In this document: in pieces, positions 1 to 35,352 of the stretch
Position numbering within the stretch: the stretch's first letter is position 1
How the letters are laid out: every line of letters starts with the position of its first letter
Origin: Deltaproteobacteria bacterium
GTDB lineage: Bacteria; Desulfobacterota; DSM-4660; Desulfatiglandales; Desulfatiglandaceae
Length of the DNA: 35,352 nucleotides
Reading direction: 5' to 3'
Assembly (NCBI GenBank): GCA_021737425.1
Contig: JAIPDZ010000009.1
Location: forward strand, 1 to 35,352
Program-made: the position numbers and the translations under genes
Notes under the pieces: generated by a model
What the model saw: only the letters and a program-made list of their open reading frames with translations
Told to the model about the DNA's origin: nothing
Databases searched by the model: none

Positions 1-882
1 AAAAAGGGCGTGTTTGTGTTTGCCGGAGATCACGGGGTTATGGACGAAGGGGTAAGCCCTTATCCCCAGGCCGTCACCGGATTGATGGTCCGCAATTTTC
101 TAACGGGTGGAGCCGGGATCAACGTGCTGGCCAGGGCTGCCGGGGCCCGGGTGAAGGTCATCGATATCGGGATGAAGGAGGATATCGGGGATGCGCCGGG
201 CCTGGTGAGGCGGAATGTCAGGCGGGGCACCCGGAATATGGTCAAGGGTCCGGCCATGACCCGGAAGGAGACCGAAGCCGCCATGGATGTGGGGGTGGAG
301 ATGGCGGAGCAGGCCTTTGAAACCGGGATGGGCATGGTGGCCACAGGAGAGATGGGCATCGGGAATACCACGCCCTCCTCAGCCTTATTGAGTGCGCTTC
401 TTCCCGCTGATGTGGAGGCCATGACCGGAAGAGGCACCGGTCTGGACGATGCGGGCCTCCAGCATAAGACGGATGTGATACGCAGAGCCCTTGAGGTGAA
501 TGCCCACTCCCTGGAGGATCCCCTTTCCACCCTCTCAGCCTTGGGGGGTCTGGAGATCGCCGGGATATGCGGATTGTGTATAGGGGGAGCCGCAAGGCGG
601 ATGGTGGTGGTGGTGGACGGGTTCATTTCCACGGCCGGGGCCTTGGTGGCCATGCGCCTCAATCCGAAGGTAAAGGATTATTTGATATTTTCACATCTGT
701 CTTCTGAGAAGGGACACCAGCCCTTTTTCGAAAAGGAAGGGATTCGTCCGCTTCTCGATCTGGATCTCAGGCTGGGGGAAGGGACAGGTGCGGCCCTGGC
801 CATGCAGATTATTGAAAACAGTATCCGTATTTACAGGGAAATGGCCACTTTTGAAGAGGCGGGCATAACCCCAGGCGCATAG
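1..882 (+). CDS. cobT: Nicotinate-nucleotide--dimethylbenzimidazole phosphoribosyltransferase, 5'-truncated by window edge
   Basis: CobT transfers phosphoribose from nicotinate mononucleotide to the lower-ligand base (classically 5,6-dimethylbenzimidazole), giving the alpha-ribazole phosphate of the cobalamin tail. The reading frame is open from base 1, so the gene begins upstream; about 80 N-terminal residues are missing compared with the usual ~350. Visible family motifs are FAGDHGV near the start, GEMGIGNTTPSSA in the middle, and the C-terminal SHLSSEKGH followed by LGEGTGAA, which carries the catalytic glutamate of the family. It ends with TAG. cobS follows 26 bases later on the same strand, so the two probably form part of a cobamide operon. 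The GTG at position 10 is an internal codon, not a start. Confidence 0.95.
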   Translation, partial: KKGVFVFAGDHGVMDEGVSPYPQAVTGLMVRNFLTGGAGINVLARAAGARVKVIDIGMKEDIGDAPGLVRRNVRRGTRNMVKGPAMTRKETEAAMDVGVEMAEQAFETGMGMVATGEMGIGNTTPSSALLSALLPADVEAMTGRGTGLDDAGLQHKTDVIRRALEVNAHSLEDPLSTLSALGGLEIAGICGLCIGGAARRMVVVVDGFISTAGALVAMRLNPKVKDYLIFSHLSSEKGHQPFFEKEGIRPLLDLDLRLGEGTGAALAMQIIENSIRIYREMATFEEAGITPGA

Positions 883-908
883 GGCCAAGAAAGGAATCCC
901 TTCATATT

Positions 909-1715
909 ATGATCGGATCTACCCATAAGAGGGCGCTCAAGGCATTGGGCACGGCGCTGCGGACCTTGACCATCATCCCTTGCGGCCGCAGTGGGGAGGA
1001 TGACTTCGGATCATCGCTTATGTGGTTTCCGTTTGTGGGGACCGTTCTGGGTCTGATCCTCTACGCCATAGGATGGATGTGGATGAGGTTGCCCTTTCCC
1101 CCATGGCCTGCCCTGGCGGCACTACTCATGATGGGGGCGGAGATCTGGTTGACCCGGGGGCTTCATCTGGACGGTCTGGCGGACTGGGCTGATTCCATCG
1201 GGGGGGGTGGGGAGCGGCTAAGGCGTCTCGCCATCATGAAAGACACTTCGGTGGGGGCCTTCGGGATCCTGGCATTGATCCTCGTACTCCTGGGGAAATG
1301 GATTGCCTTTGAGAGACTGCTCTGTTCGGGCACCGTTATTTGGGTCGTGCCTGTGTTTTGTCTGTCCAGGGCCGTGATGGCGGTCCTGCTGATGGCGCTT
1401 CCCTATGCCCGGGCAGAGGGAGGTATGGGCAAACCGTTTGTCACCACCGTCGCCCCTATCCGGCGGACTCCGGTATATGGGGTGACGTTGGCGGTCTGTC
1501 TACTGTTTGGTCCTTTGGGGGTATCGCTGGGTATAGCAGGATATCTTCAGGCCGCCCTGTTCAAGACCCGCATGAAACATGTATTCGGGGGCATCACCGG
1601 CGATCTTTTGGGTACGGCCAACGAAATGGTAGAGCTCACCTTTTTGGTCCTGTTGGCCGTGCCCGGAAAGGGCCTCCTGGTGTATACGGGCTGGAATTGG
1701 CTCTTTACTTGTTGA
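909..1715 (+). CDS. cobS: Adenosylcobinamide-GDP ribazoletransferase (cobalamin synthase)
   Basis: CobS joins the activated corrinoid (adenosylcobinamide-GDP) to alpha-ribazole (phosphate), the final step of cobamide assembly at the inner membrane. The 268-residue product has the normal length and several hydrophobic membrane segments. It carries the family signature HLDGLADWADSIGG at about residues 91-105, and KDTSVGAFG shortly after. The ATG at 909 is preceded by an AAAGGAA element about 13 bases upstream, rather far for a ribosome site. It lies directly downstream of cobT. Its last 11 bases overlap the end of the convergent nitrilase-family gene. A cobamide supply fits the corrinoid-dependent MttB-type genes that follow, although cob genes are common without them. 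Confidence 0.95.
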   Translation: MIGSTHKRALKALGTALRTLTIIPCGRSGEDDFGSSLMWFPFVGTVLGLILYAIGWMWMRLPFPPWPALAALLMMGAEIWLTRGLHLDGLADWADSIGGGGERLRRLAIMKDTSVGAFGILALILVLLGKWIAFERLLCSGTVIWVVPVFCLSRAVMAVLLMALPYARAEGGMGKPFVTTVAPIRRTPVYGVTLAVCLLFGPLGVSLGIAGYLQAALFKTRMKHVFGGITGDLLGTANEMVELTFLVLLAVPGKGLLVYTGWNWLFTC

Positions 1716-2673
1716 TCCGTAGGAGGGCTCCGCTCTTTGACAAATGCTCCAACCTGGGTTTTTCGTACAGGATCTTTTGAAGTTCCCGGTGGGTAAAATA
1801 GGGATCGTCGTCCCGCAGATAGGGGAGCAGGATCTTCTTCTGTCTGAGCACGTCTCTGGAGATATTGGTGGAGATGACCTGCTCATCATATAAAGGCGCC
1901 TTGACCATGGGTTTCCCGAAGGGATTGATAATTTCGCTCCCGCCCCAAAAGTGAAACACCTCTTCATGCAAGCGGGATGCGGAAGGCCCTGTTGGGGCCA
2001 TGGAAGCCGTTTCCGCGGCCAGAATGGAGCGTCGTTCCTGCCATCGTTCTTCTCCCACCCGATTGACACAGATGTTGTAAATACCGAAGATGCGGGAGTA
2101 AAACTTATTGATGATCCCCCAGCTTTCAATATTGGAGAACTCGCTCCCCATGGAGCCCTGGGAGGAATTGAACATGGAGACAAACACGTCGGCCTTCTGG
2201 ACCACCCCGAGATACGGGAGGGAAGGATGCCACAGGTCATTGCATATAAATACGGCGATGGTGAAATCCTTCAGTTTGAAGACCGGGACATGCTTTCCGG
2301 AGGCAAAATATTTTCGTTCCTCGAATACGCCGTAATTGGGGAGATTCAGTTTCCTGTGGGCGTACTGGATCTTCCCGTCCACAGCCACCAGGGCCGAGTT
2401 GTAAAAATTCATGGCCGGGCTCTCTTCAATGAACCCGATCACGGCCGCGGTCCCGCGGGTGGCCTCTGCCAGGGCCTTGACCTCGGGTGAATCCATGCGA
2501 AGGGCCACTTCATGGTACCGTTGGCCTACAAAATACCCGGTAAGGGCGAGTTCCGGAAAGGCCACCAGTTGAGCCCCCTGGTCGGCGGCCTCCCGGATTT
2601 TGGAGATGACATCCTCCAGATTGTCCCTGAGGTCCAACAACTTTGGATTTGTCTGATAGGCGAAGACTTTCAT
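1705..2673 (-). CDS. Carbon-nitrogen hydrolase (nitrilase superfamily)
   Basis: This 322-residue protein belongs to the nitrilase/amidase superfamily, which hydrolyses amide or nitrile C-N bonds through a Glu-Lys-Cys triad. The triad is visible: E41 in FPELALTGYF, K108 in HRKLNLPNYGVFEE, and C144 in FICNDLWHP. The C144 context resembles the NAD-synthetase-amidase and beta-ureidopropionase-like branches, but the substrate cannot be told. A C-terminal stretch of about 60 residues goes beyond the core fold. It is the last minus-strand gene of the MttB cluster but is separated from MttB-like 1 by a repeat island. The start codon follows a dispersed repeat by 5 bases, and no clear ribosome-binding site is seen. 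Its 3' end overlaps cobS. Family call is firm; role in the cluster is inferred. Confidence 0.85.
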   Translation of the reverse strand: MKVFAYQTNPKLLDLRDNLEDVISKIREAADQGAQLVAFPELALTGYFVGQRYHEVALRMDSPEVKALAEATRGTAAVIGFIEESPAMNFYNSALVAVDGKIQYAHRKLNLPNYGVFEERKYFASGKHVPVFKLKDFTIAVFICNDLWHPSLPYLGVVQKADVFVSMFNSSQGSMGSEFSNIESWGIINKFYSRIFGIYNICVNRVGEERWQERRSILAAETASMAPTGPSASRLHEEVFHFWGGSEIINPFGKPMVKAPLYDEQVISTNISRDVLRQKKILLPYLRDDDPYFTHRELQKILYEKPRLEHLSKSGALLRINK

Positions 2674-2678
2674 ATTCG

Positions 2679-2750
2679 TAACCGTTTAGGCCTCTGAAAC
2701 GGGGTTCCAGGCCATGAGGGGGTCGTTATTTGGACACGCTACGTTAATAC
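2679..2750 (+). repeat. Dispersed intergenic repeat, copy A
   Basis: First of four copies in the window. It begins GTAACCGTTTAGGCCTC and ends GCTACGTTAATAC. Its first half forms a hairpin with arms CCGTTT and AAACGG around AGGCCTCTG. The left end lies 5 bases upstream of the nitrilase-family start codon, which is read leftward. Other copies are at 10288-10354, 12376-12460 and 30431-30498. Confidence 0.85.
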
Positions 2751-2763
2751 CCCTATTCTAATA

Positions 2764-2946
2764 TTAGCTCACGGGCAATGTCATTAACTTAAGCAAGATT
2801 CCATGACTTCGATTCGTCACCCCGGCGAAAGCCGGGGTCCAGAGGTATTTGAAAAGACTGGATTCCGGGTCAAGCCCGGAATGACGTTTGGACTTACGGG
2901 TAAGGTGATTGAGGCTTAAGTTAATGCCATTGAGCTTACGGGTGCA
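2764..2946. repeat. MITE-like palindromic element
   Basis: This is a nested inverted-repeat element. The outer arms share CATTAACTTAAGC (2782-2794) and its reverse complement (2914-2926), with AGCTCA/TGAGCT further out. The inner arms are 2816-2842 and 2858-2885. Each inner arm is itself a hairpin, one with an 8-bp stem closed by a GAAA loop, the other with an 8-bp stem ATTCCGGG/CCCGGAAT. Translated, it gives the SGLDPES and WTPAFAGVT peptides known from intergenic repeats in many proteobacterial genomes. The 62-codon open frame across it continues in frame from the TAG stop of MttB-like 1 and is not considered a gene. No transposase is present. Confidence 0.8.
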
Positions 2947-2952
2947 AATCAA

Positions 2953-4131
2953 CTAATATAGAAAGCATTTCCCGGTATTTTTGAGGGTGTGATCGTCTCT
3001 CATGTAGTTGGCCTGACTGCTGTTCCGGGCGATTACCTCGAATCCTTCCGGGTCATACGGGTCCAGTTCAAAGTCCGGGGCCTGGTCCGCCGTGGTTTTC
3101 TCACACAGTTCGATATGCCTTTTGAGTTTTCCGATGGAAAAGGAGATCAATTCCTTGAGAAAACCAAAGGAATGCCGCATCTGGTGAAAGCCGTATTTTT
3201 TCATTAACGCAAAGCCCGCCACGGCCTCTTCCTCGGCCTTTTTATTGGGGCTTTCCTGGCTCGTAGTGCATGCGGTTTGGATGGAAGGAATATCCAGCTT
3301 CCGGTTGATCTTTTCCTGGAGCAGGTTGGCCACGTTGTGGGATACCAGCCCCAGGTCCACCGCGTAGTTTTTCTGGATATTGGCGATGGAAGGGAGCCCC
3401 GCATGCACCACCGTAATCCCGGGATTGATCAACTGGGCCAGGGTGATGCCGAATAATCCTTCGGCATGGGTCAGGGTCAGCAGTCCGGACATGGAATAGG
3501 GTCCTGACAGGCCTGCCATGGGCATGGTGGAGACGTAGATGGGGATCCCCTTTTTGACACATGAAAAAAAGGCGGGCATCATACTCTCGATGATGTTGAG
3601 CGGGCTGTTGATAATGGAAAACTGGACCGTCAATTTTCCCCTGGTATGGTGAACCTCCTCTGCGCGCGCGATCCCTTCATCCGTGACCGCCGCCACATAG
3701 ATGGGTTTATCACAGTGTTCAATGATGGTATCGATGACTTTCACTTCCTGGCCTTTCAACAGGACCCCCCGGGCCATGAAGTGAATCACATCCGTATCAT
3801 TGACCGTTTTGGCGATTTCGGCCAGATGGTCAAAGGTGGGGGGCACCAGTTCACCGCTCTCGTCATCGTATACAAAGGGGGCGGTCCCGCCCACCCCAAA
3901 GGAATTGTCCGGTATCCAGTACTGGTCCCTCTTGGGTGTGGTCCCCAGGGCCTGTTCCACCAGCGGTCTTAATACGTGAATATGACCGGTGGCTTCATCA
4001 AAGGCGGCCATGCCCGTGTCTTCAAATACCTGTCTGACCTCAGGGGAGACACATTTAACCCCTACTTCCTCCAAGACCCTGAGGGCATCATCATGTATCT
4101 GGTCCAAAAGCTCATGTTGTTCTATATCCAT
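2953..4131 (-). CDS. MttB-superfamily methyltransferase 1 (non-pyrrolysine, short form)
   Basis: The protein resembles the trimethylamine:corrinoid methyltransferase family (MTTB). Members move a methyl group from a quaternary or tertiary amine to a corrinoid protein; non-pyrrolysine relatives include the glycine-betaine enzyme MtgB. Family signs are the N-terminal DALRVLEEVGVKC, GVGGTAPFVYDDESG, STMPMAGLSGPYSMSG, THAEGLFGITLAQLINPG and the late DDHTL. It has no internal amber codon. The stop is TAG, but read-through would only enter the MITE-like repeat. At about 392 residues it ends soon after DDHTL, shorter than the usual 470-490. The start chosen is ATG 4131, with GAGG nine bases upstream. 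ATG 4146 and TTG 4185 are alternatives. It pairs with the paralogue at 8267-9484. Substrate unknown. Confidence 0.85.
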   Translation of the reverse strand: MDIEQHELLDQIHDDALRVLEEVGVKCVSPEVRQVFEDTGMAAFDEATGHIHVLRPLVEQALGTTPKRDQYWIPDNSFGVGGTAPFVYDDESGELVPPTFDHLAEIAKTVNDTDVIHFMARGVLLKGQEVKVIDTIIEHCDKPIYVAAVTDEGIARAEEVHHTRGKLTVQFSIINSPLNIIESMMPAFFSCVKKGIPIYVSTMPMAGLSGPYSMSGLLTLTHAEGLFGITLAQLINPGITVVHAGLPSIANIQKNYAVDLGLVSHNVANLLQEKINRKLDIPSIQTACTTSQESPNKKAEEEAVAGFALMKKYGFHQMRHSFGFLKELISFSIGKLKRHIELCEKTTADQAPDFELDPYDPEGFEVIARNSSQANYMRDDHTLKNTGKCFLY

Positions 4132-4221
4132 ATCCGTATACCTCATTGTTTTAAGACAGGACTTCCAGCATCCTTTGGTTTGCAAAAAAACTTAATTCCC
4201 TGTTGATCCTGTCCAATGTTT

Positions 4222-5070
4222 TCAGATTCTCACCTGCATCCCATCGTGGCTGAACTGCATGTGGTCCAACCGGTTCGCTATCTCCCGGTAATCCTCATAC
4301 GTCCGGTTCCAGTACTCCTCCAAGTGAACAAAAAGGACCTGTTTCGCACCTATCTTCCGGGCCAGGGAAACGGTCTGTTCAAAGGTGTAGAGGGTCCTGC
4401 GGGATATGTGATCAGGCGGGTAGGTAAAGCCGTGCTTGAGCCCGTCTTCGAACATCCCCGGTTGAATGACCAGCAAATCGGCATCCTGGACTTCCTTTCT
4501 GTCTTCCGGAAACGGTTTGATGTCACACGGCGCATACACCATTTTGCGCCCGTCCTTTTCAAACACGTGGACAAAAGAAACCTGGGACCCCCGATCCACC
4601 GGTATGGCGGTAAGGCGGGTCCGGCCTATGGTGATCCGTTCCTCAAAGGGGATGGACTCCACAAACCCCTGCTGTTCGTAAAACCCGATGAGCGGACCGT
4701 ATATGGATCGAACATCCGTTAGCCGATCCCGCAGGATCCGAGGGAGCACCAGTCGGATTCGCTTGTGTTCATAGGCCCTCCAGGTACGGAAGTCGAGGCT
4801 GATCTGTTCCACCACCCTGAATCCTTCAATATGATCCGGGTCCAGGTGGGTAAACAACAGGTGATCCACCTGTTCAATCCGTTCCCGGTTGAGCTGAAGC
4901 GCAATCTCCGCCGGCGTATCAATGAGGAGATTTTCGTCATGCAGAAAGGAGGAAGGGCCGGTCCTTTCATAAGGCCGGCCCTTGCGTCTTGCCTCTTCAC
5001 AAACCCGGCACTTACAGAGCGGTTTGGGGATGACCATGCATCCTCCTGAACCGAGGATCGTCAACTCCAC
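4222..5070 (-). CDS. Metallo-beta-lactamase-fold hydrolase with Cys-rich N-terminus (PhnP/PqqB-like)
   Basis: This 282-residue soluble protein starts with a beta strand and GSGG loop (LTILGSGG). A cysteine group follows (C11, C19, C21, C24), as in PhnP/PqqB-like members where such cysteines bind a structural zinc. Then come LLIDTPAE and the metal-site region LLFTHLDPDHIEG at residues 71-83. The usual HxHxDH reads H75-x-D77-x-D79-H80, so the second histidine is aspartate. Further candidate metal ligands are D213 in YAPCDIKPF and the late LFVHLEEYW. The start is GTG, with GAGG eight bases upstream. Family members cleave phosphodiesters, RNA or cyclic esters; nothing here fixes the substrate. 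It sits between the FAD oxidoreductase and MttB-like 1, same strand. Confidence 0.8.
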   Translation of the reverse strand: MELTILGSGGCMVIPKPLCKCRVCEEARRKGRPYERTGPSSFLHDENLLIDTPAEIALQLNRERIEQVDHLLFTHLDPDHIEGFRVVEQISLDFRTWRAYEHKRIRLVLPRILRDRLTDVRSIYGPLIGFYEQQGFVESIPFEERITIGRTRLTAIPVDRGSQVSFVHVFEKDGRKMVYAPCDIKPFPEDRKEVQDADLLVIQPGMFEDGLKHGFTYPPDHISRRTLYTFEQTVSLARKIGAKQVLFVHLEEYWNRTYEDYREIANRLDHMQFSHDGMQVRI

Positions 5071-5121
5071 CGCGCTGGCCTCATTTCGTTCCCACCTTTT
5101 CGGAATAATCGCTTTTCAGCC

Positions 5122-5141
5122 GGAGCCGCATGTGCGGTTCC
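5122..5141. other. Short hairpin between oxidoreductase and hydrolase genes
   Basis: An 8-bp stem (GGAGCCGC with GCGGTTCC, one G-T wobble) closes a 4-base ATGT loop in the 86-base gap after the FAD-oxidoreductase stop codon. No T-run follows on either strand, so it is not a standard Rho-independent terminator. It could tune message decay or translation of the next gene; this is inference. Confidence 0.4.
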
Positions 5142-5156
5142 CACCTCAACAGGAAC

Positions 5157-6488
5157 TCAGCTCCATGGAAACGGGCTGTGGGACACCGGGTGGAGTTCGC
5201 CCTTTTCGTACCGGTCAAACCGGAAGGGTTTGAGCAGGGCCTGCTCCTTTCCCAAGACCTCTTCGGCCACCAGTTGGCCCACACCGATCATCTTGTACCC
5301 GTGGTTGGAGTCCAGGATCATGTAACAGTTCTGCTTCATGACATCGAAAATGGGAAAGCTGTCCGGGGTAAAGCAGCCCAGTCCTCCGGACGGTTCATTC
5401 TTGTACAGGTGGTACTTATCCTCATACCGCTTCTGGCAATGGGCCAGGGCCGAGGTCCACATGTGAACGAACTCGGGGGTTACGGTATAATCGGGAGAGT
5501 CGATCCCATAGGGATCCACCTGGATATCGCCTTCCACAATATAGGGGGCCGCTCCCCCCTGGACCCCGCCGAAACCGAAGTCGGGCTTATAGTAGATGCC
5601 CCACATTTCATCGGTAATCAAGGAGCCGTCCTCACTGGAGAACAGAGGGGCCACTGAATCCACATGGATCACCGGGGGCATGTTCCCCTGATTGTCCATG
5701 GCGTATTCGGGCTCCACGCCCAGGACCCCTTCCACGAGACACCAGTAGGTCCACATCTGATTCCCGGTATGGATCTTTCCGTCCGGGCCCTTGATGTCGA
5801 TCTGGTTAGGCAGTCCCAGCATGTCCCAGAAGGACTTGGCCCAGGGACCCGGGGCGGCAATGACCCAGTCGCACTGGATGTCGCCCTTGGACGTTTCCAC
5901 TGCGGTGACCGAGTCTTTATCGGTTTTGAGGCCGGTGACTTCCACCCCGCTGAGGATACGCACCCCCTCGGCCTCGGCCTTGTCGGCCAGCCGGTACAGG
6001 GATTTCATCTGGTTGGCATATCCCCCCTTTTTCTCATGCAGTACCGAGGTGATCGCCCGGGCCTGCCAGTCATGGAAGATATTCTCCCGCATGTAGTCGA
6101 GGCATTCTTTTTCTCCCTCCACAAACAGGGAGTCATACCCGATGGCCTTTTGCTGTTTGTAGATCTCGGCCACGTCCTCATGCATGGGTTCAGGGGAAAT
6201 CTGCATGTACCCCACCGGATGATACCCGTATTTTTCCTGATCCTCCTCCCATATGGCCACACTGTGGGCCATGAGTTCCCGCATGGCCGGCTGAAAATAG
6301 TTGTTGCGGATGACCCCGCAGGCGATACCCGAGGCCCCGGCCCCGATGGCGGTCTTGTCTATGACCAGGACATCCTTGCCCGAGCCGTCCCCCCGTTCCT
6401 TGAGGGCCTTTCCCAGGTGCCAGGCGGTGCTGAGGCCGTGGATTCCGGCCCCAATAATGATATATTTACAATGCGTAGGAAACGACAT
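5157..6488 (-). CDS. FAD-dependent oxidoreductase of the DAO / sarcosine-dimethylglycine oxidase family
   Basis: The 443-residue protein has the DAO-type fold that oxidises amines such as sarcosine, dimethylglycine, glycine or D-amino acids. The ADP-binding glycine motif GAGIHG is at residues 13-18, the second strand ends VLVIDK, and GAGASG follows. The late motifs GCFTPDSFPIFD and HGYKMIGVGQLVAEEVLG are typical of the family. A tryptophan- and acid-rich insertion (about residues 240-330) sets it apart from small sarcosine oxidases. The start is ATG 6488, with AGGGAG about 6 bases before it. In this cluster a natural guess is oxidation of an N-methyl amine made or released by the MttB-like proteins, but the substrate is not shown by the sequence. 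Confidence 0.85.
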   Translation of the reverse strand: MSFPTHCKYIIIGAGIHGLSTAWHLGKALKERGDGSGKDVLVIDKTAIGAGASGIACGVIRNNYFQPAMRELMAHSVAIWEEDQEKYGYHPVGYMQISPEPMHEDVAEIYKQQKAIGYDSLFVEGEKECLDYMRENIFHDWQARAITSVLHEKKGGYANQMKSLYRLADKAEAEGVRILSGVEVTGLKTDKDSVTAVETSKGDIQCDWVIAAPGPWAKSFWDMLGLPNQIDIKGPDGKIHTGNQMWTYWCLVEGVLGVEPEYAMDNQGNMPPVIHVDSVAPLFSSEDGSLITDEMWGIYYKPDFGFGGVQGGAAPYIVEGDIQVDPYGIDSPDYTVTPEFVHMWTSALAHCQKRYEDKYHLYKNEPSGGLGCFTPDSFPIFDVMKQNCYMILDSNHGYKMIGVGQLVAEEVLGKEQALLKPFRFDRYEKGELHPVSHSPFPWS

Positions 6489-6579
6489 GGAATTCTCCCT
6501 TCATCTTTTTAGATTCTTACCACATATTTTCTACGAAAGAGATGACAACGTTATTAACCTCTTTGATCCACTGTGCCAA

Positions 6580-6631
6580 AGGTGTCAGGTTTCGGGTGTC
6601 AGGGATAGTTCTTTACTGAAACCTGACACCT
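6580..6631. repeat. Long perfect inverted repeat
   Basis: AGGTGTCAGGTTTC (6580-6593) is repeated as its exact reverse complement at 6618-6631, with a 24-base loop that contains a further partial copy (GGTGTCAGGG). It lies in the 224-base gap between the synthetase-like and FAD-oxidoreductase genes. No U-tract follows on either strand. It resembles mobile intergenic palindromes more than a terminator. Confidence 0.75.
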
Positions 6632-6712
6632 GAATACTGCCGACGTATATGGTCACAGCCTTTAGGGCTGCATTGGCGAATGCAATTATGTGAAACCTTG
6701 AACGGCTGCCCC

Positions 6713-8197
6713 CTACTTAAAAGGGTCCCACCGAATGGTCTGCCGCTCATATGAGGGCGGAAACTGCTTCAGGAACTCATCGTAGTAATACAACTCCTTG
6801 AAAGACGCGAACGGCAGCCCGTAGGCGGCCTTCGGCCTCTGTTTGATTTCATTGGGGTCGATCTTCTGAGAGATGATCTCGTCCATTACATCGTCCATTC
6901 CCGAGCCCATGGCGAACCTGAGCTTTTCACGGTTGGCGATCTGTTCCGGGAGCATGTCTCTGAAGGCCTCTCGTAAGATATACTTTTCGATCTGCCTTTC
7001 TCCGTAAATCTTCCAATCCATGGGGATCCTGTCGCAGAAGGCCACCACCTTGGTATCCAGAAAAGGGGTCTTATAGGCCACGGCATTGGCCATCCATGCC
7101 CGGTCCAGCCTTCTGAGGGCCGTGTTGTAGGCAATCTCCAGGAGTTTCTTGGCCAGCCGTTCCCTTTGTTCCGGGCTTTTGACCTTGGGGTTTTTGAGCA
7201 CCATCCGGTATCCGCCGAAGAGTTCGTCGGCCCCTTCTCCCACCAGGACCGCATCGCTGTAGTTTTTGACCATCTTGGAGGCATAATAGTTGGACAGAAT
7301 GCCGGAGATGCAATCCTCGTCAAAGCTCTCCAAATACCAGACCGCATCCGCCAGGAAATTATCAATGTCTTCGTCGGTGATGTCATAGATATGGTGCTCC
7401 ATACCGAGAAAGTCGGCCATCAATTTGGCATTCTCCAGATCCGGTCCGGGCGCGCTTTGGACCGCCACCGTGAACAGGTGCAGATCCGGATTAAATTCCT
7501 TGGCGATGGCCGCGATAATAGAGCTGTCCAGCCCCCCGCTCAGGGAGACCGCCTTCACCCCTTCCATCCGTTCTTCCACCGATTCGATCAACAGGTCCCG
7601 CACCGTTTTCACGGCCTCGTCAAAATGCCCCAACTGGGGAATAGCAGGCTCAAACTTGTCAAACTCCTTCATCCCCTTCTTGGTGGAGTAAATCTGACCC
7701 GGGGCCAGCTCATGGATATCAAAGGGGATGTGATCCGCCAGCCCCTTCATCTCAGTACAAAAATAAAAGCGCTGATCCGCCTCCCCGTAAAAAACCGGTC
7801 TGGCCCCCACATGGTCCCGGGCCAGGATGACTTCTTCATCCTTTTCCACCACCGCGCAGGTAAAGCTCCCGTCCAGACGGGAAAAGCAGTTCCGCTCGTA
7901 TTTTTCCCAGTACTCCTTGAAAAGCTCCAGGTCACTCATCCCTTCAGGCCGATCGTTGAACAGCTCCCCGTCAAAAAGGATATAAGGGGGGTCGTCATTG
8001 ATGGCGGTGCAGTGGGTGGTCCTGGGGGTCAGGTTGATCTCAGCTGCGCCCACCGAACCCCTGGCGTCGGGAAGGGTCCTGACATGGACATTGTCCGGCC
8101 CCCGGTGACGGGTAAGCTTGATCATCTTCCCCAAGGGTTTGGTGGTGTCTTCTTCAATTCTCCCGTGTTGTGATACGATTCCGCAGATACTTGCCAT
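6713..8197 (-). CDS. Asparagine-synthetase-like ATP-dependent amide ligase with degenerate glutaminase domain
   Basis: The layout is that of AsnB: an N-terminal class II glutaminase-like domain (about 1-190) and a C-terminal ATP-pyrophosphatase synthetase domain with PP-loop SLSGGLDSS (S220-S226) and VLVGEGADELFGGY. AsnB enzymes activate a carboxylate with ATP and form an amide. The glutaminase site looks altered. The cysteine is residue 5 (MASICGI) rather than the first residue after Met. The conserved NGE is D76-G-E. The usual HxRLxI arginine region reads GAAEINLTP. HRGPD (31-35) is kept. No in-frame start would make Cys5 N-terminal. It may use free ammonia or an amine, as beta-lactam-synthetase-like relatives do without glutaminase activity; this is inference. 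It lies 70 bases downstream of MttB-like 2. Confidence 0.85.
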   Translation of the reverse strand: MASICGIVSQHGRIEEDTTKPLGKMIKLTRHRGPDNVHVRTLPDARGSVGAAEINLTPRTTHCTAINDDPPYILFDGELFNDRPEGMSDLELFKEYWEKYERNCFSRLDGSFTCAVVEKDEEVILARDHVGARPVFYGEADQRFYFCTEMKGLADHIPFDIHELAPGQIYSTKKGMKEFDKFEPAIPQLGHFDEAVKTVRDLLIESVEERMEGVKAVSLSGGLDSSIIAAIAKEFNPDLHLFTVAVQSAPGPDLENAKLMADFLGMEHHIYDITDEDIDNFLADAVWYLESFDEDCISGILSNYYASKMVKNYSDAVLVGEGADELFGGYRMVLKNPKVKSPEQRERLAKKLLEIAYNTALRRLDRAWMANAVAYKTPFLDTKVVAFCDRIPMDWKIYGERQIEKYILREAFRDMLPEQIANREKLRFAMGSGMDDVMDEIISQKIDPNEIKQRPKAAYGLPFASFKELYYYDEFLKQFPPSYERQTIRWDPFK

Positions 8198-8266
8198 TAT
8201 AAAAAACCTCCAATTAATGGAATGTTGGGTTGATATTACGACTCAGTAGTCCAGTTGCTGGTAAAA

Positions 8267-9484
8267 TTATTCCACAAAGACCTTGCCGATATTGGCGGTG
8301 GTGAGGGGATCTTCCATATACATGCCCAGCGCAATCCGTTTAATGGACTCCATGCCCCTCTCATCATAGCCGGGCATCTCCACCTCAGGGGCGTCCTCCG
8401 GGGTTACGGTCTCTGCGATCTCAATGGCCTTTTCCAGTTTTTCAAAGGAAAAATCAATAAGATACCTCAGAAAGGCAAAGGGGTGCCGGATCATATGGAA
8501 CCCGTATTTTTTGCACATGGCCTGTCCCATCCTGGCATCCGCGTAGGCCCGCTCCGTGGGATGTTCTTCATGGGTGGTGCCCCCGCTCTGGAAGGTGGGC
8601 AGATCCAAAATGAGATTGAGATGAGTCATGAGGATATTGAGTAAATTATGACTCACCAGGCCGTAATTGGGGTTGTATTCGATCCTGGGATCCGCGATGG
8701 TGGGGTATCCGGCATGGACACAGGTGGTTCCCTCATTTAATAACTGGGCCGCACAGATGCCGAAGAGGACCTCGGCATGGGTCATGGCCAGGACCCCGTT
8801 ATAGCAGAAGGGGGCGCTGATGCCGGCCATGGGCATGGCCGAGATAAACACCGGCAACCCTGCCTGCACCACCTTGACAAAATGCTCGGAGAAGTTTTCA
8901 CTTACCTCGAGAGGGGGACGGGTCAGGCAGAAGACGATCATAATGTTGCCCCTCTCCTCATGGATTTCCTTGGCCCGGGCCAGGGCCTGATCCGAGGTCA
9001 CGGCGAAGTACAACGGTTTGTCACAATTCTCCGCCATGATGTTCATCTGTTCCACCTCGTCCTTTAATTTCACCCCTCTGCCCATCCCCGCTACCATGTC
9101 TTTTTCCTGGGCGATCCGGGCAATCCGGGTGACGTGCTCAGGAGTGGGCGGCAGGCCGCCTGTGCCGGCTTCTTCGTCATACACGTAAGGGGCGGTTCCG
9201 CCGATAAAAAAACTGTTTAAGGGCACAAAAAAATCCTTTACCCCCGGGACAGTGGTAAGGCATCGTTTTACCAGGTCCGTGGTCACGAATACCCTGTTTT
9301 CATAGGTAAATGCGAGACCCTCGGACTCAAATTGCTGAAAGGCCTGAAGCATCTCGGGCTGTTTGCAGCCCACCCCCAGATTCTCCAGAATCCACAGGGC
9401 GTCCTCGTGCACCCGGAGGAGCATGTTTACGGTTTCGTCGCCCAGTAGCGATTTTGACTTTTCCAACTGCTTGTCGTTCATCAT
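8267..9484 (-). CDS. MttB-superfamily methyltransferase 2 (non-pyrrolysine, short form)
   Basis: This is a paralogue of the gene at 2953-4131, with many shared blocks: FIGGTAPYVYDEEAG, SAMPMAGISAPF, THAEVLFGICAAQLLNEG, VHAGYPTIA, LVSHNLLN and KKYGFHMIRHPFAFL. MttB-family enzymes pass a methyl group from an N-methylated amine to the cobalt of a corrinoid protein. No amber codon interrupts it and it stops with TAA. It ends with NIGKVFVE, matching NTGKCFLY in the paralogue, so the short C-terminus looks native. The DDHTL block of the paralogue reads MEDPLTT here. The start is ATG 9484, with AGGTG four bases upstream; a GTG at 9490 is also in frame. It follows a candidate promoter/operator and is the first enzyme gene of the cluster. 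Confidence 0.85.
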   Translation of the reverse strand: MMNDKQLEKSKSLLGDETVNMLLRVHEDALWILENLGVGCKQPEMLQAFQQFESEGLAFTYENRVFVTTDLVKRCLTTVPGVKDFFVPLNSFFIGGTAPYVYDEEAGTGGLPPTPEHVTRIARIAQEKDMVAGMGRGVKLKDEVEQMNIMAENCDKPLYFAVTSDQALARAKEIHEERGNIMIVFCLTRPPLEVSENFSEHFVKVVQAGLPVFISAMPMAGISAPFCYNGVLAMTHAEVLFGICAAQLLNEGTTCVHAGYPTIADPRIEYNPNYGLVSHNLLNILMTHLNLILDLPTFQSGGTTHEEHPTERAYADARMGQAMCKKYGFHMIRHPFAFLRYLIDFSFEKLEKAIEIAETVTPEDAPEVEMPGYDERGMESIKRIALGMYMEDPLTTANIGKVFVE

Positions 9485-9530
9485 TTTCACCTTTTTCCTT
9501 ACAATTATTTGGTTTCCTATTTATATACTA

Positions 9531-9575
9531 TGACATAAAATATTTCCATATAAAACATTTTCAGCTGTCTGTCAA
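9531..9575 (-). promoter_or_regulatory. Candidate sigma70 promoter with operator-like core before MttB-like 2
   Basis: On the minus strand, TTGACA (9575-9570), a 17-base spacer and TATATG (9552-9547) form a good -35/-10 pair. GAAATATTTTA (9546-9536) lies right at the expected start point. It matches the centre of the palindrome at the marR promoter. The predicted leader to ATG 9484 is about 55 bases. Confidence 0.55.
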
Positions 9576-9613
9576 GGGGTGTTGGAAATGAGCGGTTTAG
9601 GCATCCCCGTGAC

Positions 9614-10129
9614 TTATAGGCTGGGGACCGTAAACGGCTTTTCCGGCAGCTTGGGATTCTGTATGTCCAACATCCCTGTAAGCTTCTGAAGAGACTGAAT
9701 AATCTGACTCCTTTCCTGGTCGGGAAGCCCTGTAAGGCCTTCCACCATCTGCTCCTGTATGGGAAGGGGTGCATGCATGGCCAGTTTTTTCCCCTCTTTT
9801 GTCAGGCTAATGGTGATTACCCGGCGGTCTTTGCTGTTGCGTACCCGCTGTAGAAATCCCTTGTTTTCCAGGCGGTCGATGACACCGGTAACCGTGCTGG
9901 AATTGACCATGATGTGTTTGGCAATCTGAGATGGGGGAATGGGCCCCATTTCATGAAGGACCAGGATACAATGCAGTTGAGATGCGCTCAGATGGTATTT
10001 TTTGATCAATTCTTTGGTATAGAGTTCTCTGGCCCTCACCAGTTTTCGAATCAGTTGTATGATTTGTTTTATTTGGCCCTGTACATGACTTGAACCCACA
10101 TCGAATGATTCCTGATTTTCTGTTAACAT
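9614..10129 (-). CDS. MarR-family transcriptional regulator
   Basis: The 171-residue protein has the MarR winged-helix layout. An N-terminal dimer helix comes first, then a helix-turn-helix around SQIAKHIMVNSSTVTGVIDRLENKGFL, and the wing RNSKDRRVITISLTKEGKKL with the typical D-R-R and LT signature. A C-terminal helix follows. MarR proteins usually repress nearby genes until a small ligand binds. It is the first gene of the minus-strand cluster, 129 bases upstream of MttB-like 2. Both it and the next gene have a candidate promoter with the same operator-like core. It is therefore the likely local regulator, perhaps answering to the cluster's substrate; the ligand is unknown. Confidence 0.9.
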   Translation of the reverse strand: MLTENQESFDVGSSHVQGQIKQIIQLIRKLVRARELYTKELIKKYHLSASQLHCILVLHEMGPIPPSQIAKHIMVNSSTVTGVIDRLENKGFLQRVRNSKDRRVITISLTKEGKKLAMHAPLPIQEQMVEGLTGLPDQERSQIIQSLQKLTGMLDIQNPKLPEKPFTVPSL

Positions 10130-10218
10130 GGCGTATCATCCCGCAACGATTAGAATGTGATGGTATGTTGACTGGTCTCCAATGGTTGATTATCCACCCA
10201 TGTAATGTAACCATGGCA

Positions 10219-10266
10219 TGAAATATTTCAACTGCAAATATATCTCATGTTATTATTTTATGTCAA
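10219..10266 (-). promoter_or_regulatory. Candidate marR promoter with palindromic operator
   Basis: On the minus strand, a perfect TTGACA (10266-10261), an 18-base spacer and TATATT (10242-10237) are followed six bases later by the perfect palindrome TGAAATATTTCA (10219-10230), which covers the expected start point. A repressor bound there would block transcription, the usual mode of MarR autoregulation. The leader to ATG 10129 is about 100 bases. Confidence 0.6.
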
Positions 10267-10287
10267 GTTCTTTTTTTGTTTTTTTTT

Positions 10288-10354
10288 GTAACAGTTTAAG
10301 CCTCTGAAATGGCCTTCATTCAGGGATCGTTATTTCGACGGGCTAAGTTAATAC
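10288..10354 (+). repeat. Dispersed intergenic repeat, copy B
   Basis: Starts GTAACAGTTTAAGCCTC and ends GGCTAAGTTAATAC. Compared with copy C it lacks most of the GGGGT...ATGAGGGGGTC segment but keeps CATTCAGGGATC. It lies just upstream of the marR promoter, in the same orientation relative to the downstream gene as copies A and D. From here to 10455 no gene or other signal is seen. Confidence 0.8.
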
Positions 10355-10455
10355 GTTTTTCTTGTACTGCGAAATGGATTTGAACGTATTTCAATGGAAC
10401 GATTCCAATGCGCTGAGGGGGATCGGCCTATGAGATATTAAAAGTAGGCGTGTTT

Positions 10456-12231
10456 TCAGTGGGTTGGAAGTTTTGACGGCTTATCCTTTTGATTCACCAG
10501 CTCCCTGGTGAAATCCTCTACACAGACCATTTTGTGGCCGGTTACCACCAACTCAACACGGCACCATGCATGCAGGCTTACCGGTTTTTGAATCGCCTCG
10601 GACACCTTTTGTTCAATGGCCTGGATTTCCCGGGGTTCGAGTACCCTGGGGCCCACCACTTCCGCCCGGACATGCCATTTGTCTTCCTTTTTCTGGGCAT
10701 CCACGTTGGGGGCGAACATGTGGTTGATTCTCATAACCTGGGCCCTGACGCTCTCTTCCACCTTGTGCTGAACCTCCTTCTCCCCAGGGGCCAATTTCCC
10801 GAAGTGGGCTTGCCCATACAGGATACGACCCTTGCTGGTGACGTCGACCAGGTCGTCGCAACGCACCAGGAGTCGGACCTCATCATCCCCCAATCTGTGC
10901 CTGATGGCGGCCTCGAAGCGCGCAACCTCTGTGGGCAATAGGGTCCGCGAGGTCTGTACACTTGCCACCAGTACGGGTTCATGGGCAAGGTCCACCAGGT
11001 CCAGGTTGTCCAGGTATAAATTGGGATAATTCTCCAGAATTTCTCTCAGCACCTGTTCGGCCAATTGAAGACGCCGCACCTTGGGATGCACGTCCGTGGT
11101 AACAAACTCCCCGTCCAGGTCCTGGCCCACCACGCCGCTGGCTGACCCTGTGGCGGAGACGTCTTTGGTGATTTCGCACCGCATGATGAGATTCGTTCGG
11201 GTGCCAAGGGCCTTATCCAGCTTGTTTTGCATCTGTTTTATCTTCTGGGGAGAGATCACCTGGGGTGTGGTCACCGAGGCCAGGACGTCCACCTTGTCCG
11301 CTTTTCGATCATAGAGCAGGTTGTTGATACTGGTCCCTCGCTCAGAAGCCAGTTCGTTTTTCACAACAGCGCGAATGGCCGCCGTGGTGCGTCTTTCGCT
11401 GATGATTCCGATGAGCGCGTGGGTCAAGAGGATGGTCACCATGATGAGGCCCACGGCCGGGCCGGCAAAGCGTTTGACCACCTGCCGGCCGGTGCCCATT
11501 TCTTCCCGGGTCACAAATCCGGCCAGGATAAACAGACAAGCAGCCACGGCCAGAATGGCCAGGAAATTGGCGAAGAAGAGAAGAAAGGCCCCCCAGGCCC
11601 CGTCATAGGCGCCGAATGCGACGCACAAGCCGCTGACCGCCAAAGGGGGGGTGAGGGCCGTGGCCATGGCAATGCCCGGCAGTACGGGGCTGATCCGCTC
11701 GTCAATCATGGCCAGACCACCGGCCATACCGGCGAGAGTGGCCACCAGGAGGTCCAGGAGCGTCGGACTGGTCCGGGTCAACATCTCCGGCGTGACTTCC
11801 TGGGCAAAAGGCAGGAGCCCCAAGAGCACGGCTACTGCTATGGCCAGTGCCACACCACCGAACTCGGCCACCGCAGCCCGCCGGAGGAGTTTGAAATTTC
11901 CCTGAACCAGGCCCAGCGAGATACCGAATATGGGGGTCATCAGGGGCGAGACCAGCATGGCCCCGATTACCACGGCGGGGCTGTTGGTTAGCAGGCCGAA
12001 TCCGGCAATGAGAACGGAGATGGAAAGGAGGAAGTGGTAGGTCATTTTGGGGGTGGAACCGATGTGAATATCTCTCCGAACTTCATCCTTTCGGCGTTCA
12101 TCCACGGAAAGCAGGTCCACAAAGGATTCCTTGAATCGCCTTCGGGTTCGGATCAGGGTATCGGGTACCGAACGAAACTGATTAAATCGTCTGGGTCGCT
12201 TCTTGTCTGATGAATTGTCACCCGTTTGCAT
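10456..12231 (-). CDS. DUF389 family membrane protein
   Basis: The 591-residue protein has a basic cytoplasmic N-terminus (about 60 residues). Then comes a membrane region of roughly six segments between residues 63 and 275, with the DUF389-type blocks VVIGAMLVSPLMTPIFGISLGL and ALTPPLAVSGLC. A long soluble C-terminal half follows, with repeated alpha/beta patterns resembling BON-like domains (for example residues 300-350, 400-470 and 480-590). DUF389 proteins have no established activity. The start ATG 12231 has only a weak AAAGAA ribosome site. It stands alone: repeat C lies upstream and the marR promoter region downstream. No link to the MttB cluster can be read from the sequence. Confidence 0.8.
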   Translation of the reverse strand: MQTGDNSSDKKRPRRFNQFRSVPDTLIRTRRRFKESFVDLLSVDERRKDEVRRDIHIGSTPKMTYHFLLSISVLIAGFGLLTNSPAVVIGAMLVSPLMTPIFGISLGLVQGNFKLLRRAAVAEFGGVALAIAVAVLLGLLPFAQEVTPEMLTRTSPTLLDLLVATLAGMAGGLAMIDERISPVLPGIAMATALTPPLAVSGLCVAFGAYDGAWGAFLLFFANFLAILAVAACLFILAGFVTREEMGTGRQVVKRFAGPAVGLIMVTILLTHALIGIISERRTTAAIRAVVKNELASERGTSINNLLYDRKADKVDVLASVTTPQVISPQKIKQMQNKLDKALGTRTNLIMRCEITKDVSATGSASGVVGQDLDGEFVTTDVHPKVRRLQLAEQVLREILENYPNLYLDNLDLVDLAHEPVLVASVQTSRTLLPTEVARFEAAIRHRLGDDEVRLLVRCDDLVDVTSKGRILYGQAHFGKLAPGEKEVQHKVEESVRAQVMRINHMFAPNVDAQKKEDKWHVRAEVVGPRVLEPREIQAIEQKVSEAIQKPVSLHAWCRVELVVTGHKMVCVEDFTRELVNQKDKPSKLPTH

Positions 12232-12375
12232 TGTTCTTTACCGGCGCAAAATCAATGTCCCATGCAAGCCCCGCATACAAGAGGGAAAGGTGTTTTGATG
12301 AGGTGAACCCAACTGTGGGCGGGACCAGTGGCCCCGGGAGGGGAATTGGATACTGCAGTGGACAACCTCCGAAGT

Positions 12376-12460
12376 TTTAACTCAGCATGTTGAAACAATG
12401 ATCCCTGAATCAAGACCCCCTCATGGCCTGTAACCCCGTTTCAGAGGCCTAAACCGTTAC
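12376..12460 (-). repeat. Dispersed intergenic repeat, copy C (longest form)
   Basis: The 85-bp copy, read on the minus strand, starts GTAACGGTTTAGGCCTC and contains both the ATGAGGGGGTC block of copies A and D and the ATTCAGGGATC block of copy B. The shorter copies therefore look like internal deletions of this form. It occupies much of the 250-base gap between the DUF389 gene and the SH3 lipoprotein gene; nothing else is recognised there. Confidence 0.85.
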
Positions 12461-12485
12461 CCTCGGAAATGGTCACGGCCTGATG

Positions 12486-12980
12486 TCAAAATGCATCAAA
12501 ACTGGAGGCCCTCCCCTGCCCGGCGTCTCGATCCGGGCACGGCACCCCTGTATCCATGCTGGGCCCCTGTATCCCTGCGTCAAGGGAAGGATTGCGAGGT
12601 TTGCTTTCACTTGCAGCCGGAACGGCCTGACTTGATATAGGGTTCGAAGCAGGGGATTTGGTAACTACGACAGGTTTCCATAGGAGATGACCGTTGTTGA
12701 CCCATCCCTGCCGACCGGTACTGGTTGCACTGACATATGCAAGTCCGTTTTTGACCTTATACCGGATGACCTTTTCATTTAGCGGGAGTTTGCAGACGCA
12801 GGGGTGTGAAAAAGAAGGCCCTGAATACATTTCAAGGTCGGGTTTCCCCGCATAATAGACTCTAGGCCCGGTCTCAGCGTCAGGGCCGGCCACCTTTTGT
12901 AGGGTGGAATCGACCATGGTACAGGAGTAGAGAAGAAGAGAGGCAAAAAGGGAGAAAATAGATGCTTTGTGCATGGCCAT
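12486..12980 (-). CDS. SH3-domain lipoprotein
   Basis: Starting from ATG 12980 the 164-residue product begins MAMHKASIFSLFASLLLYSC, a short lipoprotein signal peptide with the lipidation cysteine after LLYS. A bacterial SH3-type domain follows (about residues 40-105: VYYAGKPDLEMYSGPSF to GRQGWVNNGHLLW). Such domains often bind cell-wall peptides. The last 60 residues are low-complexity and rich in P, S and D. The frame is open for 47 more codons upstream (to 13121), but that extension would bury the signal peptide, so the internal start is preferred; ATG 12974 is an alternative. No strong ribosome site is seen. Role unknown; cell-envelope attachment is inferred from the signal. Confidence 0.7.
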   Translation of the reverse strand: MAMHKASIFSLFASLLLYSCTMVDSTLQKVAGPDAETGPRVYYAGKPDLEMYSGPSFSHPCVCKLPLNEKVIRYKVKNGLAYVSATSTGRQGWVNNGHLLWKPVVVTKSPASNPISSQAVPAASESKPRNPSLDAGIQGPSMDTGVPCPDRDAGQGRASSFDAF

Positions 12981-13146
12981 TGGTCTGTTTCGCAGTGTAT
13001 AAAGGCTCGGCAGGAAACGATTATCGACACGCAGCAGTGAGCAACATGTCCCTTGCCTTATCAGTCGGCAAGGATTGTTTTGACCTGCGGAAGCATAAAA
13101 AATCCCCATAGGGGGTGTCAAGCGAAATGTGGCCGGCAGGCATCTG

Positions 13147-13175
13147 TTGACAGCATCTCTCTTCCTTGTTAAGAA
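13147..13175 (+). promoter_or_regulatory. Weak candidate promoter for the Opu-type operon
   Basis: A perfect -35 TTGACA (13147-13152) is followed after 17 bases by TAAGAA, a poor -10. It is the best pair in the gap before the transporter genes, but the -10 matches consensus at only three positions. Confidence 0.25.
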
Positions 13176-13215
13176 ATGTTAGGAAAGTCATCTCTACTTC
13201 TCAAATCCGGTGGTC

Positions 13216-13977
13216 ATGATCCAGCTCAGAGGCGTTTCAAAGACATTTGACGGCGGCACATCCTATGCCGTAAAAGACCTCTCCTTCCAGGTGGAAGCGG
13301 GAGAGACCGTGGTTCTGCTGGGTTCTTCGGGCTGCGGCAAGACCACCACCCTGAAGATGATCAATCGCCTTGTGGAGCCCACCCATGGGCACATCGAGGT
13401 GGGCGGTGAGGACGTGATGAACCAGGACCCGGCTCTCTTGCGCCGGCGCATCGGGTATGTATTTCAGGGCATAGGACTTTTTCCCCACATGACCATCGAG
13501 CAGAACGTCGGTCTCGTGCCCCGTCTTTTGGGCTGGTCGGCCCGAAAGCGGGGAGAGCGGGTACGGGAGCTTCTCCGCCTGGTGGGTCTTGCCCCGGAAG
13601 ATTATGCGGACCGGTTCTCTGAGGCGCTTTCCGGGGGCCAGCAGCAGCGGGTGGGGGTGGCCCGGGCCCTGGCCGCTGATCCCGCCTATCTCCTCATGGA
13701 TGAGCCGTTCGGCGCCCTGGATGCCCTGACCCGTGAGGCCCTGCAGCAGGAACTGCTGGGGCTGAAGAAGAAGCTCGAGAAGACCATCATCTTTGTCACC
13801 CATGACATCTTTGAGGCCCTGCTCCTGGGCGATCGCATCGTGATTCTCCACCAGGGAAATGTGCAACAGATCGGGACCAAGAAGGAGATCCTTTCCGCAC
13901 CGGCCACCCCCTTTGTTCGAGATCTGTTTGGAAAACCGGCCAAGCAGTTGGCCGATTTCAAGGATATCCTGAAATGA
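13216..13977 (+). CDS. Glycine betaine/choline-type ABC transporter ATP-binding protein (OpuBA/OpuCA-like)
   Basis: This is the ATPase subunit of an osmoprotectant-type importer. Walker A is GSSGCGKTT, the Q-loop FQGIGLFPHMT, the signature LSGGQQQRVGVARAL, and Walker B YLLMDEPFGALD, followed by the switch HD in VTHD. The phrase IGYVFQGIGLFPHMT is typical of the QAT (quaternary amine) subfamily. At about 253 residues it lacks the C-terminal CBS domains found in OpuAA/OpuCA of Gram-positives. ATG 13216 is chosen; GTG 13210 is also in frame. Its stop overlaps the next gene's ATG (ATGA at 13974-13977), which indicates translational coupling. Confidence 0.9.
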   Translation: MIQLRGVSKTFDGGTSYAVKDLSFQVEAGETVVLLGSSGCGKTTTLKMINRLVEPTHGHIEVGGEDVMNQDPALLRRRIGYVFQGIGLFPHMTIEQNVGLVPRLLGWSARKRGERVRELLRLVGLAPEDYADRFSEALSGGQQQRVGVARALAADPAYLLMDEPFGALDALTREALQQELLGLKKKLEKTIIFVTHDIFEALLLGDRIVILHQGNVQQIGTKKEILSAPATPFVRDLFGKPAKQLADFKDILK

Positions 13978-15560
13978 GTGCCGAACCTTGGATTACATTT
14001 GTCTCTGATCATCTGTCCGAACTGTGGATAAGGACGGGTGAACATCTCATATTGACCGGGTTTTCCACCATTTCAGCGCTTCTCATCGGGGTGCCTCTCG
14101 GGATCCTGATATTCAGAAATTCCTGGCTCAGGGGGCCTGCATTGGGGGGGGTGGGGATTCTTCAGACCATCCCCAGCCTGGCCATGCTGGTATTTCTGCT
14201 GGCCCTCCTGCAGAAGATCGGGGTACTGCCTGCCGTGATCGCCCTGACCTTGTACGCGCTCCTTCCCATTGTCCGAAATACCTTCACCGGGCTTACCGGC
14301 GTCTCCCCTCAGGTCATGGAGGCTGCCAAGGGAATCGGTATGACCGAGGGGCAGCAGCTCCGCATGGTCCGGCTTCCGCTGGCCACCCCGGTGATCGTTG
14401 CGGGCATTCGCACCGCAGCAGTGGTCAGTGTGGGCATCGCCACCCTTTCGGCATTTATCGGCGCCGGGGGCCTGGGGCAGTTTATCAACCGGGGCCTTGC
14501 ACTGTACAATACAAGGCTCATTTTGCTGGGCGCCGTGCCTGCGGCCATGCTGGCCCTTTTGGTTGATTTTGCCATCGGAAGCTTTGAATGGGGGCTCAGA
14601 CCGGTTAGAAAGCAGGACAAGCCCGGGTCTGCCAGGGCCATTATACGACCGGTGGCCCTGATGATGCCCCTGTTGCTGATCGTGATCGGGCTTTTCGCCT
14701 ATTTCACCCAACCCTCCCTGGGGACCCGGCCTGCATCCGTGTCCAATGGCGGGACCGTCACCGTTGCCACCAAGAATTTTACGGAACAGCTGATTCTCGG
14801 GGAATTGATGGCCCAGGTACTGGAGGCCAAGACGGACCTCAATGTGATCCGCCGCTTTAACCTGGGCGGCTCCATGATCTGCCATGGAGCCCTCATGAAC
14901 GGTGAGATCGACCTGTATGCAGAATACACCGGGACCGGCTTGACCGCCATTTTGAAGGCCCCGGTCATAGCCGATCCTGAAAAGGCCTTTTACTATGTAA
15001 AAGCCGCCTACCGGAAGCAGTACGACGCCGAGTGGCTCAGACCGTTCGGGTTTAACAATACCTATGCCATTACCGTTCGTACCCAGGATGCGAAACAATA
15101 TGGATGGCATACCATCTCTGATCTCAAGGAAGCGGCCCCGGGACTGAAGGCAGGATTCACCGCCGAATTTGCGGAGAGACCGGATGGCTACCCCGGGTTG
15201 AGCAAGGCCTACGGGTTTGAGTTCGGAGGAATCAGGGACCTGGATCCTTCCCTCATGTACGAGGCCGTTTCCAAGGGCGAAGTGGACGTAATCTGTGCCT
15301 TTGCCACGGATGGTCGAATCGCCGCCTACCGTCTCACACCCCTGAAGGATGATCTCCAATTCTTTCCCCCCTACCATGCGGCCCCGGTGGTGCGGGAGGC
15401 GGTGTTGGCGGAACATCCGGAGGTGGAGCAGGCCCTGTCCCTACTCGAGGGGATTTTGGATGACCAGACCATGCAGCAACTCAACTTTGAGGTGGATGCA
15501 AAAAAGCGGGATGCGGGCCGGGTGGCATCTGAGTTTCTAAAGAAAAAAGGGGTCATTTAG
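13974..15560 (+). CDS. ABC permease fused to quaternary-amine substrate-binding domain (OpuB/OpuC-like)
   Basis: The 528-residue protein is a fusion. Residues 1-215 form the inner-membrane permease with about six segments and the EAA loop EAAKGIGMTEGQQLRMVRLPLATP. After another membrane segment near residue 225-245, the rest is an OpuAC-type binding domain facing the periplasm (TVATKNFTEQLILGELMAQVL, then DLYAEYTGTGLTAIL). This family imports glycine betaine, choline, carnitine or similar compounds. With the ATPase it makes a complete two-gene system. The fused form needs no separate lipoprotein or periplasmic binding protein. It may feed the MttB-type enzymes with methylated amines, but it lies about 3 kb away on the other strand and could simply serve osmotic balance. 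It ends with TAG. Confidence 0.9.
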   Translation: MSAEPWITFVSDHLSELWIRTGEHLILTGFSTISALLIGVPLGILIFRNSWLRGPALGGVGILQTIPSLAMLVFLLALLQKIGVLPAVIALTLYALLPIVRNTFTGLTGVSPQVMEAAKGIGMTEGQQLRMVRLPLATPVIVAGIRTAAVVSVGIATLSAFIGAGGLGQFINRGLALYNTRLILLGAVPAAMLALLVDFAIGSFEWGLRPVRKQDKPGSARAIIRPVALMMPLLLIVIGLFAYFTQPSLGTRPASVSNGGTVTVATKNFTEQLILGELMAQVLEAKTDLNVIRRFNLGGSMICHGALMNGEIDLYAEYTGTGLTAILKAPVIADPEKAFYYVKAAYRKQYDAEWLRPFGFNNTYAITVRTQDAKQYGWHTISDLKEAAPGLKAGFTAEFAERPDGYPGLSKAYGFEFGGIRDLDPSLMYEAVSKGEVDVICAFATDGRIAAYRLTPLKDDLQFFPPYHAAPVVREAVLAEHPEVEQALSLLEGILDDQTMQQLNFEVDAKKRDAGRVASEFLKKKGVI

Positions 15561-15631
15561 GCCCCCCACGGGATTCCTGGTGCAGCAGAAGGATTTTCCC
15601 GCTTACCGTAAGGCTCAAATGCCCAAGCCCT

Positions 15632-15648
15632 TTCTCACTCTGTGAGAA
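15632..15648. other. Perfect 7-bp inverted repeat
   Basis: TTCTCAC and GTGAGAA are separated by TCT in the 200-base gap between the transporter and parA genes. There is no T-run after it. It could be an operator or part of a weak terminator. The rest of the gap (15561-15761) shows no gene. Confidence 0.3.
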
Positions 15649-15761
15649 CGGCCGGCCAAATCATTTGACCCATAGGACCGGAAAGGCGTAACATCCCCGT
15701 CCATGCCAGGGGCAGGCGGGACGTGTGGGGGTTCTGGATACTTTTTGGGGATGAGGGCGAG

Positions 15762-16574
15762 ATGACAGTGGTGATTTCCGTTGTGAGTCAAAAGGGGGGG
15801 GTGGGAAAGACCACCACGGCCGTCAACCTGGCGTCAGCCTTGGCGGTTTCCGAAAGGTCGGTGCTCTTGGTGGACATGGATCCCCAGGGGAATGCCACAT
15901 CCGGGCTGGGGATGGACAAGAAGCGGCTTTTGAGTAGTGTATACGACCTGATGACCGGCCAGGCAGAGCCAGGGCAAACGGTTCAGAATACCCCTATCCG
16001 GTTTTTGAAACTCCTTCCCGCCAAGATGGACCTCTATCGGACAGAGTTTGAACTAACGGCCACGGCCCACAAGGAACGGGTGCTGGCCCGACTGCTCAAC
16101 CGGTTGAAGGGCGGGTATGACTATATCCTTGTGGATTCGCCGCCGTCATTGGGCCTTCTCACCTTCAATGCCGTTACGGCTGCCGATGCCCTGGTGATTC
16201 CCGTGCAGTGCGGATGTTATTCCCTGGAAGCGGTCGAACAGATGATGCATGTGGTCCGGGTGATTCAACAACGGCTCAACCCGGGGTTGATTGCAGGCCG
16301 TTTGCTCGTCACCCTGTTCGATCCACAGGTACCCTTGTGCACCGAGCTGGTAGACACTCTTCGAGGCCGATTCGGCGAGACCGTTTTTGACACCCTAATC
16401 GCCCGGGACGAGACATTGACACAGGCCGGGAAATATGGGGGTCCGGCCCTGCTTCAGGATTTGGATGCCCCCCTGACCCGAGACTATTTCCAACTGGCCC
16501 GGGAGGTCCTGAAGATGGGGCCGGAGGAAGGTGATCCGCAGGCCTTCAAGCCCTGGGATGTTCCCCAGCCGTAG
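15762..16574 (+). CDS. ParA/Soj-family ATPase (orphan)
   Basis: The 270-residue protein has the deviant Walker A motif KGGVGKTT (residues 11-18) with its signature lysine. Walker A' is LLVDMDPQGNATSGLG and Walker B is YILVDSPPSLGLLTFNA. This is the standard Soj/ParA pattern of DNA-bound, ATP-driven positioning proteins. No N-terminal helix-turn-helix precedes the ATPase domain, so it resembles chromosomal Soj rather than P1-type ParA. No parB follows; an acidic 147-residue protein does. ATG 15762 is chosen because GAGG sits about five bases upstream; the frame is open to 15723. Its cargo could be the chromosome, a plasmid-like remnant or another cell structure. Confidence 0.85.
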   Translation: MTVVISVVSQKGGVGKTTTAVNLASALAVSERSVLLVDMDPQGNATSGLGMDKKRLLSSVYDLMTGQAEPGQTVQNTPIRFLKLLPAKMDLYRTEFELTATAHKERVLARLLNRLKGGYDYILVDSPPSLGLLTFNAVTAADALVIPVQCGCYSLEAVEQMMHVVRVIQQRLNPGLIAGRLLVTLFDPQVPLCTELVDTLRGRFGETVFDTLIARDETLTQAGKYGGPALLQDLDAPLTRDYFQLAREVLKMGPEEGDPQAFKPWDVPQP

Positions 16575-16603
16575 CGTTTCCTGCCAGAAAAGGAGAACAA
16601 AAA

Positions 16604-17047
16604 GTGAAACTGATAAACCCCGAAGACATGAAAAAGGCTGAGGCCGAACTGATCAATGCGGTCCAATCCAACCTGGATTGGAGGGCGGTGAAGGCCGTTT
16701 TGAGAGACAAGCACCATCTAAAACTACGGGAGAATGTGAGGACCAAAGGCGCCGAGATCCGAGTGGTGGACAATCGGATTACCTATGCCCTCAATATGGA
16801 GGTCAACCTGGCCTTTTCCATTGAGCTGGACCGGGAAGGAAATCTGGTGTCTCTTTCGGAGAAGGAGCCCGGTGCTCAGGTCTCTGAGACGCCGGTTGAG
16901 CATGCATCTACCAAGGAGGAGCCTAAGGGAGAAAGCCATCCGGATGCGGAGATCGTGGGTGAGGTGGGCGATGGGTGGGCAGAGGATGTTCCCGAAGCCG
17001 CATACGAGGATGCCCTCAAGGACCTAGGGTCCCTTGAACGCCCCTGA
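16604..17047 (+). CDS. Acidic hypothetical protein downstream of ParA
   Basis: The 147-residue protein is not recognised. It starts at GTG 16604 with AGGAG eight bases upstream, 29 bases after the parA stop, so it is likely co-transcribed. Residues 1-90 look folded: helical MKKAEAELINAVQSNLDWRAVKAVL, then beta strands EIRVVDNRITYALNMEVNLAFSIELD. Residues 90-147 are acidic and low-complexity. No ParB-like helix-turn-helix or arginine-finger N-terminus is obvious. It may be an adaptor or partner of the ParA protein, judged only from position. Confidence 0.7.
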   Translation: MKLINPEDMKKAEAELINAVQSNLDWRAVKAVLRDKHHLKLRENVRTKGAEIRVVDNRITYALNMEVNLAFSIELDREGNLVSLSEKEPGAQVSETPVEHASTKEEPKGESHPDAEIVGEVGDGWAEDVPEAAYEDALKDLGSLERP

Positions 17048-17131
17048 TTCCCGGGTCCTCAAGCAAAAAGGGGCTACCCGCTGAACCCATTAAAAGGCCC
17101 CGGCACAACATTCGGGGATTTGCCCCTGGGT

Positions 17132-18085
17132 TTATTCAGACACTGCAAAAACAGCGGATCCATATCCCACCACCCACCGGCCGCGGCTTTCCGGGAAGTC
17201 GTCCCCGCTGTTCCAGTAGGCCAACACCACGCCTTTTTTACAACCCAAAGAGGCGGCATAGCGCATGGTGACCAGGACCGGCCCGATGCCGCAGAAAATC
17301 TGATGGGAGGGTCCCCAGTTTCTTTCCACTGCAGCGTCGTCCATCTGGGCTATTTTTTCCAGGGTCTTTGTGTCCGTTTCCGTTACCAGTTCGTAGTCGG
17401 GATGGTGCAGCATGTCGCTGCTGGCAATGACCAGTACCCGCTTTTTTTCGGCCAGGGCGGTCAGGGCCTGCACCAGATCGTCAATGGTCCGGGGGGCATG
17501 ATCTCCCATGATCCCCACCACCAATCCCACCCCCGGTAGTGCCGCCTGAACGAACGGGATCTCGTTTTCAGCTGAATGCTCCCCCCTATGCGGGGTATAG
17601 TCAAAAAATACGCTTGGGCTTGCGGCCGTCAATGTCCGGGCCGATTCCCTGTCTAAGGGGGCCTCTCCCAAGGGGGTCTCTATGGCATCACCGTCCATCA
17701 GCGCCGTCCCCAAAAACCCGCCCCGATGACTGAGTCCCAGGACCACCACCGTGTCCGGCCTGTGCCCCGCAGCCGCATTGTCCCTTATGGCCCGAAAGGT
17801 ATACCCGGCCGTTTTTCCGGAATACACATACCCGGCATGGGGGGCGATGGCTCCTACGATGACACCCGGTATGTTAGGTGCCTGGGCCGCCTCAATGTAC
17901 CCCTCCGCCATCTCTTTCAGTTCACTCCCCCTCCCCGGGTACCACCTTCCGGCCCCGTGAGCGGGCCTGACCACCTTTTCCGCACTCTCCGGCATTGTAT
18001 CTTTCTCCTCGCTCCAGGAAAGCGGGGGCAACAGGGCCCCCCCGATAAAGACCCATATTATGATCCAAGCCTTTGATATCCTCAT
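17132..18085 (-). CDS. Exported Memo-family protein (AmmeMemoRadiSam system protein B-like)
   Basis: The sequence matches the MEMO family, related to non-heme-iron dioxygenases. The likely metal-site blocks are present: APHAGYVYSG, LGLSHRGG, HRGEHSAENEIPF, IASSDMLHHPDY and QIFCGIGPV (the region of the metal-binding cysteine in human MEMO1). The chosen ATG 18085 has GGAG seven bases upstream and gives a signal peptide (MRISKAWIIIWVFIGGALL, cleavage near SWS-EE), so the protein is probably exported. The frame extends to 18232, but that version would hide the signal peptide and overlap dnaE. The other AmmeMemoRadiSam partners (AMMECR1 domain, radical SAM) are not adjacent. Function of bacterial Memo proteins is unsettled. 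Confidence 0.85.
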   Translation of the reverse strand: MRISKAWIIIWVFIGGALLPPLSWSEEKDTMPESAEKVVRPAHGAGRWYPGRGSELKEMAEGYIEAAQAPNIPGVIVGAIAPHAGYVYSGKTAGYTFRAIRDNAAAGHRPDTVVVLGLSHRGGFLGTALMDGDAIETPLGEAPLDRESARTLTAASPSVFFDYTPHRGEHSAENEIPFVQAALPGVGLVVGIMGDHAPRTIDDLVQALTALAEKKRVLVIASSDMLHHPDYELVTETDTKTLEKIAQMDDAAVERNWGPSHQIFCGIGPVLVTMRYAASLGCKKGVVLAYWNSGDDFPESRGRWVVGYGSAVFAVSE

Positions 18086-18159
18086 GCATCCGCTCCTGCA
18101 ACCTGTCAAGCTTTCACGGCCCTGGTCCCATATCCGATTTTTTTCTCCTCCATTCCCCC

Positions 18160-18176
18160 GGGCGCATGAGGCGCCC
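18160..18176. other. GC hairpin downstream of dnaE
   Basis: GGGCGC and GCGCCC form a perfect 6-bp stem with a 5-base loop, 34 bases beyond the dnaE stop codon. A U-tract is missing on both strands, so a Rho-independent terminator is not claimed. Confidence 0.35.
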
Positions 18177-18209
18177 TCCCTCTTCGCGGCCATCCTCCAG
18201 TGGAGGTTG

Positions 18210-21200
18210 TCAGGTGATGAGTTTACACACATGATCGCCGGACAGGGCCTCGATTTCTTTCACGAATTCCTCACACGGCAACACATTGAACCGGCTGTGT
18301 GCCTGGATGTGAACCGGGGCGGCCCCGGTTTCATTTATCTTGAACAGGATTCGGCAATCCCCGGGATACTTAAACACGATATCCCGCAGCTCTTCCAAGA
18401 ACGACTGGGTATCTCCTCCGGTGTAGAGGGTAAGTTGCACGGCCCTGACCCGTTTCATCCGGAGGGACTTCAAGGTTACGATTTCCTTCCCCAGTATCTT
18501 GGCGGAACTTTCCCCTACTTCTGCGGAGCCCGTGATCAGAAGGGGCTCATCTCCCTTCAACATCAAAGAGGTGGCGTTGAAGAGATCCGGAAATATGACC
18601 ACCTCGGCTGATCCGGTCAGGTCCTCCAGCTTCAGGTTGGCCATCTTATCCCCCCGTTTGGTCCGTTTGATTTTCAACTCCGCAACCACCCCGGCCACCC
18701 TGACCGTGGATTTGTCCTTCTGGCCGGGAAGGTCCTGGAGCAAACAGCTGGTAAACCGTTTTATCTCGTCCTGATATCCGGCCAGAGGATGCCCGGTGAT
18801 GTAAAATCCCAAGGCCTCTTTTTCCCGTCTCAACCGCTCCCCCTCGTCCCATTCCGCCACTTCCGGAAGATCCACCAATCCATGGGAGGCGCCGCCGTTC
18901 AGGCTGAGGGAGCCGAACATATTCAATTGGTTGGGGTCGTGATGGGCCCCGCAGGTTCTGAGCACGTCATCCAGCCCCCCAAGGAGTCTGGACCGGTAAA
19001 TCCCTGTGAAATCAAAGGCGCCGCACTGGATCAACCCCTCCAACACCCTTCGGTTGACCTTGGATCCCTCCACCCGTGTGCAGAAATCGAGCAGGTCCAC
19101 AAAGGGGCCGTGGGCATCTCTTTCTTCAATGACCAATTCCACGGCCTTGAGTCCTACGTTTTTGACGGCTGCAAGTCCGAAGCGGATTTTTCCGTCCACC
19201 ACTGAGAAGTCGGCCTGGCTTTCGTTTACATCCGGGGGCAGAATATCGATCCCCATCACCCGACACTCGGCGATATTCTTGATGGTTTTGTCCTGGTTTC
19301 CCATATCCTGGGTCAACAGGGCGGCCATGAATTCAACCGGGTAGTGGGCCTTGAGATAGGCGGTCTGATAGGCGATCATGGCATAGGCGGCGGAATGGGA
19401 TTTGTTGAATCCATATCCCCCGAACTTATCGATCAACCCAAAGAGCTTTTCCGCCATTTTCCCATCCACCCCGTTTTGGATGGCGCCCTGGGTAAATCTC
19501 TGGTGGTGTTTGGCCATGACTTCCGGCTTCTTTTTCCCCACCGCCTTCCTGAGCTCATCCGCTTCCGACATGGTGTAGTTGGCAAGGACCTGGGCAATTT
19601 TCATCACCTGTTCCTGATACAGGATGACCCCGTAGGTTTCCTTGAGGATGGGTTCAAGCTGGGGGAGGAAGTAGTTGACCCGCTTTTTTCCATGTTTGCC
19701 GTTTAGAAAATCGTCGATCATATTGCTGCCCAGAGGACCGGGCCTGTAGAGGGCCATCAGGGCGATCATGTCTTCGAACACCCCGGGCTTGAGCCGCCTC
19801 AAAAGGTCTTTCATGCCGGAGCTCTCTAACTGGAAGACCCCGGTGGTCTTGCCGTCCGTACACAGCTGGTAGGTGGCCTCATCATCAAGGGATATCTTGT
19901 GGAAATTTACCTCAAGCCCTGTGGTTTTTTGAATGAGCGTAAGGGCTTCCTTGATGACGGTCAGGGTCTTGAGCCCCAGGAAATCGAATTTGATGAGTCC
20001 CAGCTGTTCGATGCGGTCCATGGTGAACTGGGCCATGATTTCCCCCCGGGCCCCTTTATAGAGGGGGAGGTAGTCCACCAAGGCCCGGTCTGAAATCACC
20101 ACGCCACAGGCATGAGTGGATGCATGCCTGGCCAGGCCCTCTAAAGACCGGGATACGTTCAAGAGCCTTTTGGCGGGTCCTTCCTGGCTTTCCAGTTGTT
20201 TGAGTTCAGGTTCTTCCCGGATGGCCTGATCCAGGGTAACCCCCGGTCCCTCCGGGACCAGTTTGGCGATGCGGTCCACTTCTCCCAATGGGATGTTGAG
20301 GCTTCGGCCCACGTCTCTGATGACGCCTCGGGCCTTCATGGTGCCGAAGGTGATGATCTGGCTCACATTGGACCGGCCGTATTTTTCCGCCACATAGTGA
20401 ATGACTTGGTCCCGTCCGTTGATGCAGAAGTCAATATCGATATCCGGCATGCTGATGCGGGCCGGGTTGAGGAACCTTTCAAACAACAGCCCGTATTGGA
20501 TGGGATCTATATTGGTGATATTGAGACAGTAGGCCACCAGGGACCCGGCTGCCGAGCCGCGGCCCGGGCCCACGGCAATGTTGTTACGATAGGCATAATC
20601 GATAAAGTCGGACACGATCAGAAAGTATCCGGCAAATCCCATCTTCAGGATCACCCCCAGTTCAAAGTGGAGCCTCTCCTGGTACTGGGTTTGGAGTTCC
20701 TCTGTCAGGGGGCCTTCCTCTTCCGCCTTCTGGGCCAGGCGTTGGGTCAGCCCCTTTTCCGCGGCCCGGGTCAGCACCTGATTGAGGTCCTGGTCTTGGG
20801 GGACATCAAACACAGGGAATTTATATTCCCCGAAGCCCATCTCAAAATTACAGCGCCGGGCCACCTGTGCGGTATGATCCAGGGCTTCGCCATATCCTTC
20901 CAGGGCGGCTTCCATTTCAAAACGGGATTTGAAATAGAACTCATCCGAGGAAAACCTGAGCCGCTTTTCATCTTCGATGGTTTTTCCGGTCTGGATGCAC
21001 AAAAGCACGTCATGGGCCATGGCATCTGTTTTGTTGAGATAATGGCAGTCGTTGGTGGCCACCATGGGAAGTGAAAGGGTCTGGGAGATCTCTGTAAGGC
21101 CTTTGTTTACGGTCTTCTGCTCTGCCAGCCCATTGGCCTGGACTTCGAGATAAAATCGCCCGTCAAAAATCCGGGCCATCTCCCGGGCCTTCCGGATGGC

Positions 21201-21674
21201 AGCGTCGAGTTGATGGTTGCGGATCAGATACGGCACATTTCCCTTGAGACAGGCGGACAGGGCGATAAGACCCGCATTGTATTCCCTGAGCAGGGCCATA
21301 TCCACGCGCGGATGGTAGTAAAACCCTTCCAGATGCCCCAGGGTCACCAGGCGGGACAGGTTTTTGTATCCCTCCTCGTTCATGACCAGCAGGACCAGGT
21401 GATAGGCATTGGGCCCCCCATCCGGGGAAGGCGACCGGTCTTTGCGGTCGCCGGGGGCCACATATATCTCGCAGCCGATGATGGGTTTGATGCCGGCCTT
21501 GACTGCCTTGTCATAAAACTCCACCACGCCGAACATGTTTCCGTGATCGGTGACGGCCACGGATTCCATGCCCAGGTCCCGGGCCTTGTCCAGGAGACTG
21601 TTGATTCGGATGGCGCCGTCTAAAAGACTGTATTCGGTATGTACATGGAGATGCACAAAAGGTGAACCACTCAC
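18210..21674 (-). CDS. dnaE: DNA polymerase III subunit alpha
   Basis: This is the replicative polymerase catalytic subunit, 1154 residues, the normal DnaE length. It begins with the PHP domain (FVHLHVHTEYSLLDGA). The polymerase core carries the catalytic aspartates in PDIDIDFC and in IKFDFLGLKTL, with VGPGRGSAAGSLVAYCL before them. A helix-hairpin-helix region follows, then an OB-fold (VRVAGVVAELKIKRTKRG) that binds single-stranded DNA, and a C-terminal region that should contact tau. The start is GTG 21674, with GAGG five bases before it. A candidate promoter lies upstream in the gap shared with the divergent kinase gene. Confidence 0.97.
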   Translation of the reverse strand: MSGSPFVHLHVHTEYSLLDGAIRINSLLDKARDLGMESVAVTDHGNMFGVVEFYDKAVKAGIKPIIGCEIYVAPGDRKDRSPSPDGGPNAYHLVLLVMNEEGYKNLSRLVTLGHLEGFYYHPRVDMALLREYNAGLIALSACLKGNVPYLIRNHQLDAAIRKAREMARIFDGRFYLEVQANGLAEQKTVNKGLTEISQTLSLPMVATNDCHYLNKTDAMAHDVLLCIQTGKTIEDEKRLRFSSDEFYFKSRFEMEAALEGYGEALDHTAQVARRCNFEMGFGEYKFPVFDVPQDQDLNQVLTRAAEKGLTQRLAQKAEEEGPLTEELQTQYQERLHFELGVILKMGFAGYFLIVSDFIDYAYRNNIAVGPGRGSAAGSLVAYCLNITNIDPIQYGLLFERFLNPARISMPDIDIDFCINGRDQVIHYVAEKYGRSNVSQIITFGTMKARGVIRDVGRSLNIPLGEVDRIAKLVPEGPGVTLDQAIREEPELKQLESQEGPAKRLLNVSRSLEGLARHASTHACGVVISDRALVDYLPLYKGARGEIMAQFTMDRIEQLGLIKFDFLGLKTLTVIKEALTLIQKTTGLEVNFHKISLDDEATYQLCTDGKTTGVFQLESSGMKDLLRRLKPGVFEDMIALMALYRPGPLGSNMIDDFLNGKHGKKRVNYFLPQLEPILKETYGVILYQEQVMKIAQVLANYTMSEADELRKAVGKKKPEVMAKHHQRFTQGAIQNGVDGKMAEKLFGLIDKFGGYGFNKSHSAAYAMIAYQTAYLKAHYPVEFMAALLTQDMGNQDKTIKNIAECRVMGIDILPPDVNESQADFSVVDGKIRFGLAAVKNVGLKAVELVIEERDAHGPFVDLLDFCTRVEGSKVNRRVLEGLIQCGAFDFTGIYRSRLLGGLDDVLRTCGAHHDPNQLNMFGSLSLNGGASHGLVDLPEVAEWDEGERLRREKEALGFYITGHPLAGYQDEIKRFTSCLLQDLPGQKDKSTVRVAGVVAELKIKRTKRGDKMANLKLEDLTGSAEVVIFPDLFNATSLMLKGDEPLLITGSAEVGESSAKILGKEIVTLKSLRMKRVRAVQLTLYTGGDTQSFLEELRDIVFKYPGDCRILFKINETGAAPVHIQAHSRFNVLPCEEFVKEIEALSGDHVCKLIT

Positions 21675-21723
21675 GGAATCCTCTTTTGAAAAATCGTCGG
21701 CTGTTGTCAGGTAGTAAAAAAGT

Positions 21724-21752
21724 ATGATACGCTATAAAAAAGGGATCATCAA
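21724..21752 (-). promoter_or_regulatory. Candidate dnaE promoter
   Basis: On the minus strand, TTGATG (21752-21747), a 17-base spacer and TATCAT (21729-21724) give a fair sigma70 pair. The start point would be about 45 bases before the GTG at 21674. Confidence 0.45.
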
Positions 21753-21823
21753 GGGGAATTGAACCGGGATCAAGGGATCCCATAAGGGAATCGCAGGTAA
21801 GGATTTACCCAAGGGAATGGCGT

Positions 21824-23389
21824 ATGCAACAGGGCAATAAACCGGAGCCCAAATCGTGGGGGGCCAGACTCAGGGAAGAAAACCGGGCCCTCAGAGAGAG
21901 GATAGAGGCCCTTAAAAAGGAGGAAAGGCGACTCACCAAGACCATTTCGCAGCGCTCAAAACTGATCCATGAACTCCCGGGACCGGTCTTGATCCTCAAA
22001 AAGGGGAAGATCATGCTGGCCAATCAAGCGGCATCCGACCTTTTCGGGTATGCCCCCGAAACCATGGAAGACATGGATTTTTCCCAACTGATCCATCCCA
22101 CATCAAAAGAGTCGCTGCACCTGCTGGCCCGCCAATCCCATGCAAGAGGACCTCGGGAATCCTTCCTAATGGACCGAACCGGCCGCCGGCTTTTGTGCGA
22201 AATCCAGACCAAAAAGATCCGATACGAACAGGGCCAAACCGTAGTTCTCCTCACTGTCACGGCGCTATCCCACAGACGGGAAAAGGAAAAAAACCGGTGT
22301 GAAATTCTCAAGCGGGAGGCCTTAAGCCGGGCCATAACCAGCCTTTCTCCGGTCCTGGAGCGGTCCGGGAACCACCTGCGACAAGGGATCGCTGAACTGA
22401 AAAGGACCCCCGCCGGTCAAGCACAGACCCGGTCTTTGACCGAGGAGCAAATGGCAGCCGCCATGAATGAATGCGACCGGATGACCCGAACCCTGCGTCT
22501 GTTGGTCCCGTCCGAGTACACGCCGTCAGAGACCGGTCCCTTGTCTATGGAGGGGATGGTAAAAGAGGCCGTGGCCAGGGTCGAAGCAGACGGAAGGCCG
22601 CATCACGGGGTGACCGTTAAGCCTTATGTGAGGTCCATGGATTGTGTGTACGGCCACCGGCTGCATATCCAGCAGGCGTTGGATCATATCCTTGTGAATG
22701 CGGTGGAGGCGATGCCGGATGGAGGAGAGATCTACCTCACCACCGAAACCCACTCCGGTATGGGGCGTATCTATATACAGGACAGTGGCCCGGGGATACC
22801 TGAGTCGGTCCTGGAGAGGATCTTCGATCCGTTTTTCACCACCAAGCCGGAGCCTGCACAGGGGCTTGGATTAAGCCTTGCGCAGGCGATTGTTCATAAA
22901 CACCGTGGGGTTATCCGTGTGTCCAGCCTTGAAAACGGGGGGACTACGGTGGTGATGGAACTCCCCATGGGCCCCCCCCCGGCTTCGCCCCTTGCCCGCA
23001 ACAAAAAAATGGGGGTCAAGGGCGCCCGCATTCTCTTGCTGGCCCAAGAAGGGGTTGTGTCCAGGCTCATCTGTGGGATGCTGGAGGAGAAAGGGGCCGT
23101 GGTTTCGGCCGCCACCACCTGCACGGAGGCGGTTCATCTCATTGAACATAATCATTTTCATCTCATCATCGCCGATGGGAAACTCCCGGGCCTTACAGGC
23201 CACCGGTTCATTCCCAGAATAAAACGAGACGCATCCGCTCTGCCGGTGCTGATGTTCAATGCCCATGCCAAGTCCCGTCAAGGGCGTGGGGCCACGGATC
23301 CGGGTCCGGACAGGATCCTGAAAAGCCCCTTGTTTTTGGACAGGGTCTTGAGCGCAACTTCAGCCCTTTTGGGCCAAAAGCCGGTTTGA
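21824..23389 (+). CDS. PAS-domain hybrid histidine kinase with degenerate H-box and receiver
   Basis: The 521-residue soluble protein starts with a charged coiled coil (10-45), then a PAS domain (about 45-150: [29 protein letters not shown]). A dimerisation-like region follows, then a complete ATP-binding domain: N-box [14 protein letters not shown]1 DSGPGIPE, F-box FDPFFTTK, G2 [11 protein letters not shown]-terminal receiver-like domain (about 395-515) ends it. Where the phosphate-accepting histidine should be (normally HDFNN-like), the sequence reads LERSGNHL. The receiver keeps the central aspartate (IIADGKLPG) and lysine (ILKSP), but its first acidic pair reads AQE and the usual Thr/Ser is Asn. 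ATP binding seems kept and phosphotransfer doubtful. No membrane segments. rarA follows after three bases. Confidence 0.8.
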
Positions 23390-23392
23390 CCC

Positions 23393-24730
23393 ATGTCCCT
23401 GTTTTCGCAAAGCGCACCCAGGCCGCTGGCGGAACGAATGAGACCCGAACGTCTAAAGGATATCGTGGGTCAGGACCACCTATTGGGCGAGGATGCCTTT
23501 TTGGGCCGGGCCATCCGGAGTGGGCGGCTCTTTTCCATCATTTTCTGGGGCCCCCCCGGTTCAGGAAAAACCACCCTGGCGAGACTCATGGGCGCCTATG
23601 CAGGGGTCTCTTTTCATGCCTTCTCCGCGGTTACTTCCGGGGTGAAGGCGTTGAGGGAAGTTATTTCCGTGGCTGAAACTGAGATGAAGAGCCGGGGACG
23701 GCCCGTGATTCTCTTTGTGGATGAGATCCACCGGTTCAACAAGGCCCAACAAGACGCCTTTCTCCCCCATGTGGAAAGCGGACTCATTATCCTGATCGGG
23801 GCCACCACCCAGAACCCTTCCTTTGAGGTCATCCCCCCACTCCTCTCCCGGGCCAGGACCGTGGTCCTGAAGCCCTTGGCGGAAAAGGACATTCAAACCC
23901 TTATCGCCCGGGCCCTTCAGGATGAGGAGCGCGGTCTGGGGAAGTTGAATGTGCGGATGGAGCCCGAGGCCATGACCCTCCTGGTGGGCCTGTCCAACGG
24001 GGATGCCCGCGTGGCCTTGAACAACCTGGAATCAGCGGTCCATTATGCCTTGGGGAATAAATCCGAAGGCCCTGTGCCATTGGATCTGAGCACCGTGGAG
24101 AACGCCCTGAACAAACGGGCCCTGCCCCATGACAAGGATGGCGAAGCGCATTATGATACCATTTCAGCCTTCCACAAGAGCCTCAGGGGGAGTGATGCCC
24201 AGGCCTCGGTATACTGGCTTTACCGCATGCTCATGGCCGGTGAAGACCCGCTTTTTATCTGTCGGAGAATGATCCGGTTTGCCTCCGAAGACGTGGGCCT
24301 TGCCGATCCCATGGCCCTCCAGGTGGCCTTGGCCGCCTTTGAGGCATGGGAGAAGGTCGGTCCCCCGGAGGCGGAGCTGGCCCTGGCCGAGGCCGCGGTC
24401 TATCTCGCCGCAGCACCCAAAAGCAATGCCCTTTACCTAACGGAAAAGGCGGTGAAATCGGAGATTGAACGCTCTGGAGCGCTGCCCGTGCCCCTGCACA
24501 TCCGCAATGCCCCCACCGGGTTGATGAAACGCCTGGGATACAGCCGGGGGTATCGCTACCCCCACAATTATGCGGGTGCCTGGGTAAGGCAGGAATATCT
24601 GCCGGAAAATGTGAAAGATCGCGTCTTTTACCGACCCACCGGGCGAGGGGAGGAGGGGGAAATTAAACGGCGGTTGAATCGACTGGCGCAGGCCAAATCC
24701 AAACATCAGGGCCCCGGTAAAAAGACCTAG
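23393..24730 (+). CDS. rarA: Replication-associated recombination protein A (AAA+ ATPase)
   Basis: RarA (MgsA) is the bacterial relative of WRNIP1/Mgs1, acting at stalled forks with SSB. The 445-residue product has Walker [12 protein letters not shown], Walker [24 protein letters not shown], sensor 1 [12 protein letters not shown] and the C-terminal tetramerisation domain with [11 protein letters not shown] and ending [20 protein letters not shown], all typical. It starts three bases after the kinase stop with no clear ribosome site of its own, so it is probably translated by coupling. Its TAG stop overlaps the convergent nitroreductase gene's TAG in a shared CTAG. Confidence 0.95.
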
Positions 24731-25272
24731 GCCCAGGGGCGAAAGGGCGCCCCATAGGTCCCCTCATAAACCTTTTCATATGGAAGCGTCTCCCGCGGAT
24801 GAGGCGGTTTTTCCTCCTCCGGATAACCGGCGGCCACAATGGCCTCTACCTTCACGGGGTCCGGGATTCCCAGGATTTCCGCCACATAGGCCTCTGCAGA
24901 GCGGGTCTCATCATGCATCCGCTCCCGGATCTGTATCCAGCAACTGCCAAGCCCCTGGGCCTGGGCAGCGAGGTGAATAAAGATGGCGGCAATGGCACAG
25001 TCCTCAATCCATACCTGGCTCTTTTCCGGATTGGCACAGACCACAATGCCTAAAGGCGCGTCTTTGAGGAAGGTGGCCCCATGGGGTTTGGCCCGGGACA
25101 ATTGGCCCAGCACTTTCGGATCCGTGACCACGATGAATTCCCAGGGATTGGTCCCCATGGACGAAGGGGCCCGGAGGGCGGCCTCCACCAATTGATTCAC
25201 CTGATCCGGGGGAAGGGCCCTTTTCTGATATCTTCGAATACTCCTTCTTTTTTGGATGACGGACATGAACAT
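24727..25272 (-). CDS. Nitroreductase-family FMN protein
   Basis: The 181-residue protein matches the nitroreductase family, FMN-binding dimers that reduce nitro groups, quinones or flavins with NAD(P)H. Typical parts are the N-terminal IQKRRSIRRYQKR and ALRAPSSMGTNPWEFIVV, both flavin-binding, then QAQGLGSCWIQI and the late VEAIVAAGYPEEEKPPHPRE. ATG 25272 is chosen, with AGGAG nine bases upstream; the longer open frame up to 25329 would overlap the J-domain gene. It lies 19 bases downstream of that gene on the same strand, and its stop overlaps that of rarA. Substrate unknown. Confidence 0.9.
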   Translation of the reverse strand: MFMSVIQKRRSIRRYQKRALPPDQVNQLVEAALRAPSSMGTNPWEFIVVTDPKVLGQLSRAKPHGATFLKDAPLGIVVCANPEKSQVWIEDCAIAAIFIHLAAQAQGLGSCWIQIRERMHDETRSAEAYVAEILGIPDPVKVEAIVAAGYPEEEKPPHPRETLPYEKVYEGTYGAPFRPWA

Positions 25273-25291
25273 GGGTGTCTTCTCCTTGCTC

Positions 25292-26044
25292 CTACAACGG
25301 GGGCGCCCACCGGCTGGTGGCTCCATCATAGGACCAGCAGTCCTCGAGCGCCTTTCGTGAGGTATACTGGGGGTTTTCCGCCCACAAGAGCATCTGTTCG
25401 TGGGCGTCTTTCAGTTTTTTGAATTTTTCTTCATCTCCGCCTGCATCCGGGTGGTGGACTTTGGCCATTTTTTTGTACGCGGCCTTTATTTTGATTTTAC
25501 ATCCCTCGCATTGCAGATCAGACCTTTTTAACTGAAGCGCCCTGAGACTGCCGGTTTCCGATTTGGAGAGCCTGGGTCGCGATGTCCTATCCGGCTTGAG
25601 CACGTTGGGATGGATATCCCTCCTATGGTTCTGGGTGGCCAGGCAGAGCGAGGCATAGCTTCTGGACCGGTTATGGTTCACCAGGGTATGCCATTGGGTG
25701 CCGAACTGCAGGACCAGTTCTTTCAAATCATCCGCCGGCTTATTCCCCTGCCCCCGTCTCCACACGAACCTGGACACCTTTTTGGACCATATCGGAAATA
25801 CGTCCAGGATCACCTCCTCGCTGGTGAAAGAAAAGGCGGCGTATCTGGCGTTGAGGGCCTTGAGCAATCCCTTGGAAAGGGAAAGGACCCAGTTGATGTG
25901 CCGGCGGCATTCTTTGGAGCAGTATCGTCTCCCGGGTTTTAGGTCTGGGGTGCCACAGGCAACACACGCAGTGTGCTTGGGTTTTGAAGGGGCGGTCCTG
26001 GGGATGACCGCACTTTGGGTCGTGGTGTGGGTTGAAGCTTCCAT
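25292..26044 (-). CDS. Zinc-finger plus J-domain protein
   Basis: The 250-residue protein combines an N-terminal four-cysteine finger (C27, C30, C42, C46: CVACGT then YCSKECRRH) with a C-terminal J-domain. The HPD motif sits in KVHHPDAGGDEEKFKKLKDAHEQML, and a second CxxC (CEGC) lies just before the J helix. J-domains stimulate Hsp70 (DnaK) ATPase activity. It lacks the Gly/Phe region and the DnaJ zinc centre of true DnaJ, so it is a specialised co-chaperone. The middle region (about 50-165) is not recognised. ATG 26044 has only a weak GGAAT ribosome site. The finger may pick the client; this is inference. Confidence 0.75.
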   Translation of the reverse strand: MEASTHTTTQSAVIPRTAPSKPKHTACVACGTPDLKPGRRYCSKECRRHINWVLSLSKGLLKALNARYAAFSFTSEEVILDVFPIWSKKVSRFVWRRGQGNKPADDLKELVLQFGTQWHTLVNHNRSRSYASLCLATQNHRRDIHPNVLKPDRTSRPRLSKSETGSLRALQLKRSDLQCEGCKIKIKAAYKKMAKVHHPDAGGDEEKFKKLKDAHEQMLLWAENPQYTSRKALEDCWSYDGATSRWAPPL

Positions 26045-26141
26045 GATTCCAGTACAGTTGATTTGTTTGCCCTCGGGTTCTTCAATAATATCATCTCACC
26101 CATCCCTTTTACCGTAAATTGCGGACGTAATCAAGTATGGA

Positions 26142-27104
26142 TTATAGGGCTTCCGGGGTAAAGGCCGCCACATCATCGATCCTATCCGTCCCCCATAAGA
26201 CCATGGCCAGCCTGTCCACCCCCAGGGCGATGCCCGCGGTCTCGGGCATGTGTCCCAGGACGCTCAGGAATTCTTCCGGCATGGGATAGGGGGTCATGCC
26301 TGCATCGCACATCTTTGCCGATTCCCGCTCAAACCGCTGGCGTTGCTCCACCGGATCAATCAATTCAGAAAAGCCGTTGGCCAATTCGATCCCGGCCACA
26401 TACAACTCAAATCGCTCAGCCAGGGCAGGATTGTCCGGTTTTAATCGGGCCAGGGCGGCCAGGGGTGCCGGATAATCGTAAAGGATGGTGGGCCTTCTGA
26501 CCCCGAGATGGGGCTCAATGTGCCGGACCAGCATTTCATCGAAGCAATCGGCTTCCAGGGCCTTTTGGACGGACACAGGGGCGTAACGATGAAATGCGGT
26601 TTCCACCGACAGTCGCTCCCAGGGGCCCTGGAGCGCGATATCCCTGCCCTGGTACCGAATGGTATCTCCCCGGTTGAGCCGGTGGGAGAGGTATCTGAGG
26701 AGGTCCTCACACTCCGTCATCAAATGGGTGTAATCCGCATGGGTGTGGTACCACTCCAGAAGGGAAAACTCGGGGAGGTGGAGGTCCCCCCGCTCGTTTT
26801 TTCGAAAGGCATGGCATATCTGGAAAATATTGCCGTAATCCGCTGCCAAAAGCCGCTTCATGCACAATTCAGGGGAGGTCTGCAGGAAACCGCCTTCGGC
26901 CGCTATGGACCGGATATGAATTTCAGGGGCCAGGGTGGGGAGGAGATGGGGCGTGTCCACTTCAAGATAGCCCCTGCCCGAGAAAAATGACCGTATGGCG
27001 CCCATCAGTGCGGCCCGGAACATCAGGGCCGGTTTACGGGCCGTCAAGGGGGGGCTTGACGCCGGAAGGGGAGGCGAAACGGCATCCGAACCAAATCCGG
27101 ACAA
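26142..27104 (-). CDS. epmA: Elongation factor P beta-lysine ligase
   Basis: EpmA (PoxA/GenX) is a lysyl-tRNA-synthetase-like enzyme that joins (R)-beta-lysine to a lysine of EF-P, helping ribosomes through polyproline stretches. The class II synthetase motifs are visible: motif 1 around GYLEVDTPHLLPTLAPE, motif 2 FRKNERGDLHLPEFSLLEWY, and motif 3 GIALGVDRLAMVLWG. There is no anticodon-binding domain, as expected. The first in-frame start is TTG 27104, three bases after the efp stop; ATG 27023 would cut into the aligned N-terminus. The partner EpmB (lysine 2,3-aminomutase) is not in the window. Confidence 0.93.
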   Translation of the reverse strand: MSGFGSDAVSPPLPASSPPLTARKPALMFRAALMGAIRSFFSGRGYLEVDTPHLLPTLAPEIHIRSIAAEGGFLQTSPELCMKRLLAADYGNIFQICHAFRKNERGDLHLPEFSLLEWYHTHADYTHLMTECEDLLRYLSHRLNRGDTIRYQGRDIALQGPWERLSVETAFHRYAPVSVQKALEADCFDEMLVRHIEPHLGVRRPTILYDYPAPLAALARLKPDNPALAERFELYVAGIELANGFSELIDPVEQRQRFERESAKMCDAGMTPYPMPEEFLSVLGHMPETAGIALGVDRLAMVLWGTDRIDDVAAFTPEAL

Positions 27105-27107
27105 AAT

Positions 27108-27671
27108 CTATTCTTTGACCCGGGTCACATACTCCCCGGTGCGGGTGTCCACGGTGATCTTCTCTCCCTCCTCGATAAAGGGGGGGACCCGGAGCACATA
27201 TCCGGTCTCCAGGGTGACCGGTTTGGTATCTCCGGCCACTGAATCCCCTTTGACCCAAGGATCGGCCTTGGCCACCGTCAGATCCACGAAATTGGGGAGG
27301 GTGATCCCTATGGGCCGGTCACCGAAGAAAAGGATATCCACTTCCAAGTTGTCGGTCATGAGCTCTTTGGCCCCGCCCACCTGATCCCCAGTGAGCATGG
27401 ATTGCTCGTAGGTTTCCGTATCCATAAACCAGAATTCATCTTCCTGGTTGTAGAGATACTGCATGCGGCGTTCCTCTAAATCGGCCGGTTGAAAGGTGTC
27501 CCCGGACCGGTATGTGGGAGAGATGATGACCCCGGTAATCATATTCTTCAATTTACACCGGTACAGGGCTTGTCCCTTGCCCGGTTTGGAGAATTGAAAA
27601 TCCACCACCACATAGGGCTCATCCTCCAATTGGATTTTCAATCCCTTTCTGAGATCACTGGCACTGTACAT
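27108..27671 (-). CDS. efp: Elongation factor P
   Basis: EF-P relieves ribosome stalling at consecutive prolines. The 187-residue product has the normal three-domain length. The modifiable lysine is in SKPGKGQALYR (K32 from the chosen start), matching the beta-lysylated site of E. coli EF-P. ATG 27671 is preferred because it matches the usual N-terminus (YSxxDLRKGLKI) and has GGAG ten bases upstream; an ATG seven codons earlier (27692) is in frame. epmA follows immediately, so modifier and target are one operon. It ends with TAG. Confidence 0.95.
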   Translation of the reverse strand: MYSASDLRKGLKIQLEDEPYVVVDFQFSKPGKGQALYRCKLKNMITGVIISPTYRSGDTFQPADLEERRMQYLYNQEDEFWFMDTETYEQSMLTGDQVGGAKELMTDNLEVDILFFGDRPIGITLPNFVDLTVAKADPWVKGDSVAGDTKPVTLETGYVLRVPPFIEEGEKITVDTRTGEYVTRVKE

Positions 27672-27741
27672 GGTATGTTGACTCCCGTCCATCCGGCGGT
27701 ACGCGTAATTCCCGCCCGCTTTGGGTTAAAGGCCTATCTGA

Positions 27742-29037
27742 CTAATGCTTGAATGATCGCTGGCCTGTAAAGACCATGGTGATTCGGGGATCGGCCTCAT
27801 TACAGGCCTCAATGACCTCAAAGTCCCTGAGGGATCCCCCGGGCTGGACAATGGCCCGTATCCCCTCCCTGATCCCCACGTCCACGCCGTCCCTGAAGGG
27901 AAAAAAGGCATCCGAGATCATGGTGGCGCCCATGAGTCCGCCCTTTTGATCGGTTGTCTCCTGGTGAATCTCCTCCATCAGGGCCTTTTGCTTTTCTCCC
28001 CGCGCCACCGCCAGTTCCAGTTCTTTAAAGGAGGTGTGATGCCGTTTATAACAGATGGCATCCGCATGTTTGGTATAGGCCTTGTGGACGGCGATCTCCG
28101 CCACTCCCACCCGGTCCTGCTCCCCGGTGCCGATCCCCACGGTGACGCCGTTTTTGACATACAACACCGAATTGGAGGTAACCCCCTGCTCCACCTGCCA
28201 TCCGAACAGCATATCCGCATATTCATCCGGTGTGGGCTCTCGTTCAATGGTATAGGTCCGGCCCTGATATCGGGTGCTGGCCAGGGTGAAATCCTCACTG
28301 GATCTGATCCGGTTGAGGGGGGACTGCTGCACAATAATCCCGCCGTCCATAAGGCTCTTAAAGTCCACAAACCGCAGGGCGGTGTATTCAGAGAGCCTGT
28401 CCATACGGGGGATACGAATAATCCTCAGGTTGGGACGCTTGGATAAAATGTCCACGGTTCCGGTTTCAAAATCCGGTGCGGCCACCACCTCGAGATAGTT
28501 TTCCGATACCCCCCTGGCCGTATCCGTGTCCATGGCCTGATTGAACAGCGCACATCCGCCGAATGCAGCAATCCTGTCCGCGGTGTTGGCCTTTTGGTAG
28601 GCATCTGCCAGGGAGTTCCCATAGGCGACGCCGCAGGGATTGTTGTGCTTGACAATTACCACCCCGGGGCCCGCGGTGAGGTATTTCATGATGTTGAGGG
28701 CATTGTCTACATCCGTCAGATTGATCTTTCCAGGGTGCTTTCCGCTTTGGAGCATGTCCGCTTCCGTAATCGCAGCCACCAGTCCCTTGTCAGGTCCGAT
28801 AAACTGGCAGTCCCCCAGGACCAGGTTCCCGTTGACGAGTTCATAAAGGGCCGCTTCCTGGCCCGGGTTCTCTCCGTACCGAAGTCCCTTTTCCACCAAG
28901 TCCCCGCTCTCGGCATCCTGGATCTTCCACCTCCTTTTTCGGTACGCCAGAACCGTATCCCCAAAGGAAATGGTCATCTCAGACGGGAAGTGGTCGTCCA
29001 TGAGGGTGCGATACATCTTTTTCAGATCGTCAGCCAT
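27742..29037 (-). CDS. Stand-alone AICAR formyltransferase (PurH C-terminal domain; PurV-type)
   Basis: The 431-residue protein corresponds to the formyltransferase half of PurH, which makes FAICAR from AICAR and 10-formyl-THF, the penultimate purine step. The catalytic VKHNNPCGVAYG block is intact, followed by IAAFGG and DAFFPFRDGVD, and it ends with TGQRSFKH. The N-terminal IMP-cyclohydrolase domain (about 200 residues in PurH) is absent; only some 50 other residues precede LRYGENPGQ. There the usual RYGENPHQ histidine is glycine. A separate IMP cyclohydrolase must exist elsewhere. A strong GGAGG lies four bases before ATG 29037. Confidence 0.88.
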   Translation of the reverse strand: MADDLKKMYRTLMDDHFPSEMTISFGDTVLAYRKRRWKIQDAESGDLVEKGLRYGENPGQEAALYELVNGNLVLGDCQFIGPDKGLVAAITEADMLQSGKHPGKINLTDVDNALNIMKYLTAGPGVVIVKHNNPCGVAYGNSLADAYQKANTADRIAAFGGCALFNQAMDTDTARGVSENYLEVVAAPDFETGTVDILSKRPNLRIIRIPRMDRLSEYTALRFVDFKSLMDGGIIVQQSPLNRIRSSEDFTLASTRYQGRTYTIEREPTPDEYADMLFGWQVEQGVTSNSVLYVKNGVTVGIGTGEQDRVGVAEIAVHKAYTKHADAICYKRHHTSFKELELAVARGEKQKALMEEIHQETTDQKGGLMGATMISDAFFPFRDGVDVGIREGIRAIVQPGGSLRDFEVIEACNEADPRITMVFTGQRSFKH

Positions 29038-29071
29038 TGTTCCTCCTTAGGGTGCTCTTAAGGCCCAAGAA

Positions 29072-29851
29072 TCAACCGCTGTGATGCAGATGCTTTTCAA
29101 CATAGGCATAGGCGTTATGGTTATGAATGGACTCAAAATTCTCCGCCTCCACCGCGAACCAGGTGATGTTGGGATCCGCTCCCAATTGGACAGCAATCTC
29201 CCTCACCACGTCCTCCACAAACATGGGGTTTTCAAAGGCCTTTTCCGTGACAAATTTTTCATCTTCCCGTTTCAAAACCGAATAGACTTCCGTGGAGGCA
29301 GACGACTCCACCAGCTTGATGAGGTCCTCTATCCAGACGAACCGTTGAAACCTGACCTGGAGACGGACCTCTCCCCGCTGATTGTGGGCCCCGAAATCAC
29401 TGATCTCTTTGGAGCAGGGGCACAGGGTGGAAATGGGGACCCGGATCACGATTAAAAGGTCGCTGCCGTTATTCAGAGAACCCTTAAACGTGCACTGGTA
29501 CTCCATGAGGCCTTCGATGCCGGTTACCGGGGCCGACTTCTTGATAAAATAGGGAAAGGTGATTTCCATATGGGCGCTTTCCGCATTCAGCCTGCGTTTC
29601 ATCTCCTCCAGGATTTCGGTGAAATTTTGAAGCGATATGCGGCGGCTGTGCTCGTTGAGGATCTCCACAAAGCGACTCATATGAGTGCCCTTGTAATACC
29701 GGGGGAGATTCACATACATGTTGATCTTGGCCACGGTCTGCTGCCTCCCCATGTCCCTGTCCAGTACGGTAATCGGGTATCGAATCCCTTTTACCCCCAC
29801 CTGATCGATATCTATGTTTCTGTAATCCTTGTGGTTCTGAGTATCTTCCAT
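29072..29851 (-). CDS. folE2: GTP cyclohydrolase FolE2 (type IB)
   Basis: FolE2 opens GTP to dihydroneopterin triphosphate, the first step of folate (and of queuosine-type) synthesis. The 259-residue protein has the metal cysteine region STLCPCSKEISDFGAHNQRG and the C-terminal EAENFESIHNHNAYAYVE, both typical of the type IB enzymes, which are less strictly zinc-bound than FolE. It lies 34 bases upstream of the AICAR formyltransferase, which uses a folate cofactor, so the two are functionally matched and probably co-transcribed. A small gene lies upstream on the same strand. Confidence 0.95.
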   Translation of the reverse strand: MEDTQNHKDYRNIDIDQVGVKGIRYPITVLDRDMGRQQTVAKINMYVNLPRYYKGTHMSRFVEILNEHSRRISLQNFTEILEEMKRRLNAESAHMEITFPYFIKKSAPVTGIEGLMEYQCTFKGSLNNGSDLLIVIRVPISTLCPCSKEISDFGAHNQRGEVRLQVRFQRFVWIEDLIKLVESSASTEVYSVLKREDEKFVTEKAFENPMFVEDVVREIAVQLGADPNITWFAVEAENFESIHNHNAYAYVEKHLHHSG

Positions 29852-29941
29852 GAGTCTTTTCTCTCTCAGCGCATTTTTTCAACCCCCCTATATGAGTTTC
29901 GGGTACGGAAGTCAACAACAACCGGGCCTAAAGGTCCCCTT

Positions 29942-30121
29942 TTACGCCTGCTCCAGGTAATCCTTCAGTTTTTCCTGAAGGGAATCGGGCCACACCTCCT
30001 TGAACAAGAAGGCCCGGATTTCTTCTTTGGTAAGCCCTTTCATGACCTCTGCCGGAAGATCTCTCAATGCCTCCATCCTTCCGGGAAGCGGTTCTTTATC
30101 CGGTGTTTTCATGTCATTCAT
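29942..30121 (-). CDS. Small 59-residue protein, unknown
   Basis: This short open frame has a strong ribosome site: AAAGGAG nine bases before ATG 30121. The product is charged and looks helical (LPGRMEALRDLPAEVMKGL, then KEEIRAFLFKEVWPDSL, ending KDYLEQA). It has no signal peptide or membrane segment. The stop TAA is 90 bases before folE2 on the same strand, so the two may share a message. Not recognised as a known family. The remaining gap up to 30430 holds no convincing gene. Confidence 0.6.
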   Translation of the reverse strand: MNDMKTPDKEPLPGRMEALRDLPAEVMKGLTKEEIRAFLFKEVWPDSLQEKLKDYLEQA

Positions 30122-30430
30122 AAGTGGTTTCTCCTTTTTGCCTCAATAATGGTCGTATACGGCTTCCATACCATATTCCATAACATACAGACCTCGGGAT
30201 TCGATGGGGGGTTGCCCCAGGAGGCCGAGGTGCAGATCAAGAAGGTATCATGATGGATGCTGGCGTCAAGACTTCTTTTTCAGCTGGTTGTAGAAACCCT
30301 TGCCCTATGGATGTGGTCATGGTGTACGGGAATTTCTATTGATCCTTGGCAGGGAATCTGATATCTACATCCTATCATCACTTCAAAACCGAGGCAGCCC
30401 GTTGATCCGGGCATAAATAAGGATGGTATG

Positions 30431-30498
30431 AACTTAGCGTATCGAAATAACGACCCCCTCATGGCCTGTACCCCCATTTCAGAGGCCTAAACTGTTAC
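30431..30498 (-). repeat. Dispersed intergenic repeat, copy D
   Basis: Read on the minus strand it starts GTAACAGTTTAGGCCTC, contains ATGAGGGGGTCGTTATTTCG and ends CGCTAAGTT. It has the same internal deletion as copy A. Its right end is 5 bases before the ATG of the thioesterase gene, the same geometry as copy A with the nitrilase gene. Confidence 0.85.
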
Positions 30499-30503
30499 AA
30501 AGG

Positions 30504-30971
30504 ATGAAAAAACTGAATCCGGCCCATGTGTCCGCCATTTTCAAACAGGTGAATACCTGCCCCTATTTTGAGCTTCTGTCCATGAAGATTTCGGAACTTG
30601 AGCCGGGCAGGTCTCATTTGGAGGTGGATGTTCAGGAAAAGCACCTGCAGCCGTACGGCATTGTCCACGGCGGTGTATACGCCTCCCTGGTGGATGCGGC
30701 CGGGTTCTGGGCCGCCTACACACAACAGGAGGGATCCCAGGGGTTGACCACCGTGGAGATGAAGCTCAACTATCTGGCCCCGGCCCAAAGCGGCCGCTTT
30801 CTCGCCACCGGCAAATGCATCAAGTGCGGCAGCCGGATCTGCTTGAGTGAGGCCTCGGTTGTAGATGGTCAGGGCAAGCTGCTGGCCCATGGTACAGTCA
30901 CCCTGATGGTGCTGGATTCCTTACGTATTAAAGGTCAGTCTCAACTCCCGCCCAAATTTGTCCAAGACTGA
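30504..30971 (+). CDS. PaaI-type hotdog thioesterase
   Basis: The 155-residue protein shows the PaaI/hotdog pattern. The helix-turn block IVHGGVYASLVDAAGFWA (H55-G-G and D64) holds the residues that act on acyl-CoA thioesters in this family. It is followed by VEMKLNYLAPAQSGRFLATGKCI and GTVTLMVLD. It probably hydrolyses an aromatic or short-chain acyl-CoA; the substrate is not visible. The ATG at 30504 touches AAAGG with no spacing, so initiation may be weak, or the repeat upstream may be part of the leader. No other member of a phenylacetate pathway is nearby. Confidence 0.88.
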   Translation: MKKLNPAHVSAIFKQVNTCPYFELLSMKISELEPGRSHLEVDVQEKHLQPYGIVHGGVYASLVDAAGFWAAYTQQEGSQGLTTVEMKLNYLAPAQSGRFLATGKCIKCGSRICLSEASVVDGQGKLLAHGTVTLMVLDSLRIKGQSQLPPKFVQD

Positions 30972-31007
30972 GCGGGTTATCCCTTCAGGCATGGGCGTCT
31001 CCTTTTC

Positions 31008-31931
31008 TCACAGCTTCCTGCGGGGGCCCTTCAATAGGGCAAAAGAGACCAGGGTCACCAGGCCCCAGATCCCGGATCCAGAAAAGGTTTCTTCAATGGA
31101 TCGATCGAAAAGCACGGACATCCTGGGATCGAATTCCTCATCCCCCTGCCACAACAGATAGTAAAGGGGGACCCTGGGGAAAGGAAGGAAACGATAGGCC
31201 CGGTCGGCCATGTCCACGGGCGTTCCCCCCAGGTAGGCCGCCGCTGCATCAAATCCGTCCAGGTCATGGGCGTATGTTTGAACCAGGGGGCCCAGCTGGA
31301 GTGCATGCGGACCCTTAAAATAATGGGCCTGTTTGAGATCGTCCGGGCCCACCATATCCTTTCCCAGGGGATAAACCGCCTTTACATGATTGAGATAGAG
31401 GAGGGTGATCAGTTCCAGGAGGGGGTCGTCCACCTTCTGCCAGGTCCCCTCCCCCATTTTATTCAGACAGCGGTTTTCCACGTCCACCAGGATCTCTTCC
31501 CTTAGGAATCGAAAGACCATCCCCCCTGACGGGTGGGGCGTAAACAGGGTCAGATTCAAAAGCGTGGTCTGATCCCTTTTCCGTAAGGCCTCCCAATATT
31601 CGGGCGGGACCCGAATCAGTCGATTATTGTGGTCCAAAGGCGGGGGACCGCCCTCCAGGCGCCTTTCCTGCATGGCCAAGAAGCCCTGGCTGTAAGGGTA
31701 GGGTCCTTGACGGAAGTTCTCACACGGAAACGCAGGGCAGTCCCGTAGGCAGTAGCCGATACGGTTCATGGCCGCACAGGCCAGGATGGTACAGGTGCCC
31801 CCGAAAAGGGCCTTTTGGGCCTCAAGCTTTTTTTGTGCTTCCCTGCTCCTGCCCGGGCCACAACTGCCACACAGTCCAAGCAGGTGCAGTTTGCAGACCC
31901 CGCAGTTGATGCCGCATGCGCCGGTGGGCAT
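31008..31931 (-). CDS. Cysteine-rich protein with DUF3786-like C-terminus
   Basis: The 307-residue protein has two parts. The first 80 residues hold many cysteines (CGINCGVCKLHLLGLCGSC, then CTILACAA, and CLRDCPAFPCENF), an arrangement like small iron-sulfur or zinc modules of the DUF3795 type. The rest (about 120-300) resembles DUF3786, ending in VDMADRAYRFLPFPRVPLYYLLWQGDEEFDPRMSVLFDRS. DUF3786 proteins are common in anaerobes, often near corrinoid or metal enzymes, but have no proven job. A strong GGAGG lies six bases before ATG 31931. It stands between the thioesterase and aroA without obvious partners. Confidence 0.7.
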   Translation of the reverse strand: MPTGACGINCGVCKLHLLGLCGSCGPGRSREAQKKLEAQKALFGGTCTILACAAMNRIGYCLRDCPAFPCENFRQGPYPYSQGFLAMQERRLEGGPPPLDHNNRLIRVPPEYWEALRKRDQTTLLNLTLFTPHPSGGMVFRFLREEILVDVENRCLNKMGEGTWQKVDDPLLELITLLYLNHVKAVYPLGKDMVGPDDLKQAHYFKGPHALQLGPLVQTYAHDLDGFDAAAAYLGGTPVDMADRAYRFLPFPRVPLYYLLWQGDEEFDPRMSVLFDRSIEETFSGSGIWGLVTLVSFALLKGPRRKL

Positions 31932-32102
31932 TCCTTACCTCCTGAGTTTCATATGGGTTGCCCCCAGTTGCGTCCTCGTCTTATTTCAAGGTATTGCCAG
32001 GCATTGGGGGAATGGTCCCATGGGTCTTGCTCCGGTTCACTGTAGGCAAACCCCATGTGGTAATCAAGGGCAAAATCTCATGTGGGAGAGGAAACCACGG
32101 CA

Positions 32103-33368
32103 TCAAAGGGAGTCCCACACCTCCCAGAAATGGGGAAAAGATTTCCTCACACAATTTGCCCCCTCTATGGTGATCCCTGGAACCCTCAGGCCCACGACGG
32201 CCAGGCTCATGGCGATCCGATGATCATTATGGGGGTTGATGACGCCCCCCTTGAGTCTGTGAAGGCCATGGATGACAAGGCCGTCCGGCAGTTCCACCAC
32301 CCGGCCCCCCAGTCTGCTTAGTTCTCGGGCCATGGTTTTGAGACGGTCGCTCTCCTTGTGTCTCAGCTGAGGGACGTTCCGAATGGTGGTTTTGCCATGT
32401 GCAAAGAGAGAGAGGGCGGCCAGTGTAGGAACCATGTCGGGCATGTCGCCCATATCGGCCTCAATACCCGTAATCCCCCTCCCGGTGACGGTCACATGAT
32501 CCTCCTGTTTGTCTATCCTGCACCCCATTTGGGCAAGAATTGTGAGGAAGTCAATATCTCCCTGCCGGGTGGCAAAGGGGTATACATTCTCCGTAGTAAC
32601 GCTTCCGCCGGTGACTGCGGCGGCAGCCCACAAGTATGAAGCGCTGGAGACATCCCCTTCAATCGTGAAGTGACGGGGACCATAGGTCTGGTGGGGCCGT
32701 ACCCTGAAATAGCCGTATCCATCCCTGAGGACATCCACCCCGAATTGGGTCATCACCTCCACGGTGAGATCCACGTAGCCCTTGGACACCAGTCCGCCCA
32801 CAAGCTCGAGCTCCAGCCCTCTTTCCATATATGGGGCGGCGAGCAACAAAGAAGAGATGTATTGGCTGCTGGTTCCTCCTTCCAGGCGCACCTTTCCTCC
32901 CCGAACCCCCTCTGCCCTGACCTGGACCGGGGGAACCCCATCCTTTCCCGTACACCAGGCATCAACGCCCAATGCCTTCAATGCACGCACCAATCCGCCC
33001 ACCGGCCGCTCCAGCATCCGGGGCTCCCCCGTGAACATGTAGTGGCCATGGGCGAGGGCGGCGGTGGAGAGGAGCAGCCGAAAAGAGGTTCCCGAATTCC
33101 CCACAAAGACCTTCCGGAGACCGGGTATGCGGGGAAATCTTCCGCCTGTGCCTGATACAGTGACCTCTCCGCCTGTGGACCCGATCCGGACCCCCAGTTC
33201 TCTGAGGGCACTCACGGTATAGAGGGTGTCTTCACAGTTCAAAAACCCGGACAGGCGGCTTTCTCCCCCGGCCAGGCCGGCCGCGATCAGGGTTCGATGC
33301 ACCAGGCTCTTGGACCCCGGCATTTTGACTCTTGCGTCAATGGGTGTTTTGGGGTGAATTTCTTTCAT
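32103..33368 (-). CDS. aroA: 3-phosphoshikimate 1-carboxyvinyltransferase (EPSP synthase)
   Basis: AroA adds an enolpyruvyl group from PEP to shikimate-3-phosphate. The product is 421 residues from ATG 33368. Family blocks are PGSKSLVHRTLIAAGLA (lysine-serine substrate site), FVGNSGTSFRLLLSTAAL, SSQYISSLLLAAPY, DMPDMVPTLAALSLFAHG and RHKESDRL. The chosen start overlaps the aroE stop in an ATGA, in keeping with the tight operon; the frame stays open to 33497 inside aroE, but that is not used. It is the last gene of the aromatic operon seen here. The 171-base gap downstream (31932-32102) holds no recognised feature. Confidence 0.95.
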   Translation of the reverse strand: MKEIHPKTPIDARVKMPGSKSLVHRTLIAAGLAGGESRLSGFLNCEDTLYTVSALRELGVRIGSTGGEVTVSGTGGRFPRIPGLRKVFVGNSGTSFRLLLSTAALAHGHYMFTGEPRMLERPVGGLVRALKALGVDAWCTGKDGVPPVQVRAEGVRGGKVRLEGGTSSQYISSLLLAAPYMERGLELELVGGLVSKGYVDLTVEVMTQFGVDVLRDGYGYFRVRPHQTYGPRHFTIEGDVSSASYLWAAAAVTGGSVTTENVYPFATRQGDIDFLTILAQMGCRIDKQEDHVTVTGRGITGIEADMGDMPDMVPTLAALSLFAHGKTTIRNVPQLRHKESDRLKTMARELSRLGGRVVELPDGLVIHGLHRLKGGVINPHNDHRIAMSLAVVGLRVPGITIEGANCVRKSFPHFWEVWDSL

Positions 33369-34186
33369 GGGAGACTCCCGAGTACCTGTTCCACTGCCTT
33401 TTTCATGGTAATAACCGGGGCCGTAAGACCCGTCCACAACCTGAATTGTTCGGCGCCCTGATAGATGAACATCCCGAGACCGCTGATGGTGGTGCACCCC
33501 TGTTTCGCCGCAAGTCTCAGGAACCGGGTGTTGAGCGGGTTATAGATCGCGTCCATGACCACCATTTCCTTTTGAAAAATAGCTGGTGTGACCACGCACT
33601 CCTCCTCCCTGGGATACATGCCCACGGAAGTGGCATGGATTAAAATCTCCGGGTGTACCGCTTTCACTCGCTCCAGGGGAATGAATGGGCACGTAAGGGC
33701 ACGGGCCAGGAGCTCTCCCCTCGCCACAGAGCGGTTGGTGATGCTCAGGCGAGCTTCTTGTTGCGTTAATGCAAAGCCGATGGCCCGGGCCGCGCCCCCG
33801 GCCCCAATGAGGAGACAGTTCCTGCCCGCAGGATCTATCTTTTCCGTCAGTGCCATCAGGGCGCCCGTGGCGTCCGTATTGTACCCCACCAGGGATCCTT
33901 CCTGGTTTACAATGGTGTTCACCGCCCCTATGTTGAGGGCCAGATCGTCCACCTTGTCCAGCAGGGGAATGACCGTGGATTTATGGGGAATGGTAATGCT
34001 CAACCCTTTTATTCCCAGCCCTCTCATGCCCTGAAGACATCCATCAATATCCCGAGTCTCAAATGCCAGATATACGGCGTTCATATGGGTCCGCAAAAAA
34101 GCGGCATTGTGCATGGCTGGGCTCTGGGTATGGGCCAGCGGGTAACCGACAATGCCGTACACCGCTGTTTTTGGATCTATGCGCAT
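33365..34186 (-). CDS. aroE: Shikimate dehydrogenase
   Basis: AroE reduces 3-dehydroshikimate with NADPH. The 273-residue product shows GYPLAHTQSPAMHNAAF (shikimate-binding serines), ITIPHKSTVIPLLD with the catalytic lysine, NIGAVNTIV, GYNTDATGAL, the nucleotide-binding LLIGAGGAARAIGFAL, and the C-terminal ISGLGMFIYQGAEQF. It overlaps aroD by 10 bases and aroA by 4. All three act in consecutive or near-consecutive shikimate steps. Confidence 0.96.
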   Translation of the reverse strand: MRIDPKTAVYGIVGYPLAHTQSPAMHNAAFLRTHMNAVYLAFETRDIDGCLQGMRGLGIKGLSITIPHKSTVIPLLDKVDDLALNIGAVNTIVNQEGSLVGYNTDATGALMALTEKIDPAGRNCLLIGAGGAARAIGFALTQQEARLSITNRSVARGELLARALTCPFIPLERVKAVHPEILIHATSVGMYPREEECVVTPAIFQKEMVVMDAIYNPLNTRFLRLAAKQGCTTISGLGMFIYQGAEQFRLWTGLTAPVITMKKAVEQVLGSLP

Positions 34187-34851
34187 TTATTGAGGGTCTC
34201 CCATATTTCCTTCATTTCCAGGGCTGGCAACTGCCCGGACCCGGTTTCTTCCCCCTCATCCAGCGAGGCAAAGGCGAGGTACCCGCCTAAAATGGGTGAT
34301 GCGATCCGGCTGATCAAACCGAAAGGCCCCATGCAAAATGCAATAATCTCAACGCCCATTTCCTTTGCTTTTAAAATCAGCTGCATCACTCGCAGGTTGT
34401 CCTCCATTTTTGTGGCCAGGGGTACGATTTTTACAATATCCGCCCCTGTACCGGCCATGTTTTGGAGGTACCGCTCCAATGTATGCAACGGAGGGGTCCC
34501 GCCGGGCAGGTGGCAGGACATAATGATCTTGGATTGCCGTCGATTTTGCGTGAGTTGATCTCGAAATCCAGGGGGGATTTGATATTCCACATCCACATAA
34601 TCCGCGCCTGCGTGAACCGCGTCTTTAAGATAGCGAAGGGTGGTGGCATAGTCTGCCGACCCTTTTCCCGTTTCCTTGACAGAGCGGTAGGTGGCGATCA
34701 CCGGCTTTTTTACCTGCCCAATAATATGGGGCAGACAAAAGCGATCCATGAGGTCCAAACGGATCTCCAACATGTCGGCCAAGGCCTCGGCCCTGGCCGC
34801 CTTTTTTAGGACTTCGCCGGTGTCTTTCCCTATGATGGAAACACAGATCAT
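34177..34851 (-). CDS. aroD: 3-dehydroquinate dehydratase, type I
   Basis: AroD dehydrates 3-dehydroquinate by a Schiff-base mechanism. The 224-residue product has EIRLDLMD, VIATYRS, the histidine block IIMSCHLPGG, the Schiff-base lysine in ADIVKIVPLAT, and the C-terminal FGLISRIASPILGGYLAFASLDEGEETGSGQLP, all typical of type I enzymes. Its ATG overlaps the tyrA stop (ATGA), and its end overlaps aroE. Confidence 0.96.
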   Translation of the reverse strand: MICVSIIGKDTGEVLKKAARAEALADMLEIRLDLMDRFCLPHIIGQVKKPVIATYRSVKETGKGSADYATTLRYLKDAVHAGADYVDVEYQIPPGFRDQLTQNRRQSKIIMSCHLPGGTPPLHTLERYLQNMAGTGADIVKIVPLATKMEDNLRVMQLILKAKEMGVEIIAFCMGPFGLISRIASPILGGYLAFASLDEGEETGSGQLPALEMKEIWETLNKCA

Positions 34852-35352
34852 TGCACCTCCCTTTTTAAACCGATATTTGCCCTCAATCGGTTCAGAAATT
34901 TTTGCATCTCCTCAGAGTCCCTGGCCCTGATAATGTGCGTCAGATAGGAGAGACGGGAATTGATTTCCTCAATCTGCCTCACCGCATGGGGGTTGAACAT
35001 GATTTCCGTCAACAGATGGTCGTCTTCGGAAAGGAGCCCCTTGGCGATTTCCAAATGCCGCTTGAATGTGGTCCCCGGCGCGTCCTGCTGCTTCATACAG
35101 GCGGCAAATACCATGGATGAGGAAAACGGAGTGGACAGGGAGTAGGCAACGGTCTGGTCATGTGCTTCGAATGTATATTCATAAATACTCAGGTCCAGTG
35201 CGCCGTAAAATTCCCGGAAAAAGGCCTTCCCTTCTTGGTCGGACTCACTGATGATGATCGCATTTTCATGCCTCAGGTTTCGGATATCCGCAAACGTGGG
35301 ACCGAACATGGGGTGAGTGGATACGAACCGCTTTTTAAGGGTTTCGTACATC
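34848..35352 (-). CDS. tyrA: Prephenate dehydrogenase (TyrA-like), 5'-truncated by window edge
   Basis: The C-terminal part of a TyrA-type enzyme, which oxidises and decarboxylates prephenate in tyrosine synthesis. The frame is still open at the window edge, so the N-terminal NAD-binding part lies outside. The conserved STHPMFGPT is near the start of the visible part, followed by the helical dimerisation region (THIIRARDSEEMQKFLNRLRANIG at the end). The Met at 35351 is probably internal. Its stop overlaps the aroD start, placing it in the aromatic operon. A fused chorismate-mutase domain at the missing end cannot be excluded. Confidence 0.85.
   Translation of the reverse strand, partial: MYETLKKRFVSTHPMFGPTFADIRNLRHENAIIISESDQEGKAFFREFYGALDLSIYEYTFEAHDQTVAYSLSTPFSSSMVFAACMKQQDAPGTTFKRHLEIAKGLLSEDDHLLTEIMFNPHAVRQIEEINSRLSYLTHIIRARDSEEMQKFLNRLRANIGLKREVQ

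Follow-up and report, generated by a model that had tools for sequence, protein, structure and literature searches.

A predicted MarR operator in the marR and mttB2 promoters of a Desulfobacterota gene cluster with MTTB-family proteins

The marR-mttB2 cluster and its two promoters

The DNA analyzed here (the window) is a 35,352-nucleotide stretch from a member of the Desulfatiglandaceae (assembly GCA_021737425.1, contig JAIPDZ010000009.1). It carries a marR gene followed by a cluster with two MTTB-family genes (Table 1). The marR product matched the winged-helix MarR domain PF01047 with an E-value of 1.7e-19 (69.9 bits, cut-off 24.6), and the mttB2 product matched PF06253 (MTTB) at the family level (E-value 2.1e-20). 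Against TIGR02369, the MTTB proteins of the window scored 67.7 and 81.5 bits, below the equivalog cut-off of 525. The mttB2 and mttB1 products are both short (407 and 410 aa; cluster 2953-9490) and 43% identical to each other, and they adjoin asparagine-synthase-like and FAD-oxidoreductase genes. A domain search recognized no corrinoid protein among the tested cluster proteins. An ABC ATPase and a fused permease/OpuAC substrate-binding protein (betaine-type uptake) are encoded at 13210-15560, 3 kb from the cluster; a window search with the relatives' profile described below gave no operator match before this transporter.

Table 1. Genes and predicted control elements of the marR-mttB2 region, and the unlinked asnB2 gene
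Feature	Position	Strand	Basis
marR, MarR-family regulator (171 aa), putative operator binder	9614..10129	-	Pfam
mttB2, MTTB-family protein (407 aa), proposed main target	8267..9490	-	Pfam
Asparagine-synthase-like gene of the conserved cluster	6713-8197	-	domain match; gene order in relatives
FAD oxidoreductase gene of the conserved cluster	5157-6488	-	domain match; gene order in relatives
MBL-fold gene of the conserved cluster	4222-5070	-	domain match; gene order in relatives
mttB1, second MTTB-family gene	2953-4185	-	domain match; gene order in relatives
Carbon-nitrogen hydrolase gene, cluster end	1705..2673	-	domain match; gene order in relatives
marR -35 box TTGACA	10266-10261	-	sequence; promoter consensus scan
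marR -10 box TATATT, 18 bases after the -35 box	10242-10237	-	sequence; 11/12 consensus bases
Palindrome TGAAATATTTCA, marR core of the preliminary description	10219..10230	. (10230-10219 read on -)	sequence; exact copy in L066
Predicted operator TTTCAACTGCAAATATATCTCATGTTATTA, over spacer and -10 box of the marR promoter	10226..10255	+	relatives' motif
Overlapping second reading of the marR operator, TTGCAGTTGAAATATTTC	10220..10237	-	13.8 bits, motif columns 1-18; spacing
mttB2 -35 box TTGACA	9575-9570	-	sequence; kept in orthologs
mttB2 -10 box TATATG, 17 bases after the -35 box	9552-9547	-	sequence
GAAATATTTTA, mttB2 core of the preliminary description, 3' end of the degenerate operator	9546-9536	-	sequence
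Degenerate predicted operator CAGCTGAAAATGTTTTATATGGAAATATTTT, over spacer, -10 box and start point of mttB2	9567-9537	-	profile HMM
asnB2, lone asparagine-synthase-like gene with a strong predicted operator (L171, contig C265 of the same genome)	4266-5741		

A preliminary description of this DNA had assigned -35 and -10 boxes to marR and mttB2, and both their letters and their spacings agreed with the sequence. Promoter consensus matches in the region were not above chance (4 found, 3.9 expected). In orthologs, however, the TTGAC box and its distance to the operator are both kept. The two promoters are also alike over a wider stretch, GAAATATTTYATGYCATRG, with 16 of 19 bases identical; among 1000 dinucleotide-shuffled pairs, 3 were as alike as this.

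The same description had proposed that a short core at each start point, TGAAATATTTCA or GAAATATTTTA, was the shared operator-like sequence. Both promoters do share an element, but these cores are only parts of a unit of ~30 bp. The palindrome TGAAATATTTCA occurs a single time in the 4.14-Mb genome, and its exact string was found in 1 of 27 marR upstream regions and in none of 30 marR-mttB2 intervals; it was therefore rejected as the operator itself. The one case is L066, among the nearest relatives, where the 12 bases recur just 3' of the -10 box in the marR promoter.

A motif of relatives that accompanies marR

About 30 genomes from the same family and order contain orthologs of the regulator, 51-61% identical, and many of these are followed by an mttB2 ortholog. 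A scan of named genomes with an mttB2 alignment gave orthologs with 64-84% identity across 61 loci. Most of the loci belong to Desulfobacterota MAGs; only a few are from named strains (Desulfonema magnum, strain NaphS2 and Desulfobacterium TRIP AH-1). The gene order marR, mttB2, asparagine-synthase-like, FAD oxidoreductase, MBL-fold, mttB1 and carbon-nitrogen hydrolase recurred in most loci. The MarR recognition region, V-SSTvTGv-DRLE-K (helix region SSTVTG-DRLE), was nearly invariant in the approximately 30 orthologs.

Unseeded expectation-maximisation on the marR-mttB2 intervals and marR upstream regions of relatives, with the window excluded, yielded a de novo motif of ~30 bp, TTTCARYTSAAATAATTTgAgATgATATtA. 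Because marR-linked promoters had served as its training set, the motif was scored by leave-one-out. At a threshold of at least 12 bits, it was present in 23 of 28 mttB2 promoters with an adjoining marR and in 1 of 24 without marR (Fisher p 6e-9, which overstates independence because the loci are mutually related and some are near-duplicates). A locus was counted as lacking marR only if at least 600 bases of upstream sequence were present, as contig ends of fragmentary MAGs can hide this gene. Among the five misses, L099, L077 and L110 carry an operator elsewhere near marR, L102 scores 11.4, and only L089 is without any operator. When the marR-mttB2 gap is short (24 bases in L082, about 100 in L110), the operator precedes marR; L099, where marR is farther away, has the operator downstream of that gene. 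In strain NaphS2 (L092) the operator is at 9842-9871. Only three matches of at least 12 bits (best 14.6) occurred away from marR, mttB2 and close cluster genes in 817 kb of loci. The motif thus follows the regulator at the level of the locus. Comparison of the two regions in related genomes, which had been suggested at the outset, revealed an element of ~30 bp conserved with marR, whereas the cores are seldom retained letter for letter. In most relatives no clear operator precedes marR itself, so autoregulation of marR is not general.

In 30 of 33 listed sites the motif starts 26-34 bases after the TTGAC of the -35 box and hence covers the start point. The two cores had been described as lying where a repressor would block RNA polymerase; the predicted element does cover the -10 box and start point, but it lies partly upstream of the cores.

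Two further features were observed in the relatives. L077 (4259-5420) has two tandem MarR genes before mttB2, whose products are 58% and 43% identical to that of the window, with an operator of 18.1 bits between them. In addition, 23 leaders were examined between operator and mttB2, and 5 of them (L072, L121, L092, L120 and L109; 0.2 expected after shuffling) contain terminator-like hairpins with T-runs; such leader hairpins were not seen in the window. It is possible that these long leaders provide extra control in relatives, by attenuation or a small RNA. A known riboswitch or other RNA element was rejected, as a search of the window and seven loci gave no Rfam match; the loci with leader hairpins likewise had none.

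We searched the window with a gapped profile HMM built from 33 relative sites. The first match fell in the marR promoter (10225-10259, plus strand; 14.2 bits, E-value 0.0022) and the second in the mttB2 promoter (9567-9537, minus strand; 12.1 bits, E-value 0.0099). None of 300 column-permuted profiles reached the score of either promoter. When each promoter was shuffled 2000 times, its score was reached twice. The shared cores might be viewed as a chance likeness between two A+T-rich promoters, given that they are short, A+T-rich and rarely conserved literally, and that consensus promoter matches in the region do not exceed expectation. However, a motif derived independently from relatives lands on both promoters, and the permuted and shuffled controls reject such a likeness, which we regard as highly improbable.

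The two predicted sites differ in strength. With a motif from the mttB2 promoters of relatives only, TTTCAACTGCAAATATATCTCATGTTATTA in the marR promoter was the top match in the window on either strand (18.8 bits; runner-up 7.9). The overlapping TTGCAGTTGAAATATTTC gave the second best score in the window for the sub-motif of columns 1-18, and it sits 29 bases after TTGAC, the position usual among relatives. The palindrome TGAAATATTTCA forms one end of the predicted operator, and its TTTCA half is the first half-site, so that the entire marR site spans about 10219-10255. The predicted mttB2 operator is degenerate, and without gaps it scored 7.9 bits only, in contrast to the strong marR operator.

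This difference raises the possibility, which we hold less probable than control at both promoters, that the working operator lies only in the marR promoter, that mttB2 and the following genes are controlled via read-through, and that the mttB2 site is a decayed relic. It would fit the bit scores, the short gap of 123 bases between marR and mttB2, in which no terminator was found, and the short-gap relatives with an operator before marR. On the other hand, the profile ranks the mttB2 promoter second in the whole window, very few shuffled versions equal its score, and it retains a good -35 box and spacing.

Matches across genomes and other candidate targets

We also searched 28 genomes with a model that used sequence only and was built from 29 relative sites. 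In 14 genomes the best match had an E-value below 0.01, and in all 14 it was beside a marR ortholog; in seven genomes without a close marR ortholog, no match was below 0.15. The association of motif and regulator therefore also holds across genomes. An element bound by another regulator that travels with the cluster, with MarR acting elsewhere, would be consistent with a negative result: motif position 9 is either C or G, and covariation of MarR residues with this base was sought but gave no signal in the DNA-binding region. This explanation is unlikely, however, since the motif tracks marR both at the locus and genome-wide, including cases where marR adjoins genes other than mttB2.

In the genome of the window, the top match (17.8 bits) was on contig C265, in a promoter of the form TTGACA-17-TATATT-GTATTGAAATGATTTCAACTGAAATA before the lone asparagine-synthase-like gene asnB2. 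Its product is 84% identical to AsnB of the marR-mttB2 cluster of strain NaphS2. A lone asnB2 again had the same operator, ATTGAAATGATTTCAGTTGAAATA, in genome G020, where the promoter is otherwise different. Apart from such lone copies, the asnB2 orthologs of the order are nearly all cluster genes; about 10 genomes have the ortholog next to mttB2 or marR. On contig C125 (L172, 2006-2043), a 16-bit operator-like site follows TTGACT and TATCAT before a HEAT-repeat gene, at a normal promoter position, and further matches of about 12 bits were located on other contigs. The marR site of the window ranked only 8 in this search (E-value 5.7), and the mttB2 site was missing from the own-genome matches at an E-value of up to 10; thus, both are weaker than the family norm. 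Weak matches in relatives (G004:C107, G051:C110 and G025:C284) were within coding sequence and look like chance.

Where marR is located away from mttB2, the operator is found before or beside betaine transporter genes of OpuAC type (G057, G056) and an operon that combines an MTTB-family gene with one for a B12-activation domain (G077, G056). These neighbors suggest quaternary-amine metabolism. The expectation that the cores would supply a motif for finding further sites was borne out in part: the operator retrieved plausible targets, but the cores named at first are not the conserved unit.

Proposed repression by MarR and relation to known systems

These data are best explained if MarR acts as a local, ligand-released repressor; we consider this probable. 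Its predicted operator of ~30 bp overlaps the -10 box and start point in the marR promoter and, as a weaker site, in that of mttB2. In this genome the marR promoter would be the strong control point, and mttB2 may partly be read from it. A MarR dimer, or two, would bind the TTTCA/TGAAA-type half-sites and block RNA polymerase at these positions. MarR would be released by a small molecule, for which a betaine-like quaternary amine used as substrate, or its breakdown product, is the likeliest candidate. This release would induce marR, the mttB2 cluster and one or more distant genes, among them asnB2 on contig C265. The operator, its placement in the promoters, its conservation and its tie to marR are seen in the sequence comparisons, and from these we infer MarR binding, repression and a sensed ligand. 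Control of marR and of the enzyme genes by MarR, as first proposed, is supported by the top two window matches in the two promoters and by an operator that tracks marR, but the mttB2 part is tempered by its weak site; repression of both is most likely. Activation is known for some MarR-family proteins, and MarR might activate, or both activate and repress, the two promoters. We find this quite improbable, since a position over the -10 box and start point beside a near-consensus -35 box is the usual place of a repressor.

The circuit is probably tied to the breakdown of betaine-like compounds. More tentatively, we envisage a Desulfobacterota regulon, hitherto undescribed, in which one MarR repressor would recognize a 30-bp operator of three half-sites over the start point, with two dimers on overlapping palindromes. 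Its targets would be the MTTB/asparagine-synthase-like/FAD-oxidoreductase/carbon-nitrogen-hydrolase cluster, the lone asnB2 in trans and, in relatives, genes for betaine uptake and B12-linked demethylation, and the repressor might be dedicated to sensing a quaternary amine, or else a new compound processed by an MttB-asparagine-synthase pathway. Anaerobes commonly carry MTTB-family proteins, and for many of these neither substrate nor regulation is known. An operator specific for a regulator offers a route to all genes of a pathway, unlinked ones included, and the present motif has already retrieved unlinked asnB2, a cluster member in other genomes. The inducer of the window MarR would indicate the substrate of the cluster.

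Among characterized regulators, the best NCBIfam match of the window MarR was FabT, a MarR-family repressor of fatty acid synthesis, at 65.7 bits, far under the equivalog cut-off of 200. FabT sites are A+T-rich palindromes with a TTTGA-type half-site, and the predicted window operator is also A+T-rich and palindromic; in contrast to FabT, however, the window cluster has no fatty-acid genes.

The approach resembles the RegPrecise-style comparative regulons of Proteobacteria (PMC5343134), which likewise rest on sites that are conserved among orthologs of a regulator. HmgS, a novel MarR regulator, is one member of that set, and the paper contains no MttB or betaine term. Searches of an open-access library gave no description of a MarR-MTTB regulon.

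A palindromic site in the regulator's own promoter is common in the MarR family, and the ligands sensed by the reviewed repressors are mostly of phenolic type (PMC5487221). Like HcaR, CouR, PcaV and HucR (PMC5487221), the window MarR lies beside catabolic-type genes and has a palindromic candidate operator in its own promoter, predicted to be placed such that RNA polymerase would be blocked. It differs from these in its neighbors (MTTB-family, asparagine-synthase-like and oxidoreductase genes), in a gene order that is tandem rather than divergent, and in an operator motif of its own. The MTTB-family enzymes of the cluster recall the MtgB/MttB-type quaternary-amine methyltransferase systems. 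The window MTTB proteins depart from these systems in their short length, in scores far under the TIGR02369 cut-off and in the lack of a recognized corrinoid protein among the tested cluster proteins; in some relatives, however, the same marR and operator are found by MTTB/B12-activation-domain genes and OpuAC betaine-transporter genes.
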